Assembly (NCBI GenBank): GCA_002786855.1
Contig: PCUU01000026.1
Coordinates: 1-64,000 of the forward strand
Length of the DNA stretch: 64,000 nucleotides
Reading direction: 5' to 3'
Origin: Cytophagales bacterium CG12_big_fil_rev_8_21_14_0_65_40_12
GTDB taxonomy: Bacteria > Bacteroidota > Bacteroidia > Cytophagales > Cyclobacteriaceae
Shown here: positions 1 through 64,000 of the stretch, piece by piece
Numbering within the stretch: the first letter of the stretch is position 1
Layout of the letters: the number at the start of each line of letters is the position of its first letter
The notes under the pieces: generated by a model
What the model saw: the letters and a program-made list of their open reading frames with translations, nothing else
Told to the model about the DNA's origin: nothing
The model's database searches: none
Program-made: the position numbers and the translations under genes

Positions 1-93
1 TATCAGTTATCAGTTATCAGTTATCAGTTATCAGTTATCAGTTATCAGTTATCAGTTATCAGTTATCAGTTATCAGTTATCAGTTATCAGTTA
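1..93. repeat. TATCAGT heptamer tandem array
   Basis: About 13 perfect copies of the 7-base unit TATCAGT run from the window edge, so the array may be longer. It lies downstream of mraY (minus strand). The perfection of the copies suggests recent slippage expansion. It is followed by an AT-rich stretch and a palindromic core that recurs near 40.77 kb, so the array looks like one part of a dispersed element. The unit is too short, and has no spacers, for a CRISPR. Confidence 0.95.
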
Positions 94-147
94 AGGGGAA
101 TTTTTTTGAGGAACTTGAGTTCCCGATTTCCTGCTTTCTGATCAACT
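94..147. repeat. Unique part of dispersed intergenic element, copy 1
   Basis: After the heptamer array comes a T7 run and then GGAACTTGAGTTCC (110-123), a small perfect palindrome with 5-base arms and a TTGA loop. The 13-mer AACTTGAGTTCCC is found again at 40768-40780, also about 20 bases after a short tandem array. CTGATCAACTA follows in this copy and a close relative (CTGATCACTA) follows in the other. It is not coding. Confidence 0.55.
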
Positions 148-172
148 ATTTTCCTTCGGTCTTCCGCCTTCA

Positions 173-1387
173 CTACCTCAGTTTAAGCGTAGCAAGCGTG
201 ATGATTGCGAGCAGTATGCCTACAATCCAAAATCTCGTTACAATTTTTGCTTCTGGTATTTCCATTTTTTGATAATGATGGTGAAGCGGAGACATCCTGA
301 AAATCCGTCTTCCTTCTCCATATTTTTTTCTAGTGTATTTGAAATAGCTTACCTGAATGATCACTGATAAATTTTCAACGACAAAAATTCCACACAACAC
401 AGGAATCAAAAGTTCTTTACGAAGTACCAATGCCAATACAGCAATGATTCCGCCCAATGACAGGCTGCCTGTATCTCCCATAAATACCTGTGCTGGAAAT
501 GAGTTGTACCACAAAAAGCCTACACAAGCACCGACAAAAGCAGTACAAAAAATTACCAGTTCCCCTGAATATGGGATGAACATGACATTGAGGTAATCTG
601 AGAAAATAGCATTACCAGAGATGTAGGCAAAAATGGCCAAGGCCAATCCAATTATGGCTGATGTTCCCGCTGCCAATCCGTCAATTCCATCTGTGATATT
701 CGCACCATTTGAAATGGCTGTCACAAAGAAAATCACCACCAAAATATAGATGGCGGCAGTGATCCATTCATTGTCTGTTGGGTTAAAGCTATCGTAATCA
801 AGTTCGTTGTCCTTAACAAAAGGAATTGTGGTGGTGGTGGATTTACTATCAGTATATGTAATAGCTTGATCGGCAGAAATACTTTGCTCTTGTTGAACTG
901 GTGTAAATTCTCTTACCACAACATCATCATTGAAGTAAAGCACCGCTCCTACAAAAAGGCCGATTCCTACTTGACCTACAATTTTGAATCGACCAGCTAA
1001 TCCTTCTTTGTTCTTTTTGAAAACCTTGATATAATCATCCAAGAATCCAATAGCTCCTAATCCAATTGTAGTGACTAGTAAGAGTATTACATAGATATTC
1101 TCCAGCTTCGCGAAAAGCAGGGTAGGAATTACGATACCCGCAATGATGATAAGGCCTCCCATGGTTGGAGTTCCCTTCTTCTGCATTTGACCTTCTAAGC
1201 CAAGATCTCTGATGCTTTCCCCCACTTGCTTTTTGCGGAGCATATTGATCAAATTCTTACCAAACGTAATGGTAATGAGCAAAGACAGCAATGTAGCCAT
1301 ACCCGCCCTGAAGGAGATATACTGGAAAACACCAGCTCCAATCAGGTCAAATTCTCTATCTAAATAATCAAATAGGTAGTATAGCAT
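173..1387 (-). CDS. mraY: Phospho-N-acetylmuramoyl-pentapeptide transferase MraY
   Basis: MraY transfers phospho-MurNAc-pentapeptide from UDP to undecaprenyl phosphate, making lipid I at the inner membrane. The sequence is strongly hydrophobic with about ten membrane segments. It carries the family signatures [35 protein letters not shown] and PLHHHYQ, which hold the Mg- and substrate-binding Asp and His residues. At 404 aa it is about 40 residues longer than the E. coli enzyme. The extra length is a polar, Thr/Ser-rich insert around residues 155-210, in my recollection usual for Bacteroidota MraY. It follows murE in the dcw cluster after a 109-bp gap full of degenerate heptamers. The start ATG at 1387 is the only good one. 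Confidence 0.97.
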
Positions 1388-1397
1388 TTTGTTAGAG

Positions 1398-1479
1398 TTT
1401 AGACTTTAGACTTTAGAATCTAGATTTTAGAATGTGCTGGTCTTATCAAAACCGAGGCTCTTCCCAATTCGTAATTCGT
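1398..1479. repeat. Degenerate heptamer repeats between murE and mraY
   Basis: TTTAGAC occurs twice in tandem, followed by decayed copies (TTTAGAATCTAG, TTTTAGAATG) up to 1432. A second pair, AATTCGTAATTCGT, lies at 1466-1479. They resemble worn versions of the perfect 7/8-base arrays at 1-93, 40639-40750 and 62523-62562. No promoter or terminator is evident in this gap inside the cell wall operon. Confidence 0.6.
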
Positions 1480-1496
1480 CATTCTAAATTCATCCT

Positions 1497-2960
1497 TCAT
1501 TTATGGATTAGGTTCAACATTTCTTTAAGTACTTCTCTGTCGTCAAAAGGGAATCGCTCCCCTTTAATTTCTTGATAAGTTTCATGGCCTTTACCAGCCA
1601 CAAGGATTATATCTTTTGGTTCAGCCATAGAGCAAGCCATTTTAATTGCTTCCTTTCTATCTGCCATCACCAATGTCTTCTTGTAATTAGTAGGGCTAAC
1701 ACCCTTTTGCATATCTTCAATGATAGCTCCTGGCTCTTCGAACCTTGGATTGTCAGAAGTCAGCACCACTTTATCGCTAAGCTCACAGGCTATTTTTGCC
1801 ATTTCAGGCCGCTTGGTGGTGTCTCTATTTCCACCACAACCCACTACCGTAATTACCTTTTCATTGCCCGTTCTGAAAACCTTGATGGTAGAAAGTACAT
1901 TTTCGAGTGCATCGGGAGTATGTGCATAATCCACGATAGCAGTAATTCCTGTATCTGTTAAAACTTGCTCGAAACGACCTGATGCTGGATTAACTTCAGA
2001 CAAAGCGCGGAGCACTTCTTCCGCGTTTTCTTCAAGCAACAAGGCTCCACCATAGACCGCCATTAAATTGTAGGCATTGAAATCGCCAATCAATTTGAAC
2101 CAAACATTATGTCCAGCGATGTCAAGTTCTAGCCCGTGTAAAGTGTTTGAAAGTATCTTGGCTTTGAAGTCTGCCATAGACTTTAAAGCATATTTATGTT
2201 TGGAGGCCTTCGTGTTTTGCAACATTACGGCTCCTCGCTTATCATCGGCATTTATCAAGGCGAAAGCTGTCGATGGCAGGCCATCGAACAGCATTTTCTT
2301 CGCCTTAATGTACTCATCAAATGTTTTATGATAATCCAGGTGTTCGTGTGAAAGATTGGTGAAAATTGCTCCATTGAAACTCAGGCCGGCAACGCGATGC
2401 TGCACAATGGCATGAGAACTTGCTTCCATAAAACAGTGAGTACAACCTTTGGCCAACATCTTGGCCAATAATTCATTGATTTGAAGTGCATCTGGCGTGG
2501 TATGGGTTGCCACGATTACTTCTTCATTTATTTTGTTGACTACTGTTGAAAGTAGCCCAACATTATATCCTAATTTTCTAAATACCTGAAAAAGCAGTGT
2601 TACGCAGGTAGTTTTGCCGTTGGTGCCGGTTACGCCTACTAACTTGAGCTTTTCGCTGGGATTGCCAAAAAAGTTCGAAGCCATGATGCCCAAGGCTTCG
2701 CTGCTATTCTTCACCTCTACATAGGTAATATTGTCTTGAATGTTCTCTGGAAGCTTTTCACAAATAATGGCAATGGCTCCCTTTTCAATGGCTTGGTCAA
2801 TGTAATCATGACCATTGGATTGGGTACCTACTGTGGCGATAAAGGCTGTTCCATTTTGAACTTTTCGAGAGTCAAAGGCAAGCGCTAGCACCTCAACCTC
2901 AGTACTGCCTGCTGTTGATTGCAAAGAAACCTTATAAAGAATGTCCTTTAGCGCCTTCAT
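1497..2960 (-). CDS. murE: UDP-MurNAc-tripeptide synthetase MurE (meso-DAP adding)
   Basis: This cytoplasmic Mur ligase adds the third residue of the peptidoglycan stem to UDP-MurNAc-L-Ala-D-Glu using ATP. The ATP loop GVTGTNGKTT lies at residues 109-118. The Mur central domain follows (TTPDAL, MEASSHAI), then the C-terminal ligase domain. DNPR near residue 400 is the motif linked to meso-diaminopimelate rather than lysine. The length of 487 aa is normal. Its ATG overlaps the ftsI stop by one base (TAATG), so translation of the two is probably coupled. Confidence 0.97.
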   Translation of the reverse strand: MKALKDILYKVSLQSTAGSTEVEVLALAFDSRKVQNGTAFIATVGTQSNGHDYIDQAIEKGAIAIICEKLPENIQDNITYVEVKNSSEALGIMASNFFGNPSEKLKLVGVTGTNGKTTCVTLLFQVFRKLGYNVGLLSTVVNKINEEVIVATHTTPDALQINELLAKMLAKGCTHCFMEASSHAIVQHRVAGLSFNGAIFTNLSHEHLDYHKTFDEYIKAKKMLFDGLPSTAFALINADDKRGAVMLQNTKASKHKYALKSMADFKAKILSNTLHGLELDIAGHNVWFKLIGDFNAYNLMAVYGGALLLEENAEEVLRALSEVNPASGRFEQVLTDTGITAIVDYAHTPDALENVLSTIKVFRTGNEKVITVVGCGGNRDTTKRPEMAKIACELSDKVVLTSDNPRFEEPGAIIEDMQKGVSPTNYKKTLVMADRKEAIKMACSMAEPKDIILVAGKGHETYQEIKGERFPFDDREVLKEMLNLIHK

Positions 2961-5062
2961 TAACCTAGTTCTATTGAAATTCTCTCTCCTGTTGAAATTC
3001 GAATCCCGGGACTGACCGACTGCCGAAGCACTCGGCCAGTTCCAGTTATCGAAACTTTTAACCCTTTATTCTCAAGCAAATAAAGTGCGTCTTTGAGGGT
3101 CATTCCTTGCACATTGGGCACAAGTTTCCCTTCAGAATGATTGGCTTTCCAAGCAATCGCGTTATTGCTCACTCCGGCCCTTACCCATTCTACATTTTCT
3201 GTTTCTAAATGATTAGAAATTCCAAACTGATTCAACAGCTTATTAAGTTCGTCATACTTACCCGCCCTGATGGTTGGGAATGTGCCGTCATCGGCCCTGA
3301 ATTCCTTCTGGAAAGTGTCGTGTAAACCTAAATCCAGAGAGAAAATCATATCGGCTATTTCTTTGAAAACAGGAGCTGAAACGTCTCCTCCAAAGCGGTT
3401 CCAACCGTAAGGGTCGTCAATCACTACAATGGCAGAGTAGATTGGTTGATCAGCGGGGAAGTAACCCGCGAATGAAGCATAGTAACGCTGCTTATAATAG
3501 CGACCATCAATTAGTTTCTGCGCTGTTCCAGTTTTTCCAGCGATTTTGTAGTAGTCGTTTTTAATATTCTTCGCTGTACCTCTTTCTACCACCCCTTCGA
3601 GCATTACTTTCAATTTCTCGATCGTTGAACTAGAAGCAATTCTTCTTTCTAAAGTTTTTGCTTCAAATTCCTCCACCACCTTATTGCCGTCCTTGATGCT
3701 TTTGACAATGATAGGTTGAATCATTTTTCCATCATTGGCGACTGCATTATAAAAAGCGAGTGTTTGAAGTGGCGTAATGCTAGTTTCATAGCCCACCGAC
3801 ATCCAAGGAAGGCTTACTTTGCTCCATGATTTGTCATCGGCATCTTTGATATAAGGAATCGCTTCCCCCATCATCTGAAAATCTAAAGGCTGGCCAAAAC
3901 CTGTGGCTTTGATCAAGTCGATGAATTTTTGAGGGTTTTGACCAAAATATTGTTCTACCAATTTGGATACGCCAACGTTTGATGATTTTTCGAAAACCTC
4001 TTGAACGGTTATTTTTCCATAGCCTCCCTTTTCGGCACTCGCATCTTCCATGGTGCGGTCTGCAAATTCGTAGGTACCATCACCAGTATCGACAGAATCT
4101 GTCAACTCAATTTTATCGCTTTCAAGCAGGGCCAGCATTGAGGCCAATTTAAATGTAGAGCCCGGATCATTGGTGCCTTGCACAGCGTAGTTCAAGATTT
4201 CGGCATATTCGCCACTCTCCAGCCTGGTAAGGTTTGTCATTACTTTGATCTCGCCTGTCTTAACTTCCATCAGTACTACACAGCCATAATTGGCCCTATA
4301 CTGCTTAAGCGCTTTCAAAAGTGCGTTTTGCGCAACATCCTGAAGGTTGATGTCTATAGTTGTGTACACATCGTAGCCATCTCGGGGCTTTACATCGGAT
4401 GCCACGTTGAGAGGCTTCCAATTTCCACCTGCCACTTTTTGATACAGCCCTTTGCCATCTTGGCCAGAAAGCCAATTATTATAGCTCATTTCAATGCCAA
4501 CCCCATTATTGTCTTCATTCACATAGCCAATAGTGCGTTGTGCTAGCGTCTTAAAGGGGATATGCCTTTTATCTACTTTATCAAAAATCACCCCACCAAT
4601 CATTCTGCCTTCCCTAAAAATGGGCCAGTTTTCCATGAGTTGTTTTTGCTGGTAGTTGATCAAGTTATTATTGATGACCATGAACCTTTTGCGGGACTGC
4701 CGAGCTTCCGAGATCCTCTTTCTGTAAACTTCAGCAGAGTGATCTCGAAAAAATTTCGACAATAGGTGTGAAAGGGAGTCTATACCTGACTTAAAGGTTT
4801 TATCGTCTGCTAAAGACGGGTCAAATGACACTTTATAAAATGGCAATGAGGTTGCCAAAAGATCATTTCCGTCTGCATAAATGCTACCCCGTGTAGCTTT
4901 AATAGTTTTATAATCAAGACCGATTTCTTCGGCCATTTCGCGCCACATTCCTCCTTCTACGAATTGAATATCGCCAATGCGCCAAACGACTACCAAGACA
5001 AAGGCAATCACAGCCAAAAAGGCTATTCTTACTCTCAGTAATATCGATTGTTTAATATTCAC
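2960..5062 (-). CDS. ftsI: Division-specific transpeptidase FtsI/PBP with PASTA tail
   Basis: This is the class B penicillin-binding protein that crosslinks septal peptidoglycan. A single N-terminal membrane anchor (about residues 7-28) is followed by the PBP dimerisation domain and a transpeptidase domain. The serine motif STFK is near residue 302, SSN near 360 and KTGTAQ near 508. The last 60 residues or so form a PASTA domain (LVPNVQGMTLKDALYLLE), an SpoVD-like layout usual in Bacteroidota but absent from E. coli FtsI. The start overlaps the upstream ftsL-like gene by 11 bp and the stop overlaps murE by 1 base, so it sits in a tight operon. Confidence 0.96.
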   Translation of the reverse strand: MNIKQSILLRVRIAFLAVIAFVLVVVWRIGDIQFVEGGMWREMAEEIGLDYKTIKATRGSIYADGNDLLATSLPFYKVSFDPSLADDKTFKSGIDSLSHLLSKFFRDHSAEVYRKRISEARQSRKRFMVINNNLINYQQKQLMENWPIFREGRMIGGVIFDKVDKRHIPFKTLAQRTIGYVNEDNNGVGIEMSYNNWLSGQDGKGLYQKVAGGNWKPLNVASDVKPRDGYDVYTTIDINLQDVAQNALLKALKQYRANYGCVVLMEVKTGEIKVMTNLTRLESGEYAEILNYAVQGTNDPGSTFKLASMLALLESDKIELTDSVDTGDGTYEFADRTMEDASAEKGGYGKITVQEVFEKSSNVGVSKLVEQYFGQNPQKFIDLIKATGFGQPLDFQMMGEAIPYIKDADDKSWSKVSLPWMSVGYETSITPLQTLAFYNAVANDGKMIQPIIVKSIKDGNKVVEEFEAKTLERRIASSSTIEKLKVMLEGVVERGTAKNIKNDYYKIAGKTGTAQKLIDGRYYKQRYYASFAGYFPADQPIYSAIVVIDDPYGWNRFGGDVSAPVFKEIADMIFSLDLGLHDTFQKEFRADDGTFPTIRAGKYDELNKLLNQFGISNHLETENVEWVRAGVSNNAIAWKANHSEGKLVPNVQGMTLKDALYLLENKGLKVSITGTGRVLRQSVSPGIRISTGERISIELG

Positions 5063-5429
5063 TTTCGTCTATGACAATTTTATATGGCGGTTGTTTGCTT
5101 TCTTCTAATCCTAACTTTTCCACATTCTTAGCAACTTCTGATTGTTTGCTGCTGAACATATAGTCAGCTTCAAGGGTAGTTACATCGGCCCTTAAGTCTT
5201 CTACCTCCGTTTCCAATCTTTCCATGTTCCGATTGGCCTTTTCGGCATAATGACTGTTCCAGACATATACTATTCCGAGTGCAACCACAAATGCTACTTT
5301 TGGCAGGTACTTTACCGGAAGACCTGTTTCCAAGTTTCCGAATATTTTCAGCTTCGAAATCAATCCGAAAATCCCCCCGCCTGAGCTGGGTTTGTCATTC
5401 CTTTTTGCTTTGAACCTGTTTTCTGCCAT
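5052..5429 (-). CDS. FtsL-like bitopic division protein
   Basis: A 125-aa protein with a basic cytoplasmic N-terminus, one membrane helix (about residues 43-60, LPKVAFVVALGIVYVWN) and a coiled coil of heptads (MERLETEVEDLRADVTTLEADYM). Position between rsmH and ftsI, size and topology match FtsL, which bridges FtsB/FtsQ and FtsWI at the divisome. Sequence identity to E. coli FtsL is not expected; Bacteroidota versions are usually annotated as FtsL-like. It overlaps ftsI by 11 bp. Confidence 0.85.
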   Translation of the reverse strand: MAENRFKAKRNDKPSSGGGIFGLISKLKIFGNLETGLPVKYLPKVAFVVALGIVYVWNSHYAEKANRNMERLETEVEDLRADVTTLEADYMFSSKQSEVAKNVEKLGLEESKQPPYKIVIDESEY

Positions 5430-5508
5430 TTTATGGTCATTTAAATGGTCAGTAGAAAAAATTATTCAATTCTACTTTCCTTGTTTCGGGCCCCAGCCCG
5501 ATTTTTCT

Positions 5509-6417
5509 TTATAATCTTTCTGCTATCCGAAGTTTTGCACTTCGTGCTCTTTTATTCGTTTTTAATTCTTCATCATTTGCAACAATTGGCTTTCTGTTGA
5601 CAGCAGCATAAGGTTTCAGTTGATTACCGAAAAAATCCTTGTCCACTTCGCCAAAGATTTTGCCCTTGCCTATGAAGTTTTTTACCATTCTATCTTCTAA
5701 AGAATGATAAGACTCTACCACTAATCGCCCACCAGGCCTTAGGACTTCTGCCGACTGCATCAGAAAATCCTCCAGCGCACCCATTTCGTCATTGACTTCA
5801 ATGCGGATGGCCTGAAACACCTGAGCATAATATTTAAACTCTCTATGCCTTGGCGCCAACTTATCAAGTAGTTGAATCAAATCTGCGGTGGTCCTGAATG
5901 GTTTGGCAAAGCGCTCTGATACGATAGCCGCGGCTAAAGTTTTAGCGTTTTTTACCTCTCCATACATACCCAGAATTTTGTGCAATTGCTCTTCTGAATA
6001 GTCATTCACCACATCCATGGCCCTGAGCGGAGAGTTCATATCCATTCTCATATCCAAATCCGCCTCGGCCCGAGTAGAAAACCCACGGCTTGGTTCATCG
6101 ATTTGATGAGAAGAAATACCCAAATCCGCCAAAATACCATCTACTTGCTTTACTCCATATAGTTTGAGGTAGCGCTTGATGTGCCTAAAATTGGCTTGTA
6201 CAAATGTGAAAGAACGATTTTGAATTTTCTCCGCATTCGCCTTGGCATCGCTATCTTGGTCGAAACCAAAAAGGCGGCCTTCGCTATTCAAATGCTTTAA
6301 AATTTCGGTTGAATGTCCGCCACCTCCAAAGGTGACATCGATATAGGTTCCGCTGGGATTGATCGAGAGGCCCTCAACGCATTCCTTAAGCATTACTGGC
6401 ACATGATATTTCGACAT
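5509..6417 (-). CDS. rsmH: 16S rRNA (cytosine1402-N4)-methyltransferase RsmH (MraW)
   Basis: RsmH methylates N4 of C1402 in the decoding centre of 16S rRNA using SAM. The N-terminus YHVPVMLKECVEGL, the SAM loop DVTFGGGGHS (about residues 28-37), ILADLGISSHQ and the GRLVVESYHSLEDR block are all typical. The 302-aa length matches the family. It starts 8 bp after mraZ, in the standard dcw order. Confidence 0.97.
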   Translation of the reverse strand: MSKYHVPVMLKECVEGLSINPSGTYIDVTFGGGGHSTEILKHLNSEGRLFGFDQDSDAKANAEKIQNRSFTFVQANFRHIKRYLKLYGVKQVDGILADLGISSHQIDEPSRGFSTRAEADLDMRMDMNSPLRAMDVVNDYSEEQLHKILGMYGEVKNAKTLAAAIVSERFAKPFRTTADLIQLLDKLAPRHREFKYYAQVFQAIRIEVNDEMGALEDFLMQSAEVLRPGGRLVVESYHSLEDRMVKNFIGKGKIFGEVDKDFFGNQLKPYAAVNRKPIVANDEELKTNKRARSAKLRIAERL

Positions 6418-6425
6418 AGGCTTGG

Positions 6426-6872
6426 TTATTCTTCTGCCAAAAATTTCTCTGCCATCTTGGAGTATTCGCTCGCATCTTGAATGAGGTATTGCTCGTACAG
6501 ATCGGGGTTCCAGATTTCTATTCTGTTCCCGAGTCCTACCAAAATCACCTCTTTTTCCAGACTGGCAAACTCCATCATCCGCTTGGGAATGTTAATTCTA
6601 CCAGCTCCGTCCAACTCAACGTCTACATTTCCTCTGAAAAAACTGCGTTGGAACTTCCGGTAATCCTCATTGAATTCGCTCAATGATCGTACTCGCGAAT
6701 AAATCTTTTTATACTCAAGCATTGGATACAACACAAGGCATGGTTCGAAACCGCGCCTCATCACAAGCTCTTCGGATGCATTATCCGGCAGAGCAGCCCT
6801 TACCTTGGAAGGTAAAGCCAACCTGCCCTTTGCATCGAGCTTACAGTCATATTCACTTGTAAAAAAAGACAT
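6426..6872 (-). CDS. mraZ: Transcriptional regulator MraZ
   Basis: MraZ is a ring-forming AbrB-like DNA-binding protein and the first gene of the dcw operon. Two SpoVT/AbrB-type halves are visible: residues about 8-55 (DAKGRLALPSKVRAAL) and about 80-125 (DGAGRINIPKRMMEFA). The length of 148 aa is normal. In E. coli and Mollicutes it binds 10-bp repeated boxes in its own promoter. Such boxes are present here just upstream (6906-6945), so autoregulation of the whole cluster is likely. Confidence 0.97.
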   Translation of the reverse strand: MSFFTSEYDCKLDAKGRLALPSKVRAALPDNASEELVMRRGFEPCLVLYPMLEYKKIYSRVRSLSEFNEDYRKFQRSFFRGNVDVELDGAGRINIPKRMMEFASLEKEVILVGLGNRIEIWNPDLYEQYLIQDASEYSKMAEKFLAEE

Positions 6873-6890
6873 TACACACCTTAATGTTTA

Positions 6891-6945
6891 CAAAAGTAAG
6901 ATTTTTTCCCACACTCCACCACTTTTACTCACTTTTTCCCACTTT
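6891..6945 (-). promoter_or_regulatory. mraZ promoter with four MraZ boxes
   Basis: On the minus strand four 10-bp units follow each other without a gap: AAAGTGGGAA, AAAGTGAGTA, AAAGTGGTGG and AGTGTGGGAA (6945 down to 6906). This matches the known MraZ target (TGGG-type boxes with 5-base spacers; AAAGTGK-N3 in Mollicutes). Eight bases further on, TACTTTTG (6898-6891) fits the Bacteroidota -7 box TAnnTTTG and predicts a start about 15 bases before mraZ. There is no good TTTG at -33; the boxes occupy that position. Confidence 0.8.
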
Positions 6946-7040
6946 GTATGAAAAGTAGGCGATTATCCGCTGAAAAGCAAGACCGAAACAGAAAAGAATG
7001 TTGAAAATGGACTCAGGCAATTATAGACAAGAGTGTGGTA

Positions 7041-7166
7041 ATGAGTAATTTATTTGATCCATTGCGTCAAAAGGCCACTTTCAATAGAGTGTCGCGTATT
7101 CGTAGAAATGAATATGTGCTTTTGGCCAGGTGGGGAATTGTGGAGGAGTTGAGTTCAAAAATTTGA
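7041..7166 (+). CDS. Possible 41-aa small ORF, unknown
   Basis: An ATG-to-TGA frame of 41 codons in the 577-bp gap between mraZ and the polyprenyl synthase. It has an Arg-rich middle (NRVSRIRRNEYVLLARWG). No family is recognised. GAGTGTGG precedes the ATG, but Bacteroidota rarely use strong Shine-Dalgarno sequences. It may be chance or a worn gene fragment. Apart from the mraZ promoter and the RNA candidate at 7327-7437, I see nothing else in this gap. Confidence 0.2.
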   Translation: MSNLFDPLRQKATFNRVSRIRRNEYVLLARWGIVEELSSKI

Positions 7167-7326
7167 CCTTTTCAAAAGAGTGGGAAAATCTGTAGTGGAT
7201 TTACCCCATTTCTAGGGTTAAAATCTATTTGGTTTGAAACCGAATTAGACGTTATGTAGTCAGTTTCAGGATCTGATTTAAAAAGAACCAAAAAAAATAA
7301 TTTAGGATAAGGTGATTTTATTTTCG

Positions 7327-7437
7327 GGTTGTTAACTTAGCATGGCAGGACCCGAAGAAATTTTGTTCCCTGCCTATAATACAATTAGACTACTAACTAA
7401 CTGAAGAACGCCATGCTATTAAGTATGGCGTTTTTCG
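7327..7437 (+). ncRNA. Candidate structured small RNA with terminator
   Basis: A GGCAGG/CCTGCC stem (7344-7349 with 7369-7374) continues as GAA/TTC inside, with ACCC bulged on one side. After a single-stranded AT-rich linker it ends in a strong intrinsic terminator. A near-consensus -7 box TATTTTCG lies at 7319-7326. No plus-strand gene precedes the terminator, so a free-standing RNA of about 100 nt is the simplest reading. Size and layout are reminiscent of the short 6S-like RNAs of Bacteroidota, but I cannot confirm that. A 20-codon ORF (7342-7404) lies inside it and ends just before the terminator, so a leader or micro-peptide is the alternative. Confidence 0.45.
7407..7437 (+). terminator. 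Intrinsic terminator
   Basis: Stem AACGCCATGC/GTATGGCGTT (10 pairs, one G-U) with loop TATTAA, followed on the plus strand by TTTTTCGTTT. On the minus strand the hairpin is not followed by a T run, so it serves a plus-strand transcript rather than the neighbouring minus-strand genes. Confidence 0.75.
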
Positions 7438-7449
7438 TTTCTGGCAAAA

Positions 7450-8424
7450 TTACTTGGAGCGCTCTATGGTATACGTCACCAATTGGCTTAAAGAATGACG
7501 GAAGGGACTTGGCTCGAATGCATTGAGAATTAGCATGGCTTCATCGTAATAATTATTCATCACAGATTTAGCGTACTCTATACCCCCAGAGTTTTTAACA
7601 AAAGAGATTACCTCTTTCACTTTTTGCGGCTGATCGCTTTTACTCTTGATGATTCGAATGATTTTTCGCTTCGTGCTACTATCTGCTTTTTGCAAGCCAT
7701 AGATTAACGGAAGAGTCATTTTCTTCTCCTTGATATCAATTCCAAGCGGTTTGCCAATCTCCTCATCACCATAATCAAAAAGATCGTCTTTGATCTGAAA
7801 GGCCATACCCACTTTGAGGCCAAAGTCTTTCATTTTTTCAATTACCGCATCATCTGATCCTGCACTAGTTGCACCTACAGCGCAGCAAGAGGCGATTAAT
7901 GAAGCCGTTTTCTGCCGAATAATATCATAGTATAAATCCTCGGTGATATCGAGGTTTCTTGCCTTGGCCATTTGAAGCAATTCGCCCTCGCTCATTTCTT
8001 TCATGGCTTGTGAGATTATTCTTAGCAAATCAAAATCTCCATTATCGACAGATAGCAATAAACCTCTGGACAATAGGTAGTCGCCTACCAATACAGCTAT
8101 TTTATTTTTCCATAGGGCATTGATTGAAAAAAAACCTCTTCGGTAATTAGAATCGTCTACCACATCGTCATGCACCAAGGTGGCGGTGTGTAATAACTCG
8201 ATGAGCGATGCTCCTCGATATGTTCTTTCAGAAATTTGGCCCGTTACCCCCGCACTCAGAAAAACGAACATTGGCCTCATTTGCTTGCCCTTTCGCTTGA
8301 CGATGTAACTCATGATTTGATCCAGGAGAAAGACTTTGCTCTTCATGAATGACCTGAATTTCTGCTCGAATTCGATCATTTCGTTAGCGATAGGTGCTTG
8401 TATTTCGGAGAGCTTTAGTGCCAT
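7450..8424 (-). CDS. Polyprenyl diphosphate synthase (long chain)
   Basis: A trans-prenyltransferase that condenses IPP onto allylic diphosphates to make the side chain of menaquinone or a similar isoprenoid. The first Asp-rich motif is DDVVDD (LVHDDVVDDSNYRRG) and the second is DDLFD (IKDDLFDYG). The ORF track starts at 8469, but the family N-terminus begins at MALKLSEIQAPI, so I place the start at 8424 (324 aa), the usual length for octaprenyl/solanesyl-type synthases. Product chain length cannot be read from the sequence. Confidence 0.92.
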   Translation of the reverse strand: MALKLSEIQAPIANEMIEFEQKFRSFMKSKVFLLDQIMSYIVKRKGKQMRPMFVFLSAGVTGQISERTYRGASLIELLHTATLVHDDVVDDSNYRRGFFSINALWKNKIAVLVGDYLLSRGLLLSVDNGDFDLLRIISQAMKEMSEGELLQMAKARNLDITEDLYYDIIRQKTASLIASCCAVGATSAGSDDAVIEKMKDFGLKVGMAFQIKDDLFDYGDEEIGKPLGIDIKEKKMTLPLIYGLQKADSSTKRKIIRIIKSKSDQPQKVKEVISFVKNSGGIEYAKSVMNNYYDEAMLILNAFEPSPFRHSLSQLVTYTIERSK

Positions 8425-8569
8425 TTTTGTAGGATGCCACAATATTAATAGGTAATGTACCAATGGCAAAGATTCGGCAGGTTTATTTCGTATCCCAGAC
8501 TACCTACCGTTGCAATTAATTTTGAGATTCTCGTACTCAGAATTAAGCGCCAAACTTCGTTTAGATTGA

Positions 8570-9460
8570 CTATTTGAACCGTAAAGCGAGCATAAAAGAG
8601 ATGTAAGTATTGTCTCTTGTTGATCTCAACTCTTGGCTAAACCAATGAAATACCATTTTAAAGGTGGCTATGTTGGAACTTGCAGCCCATCCAATTCTAG
8701 CCTCTTGCACCCAAGGCATGACCGTTTCGGTATGGGGGCTGTTGTCGTTGAACAGGCTTCCACCAACGGTTACGTCATGTGCCACATAACTCAATCCGTA
8801 ACCAGTAAAAAAATAAGTGTTTGCTATAAACTCCTCGCTGCCCTTGCCAATAATAGCATTTAAAAATGGGGAAGCATCCAAAGGCTTTAGACCACCTATT
8901 CGCAAATCCAACTTTTGATAGCCATTAATAAAACCTGTACCTATGGTTCCTCCCGTTGAACTCACTACATCCAAAAGTTGGGGTATCAGCACAAACTGCT
9001 TATTATATTCCCCAAATAAATTGAAGACCAAAGCCGTACGGATTTGGAAATCCCAACCGAGGGGTTTCTTAAAGCCCATGGCATTATGATACCACTTTTG
9101 CAAGGCCTCACCCAACGAAGGCTTGCCAGTTGTGCCCAGCTGAACTCCATATTTGAGCCTGCTTTTGGCGCTACTAAATATCGACTTGGATACCGACAAG
9201 TAAAGCAGACCTGCATAGGGCCTATCCAGATCTTCTATTTCTGTGAAGATTATACCATCTGGAGTAAAGAATTTGTGCCCGAGCTCAAAATCAATGATGC
9301 GCTTAATTGCCGAGCTCGCTGAATCCTTTTTGTTATGCAAAAACCGATAATTGAAGATTAAGCCATTCGAATAATATTCATCGCTACCATTGAGCAGGTA
9401 AACGTCATTTTCATTGATTAGCGAAAATTCGGTCTTTCTATAATCGCTTTGACCATTCAA
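8570..9460 (-). CDS. LpxR-like lipid A deacylase (DUF2219), outer membrane
   Basis: LpxR removes the 3'-acyloxyacyl group of lipid A at the outer membrane. The N-terminal block ENDVYLLNGSDEYYSNGL matches the family's active-site region, and the protein alternates like a beta barrel, ending in an aromatic-basic strand (MLALRFK). The track start is TTG at 9460, which would cut off the signal peptide. The frame stays open upstream and encodes KTHLVTIFLLIGFLLNGQS, a good signal peptide, back to ATC AAA at 9505, with a stop at 9530-9532 and no ATG, GTG or TTG in between. I infer that translation starts at ATC 9505, or that the gene is poorly expressed. Confidence 0.8.
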   Translation of the reverse strand: MNGQSDYRKTEFSLINENDVYLLNGSDEYYSNGLIFNYRFLHNKKDSASSAIKRIIDFELGHKFFTPDGIIFTEIEDLDRPYAGLLYLSVSKSIFSSAKSRLKYGVQLGTTGKPSLGEALQKWYHNAMGFKKPLGWDFQIRTALVFNLFGEYNKQFVLIPQLLDVVSSTGGTIGTGFINGYQKLDLRIGGLKPLDASPFLNAIIGKGSEEFIANTYFFTGYGLSYVAHDVTVGGSLFNDNSPHTETVMPWVQEARIGWAASSNIATFKMVFHWFSQELRSTRDNTYISFMLALRFK

Positions 9461-9575
9461 AAGAAAACCAATCAGAAGAAAGATTGTGACAAGATGCGTT
9501 TTGATAAGGCAGTAATTTAAAAGAAGTCGCTAAAGTCTTAATTATTTATAATTTTAGCGAATCTATCCGCAGCGA

Positions 9576-10706
9576 ATGCACAAGAATACTAAAAAAACAG
9601 ACCTACAACTGATAAAACGGGGCAATCTGGGCAACAAAAGAAGCTTGGGAATCCAGAATCCAACCTTAATTGACTTTTGCTCAAATGACTACTTGGGCTT
9701 TGCTAAATCTAGGGAACTGAAAAATAAAATAGTTTCGGCCTACGGCCAATTGGATTCAAAAAATGGTGCTACAGGTTCTAGACTTTTGACAGGCAATTCG
9801 GAATTAGCACAGCAAGTAGAACAGGAACTCGCTGCAAATTTTGGTTTTGAAAGCTGCTTGGTTTTCAACTCTGGCTATACTGCCAATCTTGGATTCTTTT
9901 CGTCCGTACCACAACGGGGCGACACGATATTCTACGATGAGCTTTCGCATGCTTGTATCAAAGATGGCTGCCGGCTAAGCTTAGCAAAAGCCATCCCTTT
10001 TAAGCATAATGATCTTGATGATTTGGAAAGAAAACTCAAGAATGCCGAAGGTGAAATTTACATTGCTTGTGAATCAATTTACTCAATGGATGGGGACTTT
10101 GCGCCCTTGGCCGCGCTCTGTGATTTGAGCGAGCGTTACGATGCCAGCCTAATCGTGGATGAAGCCCATAGCACTGGCGCTTTTGGACTCAATGGAGCAG
10201 GGCTTGTTGCTCAGCTAGAGCTTAGTGCTCGAGTTTTTGCAGTTATTTTCACTTTTGGAAAGGCCATGGGAGTTCATAGTGCATGTATTGCTTCAAATGC
10301 TCAGATTAGAGAATACCTTATTAATTTCTCAAGGCCATTTATCTATACCACTGCGCCATCTGATTTTGACTTTCTATCGATCAGAATGGCTTTCGAGCAC
10401 TTAAAACAAAATCCTTTGCTCCAGCAAGTTCTACATCAGCACATTGACCTGTTCAATGCATCACTTCAGGTAAAGCGCGATTCCCGATATATATCTCGAA
10501 GTGCGGTGCACGTGATCCTTACTCCTGGCAATGAAAACGCAAAAAGCCTTGCCCATCTGCTTTCCAATCAAGGTTATGACGTGAGGCCAATTTTGTCTCC
10601 GACCGTGAAGGTTGGCCAAGAAAGACTAAGGATTTGCTTGCACACTTTTAATGCTACAGAGCAGGTGATAAGTTTGACGCAAAGTCTTAATTCATTACTT
10701 TGTTGA
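9576..10706 (+). CDS. bioF: 8-amino-7-oxononanoate synthase (BioF-like alpha-oxoamine synthase)
   Basis: A PLP enzyme of the alpha-oxoamine synthase family, which joins an acyl thioester to an amino acid with loss of CO2. BioF joins pimeloyl thioester and alanine in biotin synthesis. The N-terminal CSNDYLGFAKS, GATGSRLLTGNS, VDEAHSTGAFG and the Schiff-base lysine in TFGKAMGVH are clear. At 376 aa it fits BioF, and is short for KBL or serine palmitoyltransferase. No other biotin gene is nearby, so BioF is the best but not the only choice. It is divergent from the LpxR gene. Confidence 0.8.
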   Translation: MHKNTKKTDLQLIKRGNLGNKRSLGIQNPTLIDFCSNDYLGFAKSRELKNKIVSAYGQLDSKNGATGSRLLTGNSELAQQVEQELAANFGFESCLVFNSGYTANLGFFSSVPQRGDTIFYDELSHACIKDGCRLSLAKAIPFKHNDLDDLERKLKNAEGEIYIACESIYSMDGDFAPLAALCDLSERYDASLIVDEAHSTGAFGLNGAGLVAQLELSARVFAVIFTFGKAMGVHSACIASNAQIREYLINFSRPFIYTTAPSDFDFLSIRMAFEHLKQNPLLQQVLHQHIDLFNASLQVKRDSRYISRSAVHVILTPGNENAKSLAHLLSNQGYDVRPILSPTVKVGQERLRICLHTFNATEQVISLTQSLNSLLC

Positions 10707-10761
10707 TCACGCCAACAAGTGAAAAAATTTTTGTCATATCTTTAGGGTTTTTATATACTGA

Positions 10762-12465
10762 ATGAAGCCAATAGGCAAAGACTACGTAAAGAAAAAGTAC
10801 GACCAAGTCGTACCGGGAGGCATTGATGAGTGGCCGGTTGTCAACCTGAGTAAAAATCGGGAGGAATTCATAAAAGAAGTGACCCAAGAGAGTATCAAGC
10901 GGATTAAAAAGCTTACTCCTCGAAGGGCCAGCCTTATTGAAGAGATTGAAACCACTTTGTTCAGGGAGAAACTCCGTGTAAAAAGGAATTCATGGGCGGT
11001 AGATCCGCCAGATGAGGCTCAATTCTTGGACTCCATCAAAAGTCGCTTGGTCGAAATTTCGACCAATGACGATAAAGAAGAAATTGATGAAACCTTAGAA
11101 GCCATTTTGACTGAAATCATCAGTCGCTATGCTGCGGAAATTGCCGGAAACTTCAAAAAATCGCGCTACCGAATGGCCAGGTCCATCGTCACTTTTGGAT
11201 TTGCCAGACTCTTGAACGCCTCGCGTGCACGTGGTTTTTGGTCCATTTTGAGTACCCGTTTCTCGCTTCAAGATAAAATCCACATTACAGGCGAAGTTGA
11301 ACAACTTAGAAACCTGGCTAAAAAAGGAACCATCATTATGGTGCCCACCCATTTTAGCAATCTTGATTCAATTCTTATTGGCTGGGTCATCAGTGCATTG
11401 GGATTGCCTGCCTTTATTTATGGTGCCGGCCTCAACCTTTTCAACATTAAAATATTCGCCTACTTTATGGAAAGCCTTGGCGCTTATAAAGTAGACCGAA
11501 GGAAGAAAAACTTGCTTTATCTCGAAACGCTTAAAAGCTATTCCAGCCTTGCCATTCAAAAGGGCTGCCATAGCCTTTTCTTCCCAGGTGGAACACGTTC
11601 AAGGTCTGGTCAATTGGAAAAAAGGCTAAAACTTGGCCTGCTCAGTACGGCAATTGAAGCTCAAAGGGTAAATTACCAGAAAGGCAAACGCGATGGACTG
11701 CACAAAATATTTATTGTCCCCGTAACGCTCAACTATAATTTTGTGCTCGAAGCACCCTCTTTGATTCGAGATTACCTCAAATTAAAAGGGCAGGAGCGAT
11801 ATTATGTAGAGAATGACGAATTTTCCACTTCTTACAAAATTTCTGCTTTCCTTTTAAAATTCTTTACCAAAGGCTCTGACATTTCGGTTTCGATTGGCCG
11901 AGGTTTAGATGTTTTAGGAAACTACGTGGATGAAGCAGGAAACAGTTATGATAAAACTGGCCGCCAAATCGACACCCAAGAATACTTTACGAAAGATGGC
12001 CGCATCATTTCTCATGATCAACAAAGAGAAGACGAGTATACCAGAATGTTGAGCGACAGAGTGGTTGAAGAATACCACAGAATCAACAAGGTTTTTGCTA
12101 GTCATTTAGTGGCCTTTACTGCCTTCGAAATCCTTCAGAAAAAATACAGAAAGCTCGATCTTTATAATCTTTTGAGAATACCCGATGAAGACCAGGTGAT
12201 TCCTTACGAAGAATTTAGAGAGGTTTTTGATCGAATTTTGGCCCGCGTGTATGAAATGTACAACAAGGGAGAAGTGAGCGTTTCGCCTTATTTGACGGGT
12301 GATCCAGATAAAATTATTAATCATGGACTCGCCAACGTGGGTATGTATCACGCAAAGCGTCCATTGATAAAAAACAAGAAGGGTGACATTACCACCCAAG
12401 ATTTGAATCTATTGTTCTATTACCATAACCGACTTGTGGGCTATAATTTAGAAAGCTATGTCTAG
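10762..12465 (+). CDS. Glycerol-3-phosphate acyltransferase (PlsB-type)
   Basis: A 567-aa member of the glycerolipid acyltransferase superfamily. The catalytic HX4D box is THFSNLDS near residue 197, and the phosphate-binding GTRSR block is FFPGGTRSRSG. Long flanking N- and C-terminal regions fit PlsB/DHAPAT-type enzymes rather than the short PlsC. The stop overlaps gpsA, which supplies glycerol 3-phosphate, so acylation of that substrate to lysophosphatidate is the likely reaction at the inner membrane. Substrate choice is inferred from context. Confidence 0.85.
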   Translation: MKPIGKDYVKKKYDQVVPGGIDEWPVVNLSKNREEFIKEVTQESIKRIKKLTPRRASLIEEIETTLFREKLRVKRNSWAVDPPDEAQFLDSIKSRLVEISTNDDKEEIDETLEAILTEIISRYAAEIAGNFKKSRYRMARSIVTFGFARLLNASRARGFWSILSTRFSLQDKIHITGEVEQLRNLAKKGTIIMVPTHFSNLDSILIGWVISALGLPAFIYGAGLNLFNIKIFAYFMESLGAYKVDRRKKNLLYLETLKSYSSLAIQKGCHSLFFPGGTRSRSGQLEKRLKLGLLSTAIEAQRVNYQKGKRDGLHKIFIVPVTLNYNFVLEAPSLIRDYLKLKGQERYYVENDEFSTSYKISAFLLKFFTKGSDISVSIGRGLDVLGNYVDEAGNSYDKTGRQIDTQEYFTKDGRIISHDQQREDEYTRMLSDRVVEEYHRINKVFASHLVAFTAFEILQKKYRKLDLYNLLRIPDEDQVIPYEEFREVFDRILARVYEMYNKGEVSVSPYLTGDPDKIINHGLANVGMYHAKRPLIKNKKGDITTQDLNLLFYYHNRLVGYNLESYV

Positions 12466-13492
12466 AGAATTTGTAGGGGTAATCGGATCAGGTAGCTTTG
12501 GTACCGCCATCGCCAATATTCTTGCCAAGAATTCGAGTGTTTTGTTGTATTCTCGAACAGCCGAAACTGCAGAGAAAATTCAGGAAACACGGATTTCCTG
12601 CGGCCAACATCTTGACGATAAAGTGAAGGTAACCAATAGTTTAGAAGAGGTTGCCACAAATTGCAACGTCATATTTCCAATTGTTCCCTCTGCCAATTTC
12701 AGGGACTCAATTCAACAGCTTGCGCCTTACTTGCGCCCTTACCATGTGCTTATACACGGCACGAAAGGACTGGATTTGGTTTTCCCGAAGGAAAGGCCCA
12801 AAGACTTCAAAATCAATAAGTCCTGTATCAGGACCATGAGCGAGGTGATTAGGGAAGAAAGCTTGGTGGTGCGTGTGGGCTGTATGGCAGGCCCAAATTT
12901 AGCCAAAGAATTGGCCTTGGGTCATCCTGCTGCAACTGTTATCGCATCGCCTTTCAACGAAGTTATTGCCGAAGGAAAAAGACTTTTGCGTTCTGAAAAA
13001 TTCCAGGTCTACGGAAACCCAGACTTAAAAGGTGTAGAGCTTTGTGGCATTCTTAAAAACATAATTGCCATAGCTTCTGGAATAATCTCAGGCTTAGGCT
13101 TTGGTGACAACGCCAAGGGCTTGCTGATCAGCCGAGGCTTGATCGAAATGATCTATTTAGGCAAAGCTTTGGGGGGCGAAATTTCATCATTTATTGGTTT
13201 AGCTGGCATCGGTGATTTAGTAGCTACGGCTTCGAGCCAAACAAGCCGCAACTATACCATCGGCTATAAACTGGCACAAGGCAAAACCATGACCGAAGCT
13301 ATCGCTGAAATGGAAGAAATAGCGGAAGGGGTAAATACAATCCAAATCATCAAACAACTGGCAGACGCTCAGGGCATCAAACCACTTATTACCGATACCC
13401 TCTATAAAATTCTTTACGAAGGCATGACCCCTCAAGATGGCCTCAATTATTTGATGAAGTACCCCGGCAGCATCGATATCGATTTTCTGTAG
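12458..13492 (+). CDS. gpsA: Glycerol-3-phosphate dehydrogenase [NAD(P)+] GpsA
   Basis: GpsA reduces dihydroxyacetone phosphate to sn-glycerol 3-phosphate for phospholipid synthesis. The N-terminal Rossmann loop is GSGSFGTAIA (residues 10-19). The central GCMAGPNLAKELALGHP, ELCGILKNIIAIASGI (with the catalytic lysine) and GLAGIGDLVATASS are family hallmarks. The length of 344 aa is normal. It overlaps the upstream acyltransferase by 8 bp, so substrate supply and use are encoded together. Confidence 0.96.
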   Translation: MSREFVGVIGSGSFGTAIANILAKNSSVLLYSRTAETAEKIQETRISCGQHLDDKVKVTNSLEEVATNCNVIFPIVPSANFRDSIQQLAPYLRPYHVLIHGTKGLDLVFPKERPKDFKINKSCIRTMSEVIREESLVVRVGCMAGPNLAKELALGHPAATVIASPFNEVIAEGKRLLRSEKFQVYGNPDLKGVELCGILKNIIAIASGIISGLGFGDNAKGLLISRGLIEMIYLGKALGGEISSFIGLAGIGDLVATASSQTSRNYTIGYKLAQGKTMTEAIAEMEEIAEGVNTIQIIKQLADAQGIKPLITDTLYKILYEGMTPQDGLNYLMKYPGSIDIDFL

Positions 13493-13612
13493 TCTGCATT
13501 TTAGGCATACTTTTCTCTGTCTGTCATAAGCTTTTCAATTATATTGAGTAAAGCATAAATTCGTTAAAGCTTTATCAAACGACTTATCCACCATATTCTT
13601 GTTTTAGGCTTC

Positions 13613-15529
13613 GTGTTAGCGATTTGTAATCAATGTTTTGCCCAGACCAAGAAGGTAAAATATGATACCTTAATTCTGCCAAAAAACACCACAATAATTT
13701 TAAAAGACTACAGCTTAAAGTTCGAAAGGGATACCGTGCTCATTTTAGCCGATACCCTTTTTTACAGAGTGAGCGGTAACTTCTACCAGCGTTTGCATCA
13801 AAAATGGGGAGACAGAAAGTGGACCAAAAACCTTTTCAAACTACTGTTTAGGCTGCCCTCGGAAGAACTAAAGCTAGATACCGCCAATTTTGTGAGAAGT
13901 GAAAATCCTTATTTGAAATTTGGAGATCAAAAGATAGGCGAAATCACTTTGATTAAGTTGCAACCTTTAGGCACATCACTGGAAAGGCCCAATGTTCGGC
14001 CTAAATCAATCGTACAAAAAGCAGGCAATACCATCAATTTCAAGACCAGAGATCGGGTTATTTTGAATAACCTTTTATTCAAGACTGGAGATTTGGTCAA
14101 CCCATTACTCATTGCTGACAACGAGCGGATTATAAGGGAACTTCCCTTCATCAAGGATGCCCGGATTTATTTGAAACCGAGAAATGACGGTTCAGACGTT
14201 GTAGACATTGAAATACTCACCAAAGATGTGCTCGCCCTATCTTTTGATGTGGACGCAAGGGATTTTGACGCTGGCCTTCTTAGGGTTAACCATAGAAATA
14301 TTTTTGGCTCAGGCCATGAGTTTGACAACCGCATTGGCATAGACAATAGCTCTAATCAAAAATTGAGCTATGAACTTAGGTACCGAGTGCCTAACATCAA
14401 AAAATCATTCACTTCGCTTGAAATCAACTACTCCAATACTGTTAATCGAGATTTCAGCCGAATTCTGCTTCAGCGCGACTTTGTAGCTCCTAAAATCAAA
14501 TTTGCAGGAGGTATAGAAATAAGCAATCAACGCTTAAGAACTCAACAACTTTCTAATATTGAATCCGATCAGGAATTTGATAGCCAAATCATTAATGAGT
14601 GGTATGATTTTCAAGATATTTGGTTGGCGCGGGCCTTTTCTTTGGGTTTGAAAGATCCAATATTAGATCAAAGAACGCGATTGATTATCTCAGGCAGGCT
14701 TAGCAATATCGATTATTCCTTGCGCCCTCCTGTCGACATTGACTTGAATCAACGTTTTCACGACAGAACCTCAGCCCTATTGTCTATCGGAGTATCTCAG
14801 CGAAGGTACTTCAAGGATCAATTGATTTTTGGGTATGGAAGAACTGAAGATATACCTTATGGCGCCTTGATCGAAATCACAGGGGGATACGAATGGGGAG
14901 AATTCAAAAACCGATATTTTCTAGGTGGGAAATTAAGCAAGGGAGGATATGTAGGAAATGCTGGGTACTTCTTAGGCAGCCTATCACTCGAAAGTTATTT
15001 GTACAATCAACGCTTTGAACAAGGCGCCTTTGGTGCGGATTTTAGGTTTTTTAGTCCACTGATTGATATAAAACGCTGGAAATTCAGACAGTTTATCAAC
15101 ATAAGTTATGATTATGGAATCGGAAGGTTACCCAATGAATTCGTTGATATCCGCGACAGGAATGGCATTCGAGGACTCAAAAGCAATACATTAAGAGGTA
15201 CTCAAAGGTTTTTGATGAACATTGAAACCGTGAGTTTCACCCCTTTAGAAGCGCTCAACTTTAGGTTTGCCGTTTTTGGCTTTGTAGATATTGGTTTTGT
15301 TAACGATGGAGAGCGAGATATTTTTAGAGAGAAAAGTCAAAAAGGGATTGGCTTAGGAGTAAGGATTCGAAACGATAACTTGACCTTCCGTGCCATAGAA
15401 ATCCGATTTGCCTACTATCCCGATGCCCCAATTGGCATCCCACTGACTGATTTTGATTTATCTGGCAACAGCGGTTTCCGCTTTACCGATTTTCTACTGA
15501 ACAAACCCAGTGCTTCGGAATTCAGATAG
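13613..15529 (+). CDS. Omp85/BamA-TamA-like outer membrane protein
   Basis: A 638-aa exported protein. A POTRA-like segment (about residues 125-205, LLFKTGDLVNPLLIADNERI) precedes a long C-terminal beta-barrel region (from about 215) ending close to FRFTDFLL. This layout fits Omp85 surface-antigen proteins that insert or move proteins across the outer membrane; the exact substrate is unknown. The track start is GTG 13613. The frame upstream encodes KRLIHHILVLGFVLA, completing a signal peptide, back to ATC AAA at 13574, with a TAA just before (13565-13567) and no ATG. The true start is probably ATC 13574. It converges on the M48 gene with an 8-bp stop overlap. Confidence 0.82.
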   Translation: MLAICNQCFAQTKKVKYDTLILPKNTTIILKDYSLKFERDTVLILADTLFYRVSGNFYQRLHQKWGDRKWTKNLFKLLFRLPSEELKLDTANFVRSENPYLKFGDQKIGEITLIKLQPLGTSLERPNVRPKSIVQKAGNTINFKTRDRVILNNLLFKTGDLVNPLLIADNERIIRELPFIKDARIYLKPRNDGSDVVDIEILTKDVLALSFDVDARDFDAGLLRVNHRNIFGSGHEFDNRIGIDNSSNQKLSYELRYRVPNIKKSFTSLEINYSNTVNRDFSRILLQRDFVAPKIKFAGGIEISNQRLRTQQLSNIESDQEFDSQIINEWYDFQDIWLARAFSLGLKDPILDQRTRLIISGRLSNIDYSLRPPVDIDLNQRFHDRTSALLSIGVSQRRYFKDQLIFGYGRTEDIPYGALIEITGGYEWGEFKNRYFLGGKLSKGGYVGNAGYFLGSLSLESYLYNQRFEQGAFGADFRFFSPLIDIKRWKFRQFINISYDYGIGRLPNEFVDIRDRNGIRGLKSNTLRGTQRFLMNIETVSFTPLEALNFRFAVFGFVDIGFVNDGERDIFREKSQKGIGLGVRIRNDNLTFRAIEIRFAYYPDAPIGIPLTDFDLSGNSGFRFTDFLLNKPSASEFR

Positions 15530-16763
15530 CCAATTTATCCATTGCCTCTAACCTTTGCAGTAAAGTTGGGTGCGAATAATTGACAAAAACATAGGTCGGG
15601 TGAGGTGTCAGATTACTCAAATTATCTACCGAAAGTTTTTTCAAAGCACTTTTTAAGGGACTAGCCTCATAAGTTAATGAAGCATAGGCATCCGCCTCGT
15701 ACTCATTCTTTCTACTGAGCATATTCATGAGTATTCCCGTCAGTTTAGATATAGGAGTGTACAAAAGGCCAAAAGCAATCAAATTAATTGGCACTGACAA
15801 AGCCTGAGCACCAAGCGCAGCCGACAATTCCTCATTAAAAATCAACCAAGAAAGCAGATAGAGCATTAGCGCCATTTGTCCAAATGAAATGATCATACTC
15901 AAAACTATATGCTTCTTTTTAAAATGACCTACCTCATGAGCCAACACAGCTACTAATTCTTCTTCCGTGTGATTTTCAATTAAAGTATCGTACAAAACAA
16001 TTTTCTTTTTTTTGCCCATTCCTGAGAAAAATGCATTGGCCTTGCTCGACCTTTTAGACCCATCGATTACAAAAATGCTATCTAAAGGAAAGTCTACCTT
16101 TTTTGCATATGCTTTGATCTGCTCCTTGAGACTACCCTCTTCTAAAGGTCTAAGTTTATTGAAAAGAGGGAGAAGAAGAGAGGTGTAAAAAACATTCATG
16201 AATAATGAAAAGGCTGCAATAACAATGAGCGCTGTCCACCAAAACTGCTGTTGAAGTTCAAAAATTAACCAAAGAAGTGAATAACCCAGCAGCCCACCAA
16301 TAATAATCCCAATGAGGTATCCTTTAAGCTTATCCATTACAAAGGTTTTGGCACTCGTTTTATTGAACCCAAATTTCTCTTCAATTACAAATGTGGAGTA
16401 TAGCTGAAATGGTAAATTCAAAATATCAGAAAGGATGAATAATGAACCAAAAAAGGCAAGCGAAAGGACAATTGGATCTGAAATATAAGTACTTATCGAA
16501 TTTTCTAGCCAGCCAAAACCCCCAAAAATAAGCACGAGTAAAGAAAGGCTTAGGCTGAAAGCAGTAGTAATGAAGGAAAACCTCGATTGAGTTTTAAGGT
16601 AATTTTGGGACTTAGCGTATTGCTCAGGTTTATATAACCCAGTCAGCTTTTGAGGCAGTTCTGATTTAGACGACTTAAGGTTTAGAAAATCCAGGCTTTG
16701 ATCAAAAATGTAATCGGCCACAACAATGCCGATGATCAAATACAAAAGCTGAACGCTAGTCAT
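15522..16763 (-). CDS. M48 family metallopeptidase (Ste24/CAAX protease-like)
   Basis: An integral membrane zinc protease. Several N-terminal membrane helices are followed by the zinc motif HEVGH in VAVLAHEVGHFKKKH near residue 278, then more helices and a downstream glutamate (KNEYEADAYA) that supplies the third zinc ligand. The 413-aa length and topology match Ste24-type peptidases, which in bacteria act in membrane protein quality control. Its 3' end overlaps the Omp85 gene by 8 bp, and its start lies 3 bp from the porP stop, so it is probably co-transcribed with porP. Confidence 0.93.
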   Translation of the reverse strand: MTSVQLLYLIIGIVVADYIFDQSLDFLNLKSSKSELPQKLTGLYKPEQYAKSQNYLKTQSRFSFITTAFSLSLSLLVLIFGGFGWLENSISTYISDPIVLSLAFFGSLFILSDILNLPFQLYSTFVIEEKFGFNKTSAKTFVMDKLKGYLIGIIIGGLLGYSLLWLIFELQQQFWWTALIVIAAFSLFMNVFYTSLLLPLFNKLRPLEEGSLKEQIKAYAKKVDFPLDSIFVIDGSKRSSKANAFFSGMGKKKKIVLYDTLIENHTEEELVAVLAHEVGHFKKKHIVLSMIISFGQMALMLYLLSWLIFNEELSAALGAQALSVPINLIAFGLLYTPISKLTGILMNMLSRKNEYEADAYASLTYEASPLKSALKKLSVDNLSNLTPHPTYVFVNYSHPTLLQRLEAMDKLAI

Positions 16764-16766
16764 TGA

Positions 16767-17801
16767 TTAATTTTTCGGACAAGGGATTTTCCATTTGTCC
16801 CTTGGCACTTTTAGAGGCTTGCCCAACTGCAAGAAATAAGCAATTGAAATTTCATGGGCTCCTCCAGCCGCAATTCCCAGATCAGAGAGGGTATAGTCGT
16901 AGCTGTAGCCAAAATTAAAATCATCTTTGGTCACCCCAAAAGTGAATATAAGTGCCTCATTATTAGGGAAGTTCTCGAATTTCTTATGTGGAAGCCCACG
17001 GTATTGAAGGCCCAAATTGATAGGTTCTAGATGTAGGTAAAAGCCCAAATCCAACTGGCTAAACTCGCCTTGAGTTTTGTACTGAAAAACTGGCGTGATG
17101 CTTCTTTCCTTTCTAGAATACGTCAAATCCCTTCTCAATGCACCTTCCTTGAGATAAATCTTGTAACCACCATGTATGCTGATCCTTTGCGGTAACGGAC
17201 TATTGCCATCCAGCAGAGACTGGTTTGGTTCAGTTAAATGTTGTACCGAAGCCCCAATGAATAGATTTCTTGAATAAAGTACACCGCCAAACGCCAAGTC
17301 CAAATAGCTTACGTTGAGATTGCTTGCCGTTACGCTTGGATCGCCAGGTCGGCTGGGGTCAAAACCGTTGATTGGATCAATTTGGCTGGCAAAAATTAAG
17401 TCGGTAAAATTGGTATTCCGTAAAACATAGCTGGCCTGAAAACCTGGCCTAAACACTAGATTATCATTGATTTTAAGCTCGTAGGCATAACTAAGACCGA
17501 TATTTGTACTCTGCAAATTTTGCTTCCCGGCTCTATCTGTGGTGATAATAAAACCGACCCCACTTTTATATTTTTCAATATAATGATCGGCATAAAAAGA
17601 AAAGGTGACGAAAGAGGCATCAAGCGAAGGCCACTGATTTCTATAATTCACTCCAAAGCGAGTAAAGCCAGAGGCGCCAGAAAAAGCGGGATTTATATAA
17701 AGAGGAGCGGCATAAAATTGAGAGAACTGAGGATCTTGCGCTTGAGCACCTTCTATTCCAATTCCAAAAAAAACCACAAGCAGTAGTAAAATTCTACGCA
17801 T
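16767..17801 (-). CDS. PorP/SprF family type IX secretion outer membrane protein
   Basis: A 344-aa protein with a cleavable signal peptide (ending about GAQAQ) and the family start DPQFSQFYAAPLYINPAF, followed by barrel strands and the conserved GVNYRNQWP. In Flavobacterium SprF is needed to secrete or attach SprB, a protein with a type-B C-terminal domain. Here the gene is divergent from a 1767-aa type-B CTD protein, the usual pairing. It is therefore probably the dedicated outer-membrane partner of that neighbour rather than the core T9SS PorP. Confidence 0.92.
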   Translation of the reverse strand: MRRILLLLVVFFGIGIEGAQAQDPQFSQFYAAPLYINPAFSGASGFTRFGVNYRNQWPSLDASFVTFSFYADHYIEKYKSGVGFIITTDRAGKQNLQSTNIGLSYAYELKINDNLVFRPGFQASYVLRNTNFTDLIFASQIDPINGFDPSRPGDPSVTASNLNVSYLDLAFGGVLYSRNLFIGASVQHLTEPNQSLLDGNSPLPQRISIHGGYKIYLKEGALRRDLTYSRKERSITPVFQYKTQGEFSQLDLGFYLHLEPINLGLQYRGLPHKKFENFPNNEALIFTFGVTKDDFNFGYSYDYTLSDLGIAAGGAHEISIAYFLQLGKPLKVPRDKWKIPCPKN

Positions 17802-18015
17802 TTAACACTTTTAACCTTTAACGTTTAAAAACCCTTTATCTATTGTGAACCGTAAAGTTATTTTTTTTCTCGGTAACCCAACTAGCATTAAGTATCTTCC
17901 TAATAGAAATCCCTTATCTTAGGGCTTGATTTTAGAAGCGATGAATATACTAAAAACTCCATTAACCACGTAATAGAGTAGTGTTTTAAGCTTCATTATT
18001 TCACAACTAGACAGA

Positions 18016-21000
18016 TTGAGCGTGGTAGAAAAAAATCGATTTTTACTTCTTTTATTGGGCATTACTTTTGCATTTGGGGCAAATGCTCAGAATTTCACAC
18101 GTCATAATTGGTATTTCTCCAACAATAATCAGGCACTTGTTTTTGGTAAAGCTCGAGGTTCGGATGCTTTTCTGGCAGATGGTAAATTAGCCCAAGGCAA
18201 CCTCGGAGAAAAAATCACGGCTACCGATCCCACTACGGGCGATTTGCTGTTCTATTCTGACGGTATCAACATTTATGATGCCACCAATACGATCATGCCC
18301 AATGGCAGTGGTTTGACCACAGCCAACGAAATTCAGGCGATGGCCATTAGCCCTGTTCCTGGCAGTAACAGTCAATATTACCTCTTTCATCGTGATAATG
18401 CAGGAGTTGTACTCTTTACTGTGGTTGATATGGCTCAGCAAGGAAACAGAACAAATGGGCCACCATCCGGAGTTGTCACCGCCCAAAAGAATATTCCAAC
18501 TTTAATTACTTCTAGGGGGGGTGGAATGCTGAGCATCGCTTCTGGAAACCTATCCCAGTTTTGGCTCATCACTCAAAACTCAGCGAATGGCAATTTTGAA
18601 ATTCACGAAATTCCAGCACTTTCGGGCAGTTTCGACCCTCAAGGCGCTCCTACTTCCTTGGCCGTGAATATTCAAGCGGCTCATCTCTCTATCAATCCGT
18701 CAGGAACACAAATTGCCGTTTTGCCTGCCAATAACATGAACATTCAAATTTTGGATTTCAACAGGAATGCTCCAGAATTGATGTTCAACCGTGCCGTTGC
18801 TAATTCATTCGTTCCCAATCAAACCCTCACAGGCTCCATAGGATGGTCTTTAGATGGTTCAAAGCTTTTTTTCAGTAGAAATTCTGCTGCCAACGGAAAT
18901 GTATATCGAATCGATTTGAGTGATAGCTTGGCTTCTGTGGAGCCCATTTTCAGTAGCCCTGTGGGCGAAAGCCAAAGTTTACTTTTGGCACCAGATAGCT
19001 CAATTTATCATATTTACAGGGAAACCTTAGCTGGCCCAAGGCGATTAGGAAGGATCACCCAAGCCGACAGTGCCATTGCGAACTTGGCTTACGAACCGGC
19101 ATTATTCGAAGAGGCAGACCCTGTATCTAATTATTTTCAGCAGTTTATGCCGGCTTCGGCCATTGGCCCCATCGTAACAATTGCTGAAAATGGCGACTAC
19201 TGTATGAATAACCCAGTTCAGTTCTACGTTAACATTGATCCGCCAACTGCCATTCCAATTTCATATAATTGGGATATTCAACCCTTCGGGCTTAGCTCAA
19301 ATGCTGTCGCTCCCATTTTTACTTTTGAAGAGGCCGGCTTTTATTCCGCTACTTTGACAGTAGAATTTGAAGGCTTAGGCGGCCCCGTATTGTCTAATAC
19401 TATTATGGGGGAAATCCTTGAAAATGATATTCAAGTAAGCCTAAATGACGCCACGATTTGCCCAGGTGAAACACTCAACCTGGATGCAGAACCTCAATCG
19501 GGAGGTCAAGGCCAATCGGGAGGTGCTACTGGTGGCCCGTTTACTTATCGCTGGAATACTGGTGAAACCACATCGGCTATTGATGTTACAGAGGCTGGTA
19601 ATTATTGGGTTGTTATAACACCCACAACAGGTTGTCCAATTTATGAAACTGTCGAGGTTACTGTATACGGAGACGAAAACCCTACTGCCAATATCTGGTA
19701 TTTTGGAAATGGAGCGGGAATAGATTTCAATGAAGTAGACGGACTTGACCCGCCTCCAAGAAGTATTACGGTTGCTCATGCAATGGACGCTCCTGAAGGC
19801 ACTTCGACCATTTCGGATGCCAATGGAGATGTACTTTTCTACACCGATGGCTCAAGCGTTTGGAATGCCAGCAATACGCTCATGCCAAATGGAACTGACA
19901 TCGGGGGCGATATCAATGCTACACAATCGGTTTTAATTGTGCCATTTAGCGATGATGAGACCTTATTTTACCTTTTCACAACTCAGGAGATTTATGGCAC
20001 AAATACCTATATGCTCAAATACTCGGTGGTGGACATGAAAGAAGACAATGGTTTAGGTGATGTAATTGCCAAAGACAATGTTTTGTTTACAAAAAGTACC
20101 GAAAAACTCGCAGCACTTGAAGGAGGCAACGGCTATTGGTTACTTTCTCACGAGTATGGTACCAACACTTTTAGAGCTTATCCTGTGACGAATGAAGGGA
20201 TTGGGGCGCCAGTGCTTTCGTCCGTGGGTTCCATTCATAGTTTGAATGATGCCCTGAGTGGACAAGCTGGAATGAAATTTTCTGGTGACGGCTCACGAGT
20301 TGCAGTAGCTTTGATTGAAGGCAATGATGATTATATCGAATTGTTCCAGTTTGATCAAAACAGTGGTGAATTGACGGAGTTCGAATATCAAATTGATTTG
20401 AGTGTTGGCGGACCAGCGGCTAATGATCAGCTGTATGATGTGCATTTTTCTCCTGGTGGAGGTAAAATATTTGCCACATTGAACAACAGAAACGGGGGGA
20501 CTCCTGGTGGAAGAATTTTGGAATACAGGATTGACACTGCCTCTACAGAAGATTCTCGAAACGCTTCAAAAGCCAATATTGCCGCCAGTGCTACCGCGAC
20601 AGTCAATTATGGTGCAATACAAACAGGCCCTGATGGTCAATTGTATGTTGCCATGGAGGTGGCTGGCAACCCAGGAGCAACTAATTTTGTGGGCGCAATT
20701 AACCCGAATGAAGATACCGCCTCGGTTTCCACATTCAATCAAATGCAAATAATGCTCACCACTGGGAATTCAAGACTTGGACTTCCAAATTTTGTTCAAA
20801 ACAACGCGAACCCTCCTATGGAGCCCGCCATTTCTGCGCCAGACACCACTTGTGTAGAAGAAAGAATTGCATTATCGGGCATTGGCACCTCAGATATTGA
20901 TGAGTTTCTCTGGACAATCATTGATGAGGCCAGTAACACTGTTTTCAGTGCTGCTGGTCAAGACACTGCTTATGTCTTTCCACAAGGTCAGGCTGGAAGA

Positions 21001-23319
21001 TTTAATATTTCGCTCAATATCTCTAATCGATGTGGCTATGATACCACATTTGTTCAACAGATCGATGTGTTTGATATCCCTCCGCGACCTGCAATTCCAA
21101 CCGCTGTTGTCATTTGCGAAGGTGCTAGTTTTCCACTAGATGCCTTAGGCGGTGCCCCTGATGACCCAAGCCTGAGTTTTAGATGGACCAACAGCCAAGG
21201 GGCGGTAGTAAGTACGTCAAGATTTTACACCGTTGATCAAGAAGAAATTTATACGGCAACAATCACAAGCATTGGCGGGGGAGGCTGCGTTTCTTCGGCT
21301 TCAGTCTTTGCAGCACCTCCTTTTGAAATAGAACTTCCACCCACGGCAACCATTTGTCAAGATGAAGCTTTAACGCTTGATCCGAGGGTAAATGCCAATA
21401 ACTATCAATGGTCGCGAATTAACCCAGACAATAGCACCAGTACTTTGGCCACAACGCGTACCATAGCAGTGGATTCCAGTGTACCAGGCATATATACCTA
21501 TATCATCTCGATTGAAGATCCAGCTTCTGCTGGTTGCTTCGTGAATGATTCAACCGTGGTAACGATCAATGGGTCACCCAACCTGACACAAGGAGCCATC
21601 ACAGATCCTACTTGTGGAAATTCAGATGGAGCTTTCAGCTTTAACATTGGAGGAACAGGCAATTACAGTTACACTGTAACTGATGCTGGCGGTGCAGTTG
21701 TATCTCAAAACAATGCTACCGATGGGCCAATCAGCGTACCTGTGAACGGCTTGGATGGAGGTACATATTCTGTGAGCATTACTGATAATAGCACAAATTG
21801 TACGGATACCCTGACAGGTATTGCGCTTCAAAACAACAATTTTACCGTAACTGCGGTTGCAGCAAATGCCAATTGTAATACCAATGATGGTTCGATTACG
21901 GTAACGTTAAGTGACGCCACTAATTTTCCCGTTACTTACATCTTGACACGTGCCGAAGCTGGTTTTGCTCCACTCTCTGGAAATGCTGCTGCAAATGGCT
22001 TTTCTATTCCCAACCTTGGTGGGGGCACCTACTCGATAGAAGTAACTTCTACGGCCAGCGGTTGTGTTGCCAGTGCAACCAATATTGTACTTAGTCAACC
22101 TACAGATGTTCAAAATCTTCAGATTGCCGTAGATAATTCCAATGCTTGTGCGGTTACTAATCCTTCCGCCCAATTAACAGCATCATCTACTGATGGGACA
22201 ATCTACAATTGGATATCTCCAAGTGGTGCTTCTCTAAGTGGTGCTTCAATTACGGCAACAGAATCCGGAACCTATACTGTAACGGCCAGTGCACCGACTG
22301 CATGCCCAGTCTCAACTTCCACCATTGTTACCCTAACGATTCAACCCAATGTAGATATCATTGTGAATGGCGATGTCTGTAGCGGAAGTATTGAATTAGA
22401 AGCAAGGATTTTGAATGAGAATCCAAGTACTACCTATGACTTTTTGTGGTCTACCGGTGAAAATGGAAGGAGAATAACTGTTAGTGCTAGTGGTACTTAC
22501 GAGGTTACGGTGAGAGAATCAGGTGACCTAACTTGTTCCGCTACAGCTTCTGAACCCGTTACAATACCAGAACCTTTAGATGCAACACTGACCTCTGGCC
22601 CAGCTTGTGATGACGGCCAACCCATAACATTGACTGTAACCCCCCTTTCGGGAAATGCCACAAGTTTTACCTGGACAAGAGACGGACAATCTGCAGGAAC
22701 CGGCAATCCTTTCGTGACTAGTGAAGAAGGTTCATATACTGTTACCATTAGCGATGGCACTTGCTCAATAGAGAGGAGTATACTCATCAGGAGGTCAGGG
22801 ATTCCTGAAGGCTTATTAGCAGATGAAGATTTTTACTGCCCTACTTCCACAAATAGTTTGGTTGTGCTGGCTGGAATTGGATTTGCCACTTATGAGTGGA
22901 CATTAGATGGCCAACCTATTGCCAATTCAACGGGTAGTTTAACCGTGGCTGCAGGAGGCCTGTATGAAGTAACCATGACAACAGCGGCAGGTTGCGTAAG
23001 AATCGATCAAATTAATATTATTGAAAGCTGCGACCCAGTAGTTCATGTCCCCAATGTTTTGCTTCCCGAGGGCTCACCTCCCAACAATGTGTTCAAAGCT
23101 TTCCCTAATGGGTTTGTCTCGGACTTTCAAGTCTTTATCTACAACCGTTGGGGTGAGCTAATTTACCAAAACTCTTCTCCAGAATTTGAATGGGATGGCA
23201 CCTTCAATGGCCAAATTGTTCCAATAGGCACCTATCCTTATGTCATTAAATTCAGGAGTCGCTTTGAGCCAGAGAGGGGTGAGTTTGAACAGCGCGGGGC
23301 AGTTACGGTGATAAGGTGA
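18016..23319 (+). CDS. Large secreted/surface protein with type-B (CHU_C/gliding) CTD
   Basis: A 1767-aa exported protein. The signal peptide is RFLLLLLGITFAFGANAQ. Two related propeller-like modules follow, about residues 28-385 and 558-930. Both have WYF...G near their start, GD(L/V)LFY(S/T)DG and a (I/L)MPNG block, so they look like an internal duplication. PKD/Ig-like domains fill the rest to about 1670. The last 90 or so residues (VPNVLLP...FIYNRWGELIYQ...WDGTFNGQ) are the gliding-motility type-B C-terminal domain that marks T9SS cargo. The start is TTG 18016 or GTG 18022; no ATG is available. It is probably exported with the divergent PorP/SprF protein. Ligand unknown. Confidence 0.9.
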   Translation: MSVVEKNRFLLLLLGITFAFGANAQNFTRHNWYFSNNNQALVFGKARGSDAFLADGKLAQGNLGEKITATDPTTGDLLFYSDGINIYDATNTIMPNGSGLTTANEIQAMAISPVPGSNSQYYLFHRDNAGVVLFTVVDMAQQGNRTNGPPSGVVTAQKNIPTLITSRGGGMLSIASGNLSQFWLITQNSANGNFEIHEIPALSGSFDPQGAPTSLAVNIQAAHLSINPSGTQIAVLPANNMNIQILDFNRNAPELMFNRAVANSFVPNQTLTGSIGWSLDGSKLFFSRNSAANGNVYRIDLSDSLASVEPIFSSPVGESQSLLLAPDSSIYHIYRETLAGPRRLGRITQADSAIANLAYEPALFEEADPVSNYFQQFMPASAIGPIVTIAENGDYCMNNPVQFYVNIDPPTAIPISYNWDIQPFGLSSNAVAPIFTFEEAGFYSATLTVEFEGLGGPVLSNTIMGEILENDIQVSLNDATICPGETLNLDAEPQSGGQGQSGGATGGPFTYRWNTGETTSAIDVTEAGNYWVVITPTTGCPIYETVEVTVYGDENPTANIWYFGNGAGIDFNEVDGLDPPPRSITVAHAMDAPEGTSTISDANGDVLFYTDGSSVWNASNTLMPNGTDIGGDINATQSVLIVPFSDDETLFYLFTTQEIYGTNTYMLKYSVVDMKEDNGLGDVIAKDNVLFTKSTEKLAALEGGNGYWLLSHEYGTNTFRAYPVTNEGIGAPVLSSVGSIHSLNDALSGQAGMKFSGDGSRVAVALIEGNDDYIELFQFDQNSGELTEFEYQIDLSVGGPAANDQLYDVHFSPGGGKIFATLNNRNGGTPGGRILEYRIDTASTEDSRNASKANIAASATATVNYGAIQTGPDGQLYVAMEVAGNPGATNFVGAINPNEDTASVSTFNQMQIMLTTGNSRLGLPNFVQNNANPPMEPAISAPDTTCVEERIALSGIGTSDIDEFLWTIIDEASNTVFSAAGQDTAYVFPQGQAGRFNISLNISNRCGYDTTFVQQIDVFDIPPRPAIPTAVVICEGASFPLDALGGAPDDPSLSFRWTNSQGAVVSTSRFYTVDQEEIYTATITSIGGGGCVSSASVFAAPPFEIELPPTATICQDEALTLDPRVNANNYQWSRINPDNSTSTLATTRTIAVDSSVPGIYTYIISIEDPASAGCFVNDSTVVTINGSPNLTQGAITDPTCGNSDGAFSFNIGGTGNYSYTVTDAGGAVVSQNNATDGPISVPVNGLDGGTYSVSITDNSTNCTDTLTGIALQNNNFTVTAVAANANCNTNDGSITVTLSDATNFPVTYILTRAEAGFAPLSGNAAANGFSIPNLGGGTYSIEVTSTASGCVASATNIVLSQPTDVQNLQIAVDNSNACAVTNPSAQLTASSTDGTIYNWISPSGASLSGASITATESGTYTVTASAPTACPVSTSTIVTLTIQPNVDIIVNGDVCSGSIELEARILNENPSTTYDFLWSTGENGRRITVSASGTYEVTVRESGDLTCSATASEPVTIPEPLDATLTSGPACDDGQPITLTVTPLSGNATSFTWTRDGQSAGTGNPFVTSEEGSYTVTISDGTCSIERSILIRRSGIPEGLLADEDFYCPTSTNSLVVLAGIGFATYEWTLDGQPIANSTGSLTVAAGGLYEVTMTTAAGCVRIDQINIIESCDPVVHVPNVLLPEGSPPNNVFKAFPNGFVSDFQVFIYNRWGELIYQNSSPEFEWDGTFNGQIVPIGTYPYVIKFRSRFEPERGEFEQRGAVTVIR

Positions 23320-23421
23320 GGGAAATGAGGCTTTTATAGTTCGCTGAATATTTTGACATCACCTGCTTATGAGGCACTGCTTTTCGCTAAGAATCAGTCA
23401 ATCGCCATTGTCCAGAAAGGA

Positions 23422-23464
23422 TAAAAAAAAAGCCCATGAAAATTAATTTCATGGGCTTTTTTGT
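23422..23464. terminator. Bidirectional intrinsic terminator
   Basis: A perfect stem AGCCCATGAAA/TTTCATGGGCT with loop ATTAA. T6 follows on the plus strand and T9 on the minus strand (A9 at 23422-23430). It would serve both the type-B CTD gene and the minus-strand gene at 24866. The IS element now separates it from the latter. Confidence 0.88.
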
Positions 23465-23470
23465 AGCGTT

Positions 23471-23495
23471 TGTCCCGTCCTGAAATAGCGTTACA
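23471..23495 (+). repeat. IS3 left inverted repeat
   Basis: TGTCCCGTCCTGAAATAGCG plus five further bases; pairs with the right end at 24829-24853, with 10 of 10 outermost bases identical. Confidence 0.93.
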
Positions 23496-23509
23496 CAAAA
23501 AGTAATGTT

Positions 23510-23944
23510 ATGAAAGAAGACAATGAAAGAGAGTATGTTAAGCGTACACAGCGAGACTACAGTTACGCTTTTAAATTGAGTGTAGTAAAAGAGATTGAAA
23601 ACGGAGAATTAGGAATAAAAGCCGCAGCAAGGAAGTACGGTATTCAGTCCCATTCGACTGTTACCAATTGGCTGAGAAAATTTGGTAGCTTTGATTGGGT
23701 GAACAAATCAACAATGCAGATGCCTAAATCAAAGGATCAACGACTTTTAGAACTAGAGCAGAAAGTGCTTTTACTTGAAAAGCAGAAAAAGGAACTTGAA
23801 AAGCGAGTCGAAACATCAGATAAGAAGGTGATTTTCTTTGATATGATGATAGATATCGCTGAAGAGGAGTTTAAAATCCCTATCAGAAAAAAGTCTTTAC
23901 CCGAACAGTTGATCGCTTCAAAGTCGAGCAAAAAGAAGGCTTAA
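23510..23944 (+). CDS. IS3-family transposase OrfA
   Basis: A 144-aa DNA-binding subunit. An N-terminal helix-turn-helix (about residues 12-58, GIKAAARKYGIQSHSTVTNW) is followed by a leucine-zipper coiled coil (about residues 80-108, LLELEQKVLLLEKQKKELEK) used for multimerisation. Near its end CAAAAAG (23929-23935) is a plausible -1 slippage site that would fuse it to OrfB, the normal way IS3 elements make transposase. Confidence 0.93.
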   Translation: MKEDNEREYVKRTQRDYSYAFKLSVVKEIENGELGIKAAARKYGIQSHSTVTNWLRKFGSFDWVNKSTMQMPKSKDQRLLELEQKVLLLEKQKKELEKRVETSDKKVIFFDMMIDIAEEEFKIPIRKKSLPEQLIASKSSKKKA

Positions 23945-24795
23945 CGGCCACCTGTAGGTTGTTCGGGGTCAATAGACAGGTTTATTACCGAAGTATAAAT
24001 AGAGAAAGAAATAGGCAGCAAATAGCCACTGAAGTGGTGGCTATGGTCGAGCAAGTCCGGATGAGAATGCCTCGTTTGGGCACAAGGAAGCTATATCACC
24101 TTCTAGAGGAAAGGCTAAGTCCTCTTGGGGTGGGTAGGGACAGATTATTTGCTATTATGAAGGCTAATAACCTTCAAATTACTCCTAAAAGACAATACCA
24201 CATTACAACAGACTCTCACCATCGTTTCAGGAAATATAAAAACCTGATCGAATCATTAGAGATCAATAGGCCTGAACAGGTTTGGGTATCTGATATTACC
24301 TATATCGGCACCAGAGTCAACCCAATGTACTTGTCGTTGGTCACTGATGCTTATTCAAAAACAATAATGGGCTTCAATGTATCAAAGAGTCTAGACGCAT
24401 CAGGAGTTGTGTCGGCAATGGAACAAGCACTTAAAAAGCGCATATACCCTGAGCAGAGGCTTATTCACCATTCCGACAGAGGTTTGCAATATTGCTGTGA
24501 CGCCTATCAGGAGCTGCTCAGTAAGCACAAAGTAGCTTGCAGTATGACTGAAAGTTATGATCCTTATCAAAACGCAGTTGCTGAAAGAATCAATGGAATA
24601 TTGAAACATGAATTTATACTGGGCATTACAACGAGTGATCTAAAGCTCATGCAGAAACTTATCGATCAGTCTGTCCATATATACAATGAAGAAAGGCCTC
24701 ACTTGAGCTGTTCAATGAAAACCCCAAACTTAATGCACACACAAAAAGCTGTAAAAATCAAAAGCTATAAAAACAAAATAGCCAATGGGTCATGA
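23932..24795 (+). CDS. IS3-family transposase OrfB (DDE integrase)
   Basis: The catalytic subunit with an rve integrase core. The three acidic residues sit in VSDITYIG, HHSDRGLQY and AVAERINGILKH, spaced as in IS3. The track starts it at a TTG (23959). Its frame is open further upstream, and the sequence from 23932 (KEGLTATCRLFGVNRQVYY) looks like real OrfB, so it is probably read only after -1 frameshifting from OrfA. The stop lies inside a 32-bp perfect palindrome. Confidence 0.92.
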   Translation, partial: KEGLTATCRLFGVNRQVYYRSINRERNRQQIATEVVAMVEQVRMRMPRLGTRKLYHLLEERLSPLGVGRDRLFAIMKANNLQITPKRQYHITTDSHHRFRKYKNLIESLEINRPEQVWVSDITYIGTRVNPMYLSLVTDAYSKTIMGFNVSKSLDASGVVSAMEQALKKRIYPEQRLIHHSDRGLQYCCDAYQELLSKHKVACSMTESYDPYQNAVAERINGILKHEFILGITTSDLKLMQKLIDQSVHIYNEERPHLSCSMKTPNLMHTQKAVKIKSYKNKIANGS

Positions 24796-24808
24796 CCCAT
24801 TGGCTATT
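24777..24808. terminator. Perfect 32-bp palindrome at the end of orfB
   Basis: AATAGCCAATGGGTCA pairs with its exact reverse complement directly after it, without a loop. It contains the OrfB stop codon. It may end IS transcription or block readthrough translation into the transposase from outside; the T run after it is weak (ATTAATATTTAT). Confidence 0.6.
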
Positions 24809-24865
24809 AATATTTATCCTTGTAAAACTGTATCGCTTATTTAGGACGGGACAGTTACAATAAGA

Positions 24866-25564
24866 CTATTTTTTACTCTCGAAGTAACTCAATAACTCAA
24901 CAAGATCAGCCTCATCCTTAATCTTAATCTTATTTTTTTTGAAGTACTGCTTCAATTCAGTCTCGTTTGGCAAGGCATTAACTATTGCATTTGTATTCAA
25001 CTTTAGTTCAGTTACCTGATTATCAGCATCTACTAAAAAATAAAAAGCTTTAGTGTCGAACCTATCATTTACCACCAGTCCAGCAAACCCTGGATCTGAA
25101 TTTTCGACCAAGACGGTTTGAATTGCTTTTAAAATCTTGGCCTTGCTATTCGAAAAAAGTACCTGTGAATACTTGTTTTTCTTTTGACCTGGAAGAACGT
25201 AAGTGTTGCTGAACTCTCTGCTCACTACTTTCTTTAATTCTAAATCTATCTCTTCGATAACAAATTTTGGATAAATTTCTTGAGCAATCAAGATCACTTG
25301 TCCATCCATTAAGAGTTCTACTTCATCTCTATAGGTATCATATTTCAAAACGACATCCCTAACCTTGCCATCCTTATCAAAAATTTTACCCGGCAAATAT
25401 TCCTCGTTATAATAAGGACTGCCATCGGTATTCTTGTATTGCTCTGAGATTAAAAGGGGCTTATTCATTGAACCCAAAACATTTGATATTTGAGCTTGAG
25501 CAATTTGTGATTGAGCCAGAATGCATAATGAGGCTATATAAAGGAATTTTCTAATTGATTTCAT
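24866..25564 (-). CDS. Secreted protein of unknown function
   Basis: A 232-aa protein with a signal peptide (FLYIASLCILAQSQIAQAQ). The mature part has mixed charged strands and two or three KIL/LEL segments, without membrane helices or a recognised domain. It lies 4 bp downstream of the subtilisin-like peptidase and is probably co-transcribed with it, so it may be a periplasmic partner; that is inference. The IS element lies just beyond its stop and separates it from the old terminator. Confidence 0.8.
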   Translation of the reverse strand: MKSIRKFLYIASLCILAQSQIAQAQISNVLGSMNKPLLISEQYKNTDGSPYYNEEYLPGKIFDKDGKVRDVVLKYDTYRDEVELLMDGQVILIAQEIYPKFVIEEIDLELKKVVSREFSNTYVLPGQKKNKYSQVLFSNSKAKILKAIQTVLVENSDPGFAGLVVNDRFDTKAFYFLVDADNQVTELKLNTNAIVNALPNETELKQYFKKNKIKIKDEADLVELLSYFESKK

Positions 25565-25568
25565 CTTC

Positions 25569-28500
25569 TTAGTTTATGATTAATTTCTTTTGCACCACAA
25601 ATTCCGATCCAAGCGACAGCTTAATGAGGTAAATACCTTTTGAGAATTTAGAAGTATCAAATCGTCTCTTGAACTCCTGACTATTTTTGAAGTCTTCATT
25701 ATCCAATTGAGATTTACCGTTCATATCGATAATTTCAATTTGAACCTTCCCAAAGTAGTCATTGACCATATCTATTTCAAAGTCTTTATTAGAAGGATTA
25801 GGATATAATCTGGTCGATCTATTGATCAAGGCTATCTCATCATCTGTGGCATTCACAAGGAGCACAAAATCTGAAGATTTGAGGCTGCAGTCGCTATTAA
25901 AAGTGACAACGAAATAAGTGCCCTCAATATTTTGTGAGTCAAATGTTCTTGCCGTAGCCCCTTCTACTTTTACACCATCTTTATACCATTGAAAAGATGT
26001 AGCGGATTGCTGACTTGCCAAAACACCATCGTTATTCACAATTGAGTTTGGATTTAGGGAGTTCTCGGTAATTTCAATTGGTGCTACAAAAGAAATTTCG
26101 ATATCTCCTTCCTTTACTACCAAAGTCACATTATAAGCCCCAGTTTGCAAATATTGATGGACTGGATTCTGGTCTGTTGACGTTGCACCATCTCCAAAAT
26201 CCCACTCCCAGCTATCTATAGAGCCTGTGCTGTTATCTATGAATGTGGTGAGCGCATTTTGGCAGGTATAGTCAAAAGAGAAATCTGGGAAAAGCACATT
26301 CTCACAACTCACATTTTGCCAATTATTGGCATTGACCAACGTACTGTTGACTCCTGTGGTAATTGATGCCGTCCCCGCAAAATCAACATTTGAGATAGAT
26401 AAAAAATCCAGACAAATGACCCTGTGGCCATCTAATTGAATTGCGGCATTGCCTGATCCAGCATTGGAAATTACAACTGGATTTTCGGCATTCCCGCTGG
26501 CAACAAAGTTGTTAATCAAATCCAGCTTTTTTCCACCACTTAAAATAAGATTACCTGCTTCTGATATCGTCAAAGAGGAAATTTCAATGTCATCTGTAAG
26601 CTTTAGAATCCCTGATGAGTGAATAGAAACACTGTCAAGTACATTCGAAGTGCCAGATATACTTAACTCGCCTTTCACATTAAAAGTAGACTTTGAATCT
26701 ACTCCACCAGCAATGAATTCAACTTGTTGGCCAGTGGATATATTTATTGTTGATCCCTCGTCAAAATAAGATAGCTGTGGATTGGAAATATCGAGTTTCA
26801 CCTTCAAATCTAAGGTAGAGCCCATGAATGACACATTCAAGGGTGATGTAGCCGTTGCGCTTAAAGTATTGAGCGTTACTGTACTGTTCTCGATGGCAAG
26901 GTTACCAGAAATTATATTGAGATCACCTAAAATCAAAGAACCTAGCAAATTCCAAGTAGCGTCATTGGCATCCAAAACAAGATTCACACCTGTCAGATCA
27001 ACTCCATTTTGAACTAGTCGATGTGTTGGAGAATTACCCTTTCCTAAAATGATTGTTCCATTTGAAATTGAAACAAGTTCGTTCGATAAAATTAAATCTC
27101 CATTTACCTTAAGGCTTGAGTTATTCATATTGACTGCCACATTCTCGCTCGAAAGCCAAACAAGCGTACCTACCTCTTGATTAGCCCCAATAGTAATGAG
27201 TTTATTTTGAGATTGATCGAAGGAATTTTCATCAAAAAACACTAAGTCGTTTGCACTAGGAATCGTGCTGGCAGTGGTTCCGCCTGACGTATTAGACCAA
27301 TTTGAAGGATCAGTCCAGGAACCACCACTTTTCCCAATCCAATAGTAATTTGAAGATTGTATCGTAGCTGATTCGTAGGTGAGTATAATAGAAAAACGTT
27401 GACTACCTCCCAATAATGGAAACTTATGAGACACTACAAGACTTTGAGGCGCAGCACTCGTTGGAGTAAAAACAATTTGCTCTGAATTATCTCTAAAATT
27501 ATCGCCTAATGTAGCGCCTGCACCAGGGTTAGAAGGATCCAATATCCATGGTAATTGGGTGGTCGTTCCATCGGATATTCTCATGTCCAAATCATTCACC
27601 AACATAAGCTTTATAGGATCCAAAGAAACCGGAGGGGGTGATCCTGGTAAGTCGGTCCAAACGATTGTTGCCTTTACTTCTGTGTTTTCTTTAGGAGTAA
27701 AGAGTAATTCATAATTATCCCCATCGTTAAGACTAACCTCTTTTATCACTTTATTAAAGCCATTCTGCTGAAGCAATAGACGAGCAGCCGCCTCAGTGTT
27801 CATTACTCCCCATCCATAAATGTAATCTGGGCCAGCAGCACCAGCTTCGTTGGCTGTATGAAATATTAAGCTCTTCACTGTTGCCGAACGCATGAACTGA
27901 CCACCATTAAGTTTGCTATGCAATTCTTGCAAAAGCGCTATAGAGCCTGTAACGTTTGGAGCAGACATTGATGTACCCTGTAAATTTCCATAAGCATCAT
28001 CAGCACTTGAATAAGCTGAGGAAATTGCCACACCAGCCCCCACGATGTCTGGCTTAATTCTACCGTCATCCGTTGGCCCCCAACCGCTAAAACTACTCAT
28101 TACAACACTATTCAAACCGTCATAGCCTCCGTTGATTTTTTGAACCGCACCAACCGTAATAATATTTTTGGCAGTGCCATAGGTCGATATGATATCAAAT
28201 GGGCCGTCAGCCGGCCTTGTTCCATTGCCCGCATCAGATCGATCATTTCCTGCCGACTTAACAATTGTATAAAAAGGTGCTTTATGTGCTAATTCATCCC
28301 AGTCTCTAGCAGTAGCATTATAAAAACCGAACTTCCAGTCTTCATCCTCGCTGATACTAGCATCACCAAACCAAGTCCAAGCATTATTGTTGAAGTTCCA
28401 ACCTGCAAGTGTACCATAGGAGTGATTGGATAAGATAAGGTTATCAGTCGGTGTTAGGGCAACAGCAGTCATTTCCAATAAGTCACTATTAAAACCGTAG

Positions 28501-29039
28501 GACAAACCAATGGCTTGAGGCGCCATGCCCTTGGCATTGGTGTTTACCCCACTCGCCAAAATGGTGCCCATGACGTGAGTAGCATGATTACTAATGCCAA
28601 ATTCGTTACCATCACTGGTCAATATTCTTCCAATATATTCTTGATGGCTTTCTCTTGCATATCCTCCATCCCAGACTCCAATCTTTATTCCGTTACCCGT
28701 CAAATTCAAACCTAAATTTCCTCCAGAATGTAGTTGATTAGTACCCAAAGTCTCAGCCGCCCCTTTGTTATAAGTTACCGTATATTCTGGTAGTCCATTG
28801 ACGATATCATACATTACAGCAAGCCGATCATCATCTAAGATAAGCGTCCGATTGGCAGACTTATTGGTTTTCAAATACGCTTCAATCCGAGCGCTTCTTG
28901 CCGCCCTATCGTTATTGAATGATTTAATCATCTCCTGAAGTTCTATCGCTTCTTGAGCATTGGAAGTGAAGACAACCATGCTGGATAAATAAACAACAAA
29001 GACAATGAATAAACTCTGAATAGTTAATTTCCTTCTCAT
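25569..29039 (-). CDS. Subtilisin-like S8 peptidase with type-A T9SS sorting domain
   Basis: An 1156-aa secreted serine protease. The signal peptide ends near residue 28. The catalytic triad is D124 (GVWDGG), H155 (NHATHVMG) and S357 (GTSMSAP), with oxyanion N265 (SAGND). A proprotein-convertase-like/Ig region and a repetitive beta-helix-like stretch (about residues 590-890) follow, then a PKD domain with WEWDFGDGATS (about 940-1010). The C-terminal 80 or so residues (LYPNPSNKDFEI...GIYLIKL) are the type-A CTD that routes cargo through T9SS. TATTTTTG at 29051-29044 lies just upstream of the start. Confidence 0.95.
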   Translation of the reverse strand: MRRKLTIQSLFIVFVVYLSSMVVFTSNAQEAIELQEMIKSFNNDRAARSARIEAYLKTNKSANRTLILDDDRLAVMYDIVNGLPEYTVTYNKGAAETLGTNQLHSGGNLGLNLTGNGIKIGVWDGGYARESHQEYIGRILTSDGNEFGISNHATHVMGTILASGVNTNAKGMAPQAIGLSYGFNSDLLEMTAVALTPTDNLILSNHSYGTLAGWNFNNNAWTWFGDASISEDEDWKFGFYNATARDWDELAHKAPFYTIVKSAGNDRSDAGNGTRPADGPFDIISTYGTAKNIITVGAVQKINGGYDGLNSVVMSSFSGWGPTDDGRIKPDIVGAGVAISSAYSSADDAYGNLQGTSMSAPNVTGSIALLQELHSKLNGGQFMRSATVKSLIFHTANEAGAAGPDYIYGWGVMNTEAAARLLLQQNGFNKVIKEVSLNDGDNYELLFTPKENTEVKATIVWTDLPGSPPPVSLDPIKLMLVNDLDMRISDGTTTQLPWILDPSNPGAGATLGDNFRDNSEQIVFTPTSAAPQSLVVSHKFPLLGGSQRFSIILTYESATIQSSNYYWIGKSGGSWTDPSNWSNTSGGTTASTIPSANDLVFFDENSFDQSQNKLITIGANQEVGTLVWLSSENVAVNMNNSSLKVNGDLILSNELVSISNGTIILGKGNSPTHRLVQNGVDLTGVNLVLDANDATWNLLGSLILGDLNIISGNLAIENSTVTLNTLSATATSPLNVSFMGSTLDLKVKLDISNPQLSYFDEGSTINISTGQQVEFIAGGVDSKSTFNVKGELSISGTSNVLDSVSIHSSGILKLTDDIEISSLTISEAGNLILSGGKKLDLINNFVASGNAENPVVISNAGSGNAAIQLDGHRVICLDFLSISNVDFAGTASITTGVNSTLVNANNWQNVSCENVLFPDFSFDYTCQNALTTFIDNSTGSIDSWEWDFGDGATSTDQNPVHQYLQTGAYNVTLVVKEGDIEISFVAPIEITENSLNPNSIVNNDGVLASQQSATSFQWYKDGVKVEGATARTFDSQNIEGTYFVVTFNSDCSLKSSDFVLLVNATDDEIALINRSTRLYPNPSNKDFEIDMVNDYFGKVQIEIIDMNGKSQLDNEDFKNSQEFKRRFDTSKFSKGIYLIKLSLGSEFVVQKKLIIN

Positions 29040-29218
29040 TCCTCAAAAATATAGTTTGATTTCAAAAGCCGTAATAAAATAAACGAAAATCATTATAACG
29101 ATAACGCAATCCCAGGCTTGTAGTTTGTTTTGGATTGGTAAATATATCAATTCTTAATTGGGACTTACCTCCGCTGTTCATCTAAAAACTTCCCAAAATA
29201 GCAGGCTACCCAAGCCCT

Positions 29219-29250
29219 AAAAAAAAAGGCTCCGATAAATCGGAGCCTTT
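29219..29250 (-). terminator. Intrinsic terminator of the SusCD operon
   Basis: Stem AGGCTCCGAT/ATCGGAGCCT with a two-base loop. On the minus strand it is followed by T9 (A9 at 29219-29227). It ends the operon 34592-29270 and insulates the peptidase gene downstream. Confidence 0.88.
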
Positions 29251-29269
29251 TATTAATATTTGAACTCGA

Positions 29270-30112
29270 TTATTGAGGTGTCAATACAACGTTACCAGTA
29301 TCTCCCCAAGTATTACTCCAAGTTAAGGTAATAACCCCAGTTGCAGCATTTCTAGTAGAGTTGATAGTAAATGGATCACCAAAACGATCTTGATTACCCA
29401 AACCAGCACCAGAAACTCTATCACAAATATCTCTCAATCTACCAGTTGGTGTAGTATCACCATATCCTTGATCATAAAGACCGAAAGAAATGTCGTTGAT
29501 CGCATATACACCCGCAGTAGCTGTTGGAGTGAAAGTGATTACAGAGGCAATATCAGAGTATGTCCCTGCTGAACCTCCAGAACCATCACCAAAGTCACCT
29601 GATGCTAACGCATTGTAAGTACCACCAATGTCTGAATTACAAGTAATCTGAATTCTGTGAGTAGCCTGACTAAGTCTAGGCTCTAGATTTACAGAAGATG
29701 ACACTAATCTGATCACAATATCGAAAGTCTCACCTGCTTCAATACCATCAACGATGATATCAATTGGTAAATTTACAACATTCTCACCAGCAGGAATTGT
29801 TACAGAAGTACTGTTCACTACATAATGCACATTGGCAATAGCAGTAGTTGAAGCTGCAACAATCTCATATGTTACATTAACATCAGTAGACAACGGAGCA
29901 GAAGCCAAATTCAATTTAAATCCACTTGGTTTATTATTTCCGTTGTTTTCTCTCAAATAAGAGTACACTCTTCTCGCACTTGGTGCTGTCGCAGCATCCA
30001 ATTCTACAAAAGATTCTGAGAAAAGAGTAGAAGATCCAGGCTCATCACAACTCGTAACAACGAGCAATGCAGCCAATATATAGGTTAATAAATTTAGTTT
30101 TTTCATTTTCAA
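29270..30112 (-). CDS. Surface lipoprotein of the SusCD operon
   Basis: A 280-aa lipoprotein with the lipobox LLVVTSC (cysteine near residue 22). An N-terminal Calx-beta/DUF1735-like region (VTIPAGENVVNLPIDIIVDG) is followed by a beta-rich C-terminal domain. It lies 6 bp behind susD, where SusE/F-like substrate-binding lipoproteins usually sit, so binding the transported nutrient outside the cell is a fair inference. It lacks carbohydrate-enzyme motifs. Confidence 0.8.
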   Translation of the reverse strand: MKMKKLNLLTYILAALLVVTSCDEPGSSTLFSESFVELDAATAPSARRVYSYLRENNGNNKPSGFKLNLASAPLSTDVNVTYEIVAASTTAIANVHYVVNSTSVTIPAGENVVNLPIDIIVDGIEAGETFDIVIRLVSSSVNLEPRLSQATHRIQITCNSDIGGTYNALASGDFGDGSGGSAGTYSDIASVITFTPTATAGVYAINDISFGLYDQGYGDTTPTGRLRDICDRVSGAGLGNQDRFGDPFTINSTRNAATGVITLTWSNTWGDTGNVVLTPQ

Positions 30113-30118
30113 TTAATC

Positions 30119-31540
30119 TTAGTAACCAGGGTTTTGAACCAATAGGGTATTATTTCCAAGTGCGTTATCTGGGATTGGTGCCAACACTCTAAAATCAGTA
30201 TAAGGCACTGGATTTCCACCTTGTGCAGCTGCTTTTGTAATGTCTAGTCCAAGTCTCTTAAAGTCAAAGAATCTATGTCCTTCCAATACTAACTCAACTC
30301 TTCTTTCATTCATGATCAATGAAATTAAAGCTGCTCCAGTGTCAGTAGAATTAGCTAAACCTCTGTTCGTTCTTAGTCTATTGATATGCGTTAAGGCAGC
30401 ACCATCGTTTCCTGAACGGGCTCTTCCTTCCGCAGCGATCAATAGCATTTCAGAATATCGAATGATTGGAATGTGTTCTCTAAAACCTCCAAGCTCACCA
30501 TTCCATTTTCTGGCTTCCCAGTTATTTGGTCCAGTGGTAGCTACCCAAAGATCTCTACGAACATCACCTGGCTCGTAAGCTGCAAGTAATTCAACAGAAG
30601 CTCTTAACACGCCCTGTGCAGAATTCAAACCTCTACTTGGATCGTTTGTATTCGTCATTGATGCCAATGAGTTGTTTACACCGTCTACAGTAGACCAATC
30701 CAAAGTTGAAATATTGAATGCCATAATGGCCTCAGGATGATTTGCAGCAGCAAATGTACCAACGTAATCCGCAGCGTTAGAAAGCGTAGCACTAGTTTCA
30801 GTCATTACCTCTTCAGCCAATTGAGCTGCAGTAGCAAAACTTCCCTCGTATAGGTTCACTCTGGCCAATAAGGCTTTCGCAGCAGAACTAGTTGGAAGAT
30901 AAGGGCTGTTTGTACTAGTAGCAGGTAAAAGTGAAATAGCACTTTGCAAATCAGCCTTTACCAATGAATATACTTCAGTATTGGTAGCTCTAGCTGTTTC
31001 AACAATGTTTGAAGTTCCAAGCACTGCCTCAGGAGAAATAACCACGGCTGTGTTAAAGCCTGCCACTTCTCTGCTTGGCTCGTAGCCATATACTCTCGCC
31101 AAATCAAAGTAAGCCAAAGCTCTTGCAAATTTAGCTTGACCTTCTAACAGACTTGCTCTAGCAGGATCTTCAGCTGCCAAATCAGGCAATACTGCCAAGG
31201 CAATATTCACGTCATTGATGATCTGATAACCTACAGTGTAAATGTTATTGTGTGCTCTTGCGGCATTCACCAGCTGAGTCACATAACGGCCTGTATTGTT
31301 CAAAAGATTCACGTTGTCGGCTAGGGCATCTTCATTCAAAATGAATTGCTGACCATAATAACCAAAACCATGAAACCTGTTATAAGCTGAGGCCACATGA
31401 CTTGAAACACCGTTCAAATCAGAAAGTGCGATGTCTCTAGTTAATCTATCCTTTGGCTCTGGCTCAAGGAAAGAAAAGTCCTCGCAGCTGTATACAGTTG
31501 CGATAAGTAATAGGGTAAATATTGATAATACTTTTTTCAT
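30119..31540 (-). CDS. SusD/RagB family nutrient-binding lipoprotein
   Basis: A 473-aa lipoprotein (lipobox near residues 16-19, ATVYSC). It starts with FLEPEPKDRLT and has a TPR-like helical core, including LARALAYFDLARVYG. The C-terminal RagB/SusD signature (RYSEMLLIAAEGRAR, HINRLRTNRG, LVLEGHRFFDFKRLG) is clear. SusD lids the SusC transporter and captures oligosaccharide or peptide at the cell surface. It lies 13 bp after susC. Confidence 0.95.
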   Translation of the reverse strand: MKKVLSIFTLLLIATVYSCEDFSFLEPEPKDRLTRDIALSDLNGVSSHVASAYNRFHGFGYYGQQFILNEDALADNVNLLNNTGRYVTQLVNAARAHNNIYTVGYQIINDVNIALAVLPDLAAEDPARASLLEGQAKFARALAYFDLARVYGYEPSREVAGFNTAVVISPEAVLGTSNIVETARATNTEVYSLVKADLQSAISLLPATSTNSPYLPTSSAAKALLARVNLYEGSFATAAQLAEEVMTETSATLSNAADYVGTFAAANHPEAIMAFNISTLDWSTVDGVNNSLASMTNTNDPSRGLNSAQGVLRASVELLAAYEPGDVRRDLWVATTGPNNWEARKWNGELGGFREHIPIIRYSEMLLIAAEGRARSGNDGAALTHINRLRTNRGLANSTDTGAALISLIMNERRVELVLEGHRFFDFKRLGLDITKAAAQGGNPVPYTDFRVLAPIPDNALGNNTLLVQNPGY

Positions 31541-31553
31541 GATTCCTAATTAA

Positions 31554-34500
31554 TTAGAATTTAATTGAAACACCACCAGTGTATTGTCTACCAACAGGGA
31601 ACACTCCAAAAGTAGAAGGGGCATTGGCAGTTCTGTTGGTATCGCTATTATTAGTGATAACCTCTGGATCAATACCATCAAAGTTAGTCACTGTCAATAA
31701 GTTAACGGCAGTAACAAAGAAGCTTACATTGTTCATACCTATCTTAGTAGTGATTGCCTTTGGTAAATTGTAAGTCAGGGTTACTGTTTTCAATCTAGCA
31801 TAAGAAGCATCGGACATATATCTCGCAGTGTTGTTTCCACCTCCTGGCGTAGCAGAATTGATACCATCAATTACACCCCCTTGGAATGGACGACCAGTAG
31901 TCGTAACATCACCTGGTTGTTTCCAATAATTAAGATTTCTTCTTAACTGATTGTTCTCAGCGTTACCTTGACGATCCAAGTTGAACAAGTCACCATTAAT
32001 GGCCTCGTTGCCTCCTTGGAACTGAATTAAGAAATCCAATGACAAGTTTTTGTAGCTCACGGTGTTCGTTAAACCACCATAATAATCAGCGATTGGAGAT
32101 CCAATGATATAACCATCTGCTAAACCAAGATTACCATAGGTAAGATCACCTTGTCTGTCATAATACAATTCTCTACCGTTAGCAGGATTGATACCAGCAT
32201 AATTAACACCCCAAATGAAACTAATGGGTTGTCCTACAATTAGAGTATTAACCCCTAATGTATCTACGCCACCTGGTAAAGACAACACTTCATTTCTTTG
32301 GAAAGTAATGTTGAAACCTGAGCTCCATCTGAAATCACCAGCATCTACGTTCACAGATTGAATTTCGATTTCAATACCTTCAGATCTTACTTCACCTACG
32401 TTACCTCTGATAGAAGAGAAACCTGATTCAATTGGAAGTGGTGTATTGAACAATTGATCCCCAGTGTCATTTCTAAAGAAATCAAAAGCACCAGAAATTC
32501 TATTATTTAAAATAGCGTAGTCAATACCGATGTTAGATTGTTTTGATCTCTCCCAAGTGATTTGGTCGTTGGCTAAGTTCAATACTTGGCCAGCAGTGCC
32601 TAAATATTGTCTTTGTGCAGAGAATGAAGGCACGGCCTCGAAATTGCCAAGACCATTGGAGTTACCCAATACACCATAGCTCAATCTTAATTTCAAATCA
32701 TTGAATAAAGACTGGTTAGCCATGAAGTTTTCTTCGATCAATCTCCAAGAAGCTCCAATAGAGTAGAATGTACCAACCCTGTTCTGCGCACCAAACCTTG
32801 AGCTACCGTCACGTCTGATAGTTCCATTCAAATAATACTTGTTCTTGTAGTTATAGCTACCTCTCATGAATACACCCGCTCTTGTGTAGTAAGACTCAGA
32901 TCCACTTGGAGCACCAAAATAATTAGTAGCTTGGCTTAATAATCTTAGCGCTTGGTTAGAGAAACCTCTTGCAGTTACACTTTCGAATGAGTTCAAAGAT
33001 TTGAAAATCTCACCACCGGCAATACCTGAAACAGTGTGATCACCATATACTTTGTTGAAATTCAAAGTACCACTAGCATTGTAATTCAAGAATTTTTGGT
33101 TTTGATTGAATACTTGTCCACCAGTTGCTGCAAAAACAGGGATTGTAGCTGGTCTTTCGTTGATAGACTTGGTAGCCGCCCAGTCAATACCACCTAATGC
33201 GTTAAAAGTAAAGGCATCAGAAATTTTGTATTGAATGTTCATTGTTCCTTGTACTTGTCCACCATCGTTTTCTCTTCTCTCTTGTTGCACACCTTGAAGG
33301 ATGTTATAACCGAATAAGTGAGAACCTGGGGCTGCCACTGGATAAGGATTGAAATTACCGTTTTCATCCAATGCTGGAGAATTAGGCTGTGAAGTAAAAG
33401 CTGCTTGGAATGGACCGTTTACGAAGTTACCGTTGGCGATTGAACCAAATTGTGTTTGTCTTGAAACACCCAAAGAAGTAGTAACTTTTACTCTGTCATT
33501 CGCTTGATGAGTCACGTTCAATCTTAAAGTTTGACGCTCCCAATCTGATTGAATGATAAATGCTTCTTGCATCTCTGTAGAAACTGACATATAAAATTGA
33601 GTCTTCTCGTCACCACCAGATAAACGTGCATTGGCAGAGTACATAGAACCTGTTCTGAATAGTGCATCAGCCCAATCATAGTTGTTCAATGTTGATGGAT
33701 CGTTTGGATTACCATATAAGGCATGAGACGTTGCGGCAGACTGTCCAGCATTCACATAAGCAGCTTCTTTGATAGTAGCAAGCTCTTGTGCGTTCATCAT
33801 GTCATACAAATTCAAAGGAGTAGAATAACCACCTTGGAAAGAAACAGAAAGCTCACTTTGGTTGGCTTTACCTCTCTTAGTAGTAATTACCACAACACCG
33901 TTTGCAGCTTGAGCTCCATAAATGGCAGCAGCAGCCGCATCTTTCAACACTTCAATAGAAGCGATATCGTCTGAGTTCAAACCTGCTAAAGCGTTGTTTG
34001 AAGCTTGACCAGCTATATTACCTGAAATTGCTTGCACACCATCGATGATATAAAGCGGAGTGTTGTTAGCCAATGAACTTTGTCCACGAATTTGGAAACT
34101 CAAGGCACCACCTGGTTGTCCAGATGCAGCCTGTACTTGAACACCCGCAATTCTACCTTGTACAGCTCTATCGAAAGATTGTAAAGGAAGATTTTCGATG
34201 TCTTCTGCTTTCACTTGAGCAATTGCACCAGTAATGTCTCTTTTAACCTCAACACCATAACCAGTTACAACAACCTCTCCTAGAGAAGTTACATCTGGCT
34301 GCATAGGCACGTTGATGATTGTTTGATTACCAATTACAATCTCTTGAGTTACATAACCCAAGAAGCGGAATATCAGCGTTCCGCCATCTGCTGGCACTGA
34401 TAGTCTGTAAGTACCGTCCACTTCGGTGGCAACACCGGTATTAGTACCTTTTAACAAAACTGTTACCTGTGGCAAAGGTAGGCCGTCATCGGCTCCTGTT

Positions 34501-34592
34501 ACCTTACCGGAAACAGTTCTTTCTTGTGCTGACACTGCTAAAGAAAATAGCATGAACGTCAACATAAAACAACTGAGTAAAATCCTCTTCAT
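31554..34592 (-). CDS. SusC/RagA family TonB-linked outer membrane transporter
   Basis: A 1012-aa TonB-dependent receptor. After the signal peptide a carboxypeptidase-regulatory-like domain (VSGKVTGADDGLPLPQVTVL) is followed by the conserved VVVTGYGVEVKRDITGA, the plug (IRGQSSLANNTPLYIIDG; SIEVLKDAAAAAIYGAQAANG) and a 22-strand-type barrel ending in aromatic FVTAVNLLT and VSIKF. With SusD it forms a substrate-importing pair. The substrate is not readable from sequence. No glycoside hydrolase or regulator is adjacent; the nearest secreted enzyme is the S8 peptidase. Confidence 0.96.
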   Translation of the reverse strand: MKRILLSCFMLTFMLFSLAVSAQERTVSGKVTGADDGLPLPQVTVLLKGTNTGVATEVDGTYRLSVPADGGTLIFRFLGYVTQEIVIGNQTIINVPMQPDVTSLGEVVVTGYGVEVKRDITGAIAQVKAEDIENLPLQSFDRAVQGRIAGVQVQAASGQPGGALSFQIRGQSSLANNTPLYIIDGVQAISGNIAGQASNNALAGLNSDDIASIEVLKDAAAAAIYGAQAANGVVVITTKRGKANQSELSVSFQGGYSTPLNLYDMMNAQELATIKEAAYVNAGQSAATSHALYGNPNDPSTLNNYDWADALFRTGSMYSANARLSGGDEKTQFYMSVSTEMQEAFIIQSDWERQTLRLNVTHQANDRVKVTTSLGVSRQTQFGSIANGNFVNGPFQAAFTSQPNSPALDENGNFNPYPVAAPGSHLFGYNILQGVQQERRENDGGQVQGTMNIQYKISDAFTFNALGGIDWAATKSINERPATIPVFAATGGQVFNQNQKFLNYNASGTLNFNKVYGDHTVSGIAGGEIFKSLNSFESVTARGFSNQALRLLSQATNYFGAPSGSESYYTRAGVFMRGSYNYKNKYYLNGTIRRDGSSRFGAQNRVGTFYSIGASWRLIEENFMANQSLFNDLKLRLSYGVLGNSNGLGNFEAVPSFSAQRQYLGTAGQVLNLANDQITWERSKQSNIGIDYAILNNRISGAFDFFRNDTGDQLFNTPLPIESGFSSIRGNVGEVRSEGIEIEIQSVNVDAGDFRWSSGFNITFQRNEVLSLPGGVDTLGVNTLIVGQPISFIWGVNYAGINPANGRELYYDRQGDLTYGNLGLADGYIIGSPIADYYGGLTNTVSYKNLSLDFLIQFQGGNEAINGDLFNLDRQGNAENNQLRRNLNYWKQPGDVTTTGRPFQGGVIDGINSATPGGGNNTARYMSDASYARLKTVTLTYNLPKAITTKIGMNNVSFFVTAVNLLTVTNFDGIDPEVITNNSDTNRTANAPSTFGVFPVGRQYTGGVSIKF

Positions 34593-34736
34593 ATTGCTTT
34601 GTTTAAGTTAGAATGTTTAAAATAGTTTATTTGTATGCTTACTGAACAGCGAATGTAAGGCATTTCCCTTATTCTGCAATTCAAAATTTTAAAGATTTTT
34701 TAAACGGCAGTTAACATTTATTAACGCAGATTCTTT

Positions 34737-36647
34737 CTAATTAAGCCCTTTTTGCAGATTTAAGATGATGAGTTCAATCCTTCTATTCTTGCTGTTTTGA
34801 TCTGAAATTGGGGTATTCTGAAGTAATTGACTTTCTCCATATCCCTTATAGACCAAGCGCTCGGCTGGTATTTTTTTGTTAATAAAAAAGTCATAGACTG
34901 ACTTTGCTCTTTCAGTTGAAAGGTTCAAATTATAGTCCTCTGCGCCTATGCTATCGGTGTGACCTCCAATTTCAATCACTAAGTCCGGATTATCTTTCAA
35001 AAATTCAACCGCAATCTGTAGTTCCTTGGTGGCTGTTTTGCTTAGTTCCGCACTATTTAGGTCGAAAAGTATGTCATTCAAGACGATTCTCTCGCCTACT
35101 TTAATGGGTTGAAGATAAATGGTGGCGTCATTTTTTTCTTGCCAAAGGTCTGTCAGATTACTCTTATATAGTAGGTAACCTCTTCGTCTCAAATAAATGT
35201 TAGCCATTGATTCTTTAGGAAATACCAAATTGAATCTGCCCGACTCAAAATCTGAATAAGTCCTTGAGATAATTGAATCGCTTTGAATATCAGCTACAAA
35301 AACCTCGGCCAGTACAGGTGTACTGTCTGCGGCACTTAACACCAATCCTCTTTTATAATCTACAAGGTTTTTTGGAATGAATTCTTCCGGAAGTTTAAAC
35401 TTAAAAAGCTCAGATACTCCACCGAATTGATTATCGCTGTAGTAAGCCCAACCATCTAGGCTAATGGTATAGCCCACTTGATTGCGATGGTTATTGATTG
35501 GATAACCTAAGTTTTTAACTTCAGCCCAGGTTCCGTTGTGGTTTTCAGTTGTATACAGGTCATATCCACCAAATCCCAGCCTTCCCCTCGAAGCAAAATA
35601 GAGGTTAACTCCATTGGGATGTATATAAGGTGAGCAATCATCGAAGCGCGTATTGATTGATTCTCCTAAGTTTTCGGACTCTGTCCATTTGCCATTGACT
35701 TTTTTAGATTGCCAAAGGTCCTGGCCACCCATTCCATTAGGTCGGCTACTCACAAAATAAAGCAAGCGCCCATCTTGCGATAAAGAAGGTTGTGATTCCC
35801 AATGAATCGTATTTACAGCCCTGCCCAAGTTTTTCGGGACAGTCCAATCGCTGCCTTCTTTATAACTCACGTATAAATCGCAGCTACCTAAACCATCAGG
35901 GGCATTGCAGGCAGTATAAACAAGGGTGTTGCCATCCGCAGAAATGGAGGCGGTCCCTTCGTTTCTATCTGAATTAATTTTTTTTGAAATACTCACAGGA
36001 GTTTGCCACGATTCGCCCTGCTTTTTAGAAAAATACAAATTTTCATCTCCAAGGCCTTGTCTTTCTCTAACCGTAAAAACCAACATACCTGAAGCTGTAA
36101 TGGAAGGAAAATATTGTTGCCCTTGCTTATTCAGTGGGTCTGGAAGTTTTTCAAATTCGATATCCAATGTTTTCGCCTTTTCTTGAATGGCATAATCAAT
36201 AGAGGAGGCAACTAAATTAAATAGTGTCTCATCCACATTTTGGACTTTACCTTCGATTTGATCTTTGAGTCCTTTAGCTCTTTCATATTCTCCATTTGAA
36301 AACATAAAAAAAGCAGCATCGGCAAGCATTCGGTTTTTAAACTCTTGATCTACCTTGGACTTATATTTTTCATAAACACCAAGAGCCACTTCAATTTCAC
36401 CTCTTTTAATGAGCACCTGATGCAAAAGCAAAACGGCTTCATCAAAACTATCATCGCGTTGAAGTATCTCTTGTAGCAAGTCATGCGACTTGAAAAAATT
36501 TCCTACATGGTCAAATTCCTGGGCTTGCTTAAAAAGTTCTAGTGCTTTTCGGTTTCGAGAATGGAGTTTATTCTCCTCTTGTTGACCTTGAGTAAATAGA
36601 CAAATACTTAAAAGGAATATGGTTAGAAAATACTTCAATAGAATCAC
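34737..36647 (-). CDS. OmpA-family protein with TPR and PD40 propeller (PorE-like)
   Basis: A 636-aa exported protein. TPR-like helices (about residues 25-130) are followed by WD40/PD40 propeller repeats (about 170-400, e.g. GTASISADGNTLVYTA) and a carboxypeptidase-regulatory-like segment. The C-terminal OmpA peptidoglycan-binding domain (IEIGGHTDSIGAEDYNLNLS...NRRIELII) ends the protein. This order is that of PorE, a T9SS component anchored to peptidoglycan, though Cytophagales carry paralogues. The start overlaps the queE stop (TAGTG); GTG 36647 or TTG 36638 (then MKYFLTIFLLSICLFTQG, a better signal peptide) are the options, with no ATG. Confidence 0.88.
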   Translation of the reverse strand: MILLKYFLTIFLLSICLFTQGQQEENKLHSRNRKALELFKQAQEFDHVGNFFKSHDLLQEILQRDDSFDEAVLLLHQVLIKRGEIEVALGVYEKYKSKVDQEFKNRMLADAAFFMFSNGEYERAKGLKDQIEGKVQNVDETLFNLVASSIDYAIQEKAKTLDIEFEKLPDPLNKQGQQYFPSITASGMLVFTVRERQGLGDENLYFSKKQGESWQTPVSISKKINSDRNEGTASISADGNTLVYTACNAPDGLGSCDLYVSYKEGSDWTVPKNLGRAVNTIHWESQPSLSQDGRLLYFVSSRPNGMGGQDLWQSKKVNGKWTESENLGESINTRFDDCSPYIHPNGVNLYFASRGRLGFGGYDLYTTENHNGTWAEVKNLGYPINNHRNQVGYTISLDGWAYYSDNQFGGVSELFKFKLPEEFIPKNLVDYKRGLVLSAADSTPVLAEVFVADIQSDSIISRTYSDFESGRFNLVFPKESMANIYLRRRGYLLYKSNLTDLWQEKNDATIYLQPIKVGERIVLNDILFDLNSAELSKTATKELQIAVEFLKDNPDLVIEIGGHTDSIGAEDYNLNLSTERAKSVYDFFINKKIPAERLVYKGYGESQLLQNTPISDQNSKNRRIELIILNLQKGLN

Positions 36648-37264
36648 TAAGGTATATTCATAAACTTATGAGTTTGTAGCGATATTTTCCACTTCGGGTT
36701 ATTTTTTACGTATTCGATTACTTCTGGAAGCATTTTGTCGGACTTGTCCCATTCAGGTTGCATATATAAGATACAATCCTTGCGCACTTTGGCAGCATGA
36801 CCTTCGGCCCAGGCAAAATCACTCCTATTATATATAATGACTTTCAACTCATCGGCAGCCTCGTAAAACTCCTCTTTAGGCGCCATGAATTTCTTGGGAG
36901 AAAAACACAGCCAATCCCATTCACCAGAAAGTGGATGTGCCCCTGAAGTCTCAATATTTGTTTTGAAGCCTTCAGCATGAAGTCGACTTGTTAAATCTGT
37001 CAAATCATACATTAAAGGTTCGCCTCCCGTAACGACTGCTAATCGAGCAGGATGGGATAAAGCGCCTTCAAGAATTTCGTCAATTGATTGTTTTGGCCAA
37101 CGGTCAGCATCCCAAGAATCCTTGACATCGCACCAAACACAGCCGACATCGCAACCTCCTAAACGAATAAAATAAGCGGGATTTCCAGTGAAGTGACCTT
37201 CACCTTGAATTGTATAAAAAGCCTCCATAAGCGGAAGCTTGAGCGTTTCATTAATTACAGACAT
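36647..37264 (-). CDS. queE: 7-carboxy-7-deazaguanine synthase QueE
   Basis: A radical-SAM enzyme that contracts the ring of carboxytetrahydropterin to CDG in queuosine/preQ0 synthesis. The cluster motif CDVGCVWC (CX3CX2C) is in the N-terminal third, as in QueE, preceded by LMEAFYTIQGEGHFTGNPA, and TGGEPLMYD follows. 205 aa is normal. No other que gene is in the window. It overlaps the downstream OmpA gene by one base. Confidence 0.94.
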   Translation of the reverse strand: MSVINETLKLPLMEAFYTIQGEGHFTGNPAYFIRLGGCDVGCVWCDVKDSWDADRWPKQSIDEILEGALSHPARLAVVTGGEPLMYDLTDLTSRLHAEGFKTNIETSGAHPLSGEWDWLCFSPKKFMAPKEEFYEAADELKVIIYNRSDFAWAEGHAAKVRKDCILYMQPEWDKSDKMLPEVIEYVKNNPKWKISLQTHKFMNIP

Positions 37265-37366
37265 CTCAATTTTTTAAAGCAGGTGTTGAAACTGCTAGGT
37301 TAAAAGATCCTTAACATTTTGTTAAGTGACTTATTACGGATTCTTTCGCTTCGCTCAGAATTACGG

Positions 37367-38248
37367 TTAAACAAGCTTTTGATTAGTCAAATAAGTATTC
37401 CAAAGCAATGAAGCAATTGTCATTGGACCAACACCGCCTGGCACTGGGGTGATGAAAGAACATTTTGGTGCTACTTCGTCAAACAAAACATCACCCTTCA
37501 ATTTAAAGCCTGACTTAGTTTCTGAAGACTCTACTCTATGAATACCAACATCAATTACGACAGCTCCTTCTTTCACCATTTCAGCAGAAACAAAGCCTTC
37601 TCGACCAATGGCTACGATTAATATATCCGCTTGGCGGGTGATCTCTGCTAAATTCTGAGTTCTGCTATGGCAAAGCGTAACCGTTGAATTACCTGGATTG
37701 CTATTTCTGGACATCAGCACACTGATTGGTGTTCCGACAGTATGACTTCTACCAATGACTACACAATGCTTACCTGAAGTTTCAATGCCATTTCTTTCAA
37801 GTAATAGCATCATCCCTTTTGGGGTCGCAGGCAGAAGTGTTGGTAAGTCCAGTAGCATTTTACCCAAGTTGGCTGGGTGAAATCCATCAACATCTTTGTG
37901 GGGCAATATGGCTTCAACGACTTTATGTTCATTGATATGCTTTGGCAAAGGCACTTGAACAATAAAACCGTCAATTTCAGGGTCATTATTCAATTTGTTC
38001 ACGGTGGCCAATACTTCTTCTTCCGAAGTATCTGCACTTAGATGAATTAAAGTTGAGCCAAAACCTATTTGCTCGCAGGCTTTAACTTTGGCATTGACGT
38101 AGGTAACGCTTGCGCCATCTTCGCCCACCAAAACCGCAGCAAGGTGAGGGACTTTTCCTCCCTTAGCTTTTATTTCGATTACCTTTTGAGCCAACTCATC
38201 TTTAATTGATTGAGCTGTCGCTTTTCCATCAAGTAATTGGTATGCCAT
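37367..38248 (-). CDS. folD: Methylenetetrahydrofolate dehydrogenase/cyclohydrolase FolD
   Basis: A bifunctional enzyme interconverting methylene-, methenyl- and 10-formyl-tetrahydrofolate. The substrate lysine lies in [13 protein letters not shown], followed by [12 protein letters not shown] and the C-terminal signature [18 protein letters not shown]. The NADP loop [10 protein letters not shown] is present. 293 aa is normal. It starts 2 bp after the lepA stop and is probably in the same operon. Confidence 0.97.
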
Positions 38249-38250
38249 AA

Positions 38251-40038
38251 TTAATCAAGTTTTAAAACGGCCATAAAGGCTTCTTGCGGAATTTCCACAT
38301 TGCCTACCTGGCGCATTCTCTTCTTACCCTTTTTCTGTTTTTCAAGTAATTTCCTCTTTCTCGAAATATCACCACCATAACATTTAGCCAAAACGTTCTT
38401 ACGCATCGCCTTTACCGTTTCTCTAGCAATAATCTTGGTTCCAATCGCTGCTTGAATGGCAATTTCGAACATTTGGCGAGGAATCAATTCTTGTAATTTT
38501 TCACAAAGTCTTTTTCCCCAATCATAGGCCTTATCTCTATGCACAATGGCCGAAAGTGCATCCACTTTATCGCCATTCAATTGTACATCGAGCTTCACCA
38601 TATTGGACTGTCTAAAACCTATCAGTTCATAATCGAGTGATGCATAACCTCTTGAGATTGTTTTTAGTCTATCAAAGAAGTCAAATACAATTTCAGCCAA
38701 AGGCATTTCGAAAGTTAATTCGACTCTATCACTAGTTAAATACACTTGGTTTTTAATAATGCCCCTTTTGTCCATACAAAGGCTAATGATACCTCCGATA
38801 TACTCCGATTTAGAAATGATCTGAGCTCGAATAAAAGGCTCTTCTATATGAGAAAAATGAGTTTGTTCTGGTAATTCAGATGGCGCATTGATCTTTTGGA
38901 TCGACCCATCATGTTTTACAATATGAAACTGAACTGACGGTACAGTGGTGATCACCGTCATATTAAATTCACGTTCCAAACGTTCTTGCACAATTTCTAA
39001 GTGAAGCATGCCCAAGAAACCACAACGAAATCCAAAACCTAAGGCCGCTGAAGTTTCAGGTTCCCAAACCAAAGAAGCATCGTTCAACTGTAGCTTCTCC
39101 ATTGAAGCCCGCAGTTCTTCAAACTCAGAAGTTTCCACTGGATATATACCCGCGAATACCATCGGTTTAACATCTTCAAAACCCTTAATAATTTTAGAAG
39201 TTGGGCGATCGGCATGGGTAACCGTATCTCCTACTTTTACTTCTTTGGCCACCTTAATTCCCGAAATAAGGTAACCCACATTACCTGCACTAATTTCTTG
39301 TTGAGGCGATTGTTTGAGTTTCAGAATGCCAATTTCATCGGCATTGTAAATTTTGCCTGTATTAACGAATTGGATTTTATCTCCTTTTCTGATCGTTCCA
39401 TCAAAAATCCTGAAGATTACTTCGATTCCTCTGAAAGAGTTAAAAACAGAATCAAAAATCATGGCGCGAAGTGGTTCCTTCGGATCACCTTTTGGCGCAG
39501 GAATCTTTTCGCAAATGGCGGTGAGGATATCTTCAATACCAATTCCTTCTTTACCCGAAGCGCGGATTACATCATCGTATTCACAGCCCAAAAGTTCAAT
39601 CACCTGATCGGTCATTTCTTCGGGCATGGCCCCAGGCAAATCGATTTTATTCAGCACTGGAATGATTTCCAAGTCATGGTCCAAAGCCAAATATAAATTT
39701 GAAATTGTTTGAGCTTCAACCCCTTGCGAAGCATCTACAATCAAAAGTGCACCTTCGCATGCTGCAATTGAACGGGATACCTCATAAGAGAAATCCACGT
39801 GTCCGGGAGTATCGATTAGGTTGAGGGTATATTCCTCACCCTTGTGCATATATTTCATTTGAATGGCGTGGCTCTTGATCGTGATGCCACGTTCGCGCTC
39901 CAAATCCATATTATCCAACAGCTGAGCCTGCATATCGCGATCGCCTACTGTTCCAGTAAACTGTAATAGTCTATCGGCCAGTGTACTCTTGCCGTGATCT
40001 ATATGTGCAATAATGCAGAAGTTCCTAATTCTCTCCAT
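38251..40038 (-). CDS. lepA: Elongation factor 4 (LepA), back-translocating GTPase
   Basis: A ribosome-associated translational GTPase. G1 is [10 protein letters not shown] (residues 11-20), G3 is DTPGHVDF and G4 is NKID. Domains II, III, V and the LepA-specific C-terminus ([20 protein letters not shown]) follow. 595 aa is normal. TATTTTTG at 40062-40055 (minus strand) is a likely -7 box. It is divergent from the DUF4924 gene. Confidence 0.97.
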
Positions 40039-40077
40039 AGCTTTTAAAAGATTGCAAAAATAGAAAATTATGATGCA

Positions 40078-40107
40078 TTTGCTTTGTGGGGATAACCATT
40101 AATTTTG
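40078..40107 (+). promoter_or_regulatory. Bacteroidota sigma-A promoter of the DUF4924 gene
   Basis: TTTG (40078-40081), 18 bases, then TAATTTTG (40100-40107), a full match to TTTG/TAnnTTTG. The predicted transcription start is at about 40111, next to the ATG at 40112, so the mRNA would be leaderless or nearly so. Confidence 0.7.
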
Positions 40108-40111
40108 GGCT

Positions 40112-40636
40112 ATGTTATTGGCTGAGAAGAAAAAACAACAGAATCTTTCCGAATACATCATCTATATGTATCAAACCGAGGCTTTGTTAAGGAGTTTCGA
40201 TTTAGACATAGCGCAAATTAAAGCAAGGGTGATCGACAATATTCCTCGTAAAAGTCTTAATGATGAAGGAAAAGCAGCACTTTTAGATTGGTATCGGGGG
40301 ATTATTTCTGAAATGAAATCTGAAAATCTTGAAAAAGAAGGACATTTAAGTTTTGTGCAATCAGAAGTAAAACGCCTTTCAGACCTCAGTCTTCAATTAC
40401 AAGTGGAAGATGAAAATTACAGAGTGCTTTTCAATCGAGCTCGCCCTGCCATCCGAGCTTCCATTGTTGAATCCGAGGGATTGATCAACGACCCTATCCA
40501 AGCTTGCCTCAATGGTGTTTTTGGTTTGCTCTTGGCTCGCCTAAATGGTAAAGAAATTATGGATGAAACCCTAGCACAGCTAGATCACTTCGGGAATGTG
40601 CTTTCGTATTTGTCGGTGAAGGTTAGGGGTAATTAG
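40112..40636 (+). CDS. DUF4924 family protein
   Basis: A 174-aa, mostly helical cytosolic protein starting LLAEKKKQQNLSEYIIYMYQ, which I recognise as DUF4924, a family of unknown function seen in Bacteroidota. It contains an Arg/Ser stretch (FNRARPAIRASIVESEG) and no catalytic motif. It is monocistronic, with a strong promoter and a possible leaderless start. Its TAG stop is the first base triplet of the repeat element downstream. Confidence 0.85.
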   Translation: MLLAEKKKQQNLSEYIIYMYQTEALLRSFDLDIAQIKARVIDNIPRKSLNDEGKAALLDWYRGIISEMKSENLEKEGHLSFVQSEVKRLSDLSLQLQVEDENYRVLFNRARPAIRASIVESEGLINDPIQACLNGVFGLLLARLNGKEIMDETLAQLDHFGNVLSYLSVKVRGN

Positions 40637-40638
40637 TT

Positions 40639-40750
40639 GATCAGGGAATCAGGAGATCAGGGAATCAGGGGATCAGGGGATCAGGGGATCAGGGGATCAG
40701 GGGATCAGGGGATCAGGGGATCAGGGGATCAGGGGATCAGGGGATCAGTT
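40639..40750. repeat. GATCAGGG octamer tandem array (14 copies)
   Basis: Fourteen 8-base units from GATCAGGG to GATCAGTT. The first four alternate (GATCAGGG, AATCAGGA, GATCAGGG, AATCAGGG) and the rest are identical. It begins within three bases of the DUF4924 stop codon. The unit shares ATCAG with the TATCAGT array at 1-93. Confidence 0.95.
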
Positions 40751-40904
40751 AGTGAGTCTTTTCGAAAAACTTGAGTTCCCCTTTTGCCATTTTCCACTCA
40801 ATTATATTTCCGATTCACGCAACAACGTTTATACTCTTTACTGACTCCTGATCACTAATAACTGATCCACTAATCAACCAATTCACTAACAACTAATCAA
40901 CTAC
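40751..40904. repeat. Unique part of dispersed intergenic element, copy 2
   Basis: It contains AACTTGAGTTCCC (40768-40780), identical to the core at 112-124. Near its end are degenerate units (CTGATCACTAATAACTGATC, ACTAATCAAC) in the inverse orientation to the array. TAGTTGAT at 40634-40641 and ATCAACTA at 40896-40903 are inverted at the two ends, so the whole 270-bp element could fold back on itself. Both neighbouring genes end inside these terminal repeats. Confidence 0.6.
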
Positions 40905-41710
40905 TTCCCAAAAGGAGAATCAGGTTCTTTAGCGAAAACATTGAATACGATCTTGTCCATTCGGGCGGGTATCCATTTATTTAAGAAAACGGCCATTTTA
41001 CCTTGGGCGGTTAAGACTAAATCACGCTTTCGTTTTTGAATTCCTTTGATGATCGCCAAGGCTACTTCATCGGCTGTCATCATTTTTTCTTCATCGCGAG
41101 GCGAATCTCCTTGCGAAGTGCCATCTGCCGTAAGTGCAGCATTTCGAATATTTGTACCCGTAAAGCCAGGACAAGCCACTAAAATATGCACTCCGCGATG
41201 CATCACTTCGGTACGTAGCGATTCAAAAAAGCCATTCATCGCATATTTAGAAGCAGTATAAGCGGTTCGAGCAGGCGTGCCTCTGTAACCGTTAATTGAA
41301 GAAACCCCAACAATGGACCCTTTGGTTTTCAAAATTTCTGGCAAGCAATATTTTGTGGCGTATAATGTGCCGTAGAAGTTAATATCCATCACTTTTTTGA
41401 AGACATCAAGTTCAATCTCCTCGAAGAGGGCACGCATGGAAATACCTGCATTATTGATGAGGATATCAATTTTACCGAAAGCCTTAAGGGTTTCAGAAAC
41501 CATCAATTGGGTGTCCTTTTCATTGGCCACATCCAATCTCAAACAAAGGTTTGGTACTTTATGGGCATCGAGAATTTGGCCCACTTCATTGAGCCTTGCT
41601 TCATTCCTACCTGTAATGACCACTTTGGCCCCCAGCTTTCCCATTTCAATGGCCAAGGATTTACCAATTCCAGAAGAAGCTCCAGTGATAATAACTACTT
41701 TGTTTTTCAT
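40901..41710 (-). CDS. Short-chain dehydrogenase/reductase
   Basis: A 269-aa classical SDR. The cofactor loop is TGASSGIGKS (residues 9-18), then NNAGIS, the catalytic Ser in GVSSINGY and YTASK. The C-terminal extension after residue 220 resembles the DHRS7/11-beta-HSD-like group. The substrate is unknown. The stop is in the terminal repeat of the upstream element. Confidence 0.9.
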   Translation of the reverse strand: MKNKVVIITGASSGIGKSLAIEMGKLGAKVVITGRNEARLNEVGQILDAHKVPNLCLRLDVANEKDTQLMVSETLKAFGKIDILINNAGISMRALFEEIELDVFKKVMDINFYGTLYATKYCLPEILKTKGSIVGVSSINGYRGTPARTAYTASKYAMNGFFESLRTEVMHRGVHILVACPGFTGTNIRNAALTADGTSQGDSPRDEEKMMTADEVALAIIKGIQKRKRDLVLTAQGKMAVFLNKWIPARMDKIVFNVFAKEPDSPFGK

Positions 41711-41726
41711 GAGTCAGGTTTATGCA

Positions 41727-41759
41727 AAATTAGACTTTCAGTTATCGTTTTCCCAAAAA
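41727..41759 (-). promoter_or_regulatory. Likely promoter of the SDR gene
   Basis: On the minus strand TTTG (41759-41756), 21 bases, then TAATTTTG (41734-41727). It overlaps the end of the methyltransferase gene region by only a few bases, so the SDR is probably transcribed on its own. Confidence 0.5.
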
Positions 41760-41760
41760 A

Positions 41761-43035
41761 TCAGTTTGGAATCGTAAGTTGAATTGGATCAAGTATTTTT
41801 TCTGTCAAGCCATAGGCATCATATGTTTGATTTAGAAAACCAACGATTGAATAGCCTAGCTCTCTCGCCAAATTAACGGGAACAGCATTACCTATCTGTC
41901 TATACTGACTGGGAACCGAGCCAGCAAATTCCCATTCATCGGGAAAAGTTTGAATGCGGGCATATTCTCTAACCGTAAAAGGTCTAGTTTCATCGGGATG
42001 ACAACGTTCCGTTTGTTTTTGGGATGGACTACAGGTCAAGGTTAGACTTGGTTCATCCCAGCTAATTCTCCTTGCCATACCAGTTTTACCCCCTCCTAGG
42101 TAAAAACTCTTCTGCATGTACTCCTGTTGAATGTCAAGCGGTAAATCTCTCCAATATCCACCTGGAGGCACCATGTCTAAAATCTCTTTCTTTCTTTTTG
42201 GATAGGTCGGGCCTTTGGATTCAGGTACATCCGAATCGAACAGCTCCCCTTTTTTTAGGGCGTCTGCTAAATTGTAAATTTTCTTATGTGGTTTTGGGAA
42301 TGAAAAGTCAACATTAATATCCTTCCTGATACCAATCAAAATAAGCCTTTCCCTTTTTTGAGGAACTTTATAAAAAATGGCTTTAAGTACTTTAGGGTCA
42401 AGCGGTTTGTAACCGATTTCGTCTAGGATGGAAATCATCCCTTCCAAGGTCCTGCCTCCATCATGGTTCAAAAGGCCCTTTACATTTTCACCAACACAAA
42501 TCAATGGCTGGGTCTCTTGCACTACCCTGGCAAATTCATAAAACAAGGTTCCTCTAGCATCACTCAACCCTAATTTCTTACCAGCATAGCTAAATGCCTG
42601 ACATGGGAAACCACCAGTGACTACATCTACTTTGCCTTTATATTCTTCGAAACCAACATTTCGAATATCTTCCTCAATTACCCTCCAATTAGGTCGGTTT
42701 TTTCTCAACGTTTCTGCAGCCCAATGATCAATTTCATTTAAGCCGATGCAGTTCAATCCTGCTTTTTCTAATCCAATCGCTAAGCCACCCGCTCCTGCAA
42801 AAAGCTCCAAAACCGAGTATTTTCTTTCAGGCTTCATTTCATTACCTTTTTCTGAAGGGTTAAAGAGAAAACTGAGTTCATCGAAAATTTTAAGCTGCTC
42901 CTTTTTATACACTCGATAGTTGCTCATTGGTTCGCGCACTGCGCTGAGCTTTCCGCTTCTATCCCAATTCCTTAGGGTTTCCTTCGTCTTCCCTAACAAA
43001 TCTGCAACTTCTGAGAGTGTATAGTATTCTTTCAT
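41761..43035 (-). CDS. C5-cytosine DNA methyltransferase with N-terminal MerR-like HTH
   Basis: A DNA (cytosine-5) methyltransferase of 424 aa. An HTH of MerR type (about residues 4-50, LSEVADLLGKTKETLRNWDR) is fused in front of the catalytic domain. Motif I is LFAGAGGLAIGLEKAG, motif IV GGFPCQAFSYAG (catalytic Cys), motif VI ENVKGLL and motif X QIGNAVPVNLA. The track start is a TTG; ATG at 43035 fits better. An inverted repeat covers its promoter, so the HTH may repress its own gene. It is divergent from a Vsr-like nuclease. Target sequence unknown. Confidence 0.94.
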   Translation of the reverse strand: MKEYYTLSEVADLLGKTKETLRNWDRSGKLSAVREPMSNYRVYKKEQLKIFDELSFLFNPSEKGNEMKPERKYSVLELFAGAGGLAIGLEKAGLNCIGLNEIDHWAAETLRKNRPNWRVIEEDIRNVGFEEYKGKVDVVTGGFPCQAFSYAGKKLGLSDARGTLFYEFARVVQETQPLICVGENVKGLLNHDGGRTLEGMISILDEIGYKPLDPKVLKAIFYKVPQKRERLILIGIRKDINVDFSFPKPHKKIYNLADALKKGELFDSDVPESKGPTYPKRKKEILDMVPPGGYWRDLPLDIQQEYMQKSFYLGGGKTGMARRISWDEPSLTLTCSPSQKQTERCHPDETRPFTVREYARIQTFPDEWEFAGSVPSQYRQIGNAVPVNLARELGYSIVGFLNQTYDAYGLTEKILDPIQLTIPN

Positions 43036-43047
43036 AACCAATTACCA

Positions 43048-43095
43048 AAACCTTATAAATGGTTACAAATATAAGGTTTGAATTTGTAAGTCAAA
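43048..43095 (-). promoter_or_regulatory. Methyltransferase promoter with inverted-repeat operator
   Basis: The minus-strand promoter is TTTG (43095-43092), 18 bases, TATATTTG (43073-43066), with a start expected near 43062. A perfect 9-bp inverted repeat AAACCTTAT (43048-43056) / ATAAGGTTT (43071-43079), 14 bases apart, overlaps the -7 box and the start site. This is where a repressor would block polymerase. It lies in the 82-bp space shared with the vsr-like gene. Confidence 0.72.
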
Positions 43096-43117
43096 CTGAA
43101 AATTTCGATATTTTGAA

Positions 43118-43603
43118 ATGTCCAAATTCTATTCCTCTGACAGAATAAAAGTACCTCGCTTTGAAGAATCAGCAGGCTTTTATACAACGGAGCAAAGAAG
43201 TGGCATGATGTCTAAAATCAGGGCCGAAAACACTAAACCTGAGCAGATGTTTCGAAAAGCACTTTGGGCATGCGGGGTTAGATATCGGCTGAATTCTAAA
43301 TCAATTCCCGGTAAGCCCGATATTTCAAATCAAAAACTGAAGTTCGTAGTGTTTATTGATGGAGAGTTCTGGCATGGCTACAATTGGGAAGAAAAGAAGC
43401 ACAAGATCAAATCCAACCGTGGGTTTTGGATCCCAAAGATTGAACGCAATATGCAGCGAGATCGAGAAATTAATAGGCTCTTAACCGCTGGAGGATTAAA
43501 GGTTTTTAGATTCTGGGAATCTGAGGTTAAGAAAGAGTTGGGCAGGTGTGTTAATGAAGTTTTACAGTTTATTCATCCGACATTTCCATACAACGACCAT
43601 TGA
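43118..43603 (+). CDS. Very short patch repair (Vsr)-like endonuclease
   Basis: A 161-aa nuclease of the Vsr fold, which nicks at T:G mismatches left by deamination of 5-methylcytosine. The N-terminal RSGMMSKIRAENTKPEQMFR, the PD-type active site KPDIS, FWHGYN and a C-terminal FRFWESEVKK follow the family order. The structural zinc ligands of E. coli Vsr appear absent (GCFWH is GEFWH; the HXC after it is YNW; WEC is WES). The neighbouring methyltransferase fits a repair role; a restriction role cannot be excluded. Confidence 0.88.
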   Translation: MSKFYSSDRIKVPRFEESAGFYTTEQRSGMMSKIRAENTKPEQMFRKALWACGVRYRLNSKSIPGKPDISNQKLKFVVFIDGEFWHGYNWEEKKHKIKSNRGFWIPKIERNMQRDREINRLLTAGGLKVFRFWESEVKKELGRCVNEVLQFIHPTFPYNDH

Positions 43604-43650
43604 CTTTGAAATGACTTAGTGGGTTTGGAAAACAACATTCTCATCAGCAC

Positions 43651-44865
43651 TTATTTCAAAACTGAATTGACGATAAGTCCATGGCTAAGCGTTTTATGCA
43701 CTGGGCATTTGTCGGCAATTTGAAGAATTCGTTCTCTTTGTTCTTGCGTAAGATCACCCGTCAATTCGATTTCTCGATCAATAAACTCCATTTGGCCGCC
43801 TTCTGCCTCGCCTTTTCCTACATCTTCTGCGTATCGTTTTGCCCTGGTCAAATGTACTTTCACCTCGCTTAGGTCAATTTTTTTATGGTTGGCGTATAGC
43901 CTTATGGTCATAGCCGTGCAGGCGCCAAGTGCTGCGACCAAATAATCATAGGGCGTTCCTCCCAAATTTGTACCGCCAACATCTTCGGGTTCATCTGCCA
44001 CCATATAATGCCCATTGGCCATGATTTCGGACAAAAGCCCATGTTGTTTTTCGTTGCGCACCACCACTTGATGGTTCGTTCTCAACTCCTTCTTTTCAAC
44101 CTTCAAGTCAATATATCGAGTTGCCCAAGAGGCAATCACATCACCTACGTAAAGCGAGTCCTCCTTCTTTGATAACAAGTGATCTGCGCCATCTAATGAA
44201 ATGTAGCTTTTTGGATGATGGGCAGCCAAATAGATTTTTTCAGCATTCTTGATCCCTACCGTATCATCTTGCGGTGAATGAAGTATTAACAATGGTTTTC
44301 TGATTTCCCCAATAATTGAATTCAAACTATTCTTCTCAAGGTCATCTACAAATTGCTTTTTAATCGTAAAAGGTCTTCCTCCCAATGAGACCACCGCCTT
44401 CCCGTTGGCTTCAATTTCTTCCAAAGAGCTGTGAAAAAGTTTTTTTACATGGGGCGGATCGGCTGGGGCTCCAATAGTGACCACTGCCCTGAGCGATGGA
44501 ATTTCGGCTGCGGCCATCAGCACCGCTGCGCCCCCTAGCGAGTGGCCAATAATGATCTCGGGAGCTTGGTAATTTTGCTCCAAGTATTTGGCAGCTACCA
44601 CCAAATCTTGCACATTTCCAGAAAAATTAGTGTCGGCAAAATCTCCTTCGCTTTCTCCTAACCCAGTAAAATCGAAACGCAACACTGCAATTCCTTTTGC
44701 CGTCAGTGCGCGGCTGATGTTGGTAACCGCCAATAAATTTTTGGTACAAGTAAAGCAATGGGCAAAAATGGCGTAAGCAGTGGGCAGTTTGTCTACAGGA
44801 TGTTCGAGCCTTGCAGCTAACATGAGGCCTTCGGCATTTTCGAATTGAAGTTTTACGGTTTTCAT
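43651..44865 (-). CDS. Bifunctional alpha/beta hydrolase-OsmC protein
   Basis: A 404-aa fusion. Residues about 1-255 form an alpha/beta hydrolase with nucleophile elbow GHSLGG, acid in HSPQDDTVG and a late His (GADHLLSKK). Residues about 270-400 are an OsmC/Ohr peroxiredoxin-like domain with the family cysteines LGACTAMT and DKCPVHKT. OsmC proteins reduce organic hydroperoxides; the role of the hydrolase is not known. The fusion is a recognised architecture. It is monocistronic and divergent from the RNA candidate. Confidence 0.92.
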   Translation of the reverse strand: MKTVKLQFENAEGLMLAARLEHPVDKLPTAYAIFAHCFTCTKNLLAVTNISRALTAKGIAVLRFDFTGLGESEGDFADTNFSGNVQDLVVAAKYLEQNYQAPEIIIGHSLGGAAVLMAAAEIPSLRAVVTIGAPADPPHVKKLFHSSLEEIEANGKAVVSLGGRPFTIKKQFVDDLEKNSLNSIIGEIRKPLLILHSPQDDTVGIKNAEKIYLAAHHPKSYISLDGADHLLSKKEDSLYVGDVIASWATRYIDLKVEKKELRTNHQVVVRNEKQHGLLSEIMANGHYMVADEPEDVGGTNLGGTPYDYLVAALGACTAMTIRLYANHKKIDLSEVKVHLTRAKRYAEDVGKGEAEGGQMEFIDREIELTGDLTQEQRERILQIADKCPVHKTLSHGLIVNSVLK

Positions 44866-45024
44866 ATCTCTGGATTGAACTTCAATTTAACAATCATCAG
44901 CAAGAAATGAGTTCAAGAACTTTGAATGAAAAGGCATTTCTATACCATATGGGCTCAACAACCCAAAAAAGTATTTGAAACGTCAGATAAGCAACACCAA
45001 ATAACTTTTCTTGATTTTTTTCTT

Positions 45025-45190
45025 CTTCCAAATAAGGGTAGATCAAATCTCATTTGTTTCCTTTTTGATCTACCTATATTGTGATCGTTTGGAAGCAAAA
45101 TCTAGAAATGGAGGAGATTACTAGATTGAACAAAAGCATTTAAGCGTGATATAGATCGAGCATTATCTTAATTGGTAATGCTTTTTTTAT
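45025..45190 (+). ncRNA. Candidate structured RNA upstream of hemH
   Basis: Three nested or serial elements are visible. An outer stem CTTCCAAA/TTTGGAAG (45025-45032 with 45088-45095) encloses a perfect 11-bp stem GGTAGATCAAA/TTTGATCTACC (45037-45047 with 45064-45074). A second hairpin is AATCTAG/CTAGATT (45099-45105 with 45121-45127). A terminator ends the unit. No plus-strand gene precedes it. TAACTTTT (45002-45009) with TTTG at 44974 is a near-consensus promoter. It could be an independent sRNA or a terminating leader of hemH. Otherwise the 405-bp gap holds only the hemH promoter. Confidence 0.5.
45159..45189 (+). terminator. Intrinsic terminator before hemH
   Basis: AGCATTA/TAATGCT (45159-45165 with 45176-45182) can extend by one G-U and one C-G pair inwards, and a T8 run ends it (45182-45189). 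It lies 82 bp before the hemH ATG. Confidence 0.8.
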
Positions 45191-45232
45191 GCCCTATTGA
45201 AAGGATCAATTAGCCTTACATCTCAAAACAAA

Positions 45233-45240
45233 TATCTTTG
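45233..45240 (+). promoter_or_regulatory. Likely -7 box of hemH
   Basis: TATCTTTG matches TAnnTTTG exactly, 30 bp before the hemH ATG. No TTTG is found at the usual upstream spacing, so the promoter may be weak or need an activator. Its position after the terminator favours separate transcription of hemH. Confidence 0.5.
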
Positions 45241-45270
45241 CAAGCTGTTTCCGAAAGGTAAATCAAAGTT

Positions 45271-46290
45271 ATGCGAAAAGAGAAAATTGGTGTTTTGTTG
45301 ATCAATCTAGGCACACCGGATAGTCCTTCCACAAAAGATGTAAGAAAATACCTTCGTCAATTCTTAATGGATGGCAGGGTGATTGACATACCGGCCTTTC
45401 CGAGGTATTTGCTGGTCAACGGGATAATTGCTCCGTTTAGGGCACCGAAATCGGCCAAGGAGTACGCGAAACTTTGGGTAGAACGTGGAAGTCCGTTAAA
45501 GTTCTATGGCTTCGATGTATGTGATGCACTTCAAAAATCACTTGGCGAAGATTACAAAGTTGTTTTAGGCATGCGCTATCAGAATCCAAGTATTGAATCT
45601 GCGCTGAACGAGCTTAGGAATGCCAACGTTTCTCGCATGATCGTTATTTCTCTTTTTCCTCAATACGCATCAGCGTCTACGGGTTCGGCTGTTCAAGAAG
45701 TGAATGACGTAGTCAACAAATGGCAAATTGTACCTTCGATCAATTATATCAATCAGTTTATGGACCATCCCAAATTCATTGAAGCTTTTGCAGCGAATGG
45801 ATTGAAGTTAATGGCAAAAACGGACTATGACCATGTGGTTTTCAGCTACCATGGTTTACCAGAGCGCCATATCAAGAAAGGATCAGTAGGAAACCAATGT
45901 CAATTGGGGGCATGCTGCAATCACTTTCATGAGAAAAACAGGTATTGTTATCGCGCTCAATGTTTTTATACCTCAAGATTATTGGCCGAAAAACTAGGTT
46001 TGTCAGAAGATCAGTATACGGTTTCTTTCCAATCTAGATTGGGCAAAGACCCTTGGGTACAGCCATACACGGATGAAATTTTGGCCGAACTTCCGAAACA
46101 AGGAAAGAAAAAAGTATTGGCCTACTCCCCCGCTTTTGTTGCAGACTGTTTGGAAACTACTGTTGAGGTTGGTGGACAGTTCAAAGAAGAATTTGAAGAA
46201 GCGGGTGGAGAAGTTTGGGACTTGGTGCCAAGCCTAAACGATTCTGAAATCTGGATTGAATGCCTTAAAGATTTGGTTGAGAATGGCTAA
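45271..46290 (+). CDS. hemH: Ferrochelatase HemH
   Basis: It inserts Fe2+ into protoporphyrin IX, the last step of protoheme synthesis, at the membrane surface. The opening GVLLINLGTPDSPS, the metal-site histidine in VVFSYHGLPERH and FQSRLGKDPWVQPYT are hallmarks. 339 aa is normal. GNQCQLGACCNHFHEKNRYC puts several cysteines in a row after the active-site His, which could hold a metal or Fe-S cluster (inference). Its stop overlaps the convergent lipoprotein gene by 4 bp. Confidence 0.96.
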   Translation: MRKEKIGVLLINLGTPDSPSTKDVRKYLRQFLMDGRVIDIPAFPRYLLVNGIIAPFRAPKSAKEYAKLWVERGSPLKFYGFDVCDALQKSLGEDYKVVLGMRYQNPSIESALNELRNANVSRMIVISLFPQYASASTGSAVQEVNDVVNKWQIVPSINYINQFMDHPKFIEAFAANGLKLMAKTDYDHVVFSYHGLPERHIKKGSVGNQCQLGACCNHFHEKNRYCYRAQCFYTSRLLAEKLGLSEDQYTVSFQSRLGKDPWVQPYTDEILAELPKQGKKKVLAYSPAFVADCLETTVEVGGQFKEEFEEAGGEVWDLVPSLNDSEIWIECLKDLVENG

Positions 46291-46613
46291 TTGTCTGCGC
46301 TAATTTGCTCAATTCGTAAGAGACGGCCATTCCCAGATCCGTTTGCACAGTCCGCAAACAGATCTAAAATTTCTCCCTTGATAAAAACGCTTGTTCCATC
46401 CACTCTAAAATTGAGTGGCAAAAACTGTGGCACCAAATAATTTCCGGCATCAGGCTGAAAAATGTATTCACAATCTAAACCCAGGCCTGCACCTTCGGTA
46501 ATCACTCCTCTTAGTTCTACAATTGAGATTTCATCATTGGAACAAGCAAGGATTGCCATGACGGTGAGTCCTAGCATAAAAAACAACCTTATTTTACCTG
46601 CTAGCTTTGCCAT
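46287..46613 (-). CDS. Small lipoprotein of unknown function
   Basis: A 108-aa protein with a lipobox (LTVMAILAC, cysteine near residue 24). The short beta-rich mature part keeps two further cysteines (GLDCEYIF and FADCANG) that may form a disulfide. No family is recognised. It lies 10 bp behind the cysteine desulfurase gene, probably in the same operon, and overlaps hemH by 4 bp. Confidence 0.75.
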   Translation of the reverse strand: MAKLAGKIRLFFMLGLTVMAILACSNDEISIVELRGVITEGAGLGLDCEYIFQPDAGNYLVPQFLPLNFRVDGTSVFIKGEILDLFADCANGSGNGRLLRIEQISADN

Positions 46614-46622
46614 TGGCTTGAT

Positions 46623-47765
46623 TTAAACCTGAATGGGAGCAAGAATCTCCGATAGTTTTTCGATGGTGTAATCTATCTCTTCCATAGTCGTAAATCTACC
46701 GAATGAAAAGCGAATTCCTTGGCGAGCGGGGTCAGCTTTGATCCCGGTTAGCACGTGTGAGCCCGTGTTTGCACCGCTGGAGCAAGCACTTCCGCCAGAG
46801 GCGGAAATGCCATTAATATCCATATTGAAGAGCAGCATATCGTTATCTTCATGTGCAGGGAAACTAGCATTCAAAACCGTGTAAAGGGAATGCCCTTCGC
46901 GAATATCACCATTGAATTCAATTCCTGGTACAGAAGCTCTTAACTTCTCGATCATGCTGGATTTTAAACCTTGGATGTGTTTGGTATGTTCGTCCATTTC
47001 GCTGTAAGCGATTTCCAAAGCTTTAGCCAAACCAATAATCCCATACACGTTTTCAGTACCTCCACGGTGGTTTCTTTCTTGGCCGCCTCCTTCAATGAAT
47101 CGACCTATTTTTTTGCTCTTGCACACCCTCAAAAAGCCAATGCCTTTTGGCCCATGAAATTTATGCCCAGCACCAACTATAAAATGACAAGCGAGTTGCT
47201 TTAAGTCGTGCTTAAAATGACCCATGGTTTGAACTGTGTCAGAGTGAAACACGGCATCGTACTCCTGGCAGATCAAGCCAATCCTCTCGATATCATTCAA
47301 TGTGCCAATTTCATTATTGGCATGCATCAGCGACACCATCGATCTGGAATTTGACTTCAACAGTGCATCCAGATGGTCATAATCTAAATGGCCTTGATGG
47401 TCAACATCTACATAGCTGACCTTAATTTTGCCACTTGCTCCCAACTTTTGAGCGGTTTCGAGCACCGCTTTGTGCTCAATTTTAGAGGTGATTATGTGCC
47501 TTAGATCATAAGCCTCAACACTGCAAGTAATCGCAGTATTATCAGCTTCTGTGCCACCAGAGGTAAAGAAAATTTCAGAAGGAACGGTATTCAATAATTC
47601 AGCAACGGTTTTTCTCGCCTTTTCCACCTTGGTCCTAACCTCACGGCCATGGGCATGGGTTGAAGATGGGTTTCCGAACATCTCCAACATCATCGGCTTC
47701 ATCGTTTCAAAAACGGCCGGGTCGAGTGGAGTAGTTGCTGCATTATCAAGGTATACCTTCTTCAT
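46623..47765 (-). CDS. Cysteine desulfurase (IscS/NifS family)
   Basis: A PLP enzyme that takes sulfur from cysteine for Fe-S clusters and thiolated tRNA. It opens with KKVYLDNAATTPLDP. HxxTSxIEHKAV-type sequence binds the cofactor, the Schiff-base lysine is in GAGHKFHGPKG, and the active cysteine is in SGGSACSSG. The track starts at 47789, but those eight extra codons overlap glmM; ATG 47765 (380 aa) is the family start. Without iscU nearby its exact Fe-S or tRNA role is open. Confidence 0.94.
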   Translation of the reverse strand: MKKVYLDNAATTPLDPAVFETMKPMMLEMFGNPSSTHAHGREVRTKVEKARKTVAELLNTVPSEIFFTSGGTEADNTAITCSVEAYDLRHIITSKIEHKAVLETAQKLGASGKIKVSYVDVDHQGHLDYDHLDALLKSNSRSMVSLMHANNEIGTLNDIERIGLICQEYDAVFHSDTVQTMGHFKHDLKQLACHFIVGAGHKFHGPKGIGFLRVCKSKKIGRFIEGGGQERNHRGGTENVYGIIGLAKALEIAYSEMDEHTKHIQGLKSSMIEKLRASVPGIEFNGDIREGHSLYTVLNASFPAHEDNDMLLFNMDINGISASGGSACSSGANTGSHVLTGIKADPARQGIRFSFGRFTTMEEIDYTIEKLSEILAPIQV

Positions 47766-47769
47766 TTTT

Positions 47770-49161
47770 CTAGAGTTTTGAAGAAACAATTTCTTTTATG
47801 TCTGAGATGATTTTATTCGCCAGATGGTCTGCTGTGGCATGAGAATCAGACTCAGAATAAATTCTAATAATAGGTTCGGTATTTGATTTTCGAAGATGCA
47901 CCCATTCCGAACCAAATTCTATTTTTACACCGTCAATTGTATTGATGGGCTGCTTTGCATATTTCTTCTGAATGCCCAACAGCACTTTGTCCACATCAAT
48001 TTCAGGAGAAAGATCAATTTTATTTTTTGAGATATGATAATTCGGGTAGCTCGCTCTTAACTGCGACATCTTCTTTTTAGATTTGGCCAAATGTGTTAAG
48101 AACAGTGCAATACCGACCAGGGCATCGCGACCATAATGAAGTTCTGGATAAATAATACCGCCATTACCTTCACCGCCAATCACCGCATTAGTTTCTTTCA
48201 TTTTGGTGACTACGTTCACTTCACCAACTGCAGCAGCCTCGTATTTACCTCCTCTTTTCTCAGTTACGTCTCTTAGTGCGCGTGTTGAAGAAAGATTCGA
48301 AACCGTATTGCCTTTAACTTGAGACAATACATAATCTGCCACAGCAACAAGTGTATACTCCTCTCCAAAGCAATCTCCATTTTCCGAAATGAGTGCTAAG
48401 CGATCAACATCTGGGTCAACTACAATGCCCACGTCATGAAGCCCTTTTTCCATAATGCCACAAATCTGGCCCAAGTGCTCTGGAAGTGGCTCTGGATTGT
48501 GCGGAAAGTGGCCATTAGGTTCGCAATAAAGTTCTTCAACTTTGGCTACTCCCAAGGCTTTCAACAATGGTGGGAGAGAAATTCCTCCTGTTGAGTTCAC
48601 ACAATCAATCACCACTTTGAATTTTGCAGCTTTAATCGCGTCAGCATCCACCAAAGGCAGTTTCAAAATGGCTTCAATGTGTTTTTGAATATATGAATCG
48701 TCTTTTTTGTACGAACCGAGTGATTTTACTGGGGCGAAATCATAGGCGTCCTTTTTAGCAATTTCCAAAACGGCCAACCCATCTGCTCCACTAATAAATT
48801 CCCCTTTAGCGTTCAAAAGCTTTAAAGCGTTCCACTGTATTGGATTATGACTTGCCGTTAGGATAATTCCACCGCAAGCATTTTCGGCAGGAACAGCCAT
48901 TTCGACTGTAGGGGTAGTGGAAAGACCTAAGTCGATCACATGAATGCCTAAACCCTGAAGTGTAGATGAAACCAATGTCGAAATCATTTCGCCAGAAGGT
49001 CTGGCATCTCGACCAATAATGATAGTATTGCCTTTCGAGTTTTGCTTGGCCCATGTTCCAAAAGCCGCAGCAAACTTAACAACATCAATTGGAGTAAGTG
49101 CTTCGTCCACCTTACCCCCTATTGTTCCTCTTATACCTGAAATTGACTTTATTAACGTCAC
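47770..49161 (-). CDS. glmM: Phosphoglucosamine mutase / phosphohexomutase GlmM
   Basis: It interconverts glucosamine-6-P and glucosamine-1-P for UDP-GlcNAc synthesis. The phosphoserine loop is TASHNPIQWN, the metal-binding loop DPDVDRLAL and the sugar loop GGEGNGG. The C-terminal phosphate-binding RKSNTEPIIRIYSES is present. 463 aa is normal. The Bacteroidota enzyme may also act on mannose phosphates; substrate preference is not settled by sequence. It is followed within 4 bp by the desulfurase gene. Confidence 0.93.
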   Translation of the reverse strand: MTLIKSISGIRGTIGGKVDEALTPIDVVKFAAAFGTWAKQNSKGNTIIIGRDARPSGEMISTLVSSTLQGLGIHVIDLGLSTTPTVEMAVPAENACGGIILTASHNPIQWNALKLLNAKGEFISGADGLAVLEIAKKDAYDFAPVKSLGSYKKDDSYIQKHIEAILKLPLVDADAIKAAKFKVVIDCVNSTGGISLPPLLKALGVAKVEELYCEPNGHFPHNPEPLPEHLGQICGIMEKGLHDVGIVVDPDVDRLALISENGDCFGEEYTLVAVADYVLSQVKGNTVSNLSSTRALRDVTEKRGGKYEAAAVGEVNVVTKMKETNAVIGGEGNGGIIYPELHYGRDALVGIALFLTHLAKSKKKMSQLRASYPNYHISKNKIDLSPEIDVDKVLLGIQKKYAKQPINTIDGVKIEFGSEWVHLRKSNTEPIIRIYSESDSHATADHLANKIISDIKEIVSSKL

Positions 49162-49246
49162 GTAGTTCTGTGTTAGTTACAAGTGCAAATCTAGCAAAAA
49201 CCAAAGACCAGTGTCAGATTTATACGACTTTTGAAAGGAAGAAAAC

Positions 49247-49477
49247 TCATTTGAATTTAGCCATGACCTTGTCTACTTCGTTATCTGGATTCCCGCAAGA
49301 TTCTCCGGCTTTCATGTCTTTGCCACAATAGCCACAACGAACACCTTCTTTGTTGAGAAAGGGGCTTTGCGATGCGCAGGTGCCTTTGAATTCGCCATTT
49401 TTGAGCAGAATAAGTCGCACCGACATGAATACGAAAAATATACCTACAAGCCCTAGAGTCAATAAGAAAGTGGTCAT
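49247..49477 (-). CDS. Small membrane protein with four cysteines (NqrM-like)
   Basis: A 76-aa protein: one membrane helix (residues 3-24), then KGTCASQ, CGYCGK and ESCGN, i.e. four cysteines. NqrM, which matures the Na+-pumping NADH:quinone reductase, has the same order of helix, G-[ST]-C and a later cysteine cluster. The match is by architecture only, and no nqr gene is in the window. Divergent from mazG. Confidence 0.7.
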   Translation of the reverse strand: MTTFLLTLGLVGIFFVFMSVRLILLKNGEFKGTCASQSPFLNKEGVRCGYCGKDMKAGESCGNPDNEVDKVMAKFK

Positions 49478-49564
49478 AGTCGACTAATTTTTTTGCAAAT
49501 TTAAGATAGTTGTCGGTAGAACGCTACCTTTGAATAGTAAGTTTCTTAAAAAGCCTTTATCTGA

Positions 49565-50374
49565 ATGATTCAGCCAACAAAAGACCTCAAAAGAAAGGAA
49601 AAACTCGCGGCATTCGACAGGCTGCTTACCATCATGGACGAATTGAGGCTCAATTGCCCATGGGACAAAAAGCAGACCCTCGAAAGCATTCGTCATTTGA
49701 CCATCGAAGAGACTTATGAACTTTCGGAAGCCATTCTAGAAAACAACCTCGAAGACATCAAAAAAGAAATCGGTGACTTAATGCTCCATTTGGTTTTCTA
49801 TTCCAAAATCGCAGACGAGCAAGGTGCCTTCGATATTGGTGATGCGCTCAATGCCATTAGCGAAAAACTTATTCACCGCCATCCCCATATTTATAGTGAT
49901 GTTGAAGCCGCTGATGAGGAAGCTGTTAAATCCAATTGGGAAAAAATAAAGCTCAAAGAAAAGGGGAATACCTCCGTACTGGGTGGTGTGCCCAAAGGAT
50001 TGCCGGCCATGGTCAAAGCCATTAGAATCCAAGACAAGGCACGTGGAGTTGGTTTTGATTGGGAAAAGAAAGAGCAGGTTTGGGAAAAAGTGGAAGAGGA
50101 AATGCAAGAATTCAAAAATGAATTCAATATTGAAGATGCGAGCGAAATAGACAAAGAAAAGGCCCTAGGAGAATTTGGTGACCTTTTGTTCTCGTTAATC
50201 AATTACTCCCGCTTTATTGACATTGATCCAGAAGAAGCCCTTGAGCGCACAAATCTCAAATTCATAAAACGTTTTCAATATTTGGAATCCGAAGCTAAAA
50301 AGGACGGAAGAAATATAGCTGACATGAATCTTTCAGAAATGGATAAATACTGGGAAAGAGCAAAAAAACTTTAG
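49565..50374 (+). CDS. mazG: Nucleoside triphosphate pyrophosphohydrolase MazG
   Basis: It hydrolyses (d)NTPs to monophosphates, cleaning the nucleotide pool. Two MazG domains are present (N-terminal about residues 20-115, C-terminal about 150-255). The metal-binding EExxE and ExxD are in EETYELSEAI and KKEIGDLMLH, repeated as EFGDLLFSL. The opening LTIMDELRLNCPWDKKQT is typical of the long E. coli type. 269 aa is normal. Followed after 20 bp by a ClC gene. Confidence 0.95.
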   Translation: MIQPTKDLKRKEKLAAFDRLLTIMDELRLNCPWDKKQTLESIRHLTIEETYELSEAILENNLEDIKKEIGDLMLHLVFYSKIADEQGAFDIGDALNAISEKLIHRHPHIYSDVEAADEEAVKSNWEKIKLKEKGNTSVLGGVPKGLPAMVKAIRIQDKARGVGFDWEKKEQVWEKVEEEMQEFKNEFNIEDASEIDKEKALGEFGDLLFSLINYSRFIDIDPEEALERTNLKFIKRFQYLESEAKKDGRNIADMNLSEMDKYWERAKKL

Positions 50375-50394
50375 ACATTTAATGCTCGCCAACT

Positions 50395-52170
50395 ATGAAA
50401 CCAAATAAATTCCTTACTACTTTTTTAATCTGGAGGATTCGGCACGTCAGCACGCGAAACTTCCTGATTGTGATCAGCGGAGTGGTGGGCCTAATTGGTG
50501 GAATCGCAGCAGTAACCCTTAAAAGTACGGTTCATTATATTCAGTATTTGCTTCGCAATTTCAGGTCAGATTTTTCTGACTATTTATACCTTATCTACCC
50601 AGCCATCGGTATCCTCATTACCGCCCTAGTGGCCGACAGGATTCTTAAAGAAAAATTGGGGCATGGAATCACCAATATTCTTTACGCGATATCGAAAAAA
50701 TCGAGTATTCTGGGCCGAACTAAGATGTACAGCAGGATGATTACCTCTGCCATTACCGTGGGGTTTGGTGGCTCAGTAGGTTTGGAAGCTCCAATCGTGG
50801 TTACTGGCTCAGCGATTGGTTCAAATATCGGAAGATGGATGCATCTGAGCTATCGGCAAAGAACTTTAATGATAGGTTGCGGAGCGGCAGCGGCTATTTC
50901 AGGCATATTTAATTCGCCTGTGGCAGGTGTCATTTTTAGTATCGAGGTAATCCTGACGGATGTAACCGTTGCGGCCTTCATTCCGCTGCTCATTGCCTCG
51001 GTAATTGGGGCTTTGGTGTCAATGCTTACCTTAGGTTCAGATGTACTTTTCTCCTTTAACCTTCAAGATCCTTTTGAGGCCTCAGATTTTCCTTTCTACT
51101 TATTGCTAGGTGCATTTTGTGGTCTGGCCTCAGTATATTTTACACGTGTAACCTTATACACCGAAGCTTTGGCCATGAAAGTCAAAAGCAAGACTTGGCG
51201 TGCCCTGCTAGGCGGTCTGGGCTTGGGAGTAATTATTTTTATTTTTCATCCTATTTATGGCGAAGGCTACGATTCCATTACCACAATCCTAAATGGAAAC
51301 CCAGAACAACTTTTGGAAGATAGCTTCCTGTTGAAAGATCTAGACAGCACGCTTTATCTCATTCTTTTTGCATTAGGAGTACTCCTCATAAAACCTGTGG
51401 CCACAGGATTAACAATTGGTGCCGGGGGCAATGGAGGGATTTTCGCGCCCTCGCTATTTATCGGTGCCATCACGGGTTACATCTATTCCCAAAGTGTAAA
51501 TACTTTAGGATTCGGCAAAGAGCTTTCCATCAGCAATTTCACACTTGTGGGAATGTGCGGAGTAATGAGTGGTGTAATGCATGCCCCCCTCACTGCGATA
51601 TTCCTTATTGCGGAGATTACCAGTGGATATACCTTATTCTTACCCTTAATGCTAGTGTCGGCTGTAGCCCTAAGTACTTCTCGTTACTTTGAGCAATACT
51701 CGTTCTACACGGGTAAACTCATCAAAGCAGGCGACCTGATTCAGCATGACAAAGATCGACAGGTGCTTAGTTTGATCAAAATCGAAAAACTCATTGAAAC
51801 CGACCTTCTTACCATTGAGCCAGATAAGAAGCTGGAAGATCTGGTGGCCTTAGTTCGTATGTCTAAAAGAAATATATTTCCCGTTGTAAATACCGAAAAT
51901 GAACTCCAAGGGATCATCACATTAGACGATATCCGCGATATCATGTTCGATCCTAATTCCCAAAAAAGTGTAATTGTGGAAACACTGATGCACAAACCTC
52001 CGGCCACAGTTTCTCCAGAAGATGGAATGGCAGAAGTTATGAATAAATTTGAAAGAACTGGCGCTTGGAACCTTCCCGTAATTTCGGAACAAGGCTATTT
52101 GGGAATCGTTTCCAAATCGAGAATATTCAATGCCTATCGCACCAAACTAAAGCGACAAAATAAAGAGTAA
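50395..52170 (+). CDS. ClC chloride channel/transporter with CBS pair
   Basis: A 591-aa inner-membrane ClC protein. Its selectivity elements are GSVGLEAPIV (near residue 129) and GAGGNGGIFAPSLF (near residue 343). In the first, the gating-Glu position of E. coli ClC (GREGP) keeps an acidic residue. Two C-terminal CBS domains (about residues 465-585) may sense nucleotides. Whether it is a channel or an H+/Cl- exchanger, or carries fluoride, cannot be told from sequence alone. Confidence 0.92.
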   Translation: MKPNKFLTTFLIWRIRHVSTRNFLIVISGVVGLIGGIAAVTLKSTVHYIQYLLRNFRSDFSDYLYLIYPAIGILITALVADRILKEKLGHGITNILYAISKKSSILGRTKMYSRMITSAITVGFGGSVGLEAPIVVTGSAIGSNIGRWMHLSYRQRTLMIGCGAAAAISGIFNSPVAGVIFSIEVILTDVTVAAFIPLLIASVIGALVSMLTLGSDVLFSFNLQDPFEASDFPFYLLLGAFCGLASVYFTRVTLYTEALAMKVKSKTWRALLGGLGLGVIIFIFHPIYGEGYDSITTILNGNPEQLLEDSFLLKDLDSTLYLILFALGVLLIKPVATGLTIGAGGNGGIFAPSLFIGAITGYIYSQSVNTLGFGKELSISNFTLVGMCGVMSGVMHAPLTAIFLIAEITSGYTLFLPLMLVSAVALSTSRYFEQYSFYTGKLIKAGDLIQHDKDRQVLSLIKIEKLIETDLLTIEPDKKLEDLVALVRMSKRNIFPVVNTENELQGIITLDDIRDIMFDPNSQKSVIVETLMHKPPATVSPEDGMAEVMNKFERTGAWNLPVISEQGYLGIVSKSRIFNAYRTKLKRQNKE

Positions 52171-52803
52171 CAAGTGTTTAGCTCAAAGACTGAAATTAGT
52201 ACTTCAATCGTCAATCTAATGGCTGAAAAACCACCTCAGGTTTGCTCAACAATAATTTTTTAAAAACTTATCAACAAAAGCAGAAATATATTTTTTTATT
52301 TCAACCATCTGATTTTAAGGCTATTAAGTTTATTCTCAATAATATTGTGGATAACTTCTTCATTTTGTGGAAAAATAGATTTGACTTTATGCAATCTTCT
52401 TTTTGTCTAAAAAATGACAAACTAACTACTCAAAATAAGCGGCCATTTGCTGCATAAAAAGGCCAAATTCATTTCTCTGAAATTGCATTTTCGTCAGCCA
52501 TAATTGACTCTTGCTAAAATTTAAAGAAATGCACTTGAAAGGCAGCCAATGTTAAGCCAGTATTACGGCCATATGAGCGGTTTAGGCATTTGTAAATCAA
52601 AGCCAAAAATTCGCCTTTGATCACGATTGCTGCAAAATTGACAAACTTAGAATATTTATATTTTTAAAATGCACTCAAAAAATCAGAAATCGAGTCATGT
52701 CGGATACAGAGCGTATTCTTGAACTAGCATAAAGACTATCGTATTTAGCTTGAAATTAAGATCAGAATAACGAACTTCCCCTTTCTACCAATTCCTTCTA
52801 GTT
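52171..52803. other. Gene-free AT-rich region with DnaA-box-like sites
   Basis: No credible gene lies in these 633 bp. TTATCAACA (52268-52276, one mismatch), TGTGGATAA (52346-52354, a perfect DnaA box) and TGTGGAAAA (52366-52374, one mismatch) lie within 107 bp and flank very AT-rich runs (T8 and similar at about 52256 and 52289). That is the look of a replication-initiation or DnaA-titration site. No dnaA or other replication gene is near, so oriC is only one possibility. The rest (about 52400-52803) holds no recognised signal. Confidence 0.35.
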
Positions 52804-53406
52804 ATGAAAATTTTGAAATCTCTTATCCTTCTTCAGGCCCTATACATATTCCTAATGCCTAAAGTTGAAGGTTTAAAAGTGGGTGATATCGCACCAAATT
52901 TCAGTCTAAAGAATGTTGATGGAAAAATGGTTTCACTGGAAACAGGGAGTAATATCAAAGGTTATATTGTCGTCTTCACCTCTAATTCTTGTCCCTATTC
53001 TATTTTGTATGAGGACAGATTAATTGCGCTAAACACCAAGTATGAGAGCCAGGGCTATCCATTAATTGCCATTCAATCCAATAACCCAACTACCACTTCT
53101 GGAGACTCCTTTGAGGAAATGAAGGAAAGAGCAACTCAAAAAGGCTTCAATTTTCCGTATTTGATGGATGCTGATGGTCAAGCTACCGTGAAGGCTTTTG
53201 GAGCAACTAATACACCTCAAGTGTATATTCTAAATAAAGAAGATGCGCGCTTTAAAGTAGCCTATATTGGAGCAATCGATAATAACAGCCGTAATCCGTT
53301 GGATGCTACGAAAAGGTATGTAGAAAATGCTTTGGATCAGCTGTTGGCGGGTCTTCCAGTCGAAACGCCAAATACAAAAGCGATCGGCTGTGTAATTAAG
53401 CACTAA
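52804..53406 (+). CDS. Redoxin/AhpC-TSA family thioredoxin-like protein
   Basis: A 200-aa exported protein (signal peptide ending near VEG). It opens the mature part with GLKVGDIAPNFSLKNVDGKM, the peroxiredoxin/TlpA-like start. Its redox site is NSCPYS, so it has one active-site cysteine and no CXXC. It has the cis-proline loop TNTPQVYI and a late cysteine (IGCVIKH). It may be a 1-Cys or atypical peroxiredoxin; function not proven. It converges on the GH3 gene. Confidence 0.85.
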   Translation: MKILKSLILLQALYIFLMPKVEGLKVGDIAPNFSLKNVDGKMVSLETGSNIKGYIVVFTSNSCPYSILYEDRLIALNTKYESQGYPLIAIQSNNPTTTSGDSFEEMKERATQKGFNFPYLMDADGQATVKAFGATNTPQVYILNKEDARFKVAYIGAIDNNSRNPLDATKRYVENALDQLLAGLPVETPNTKAIGCVIKH

Positions 53407-53408
53407 AC

Positions 53409-53436
53409 CAAGGTAGAAAAGCTACTTCTTACCTTG
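53409..53436. terminator. Possible weak bidirectional stem-loop
   Basis: CAAGGTA/TACCTTG (53409-53415 with 53430-53436) with GAA/TTC inside lies between the convergent redoxin and GH3 genes and covers the GH3 stop codon. There is no T run on either side, so its terminator role is uncertain. Confidence 0.3.
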
Positions 53437-54957
53437 ATTGACAAGCATCATCTCAAGAATGTCGTCTAGGTATTCTCTAGTATTGGAGAGTCTCGGCACT
53501 TTGTTTTGCCCACCAAGTTTGCCTCTCTTCTTCATCCATTCGTAGAAAGTACCCATTGGCGCTTTATTGATAATGGGAGATTGAAGTGCCATATCTTTGT
53601 ATCGTTTGGCATCGTAGTCAGAATTAATTCTTCTAAGGGTCTCATCTAGAATGCGAGCGAAATCATCTATGTTGTCTGGCTCCTTTTCAAATTCTACCAC
53701 CCATTCATGGCTGGCCCTTTCATTATGACTGAAGTATTTTGGGGCAGCTGTAAAATTATTGATCAACGCGCCTGTTCGTTCAGCGGCCTCAGCAATGGCC
53801 CTTTCAGCGTTTTCAACCACCACTTCTTCTCCGAAAGCATTAATGAAGTGTTTTGTTCTTCCTGAAATTTTAATTCTGAACGGATCTACAGAAGTAAACT
53901 GAACGGTATCGCCAATTTTATAGCGCCACAAACCAGCGTTGGTCGATATCAACAATGCATAATTGCCACCTTCTACCACTTCGGCTAAACCCAGTACTTT
54001 AGGCGATTCAGAATGAATTTCGTGGAACGGGATAAACTCATAAAAAATACCGTAATCCAACATTAGCAACATATCATCACGGTTTGGGTCGTCTTGGATC
54101 CCAAAAAATCCTTCGGAGGCATTATAGGTTTCCATATACTGCATCTTATCTGAAGGAATCATTTTCTTGAAAATATTGCGATAAGGGCCAAAGGCCACTG
54201 CGCCATGAAAAAAGACTTCCAGATTTGGCCAAACGTCAAGGATATTATCTGTCTTTTTTAGCTCCATAATTTTCTGGAGCAGAATAATTGTCCAAGTGGG
54301 TACGCCCGATATACTGGTCACGTTTTCTTCCATGGTGGCCTTTGCCATCATATCAATTTTTGATTCCCACTCGTCCATCAGCGCTATTTCCAAGGCTGGC
54401 GTACGCACAAACTTTGTCCAATAAGGCAGGTTAGACATGATGACCGCAGAAACATCACCGTAAAATGACTCGCGGTTAGCATCAAACTGATTCAATTGCT
54501 GGCTGCCACCAATGGTAAGGCCTTTGCCATCAAACATCATCGTTTCTTGATGATTGTTGCAATACAAAGACAGCATGTCCTTTCCACCCTTGAAATGGCA
54601 TTCCTCAAGGGCCTCAAAAGAAACTGGGATGAATTTACTTCTGGCATTGGTGGTTCCTGAAGATTTGGCGAACCATTTGACGTCCGATGGCCAAAGCAGA
54701 TTTTGCTCCCCCATCATATTCCGTTCTATGTACGGGTTGATGTCTTCATAAGAAAAGACGGGGATAATCCTCTTAAATTGCTCTTGATTATTAAGCTCAC
54801 TAAAGGCGTAATTTTTGCCAAATTCCGTATTCTTGGCCGAGGTGACCAAGCGTTTGAATAGCTCATCCTGCACTTCCAAAGGGTATTTCATAAAGAGGTC
54901 GATCTGATGCATCCTCTTTTTCATCACCCAAGTCAATATGGAATTCAGTATGGCCAA
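53422..54957 (-). CDS. GH3 auxin-responsive promoter family protein (acyl-amido synthetase)
   Basis: A 511-aa member of the GH3 branch of adenylate-forming enzymes. The P-loop-like segment FAKSSGTTNARSKFIP (about residues 80-95) and the middle motif EVVEGGNYALLISTNAGLWRY are typical, as is the KISGRTKHFINAFGEEV hinge. Plant GH3 enzymes conjugate hormones to amino acids; bacterial substrates are unknown. It starts one base after the lptB stop (0-bp gap) and is probably co-transcribed. Confidence 0.93.
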   Translation of the reverse strand: MAILNSILTWVMKKRMHQIDLFMKYPLEVQDELFKRLVTSAKNTEFGKNYAFSELNNQEQFKRIIPVFSYEDINPYIERNMMGEQNLLWPSDVKWFAKSSGTTNARSKFIPVSFEALEECHFKGGKDMLSLYCNNHQETMMFDGKGLTIGGSQQLNQFDANRESFYGDVSAVIMSNLPYWTKFVRTPALEIALMDEWESKIDMMAKATMEENVTSISGVPTWTIILLQKIMELKKTDNILDVWPNLEVFFHGAVAFGPYRNIFKKMIPSDKMQYMETYNASEGFFGIQDDPNRDDMLLMLDYGIFYEFIPFHEIHSESPKVLGLAEVVEGGNYALLISTNAGLWRYKIGDTVQFTSVDPFRIKISGRTKHFINAFGEEVVVENAERAIAEAAERTGALINNFTAAPKYFSHNERASHEWVVEFEKEPDNIDDFARILDETLRRINSDYDAKRYKDMALQSPIINKAPMGTFYEWMKKRGKLGGQNKVPRLSNTREYLDDILEMMLVNQGKK

Positions 54958-55692
54958 TTATACTTTGCGTTTGAGCTCAAAATTCCTTCCCAAATATACT
55001 TTTCTTACCTGTTCATCGGCTGCCAATTCTTCGGCCGTACCGGCTTTCAGAAGTTTTCCTTCAAACATAAGATAAGCCCTGTCGGTAATGGAAAGTGTTT
55101 CATTAACATTATGATCGGTGATCAAAATACCAATATTTTTCTTTTTAAGTTTGAAAACAATGGTTTGAATTTCTTCTACCGCAATGGGGTCAACCCCTGC
55201 AAAAGGCTCATCCAATAATACGAATTTTGGATCTACTGAAAGTGCCCTGGCAATTTCTGTTCGCCTTCTTTCTCCACCAGAAAGTACTTGACCTTTGTTC
55301 TTTCTTACATGCGTAAGGCTGAACTCTTCTAGCAGCGATTCCATTTTTTCTTTTTGCTCCTTGCGAGGCAAATCGGTCATTTCGAGAACGGCCATGATGT
55401 TTTCCTCAACGGTAAGTTTTCTGAAAACGCTTGGTTCTTGCGCCAAATACCCGATACCAAGTTGTGCTCTTTTGTACATTGGCAAAGGCGTAATGTTTTC
55501 CTCTTCCAAATAAATGTTGCCTTCATTAGGTTTTATTAAGCCTACAATCATGTAAAAGCTTGTGGTTTTTCCAGCCCCATTAGGGCCGAGCAAACCAACG
55601 ATTTCACCCTGTTCAACATGCAGTGAAACATCGTTGACCACTTTTCTTTTTTTATAAATCTTTATGAGATTATCGGCTCTTAACTTCGTCAT
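54958..55692 (-). CDS. lptB: LPS export ABC transporter ATPase LptB
   Basis: The cytoplasmic ATPase of the Lpt machine that drives LPS from inner to outer membrane. Walker A is [10 protein letters not shown], signature [15 protein letters not shown], Walker [15 protein letters not shown] and the His switch ITDHNV. 244 aa is normal. The [18 protein letters not shown] stretch is typical of LptB. No lptFG gene is adjacent. Followed directly by GH3. Confidence 0.95.
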
Positions 55693-55713
55693 GGATTGGC
55701 AAAAATATAATAA

Positions 55714-57414
55714 TCATTCAAACTTAATATCCTTGATGAAGAGTTGTAGACTTCGGTGTCCTCTAAAGTCGTTTTCTTCAATGGTATAAGCCATGTGAAA
55801 TTTCATGCCAGAACTGATCAAATCGGCATAATCTCCTAAACCAAAGCCAATCGCATCGAACGCAGTATCTGTTCCTTCTTGTTTGACAATGAACTTAAGA
55901 TGTTGCCCTTTCAATACTTTCACGTTTTCGGCATGAACATTTTCTGAAACAAACAAGGGCTGCATATTTTGTGGCCCAAAAGGCCCCATTTGCTTGATTG
56001 TATTGAAGAATTTAAAGTCTATATCGTCCAAGAAAATTATGGTATCGACATTAATCGCAGGAATGAGCTGATCCTCAGTGATCTGCCTAGCAACTACCTC
56101 TTCGAACTTAATTTTGAAAGCTTCTACATTGCTGAGGTCCATGGTAATCCCTGCGGCATACATGTGCCCGCCATATTGCTCCAGTAAATCTGCACATTCT
56201 GAAATGGCATTGTAAATATCAAAACCGAGTACAGAACGCGCAGAGCCTGTCGCTTTGTTGTTCGATTCTGTAAGAATAACAGTCGGGCGGTAATACTTCT
56301 CAACGCAGCGCGAAGCAACAATACCAATCACTCCCTTATGCCAATCTTCCTTATAAAGTACAGTCGATTTCGCGTTGACCATTTCTGTATCTGACTCGAT
56401 CATCATCAAAGCCTCTTCTGTTATTGAACTGTCGAAATCCTTTCTGGCATCATTCTGATCATTGATTGCCTTGGCCATATTGGTGGCCTCCTCTACGGTT
56501 TTTGCCAAAAGTAAATTGACAGAAGCCCCTGCATGGTCCATTCTGCCCGCTGCGTTGATCCTTGGCCCAATTCCAAAAACGATAGTAGTAACCGTCAAGT
56601 CGTTTTTGTTCTTATAAAGTTCAATCAGCGCTTTTAATCCAGGCCTTGGATCTTGATTTAACTTTTTGAGGCCGTAGTAAGTAAGTACCCGATTCTCGCC
56701 AGTGATTGGAACGATGTCTGAGGCAATACTTACCGCCAAAAGATCTAAATATTGAAAGAGTTCTTCTTGTGCTAAATCACTTCTTTGGCAAAAGGCTTGA
56801 AGCAGCTTAAAGCCCACTCCACAGCCTGAAAGTTCTTTGTACGGGTATTCGCAATCCATGCGCTTAGGATCGAGCACCGCATAAGCTGGAGGTAGTTCTT
56901 CACCGGGCGTGTGGTGATCGCAAATGATTACGTCAATACTTGCAGCAGCTGCATCTTTAACTCTATCGCAAGCCTTAATACCACAGTCTAGGGTAACAAT
57001 AAGGCTAAAGCCGTTGTCTATCGCATATTGAATTCCAGCTTTGGAAACACCATAACCTTCGCTGTAGCGATCGGGGATATAGAATTCTAGGTTAGAGAAT
57101 CTTTGGGAAAGGAAGCCATAGAAGGTGGCTACAGCGGTTGTGCCGTCTACATCATAATCTCCATAAACGAGAATATTTTCTTGGGTTTCCAGGGCTCGAG
57201 CTAATCGATCAACAGCCTTACCCATATCCTTCATCAAAAAAGGATCATGAAGTTGATCCATTTGAGGCCTAAAATAGGCTTTGGCCTCTTCGTAATCCTT
57301 GATTCCTTTTTTAGCAAACAAAAACGCAAGGTTTTCGCTAATGCCCAAGTCTTGCTGAAGTGATTCAACAAGGTCGGGATTTGCCAGTTCACCAAATAGC
57401 CATCTTTTTTGCAT
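55714..57414 (-). CDS. recJ: Single-strand DNA 5'-3' exonuclease RecJ
   Basis: RecJ resects 5' ends in recombination and mismatch repair. DHH-phosphoesterase motifs are VYGDYDVDGTTA (motif I-II), CDHHTPGE (DHH, motif III), and GIGPRINAAGRMDHA later. A DHHA1 domain and OB-like C-terminus follow. The track starts at 57483, but the family N-terminus KRWLFGELANPDLVE begins at ATG 57414 (566 aa). It is preceded by a terminator that belongs to the upstream gene. Confidence 0.95.
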   Translation of the reverse strand: MQKRWLFGELANPDLVESLQQDLGISENLAFLFAKKGIKDYEEAKAYFRPQMDQLHDPFLMKDMGKAVDRLARALETQENILVYGDYDVDGTTAVATFYGFLSQRFSNLEFYIPDRYSEGYGVSKAGIQYAIDNGFSLIVTLDCGIKACDRVKDAAAASIDVIICDHHTPGEELPPAYAVLDPKRMDCEYPYKELSGCGVGFKLLQAFCQRSDLAQEELFQYLDLLAVSIASDIVPITGENRVLTYYGLKKLNQDPRPGLKALIELYKNKNDLTVTTIVFGIGPRINAAGRMDHAGASVNLLLAKTVEEATNMAKAINDQNDARKDFDSSITEEALMMIESDTEMVNAKSTVLYKEDWHKGVIGIVASRCVEKYYRPTVILTESNNKATGSARSVLGFDIYNAISECADLLEQYGGHMYAAGITMDLSNVEAFKIKFEEVVARQITEDQLIPAINVDTIIFLDDIDFKFFNTIKQMGPFGPQNMQPLFVSENVHAENVKVLKGQHLKFIVKQEGTDTAFDAIGFGLGDYADLISSGMKFHMAYTIEENDFRGHRSLQLFIKDIKFE

Positions 57415-57452
57415 GTATAAAAATAAGAATATTTTACTTTGAAATTCAGGTA

Positions 57453-57487
57453 TAAAAAAAGCAGTGCCTTCTTTCAAAAACACTGCT
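57453..57487 (-). terminator. Intrinsic terminator
   Basis: AGCAGTG/CACTGCT (57460-57466 with 57481-57487); on the minus strand followed by T7 (A7 at 57454-57460). It ends transcription of the coiled-coil gene before recJ. Confidence 0.8.
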
Positions 57488-57509
57488 AAAATATTTTAAT
57501 TAAAAAGGA

Positions 57510-58172
57510 CTAGTCGTTCGCCTTTGCGTTTGGCAGAACATCTTTGAGTGGCACCCTTACGCCATCTCTGTAAGGCACAATCCAAGCATCTTCCACACCC
57601 ATTTCTCTTAAATAGCGCTTCAAGATGTTCGCATCTTCGTAGTTACGGAAGTTGCCAATAATGTATTTTCTTAAGTCGTCCGTTTTTTCTTCGGCAAAAT
57701 CCTCTGAGGTATCAGCATACTTTTTCAAATCCACTTTTCTGAAAGCGCCTACTTGTACTTTGAACACAACGCCAATACCAAAATCTTCGCCATTGATCAA
57801 ATCTGGGTTGTAGGCAGGACGATTTGCGAGTTGGGCTTTTAAATTCTCAGTTTCCTTTTGAGCTGCCTGATAAGCCGCTTGCATTCTCGTAGCTTGCTTT
57901 TGAAGGTCTATGATTTGATTATCCTTTTCAGAAACTTGCTTCTCCAAAGTTTCTATATCACCAACTGCGGCAGCATTTGAGGCCTTTAGCTTTAAATGCT
58001 CCTCTGATAATACTTTGAAGTCTTCAGGACTCATGGACTTTTTCTTTTTCTTCCATTCCTTCATTTCAATTTTGAAGGCTTTTTTCTCGGCTTTGGTCAT
58101 TTCTTGACCTATTGCAGCTGTCGCAATAAAAATACCCAAGGCAATGGTAAAAAGTACTTTAGAAGTTTTCAT
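57510..58172 (-). CDS. Secreted coiled-coil protein with SPOR-like C-terminus
   Basis: A 220-aa exported protein (signal peptide ending ATAAIG). A highly charged Lys/Glu region (KAEKKAFKIEMKEWKKKKK) and a coiled coil (about residues 60-118) precede a C-terminal domain. That domain has VFKVQVGAFRK and IGNFRNYEDANILKRYL, which resemble a SPOR peptidoglycan-binding domain, so it may sit at septal peptidoglycan. Such proteins are often called Ezrin/radixin/moesin-like in Bacteroidota; the function is not known. It has its own terminator. Confidence 0.75.
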   Translation of the reverse strand: MKTSKVLFTIALGIFIATAAIGQEMTKAEKKAFKIEMKEWKKKKKSMSPEDFKVLSEEHLKLKASNAAAVGDIETLEKQVSEKDNQIIDLQKQATRMQAAYQAAQKETENLKAQLANRPAYNPDLINGEDFGIGVVFKVQVGAFRKVDLKKYADTSEDFAEEKTDDLRKYIIGNFRNYEDANILKRYLREMGVEDAWIVPYRDGVRVPLKDVLPNAKAND

Positions 58173-58228
58173 CTTATATCGATTTGATTGAGTTTAAACT
58201 CATTTAATCACAAATTATAACTTTAATG

Positions 58229-59629
58229 TCAGCTTTTCAAACTTCCGATCATATCTTCTGGCTTCACCCACTCATCAAATTCATTTGGAGTTAAGTAGCC
58301 AAGGTTAACTGCCTCCTCTTTCAAGGTTGTTCCATTCTCATGTGCTGTTTTGGCAATTTTAGCCGCCTTTTCGTAGCCAATTTTTGTATTCAGCGCTGTG
58401 ACGAGCATCAGCGAATTGTTCAAATGCTGTTTGATGCTTTTATAATCTGGCTCTATGCCAATGGCGCAGTTATCATTAAAAGACACACAAGCATCACCAA
58501 TCAAACGTGCAGACTGCAATAAATTATAGGCCATTACGGGTTTAAAAACATTCAATTCATAATGCCCCTGCGCACCACCAAAGGTAACGGTAACATCATT
58601 GCCTATGACCTGAGCGCAAACCATCGTCATTGCCTCGCATTGCGTAGGGTTAACTTTGCCTGGCATAATCGATGACCCTGGCTCGTTAGAAGGAATGATA
58701 ATTTCTCCAATACCAGATCTTGGCCCAGAGGCAAGCATTCTAATATCGTTCGCGATTTTATTCAAAGAGACCGCCATTTGCTTTAGTGCCCCATGCGTTT
58801 CTACAAAAGCATCGTGGGCGGCTAAAGCCTCAAATTTATTTTCTGCTGTAATAAATGGGTGACCAGTAAATTCAGCAATTTTTTCGGCAACCAATTCTGA
58901 ATAGCCTGCTGGAGTATTGATACCAGTACCCACAGCCGTTCCACCAAGTGCTAGTTCGGAAAGGTGTTCTAAAGTATTTTTTATAGCCTTCAATCCATGG
59001 TTAAGTTGTGAAACATACCCAGAAAACTCTTGGCCTAAGGTCAATGGTGTCGCATCCATTAAATGGGTCCTGCCAATTTTCACCACATTCATAAACTCCT
59101 TAGACTTGGCTTGAAGCGTATCTCTCAACAGCTCCACTCCCGGAATTGTGTTTTCAACTATCAATTTATAAGCAGCAATGTGCATGCCTGTAGGGTAAGT
59201 ATCATTAGAAGATTGTGATTTATTCACATCGTCATTGGGGTGTACTTCTGTTTTGCCTTCGCCCAATTTATGGCCTGAATTTACATGCGCCCTATTAGCG
59301 ATCACCTCATTCACATTCATATTTGACTGTGTGCCAGAACCAGTTTGCCAGATCACAAGTGGGAATTGATCATCTAGTTTACCTTCTAAAATCTCATCAC
59401 AGACTTTCGAGATCATGTCGCGCTTTTCTACTGAAAGCACTCCCAACTGATGATTGGTATGGGCAGCGGCCTTTTTCAAATAAGCGAAGCCATGAACAAC
59501 TTCTAAAGGCATGCTTGCTTCCGGGCCAATTTTAAAATTGTTTCTAGAGCGTTCGGTTTGAGCTCCCCAATATTTATCTGCGGGAACTTGTACTTCCCCC
59601 ATCGTATCTTTTTCGATTCTGTATTCCAT
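58229..59629 (-). CDS. fumC: Class II fumarate hydratase FumC
   Basis: An iron-free fumarase of the TCA cycle. It opens with [20 protein letters not shown]. The substrate-binding [19 protein letters not shown] and the superfamily signature [11 protein letters not shown] (with the catalytic serine) are clear. The track start 59662 adds 11 residues; ATG 59629 (466 aa) fits the family. TAATTTTG at 59657-59650 (minus) is a likely -7 box. Confidence 0.96.
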
Positions 59630-59745
59630 AGGATGAAATTTGTGCTGGCCAAAATTAGTCAATGAAGAAGGAGTAAGAAAGCATTTCGAAAGCGGAATTC
59701 ACCGATTTTAAAATAAAGCTAAAAAGCCTTGACGAATAGTTCGTT

Positions 59746-59815
59746 CGTTTACCGATGTTGGCCGTGCGTTTACCGATTTGCGCCAACAGCAAAGCGACCA
59801 ATGCACGTACATTTG
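59746..59815 (+). promoter_or_regulatory. LytTR-type direct-repeat operator and promoter
   Basis: CGTTTACCGAT occurs at 59746-59756 and again at 59767-59777, a 21-bp period (two helical turns), with 16 of 20 bases matching in the wider copies. LytTR regulators bind direct repeats with this spacing. TACATTTG (59808-59815) is a perfect -7 box, but TTTG is not found at the normal -33 spacing, so the promoter would need an activator. The gene order downstream ends in a LytTR regulator. Confidence 0.65.
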
Positions 59816-59928
59816 AATGTATTTAAAGCCCAAAGGTCAAAAACGAGGCAATAAAAGAAACGACAAACTCAAACAACAACACAACAAGCAGGCAGTGAAA
59901 GCTGCCTGCCACTAAAACAACGAAAACT

Positions 59929-60627
59929 ATGTCACAGTCAGTTAACAAAAGGTACATTATCGGAGCGATCTTCCTTGTAATAGGTTCGCTTTGGACACTC
60001 GACAATCTTGATATTCTGAGTTTCAGAATTCCTTGGTACTTCCGTCAGTGGTATTCCATCATGATCCTTATCGGTTTATTGGTAGCCACCGTCCGCGAAA
60101 AAGTCGGATTTGGACTTACACTTATGGCCATAGGTACGGCCTTCTTACTCAGAGATGTCTATTACCTAGATTTCAGGGATATTTTTGACTTCTGGCCAGT
60201 TGTGTTCATCATTATCGGTGTCTCGTTGATCTTCCGAAGAAATAAAGAACACAGTGGGGTAAACGAAAAAAAAAATACTGACTCAGAATTAGATATGGTA
60301 GACGAAATTGCCCTTTTCGGAGGTGCAGAAAGAGTAGTTACCTCAAAGCAGTTTAAAGGCGGAAAGTTGACCTCTATTTTCGGAGGCACCGACTTAAACC
60401 TGATTAACGCAGAGCTTGCCAGCGGCACGAATGTTTTGGATGTATTCGTTTTGTTCGGTGGAACTGACATTAGAGTTCCTTCCGATATGAATGTCAAGGT
60501 AAAAGTAACTGCCATTTTCGGAGGATTTTCAGATGAACGTAAAATCCTTGCGGAAAACGAAGCCAACAATGGAAAAGAATTGATCATCAAAGGATTAGTG
60601 CTTTTCGGAGGCGGTGAAGTAAAATAA
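59929..60627 (+). CDS. LiaF-like membrane protein (DUF5668/LiaI-LiaF TM domain)
   Basis: A 232-aa protein with four membrane helices in residues 9-105 (RYIIGAIFLVIGSLWTLDNL opens the family), a charged linker, and a C-terminal beta-rich LiaF domain. That domain has repeated FGG turns (ALFGGAERV, SIFGGTDLN, VLFGGTDIRV, AIFGGF, VLFGGGEV). In Firmicutes LiaF controls a two-component envelope-stress sensor. Here it is first in an operon with a LytS-like kinase and LytTR regulator. The role as a sensor or inhibitor is inferred. Confidence 0.9.
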   Translation: MSQSVNKRYIIGAIFLVIGSLWTLDNLDILSFRIPWYFRQWYSIMILIGLLVATVREKVGFGLTLMAIGTAFLLRDVYYLDFRDIFDFWPVVFIIIGVSLIFRRNKEHSGVNEKKNTDSELDMVDEIALFGGAERVVTSKQFKGGKLTSIFGGTDLNLINAELASGTNVLDVFVLFGGTDIRVPSDMNVKVKVTAIFGGFSDERKILAENEANNGKELIIKGLVLFGGGEVK

Positions 60628-60644
60628 TAATTGGTTAAAATGAA

Positions 60645-60687
60645 ATGGGTATTGCGACTGGTCATTGCAATACCCATCAATTTTTTC
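60645..60687 (+). terminator. Intrinsic terminator within the operon
   Basis: A perfect 11-bp stem ATGGGTATTGC/GCAATACCCAT (60645-60655 with 60667-60677), then CAATTTTTTCT. It lies between liaF and the kinase gene, so full-length transcription needs readthrough, or the kinase has its own promoter (TAATTTAG at about 60701 is a weak candidate). Confidence 0.75.
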
Positions 60688-60725
60688 TCGCTACTATTTC
60701 ATAATTTAGGGTTCACATCAATTCA

Positions 60726-61781
60726 ATGAACCACCCTTTTCTCAAAAACAAAGGCTTAATTTTTTACTCGGCAGCATGGTTATTTGTAGCCATACTCTTC
60801 GGCTTGGGACTTCATTATTTCTATGATGCCCCTACCAAAGAAGCGCTGATTGATAGCTTCATCTTTAACGGCATTTTCTATGGACTCGGTTTGGCTTATT
60901 GGTTTGTGGTTCGTTATAACTCATTCGATTCTTCTCAAATTCTCAATCTTTTTGTCAGCCATTTGGCTGCTGCAGCCCTCTCGGTAACAGTAGGCGTTTT
61001 TCTCACCATTACCATCATTAAAAGTTTACTGCCGCAGGATGAAGTTTCTCTGGCCCTACTCAATATTTCAATGGCCTGGCGGGCAGCGCTTGGTTTGCTC
61101 TATTATGCTGTGATCATTCTGGTGTATCACCTTATCAAATACTATGACGATTTAAGGGAAAGAAGCCAACAACAAACCCAACTAGAATCCATGCTGAAGG
61201 AGTCGGAATTGGAAATGTTGAAATCACAGATCAATCCCCATTTTATCTTTAATAGCTTAAATTCAATTGCTTCGTTGACCATTACTGCCCCAAGCCAAGC
61301 CAGAGAAATGGTGGTCAAACTATCAGATTTTTTACGCTATTCTCTTGGCAAGGAAAACAAACAATTGAATAGTCTGGAAGAAGAACTGGCCAACCTTCTA
61401 CTCTATTTAGAAATTGAAAAAGTACGCTTTGGCGATCGTCTAAAAGTGGAAACTGAAATTACCGAAGCCGCAAAACACTTAGACCTTCCCAACCTTATCC
61501 TTCAACCTTTGATCGAAAACGCAATCAAGCATGGTATTTATGAAAGCTTGGGCGATGTCACTATCCGTTTAAAAGCATCAGAAGAAAATGGCGTTCTGCG
61601 CGTGTTTATGACCAATGAATTCGATCCTGAAGCAATAAGCAAAAAAGGAAAAGGTATAGGACTTAAAAACGTGCGAGAACGATTGAGGGTGATTTATGGG
61701 GTGCCAAAATTGGTTTTCACCGAAACGAATGATAATTTATTCACTGTCCGATTGGACATTCCACAATTAACCGAGAAATGA
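60726..61781 (+). CDS. LytS/YehU-family sensor histidine kinase
   Basis: A 351-aa membrane kinase. Four or five membrane helices (residues 1-140) are followed by a coiled coil, then the His-kinase domain with the phospho-accepting His in QINPHFIFNSLNS (near residue 175), and the ATP-binding LILQPLIENAIKHGI and GKGIGLKNVRERL. It lacks a large extracellular sensor, so the signal may come from the LiaF-like partner. Its stop overlaps the regulator start by 4 bp. Confidence 0.95.
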   Translation: MNHPFLKNKGLIFYSAAWLFVAILFGLGLHYFYDAPTKEALIDSFIFNGIFYGLGLAYWFVVRYNSFDSSQILNLFVSHLAAAALSVTVGVFLTITIIKSLLPQDEVSLALLNISMAWRAALGLLYYAVIILVYHLIKYYDDLRERSQQQTQLESMLKESELEMLKSQINPHFIFNSLNSIASLTITAPSQAREMVVKLSDFLRYSLGKENKQLNSLEEELANLLLYLEIEKVRFGDRLKVETEITEAAKHLDLPNLILQPLIENAIKHGIYESLGDVTIRLKASEENGVLRVFMTNEFDPEAISKKGKGIGLKNVRERLRVIYGVPKLVFTETNDNLFTVRLDIPQLTEK

Positions 61782-62524
61782 TCAAAGCACTTATAGTTGA
61801 TGACGAAAAATTAGCCCGAGATATTATCAAGGCCTATTTGAAAAACTTTGCTCAAATCGAAGTGGTTGCAGAATGCGCTGATGGTTTTGAAGGTTTAAAA
61901 TCTATTCAAGAGCATAAGCCAGATTTACTCTTTTTGGACATTCAAATGCCAAAAATTACGGGTTTCGAATTGCTCGAACTCATTGAAAATCCTCCTGTGG
62001 TTATTTTCAGCACTGCCTTCGATCAATATGCCATTAAAGCTTTCGAACTCAACGCTACCGACTATTTACTAAAGCCTTATGCCGAAGAGCGATTCAAAGG
62101 AGCAGTTCAAAAGGCGGTTAACAAAATTGAAAGCCATGTACCCGCCCAAGCCGAAATTGAAAAGCTTACCGAAAAACGCGAGGAGTTGGCCGAAGGTATC
62201 GACCGAATGGTGGTAAAAACAGGCAATAAAATCCACATTCTTGGTTTAGATCAAATCACCCATTTCGAAGCGCAAGATGATTATGTAGCTATTCATTCTA
62301 CCCAAGGAAAATTTTTGAAGCTATTGCGCATGAAGCATTTAGAGGACAATCTTCCTCAAACTGAATTTATCCGCATTCATCGTTCTCATATCGTGTCTAT
62401 CAAGCATATTGAAAAGCTCGAACTTTACGAAAAAGACAATTACTTACTTAGCCTTAAAAATGGAGTTCAACTGCCTGTAAGCCGCAATGGGCATGCTAAA
62501 CTGAAAGAGGTTTTGAAGTATTAG
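61778..62524 (+). CDS. LytTR-family response regulator
   Basis: A 248-aa cytosolic regulator. Receiver domain residues 1-120, phospho-acceptor Asp in LFLDIQMPKITG (near residue 54), and acidic DDEK near the N-terminus. The LytTR DNA-binding domain is residues about 150-248 (VVKTGNKIHILG, FIRIHRSHIVSIKHIEKLE, LPVSRNGHAKLKEVL). It probably binds the direct repeat upstream of the LiaF gene and controls its own operon. The stop codon starts the AGTCGGG array. Confidence 0.95.
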   Translation: MIKALIVDDEKLARDIIKAYLKNFAQIEVVAECADGFEGLKSIQEHKPDLLFLDIQMPKITGFELLELIENPPVVIFSTAFDQYAIKAFELNATDYLLKPYAEERFKGAVQKAVNKIESHVPAQAEIEKLTEKREELAEGIDRMVVKTGNKIHILGLDQITHFEAQDDYVAIHSTQGKFLKLLRMKHLEDNLPQTEFIRIHRSHIVSIKHIEKLELYEKDNYLLSLKNGVQLPVSRNGHAKLKEVLKY

Positions 62525-62562
62525 TCGGGAGTCGGGAGTCGGGAGTCGGGAGTCGGGAGTCG
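62523..62562. repeat. AGTCGGG heptamer tandem array
   Basis: Five perfect copies plus AGTCG begin inside the regulator stop codon. It is followed by TTTAATAATTTTTTTAAGG, which is similar to the AATTTTTTTGAGG after the TATCAGT array, but the AACTTGAGTTCCC core is absent. It is a possible third member of the dispersed element family. Confidence 0.9.
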
Positions 62563-62613
62563 TTTAATAATTTTTTTAAGGAGAAAAGGTTCTACTAATT
62601 CGAACAAGAATTA

Positions 62614-62715
62614 ATGTTTATTGAGAATAATTTAAACAGTCTCGAACCGTACATCAATCAACGAGAGCTTAGAGCTGAGTTTTTGAAACTTTGGGTCGAA
62701 AATCAAAAGAAGTGA
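62614..62715 (+). CDS. 33-aa ORF of unknown status
   Basis: An ATG-to-TGA frame (MFIENNLNSLEPYINQREL...) of 33 codons with an LRAEFLKLWVENQ tail that reads like the end of a helical protein. It lies between the response regulator and the MntA-like antitoxin, 21 bp before the latter. It may be a fragment of a lost gene or a small gene of the toxin operon. No family recognised. Confidence 0.3.
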   Translation: MFIENNLNSLEPYINQRELRAEFLKLWVENQKK

Positions 62716-62736
62716 AATCTCGTTATATTTGACACC

Positions 62737-63039
62737 ATGAAAATCGAGCAAAAACAGCTAGACGAAATTATACAACTCTGTGCTTCAAATAGGGTAAGAT
62801 CACTTTCTGCTTTTGGTTCGGTAACTAGAGAAGATTTCAATGATCAATCAGACATCGATTTATTGGTTGATTTTGAAGAAGAAGATCCTTACAAGTACAC
62901 AGACCTCTACTTTAACCTAAAAATGAAACTTGAGAAGTTGTTAAAAAGAAAGGTTGATTTAATTGAGGAGAGAGGCATAAAAAATCGCCTATTCAGAAGC
63001 CAATTAGAAAAGTCGAAAGTTCAAATTTATGGATTATAG
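62737..63039 (+). CDS. MntA-like nucleotidyltransferase antitoxin
   Basis: A 100-aa minimal nucleotidyltransferase. The active site SAFGSVTREDFNDQSDIDLL follows the GS-X10-DxD pattern, with the metal-binding Asp residues present. Such MNT proteins neutralise HEPN toxins by adding AMP to a tyrosine. It overlaps the HepT-like gene by 11 bp (ATG 63029), the usual arrangement. It is intact. Confidence 0.9.
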   Translation: MKIEQKQLDEIIQLCASNRVRSLSAFGSVTREDFNDQSDIDLLVDFEEEDPYKYTDLYFNLKMKLEKLLKRKVDLIEERGIKNRLFRSQLEKSKVQIYGL

Positions 63040-63361
63040 AATTCAGACATGGCTGCTAAATATCGAACAGGCCATCAATTAAATCTTTGAATTTCTACCC
63101 GACCGCATGGACTTCTTTGCTTATAAAAAAGACCTCAAAACAAAGAAAGCCATTGAGCGCAACCTAGAAATCATTGGCGAAGCGGTGAAAAGAATTCTTG
63201 ACATAGATGAGCACTTCCCAATTGAAAATGCACGACAAATAGTCAACACTAGGAATAGAATTATCCATGATTATGACAACATCTCGGATGAAGTAATCTG
63301 GACAATCGTCACTCGGGAGCTACCTAAACTCAAAAAGGAAGTTGATCATCTATTGAAGTAG
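63029..63361 (+). pseudogene. HepT-like HEPN toxin gene with in-frame stop at codon 18
   Basis: From ATG 63029, inside the end of mntA, the frame reads 17 codons, then TAA (63080-63082), then stays open in the same frame to 63361. The total of 110 codons is the usual HepT length. The late part (KKAIERNLEIIGEAVKRIL) and the RNase motif RNRIIHDY (RX4HXY) are intact. A single base change, for example from GAA, would restore the gene. An 84-aa piece from ATG 63107 could still be made by reinitiation, but it lacks the first helix. The toxin is probably lost or reduced. Confidence 0.8.
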
Positions 63362-63391
63362 CTAAAAAAGCGTTTTTCTCAAACCCCAATC

Positions 63392-64000
63392 CTACTTCTT
63401 CAATTTCCCTTTAAGGTCGTTCAGTTTTAATAAAGCTTCTACTGGTGAAATGGTATTGATATCTAGGTTTTCCAAAATTTCTTTGATTTCCAGGAATGTA
63501 GGATCAGCTTCGAAAAGGTTGAGTTGAAAGTTGTTTTTCGGAATGTCTTTGATTTTCTGATTCGTGTTATTTCGGATTTTATCCTTTTCTAAATGGCGCA
63601 TAATTTCAGCTGCCCTGATTACCACAGGGTTGGGCATGCCCGCCATTTGTGCCACATGAATTCCGAAGCTGTGTTCGCTGCCACCCTCCTTAAGCTTACG
63701 CATAAAAATCACCTTGTTGCCCACTTCCTTTACCGACACATTGAAGTTTTTAATGGCAGGAAAATCTTCTTGCAATTGGTTCAACTCATGATAATGGGTA
63801 GCAAAAAGCGTTTTGGGCTTAAATTTTTCGTGGTTGTGCAAGTACTCCACAATGGACCATGCGATCGAAATACCATCGTAAGTGCTGGTACCGCGACCAA
63901 TTTCGTCCATCAATACCAAGCTGCGATTGCTCAGGTTATTCAGAATACTGGCCGTTTCTGTCATCTCTACCATAAAAGTGGACTCTCCTTTTGACAGGTT
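63392..64000 (-). CDS. mutS: DNA mismatch repair protein MutS, C-terminal part
   Basis: The 3' part of mutS; the 5' end lies outside the window. In the ATPase domain the frame runs in from the edge ([12 protein letters not shown]), then Walker [26 protein letters not shown], and the C-terminal dimerisation region [18 protein letters not shown]. The ORF track cuts it at an internal Met (63973), but the open frame extends to the window end. MutS recognises mismatches and recruits MutL. Confidence 0.95.

Follow-up and report, generated by a model that had tools for sequence, protein, structure and literature searches.

A predicted small RNA of Roseivirga encoded upstream of hemH and the possible pairing of its hairpin loop with a second conserved small RNA

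In the 64,000-nucleotide stretch of Roseivirga-type DNA analysed here (the window; contig PCUU01000026.1), a structured region sits between hemH, the ferrochelatase gene (45271-46290, plus strand; PF00762, E 1.7e-105), and a divergent gene for an alpha/beta hydrolase-OsmC fusion (43651-44865, minus strand; PF12146 and PF02566). The locus raises the question of whether this region encodes an independent small RNA (sRNA) or a terminating leader of hemH and, in the first case, what the RNA would act upon. The fusion gene encodes a single 404-aa protein. Beyond it lie a C5-cytosine methyltransferase with an N-terminal MerR-like helix-turn-helix domain (41761-43041, minus strand) and, divergent from it, a Vsr endonuclease with a DUF559 match (43118-43603, plus strand), which together form a Dcm/Vsr-type pair carrying a built-in regulator domain.

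An earlier note on this DNA had described an elaborate nested structured unit without an open reading frame, ending in a T8 terminator and followed by a -7 box of hemH. It favoured an independent sRNA over a leader that responds to heme or iron, and proposed to look for covariation, for an Rfam family and for conservation upstream of hemH. The elements are all present in the sequence: an 8-bp stem (CTTCCAAA at 45025-45032 with TTTGGAAG at 45088-45095), an 11-bp stem (GGTAGATCAAA at 45037-45047 with TTTGATCTACC at 45064-45074), a 7-bp hairpin (AATCTAG at 45099-45105 with CTAGATT at 45121-45127) and a terminator stem (45159-45182), followed by a run of seven, not eight, T residues at 45182-45188. 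The hemH -7 box, TATCTTTG (45233-45240, plus strand), marks a separate hemH promoter. No open reading frame of annotated size occurs in the region, but short mechanical ones of 47-52 aa run across it. As a single strand, the region folds better than its dinucleotide shuffles do, 1 in 200 being equally good (z -2.59), and one terminator-like site was found against 0.8 expected.

The comparison covered 19 genomes of the marine genus Roseivirga, G000 being that of the window. Conservation upstream of hemH is indeed found: 15 of the 19 keep the same order of parts. TAAGGGT is followed after about 15 nt by TTGTT and after some 12 nt more by CTACC. Next come an AT-rich stretch and a stem whose two halves enclose a hairpin with the loop GGAGGAAATTA (a loop that has diverged in G004, G006 and G014); ATAGATC, a Rho-independent terminator and the hemH -7 box complete the series. 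The predicted small RNA, RNA1, has a length of about 105 nt (approximately 45080-45188, plus strand, the start being approximate) and has homologues in 17 of the 19 genomes. The closing stem P1 pairs CGTTTG (45086-45091) with TAAGCG (45141-45146) and encloses the 7-bp hairpin, P2, with the loop AAATGGAGGAGATTA (45106-45120), whose core GGAGGARATTA is kept in most of the genus. P1 is linked to the terminator by ATAGATC (45151-45157), present or near-identical in most members. The terminator as a whole (45159-45188) was recognised by a terminator scan; hemH-linked homologues carry at this position a hairpin of different sequence with a T-rich tail.

The remaining genomes differ in the placement of RNA1. 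The distance from the unit to the downstream hemH is 5.3 kb in G007 and 7.2 kb in G009, and in G014 about 0.2 kb extra separates the two. No RNA1 is recognisable in G018 (R. pacifica), and G017 has a decayed copy only. In G007 (L218, 396-1502 and 1927-3021), the stop codon of a carboxymuconolactone-decarboxylase-family gene marks the start of RNA1, with an Rrf2 regulator ahead of that gene; after RNA1, the opposite strand carries a long open reading frame of FNQDIGxWDVSxVTxMxxMF-type repeats. Outside the genus, no convincing match was obtained among 198 family genomes (a few of which are genus members); the best matches were partial and scattered, with E about 0.003. By these searches, RNA1 is confined to Roseivirga and is not recognisable in other genera of the family.

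Structural conservation was evaluated by a swap test, in which the 5' and 3' arms of each stem were exchanged between 12 lineages within windows chosen without fitting to pairs. A hand alignment was used together with this test because a simple MAFFT alignment misplaces the stems. P1 had a mean of -10.9 kcal/mol with its own arms and -8.0 with swapped arms (p 3e-4), and P2 of -6.9 and -3.8 (p < 5e-5), the P2 windows being 12 nt on each side of the loop, with a placement that depends on where the hand alignment sets the limits of the loop. In the hand alignment, 93% of the cells are paired in P1, with 19 extra pair types, and 86% in P2, with 13; the swap test is the safer number, since this alignment was fitted to the stems. 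Both stems therefore covary, P1 having been overlooked in the earlier note. The half-sites AAGGGT and CTACC, on the other hand, reached -7.7 with their own arms and -7.1 when swapped (p 0.14), which rules out the nested 8- and 11-bp stems as conserved structure. Only the window sequence has the strong inverted repeat that they form; G012 has a weaker counterpart. What exceeds chance by conservation is the 7-bp hairpin, the closing stem P1 and the terminator.

Since the half-sites do not covary, the nested stems belong to a block whose spacing is kept, AAGGGT-N-TTGTT-N-CTACC. In the window it occupies 45033-45077 (plus strand), with TAAGGGT at 45033-45039, TTTGTTT at 45053-45059 and CTACC at 45070-45074. 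The distance from AAGGG to CTACC is 34-36 in all 15 hemH-linked copies, and the motif order is also kept in both relocated copies (G007 and G009). The nested unit is thus mostly promoter-region sequence rather than conserved RNA structure, and the block probably acts as a promoter or operator. It is unlike the textbook TTTG/TAnnTTTG promoter, and a scan with the sigma-70 consensus found no promoter. A pattern search in the genus returned, besides RNA1, scattered matches without RNA1-like sequence after them.

The upstream block, the terminator, the separate hemH -7 box, the covariation and the 5-7 kb between RNA1 and hemH in two genomes all argue for the independent sRNA preferred in the earlier note. 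Taken by itself, the reading of RNA1 as an independent trans-acting sRNA is very probable. The Rfam search returned no family above the gathering threshold and sub-threshold noise at relaxed thresholds, and no riboswitch or aptamer matched.

A candidate partner came from a genome-wide search. The loop 20-mer of the window matches an equivalent site in 10 related genomes, located in the intergenic region between fbaA, for class II fructose-bisphosphate aldolase, and the gene of a LacI-type regulator, which is followed by a GH31-like gene. The site would belong to a second conserved small RNA, RNA2, of textbook sRNA layout. Read towards fbaA, it comprises a -7-like box (TACTTTGG), a 5' hairpin, a near-invariant stretch of 31 nt (GTAATTTCCTCCATTTCTATTATAGTTTACTT; the seed) for which a mostly unpaired state is predicted, a terminator hairpin and TTTTA. 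The terminator hairpin varies in sequence and keeps its pairing (ACTTATAGCGCAA/TTGCGCTATAAGT, ACTTAAAGCGCT/AGCGCTTTAAGT, ATGTATAGCGCAA/TTGCGCTATACAT). A reading of the locus on the strand of RNA1, as a paralogue of it, was rejected: terminator tail, 5' hairpin and -7-like box are all oriented towards fbaA. The locus lies at L140:2442-2836, with equivalents in L149-L160, L175-L186 and L188. Just upstream of the LacI-family regulator (L149-L161) are TGCAAACGTTTG-like palindromes, a probable autoregulatory operator of this gene.

A covariance model detected RNA2 in 13 of the 19 genus genomes and gave no hit below E 0.1 outside the genus among 149 family genomes. Six genomes, the window included, have RNA1 without detected RNA2; conversely, RNA2 is present and RNA1 missing in G018, and in G017 RNA2 accompanies the decayed RNA1. 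The fbaA gene is present in 18 of the 19 genomes, and neither fbaA nor RNA2 was found in the assembly of the window genome, which may reflect loss or an assembly gap. The pfkA neighbourhood of the window genome resembles that of G014. The fbaA-linked RNA2 is missing from G014, G006 and G004, and pfkA of G014 has another neighbour.

The P2 loop of RNA1 (GGAGGAAAUUACUG) is complementary to the invariant single-stranded seed of RNA2. In the window, the 20-nt stretch TAGAAATGGAGGAGATTACT (45103-45122, plus strand) is complementary, with one G.U, to the seed of other Roseivirga species, and none of 2000 shuffles gave a run as long (G.U allowed). Complementary runs of 14-16 (G.U allowed) occur in 8 of the 11 species with both RNAs (G002, G012, G016, G001, G013, G003, G007 and G009), and shorter ones in G008 (11), G015 (8 to 10, interrupted) and G010 (8). 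In 10 of the 11 species the duplex energy is better than that of about 95% or more of the shuffled RNA1 sequences, and in 9 the figure is at least 97%. Where a species has both RNAs, some changes in the loop core keep pairing through G.U; others, mostly at the first position, break it. Where RNA2 is missing, the loop complementarity is gone from G014, G006 and G004, and a 9-nt match is kept in G005 and G011. The window genome has no detected RNA2, yet its loop is the best match of all; RNA2 may fall in an assembly gap, or the loop may have further partners.

Because the partner emerged from a genome-wide search, the match has to be discounted for the search space: the single-genome E of the 20-nt match is about 0.17, and therefore this match alone means nothing. 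Coincidence is nonetheless unlikely, since the matched site lies within the unpaired, invariant portion of a different conserved sRNA; a rough after-the-fact estimate places the chance at the order of 1 in 1000. Given an independent sRNA, pairing of its loop with the RNA2 seed is reasonably probable.

The best explanation as a whole, to which we give slightly better than even chances, is that RNA1 is a trans-acting sRNA that pairs with RNA2 and sequesters or destabilises it. The genus-specific promoter block would drive the transcription of RNA1, separately from hemH. The stems P1 and P2 would then present the purine-rich loop GGAGGAAAUUA(CUG), and the Rho-independent terminator would end the RNA ahead of the separate hemH promoter. 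The loop would base-pair with CAGUAAUUUCCUCC, the invariant seed of RNA2, which is unstructured and would be transcribed upstream of fbaA, and the mRNA targets of RNA2 would be freed. The sequence itself shows structure, covariation, conservation, terminators and complementarity; transcription, the direction of regulation and the sponge role are what we infer, the sponge or antagonist outcome being suggested by Campylobacter analogues (PMC10470494, PMC8687705). More tentatively, and with rather less than an even chance, RNA1 (by heme synthesis) and RNA2 (by the glycolytic fbaA and the LacI/GH31-like sugar locus) may form a conserved two-sRNA circuit that couples two metabolic branches through sponging of RNA2, in which the loop drifts once the RNA2 locus is lost. 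Nothing but the proximity of hemH points to heme or iron, and the relocated copies lend this no support.

The strongest competitor, which we still consider unlikely, also holds RNA1 to be trans-acting and places its targets among mRNAs or with another partner, so that the match to RNA2 would be a coincidence of purine- and pyrimidine-rich conserved motifs. It would account for the GGAGGA loop kept in the window genome and in G005 and G011, where no RNA2 was found, and it agrees with the absence of compensatory changes between loop and seed, the RNA2 seed being invariant. Against it, the complementarity of 14-16 positions seen in 8 of the 11 species involves the most conserved part of both RNAs. 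An RNA1 sequence profile run on whole genomes moreover placed the strand opposite RNA2 first among its non-RNA1 matches in 7 of the 13 genomes with RNA2; these matches are not independent, because RNA2 is nearly identical in all. The 13-mer has no other conserved site, its remaining matches being coding-like and at unrelated places.

The other possibility raised at the outset, that hemH is preceded by a terminating 5' leader (attenuator) controlled by heme or iron, is very unlikely. RNA1 and hemH are adjacent and on the same strand in 15 genomes, with the terminator between them. However, a leader must stay attached to hemH, and this attachment is lost in G007 and G009, which makes RNA1 most probably an independent sRNA, and stretched in G014. 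The -7 box stands upstream of hemH in 19 of 19 genomes (with small variants in G016 and G008), including those without an adjacent RNA1 and even G018, which lacks RNA1, and G017, with its decayed copy. Nor does any aptamer family match.

Very unlikely, too, is a ribosome-directed RNA whose GGAGG-like loop mimics a Shine-Dalgarno sequence and binds the free anti-Shine-Dalgarno of 16S rRNA. According to PMC6847099, Bacteroidetes mRNAs lack Shine-Dalgarno sequences while the ribosomes retain the anti-Shine-Dalgarno. Nevertheless, CGAGG, TGAGG or AGAGG replace GGAGG in several species, and the conserved motif reaches AAATTACTG, which an anti-Shine-Dalgarno leaves unexplained. The contiguous match to what we take to be the 16S 3' end is only 5-10 nt, against 14-16 for RNA2. 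Finally, the GGA within the hairpin loop could suggest a decoy for a CsrA-type protein, as in CsrB/RsmZ-like titration, which is most improbable because CsrA (PF02599) is absent from 19 of 19 genomes and was found in three control genomes.

The proposed pairing of RNA1 and RNA2 resembles that of CjNC140 and CjNC110 of Campylobacter jejuni (PMC10470494), likewise two sRNAs, in which a CU-rich stretch of one binds a GA-rich hairpin of the other; the sequences and the phylum are unrelated, and gel shifts prove there what is a prediction here. In CJnc180/CJnc190 (PMC8687705), an sRNA targeting G-rich sites is similarly opposed by a second, complementary RNA, but CJnc180 is cis-encoded, antisense to its partner, whereas RNA1 and RNA2 are at unlinked loci. 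GibS (PMC7366714) and Rfp18 (PMC9723704) are intergenic sRNAs from the same phylum as RNA1; unlike them, RNA1 has no Rfam family and is confined to Roseivirga. Bacteroides is described as having no obvious Hfq or ProQ homologues (PMC7366714, PMC9723704). A literature search found no paper on a Roseivirga sRNA. RNA1 is new in having no Rfam family, and the kind to which it belongs, that of intergenic sRNAs, is known; it may be one partner in a pair of interacting sRNAs.

The sRNA biology of Bacteroidota is poorly mapped, and the classical chaperones are missing or unclear. To our knowledge, most of the described sRNA-sRNA interactions come from Proteobacteria, Campylobacter and Firmicutes, and few from elsewhere. 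A pair of predicted RNAs of defined structure, found across the genus and with a concrete predicted pairing site, would provide an experimental handle on how sRNAs find their partners in Bacteroidota.
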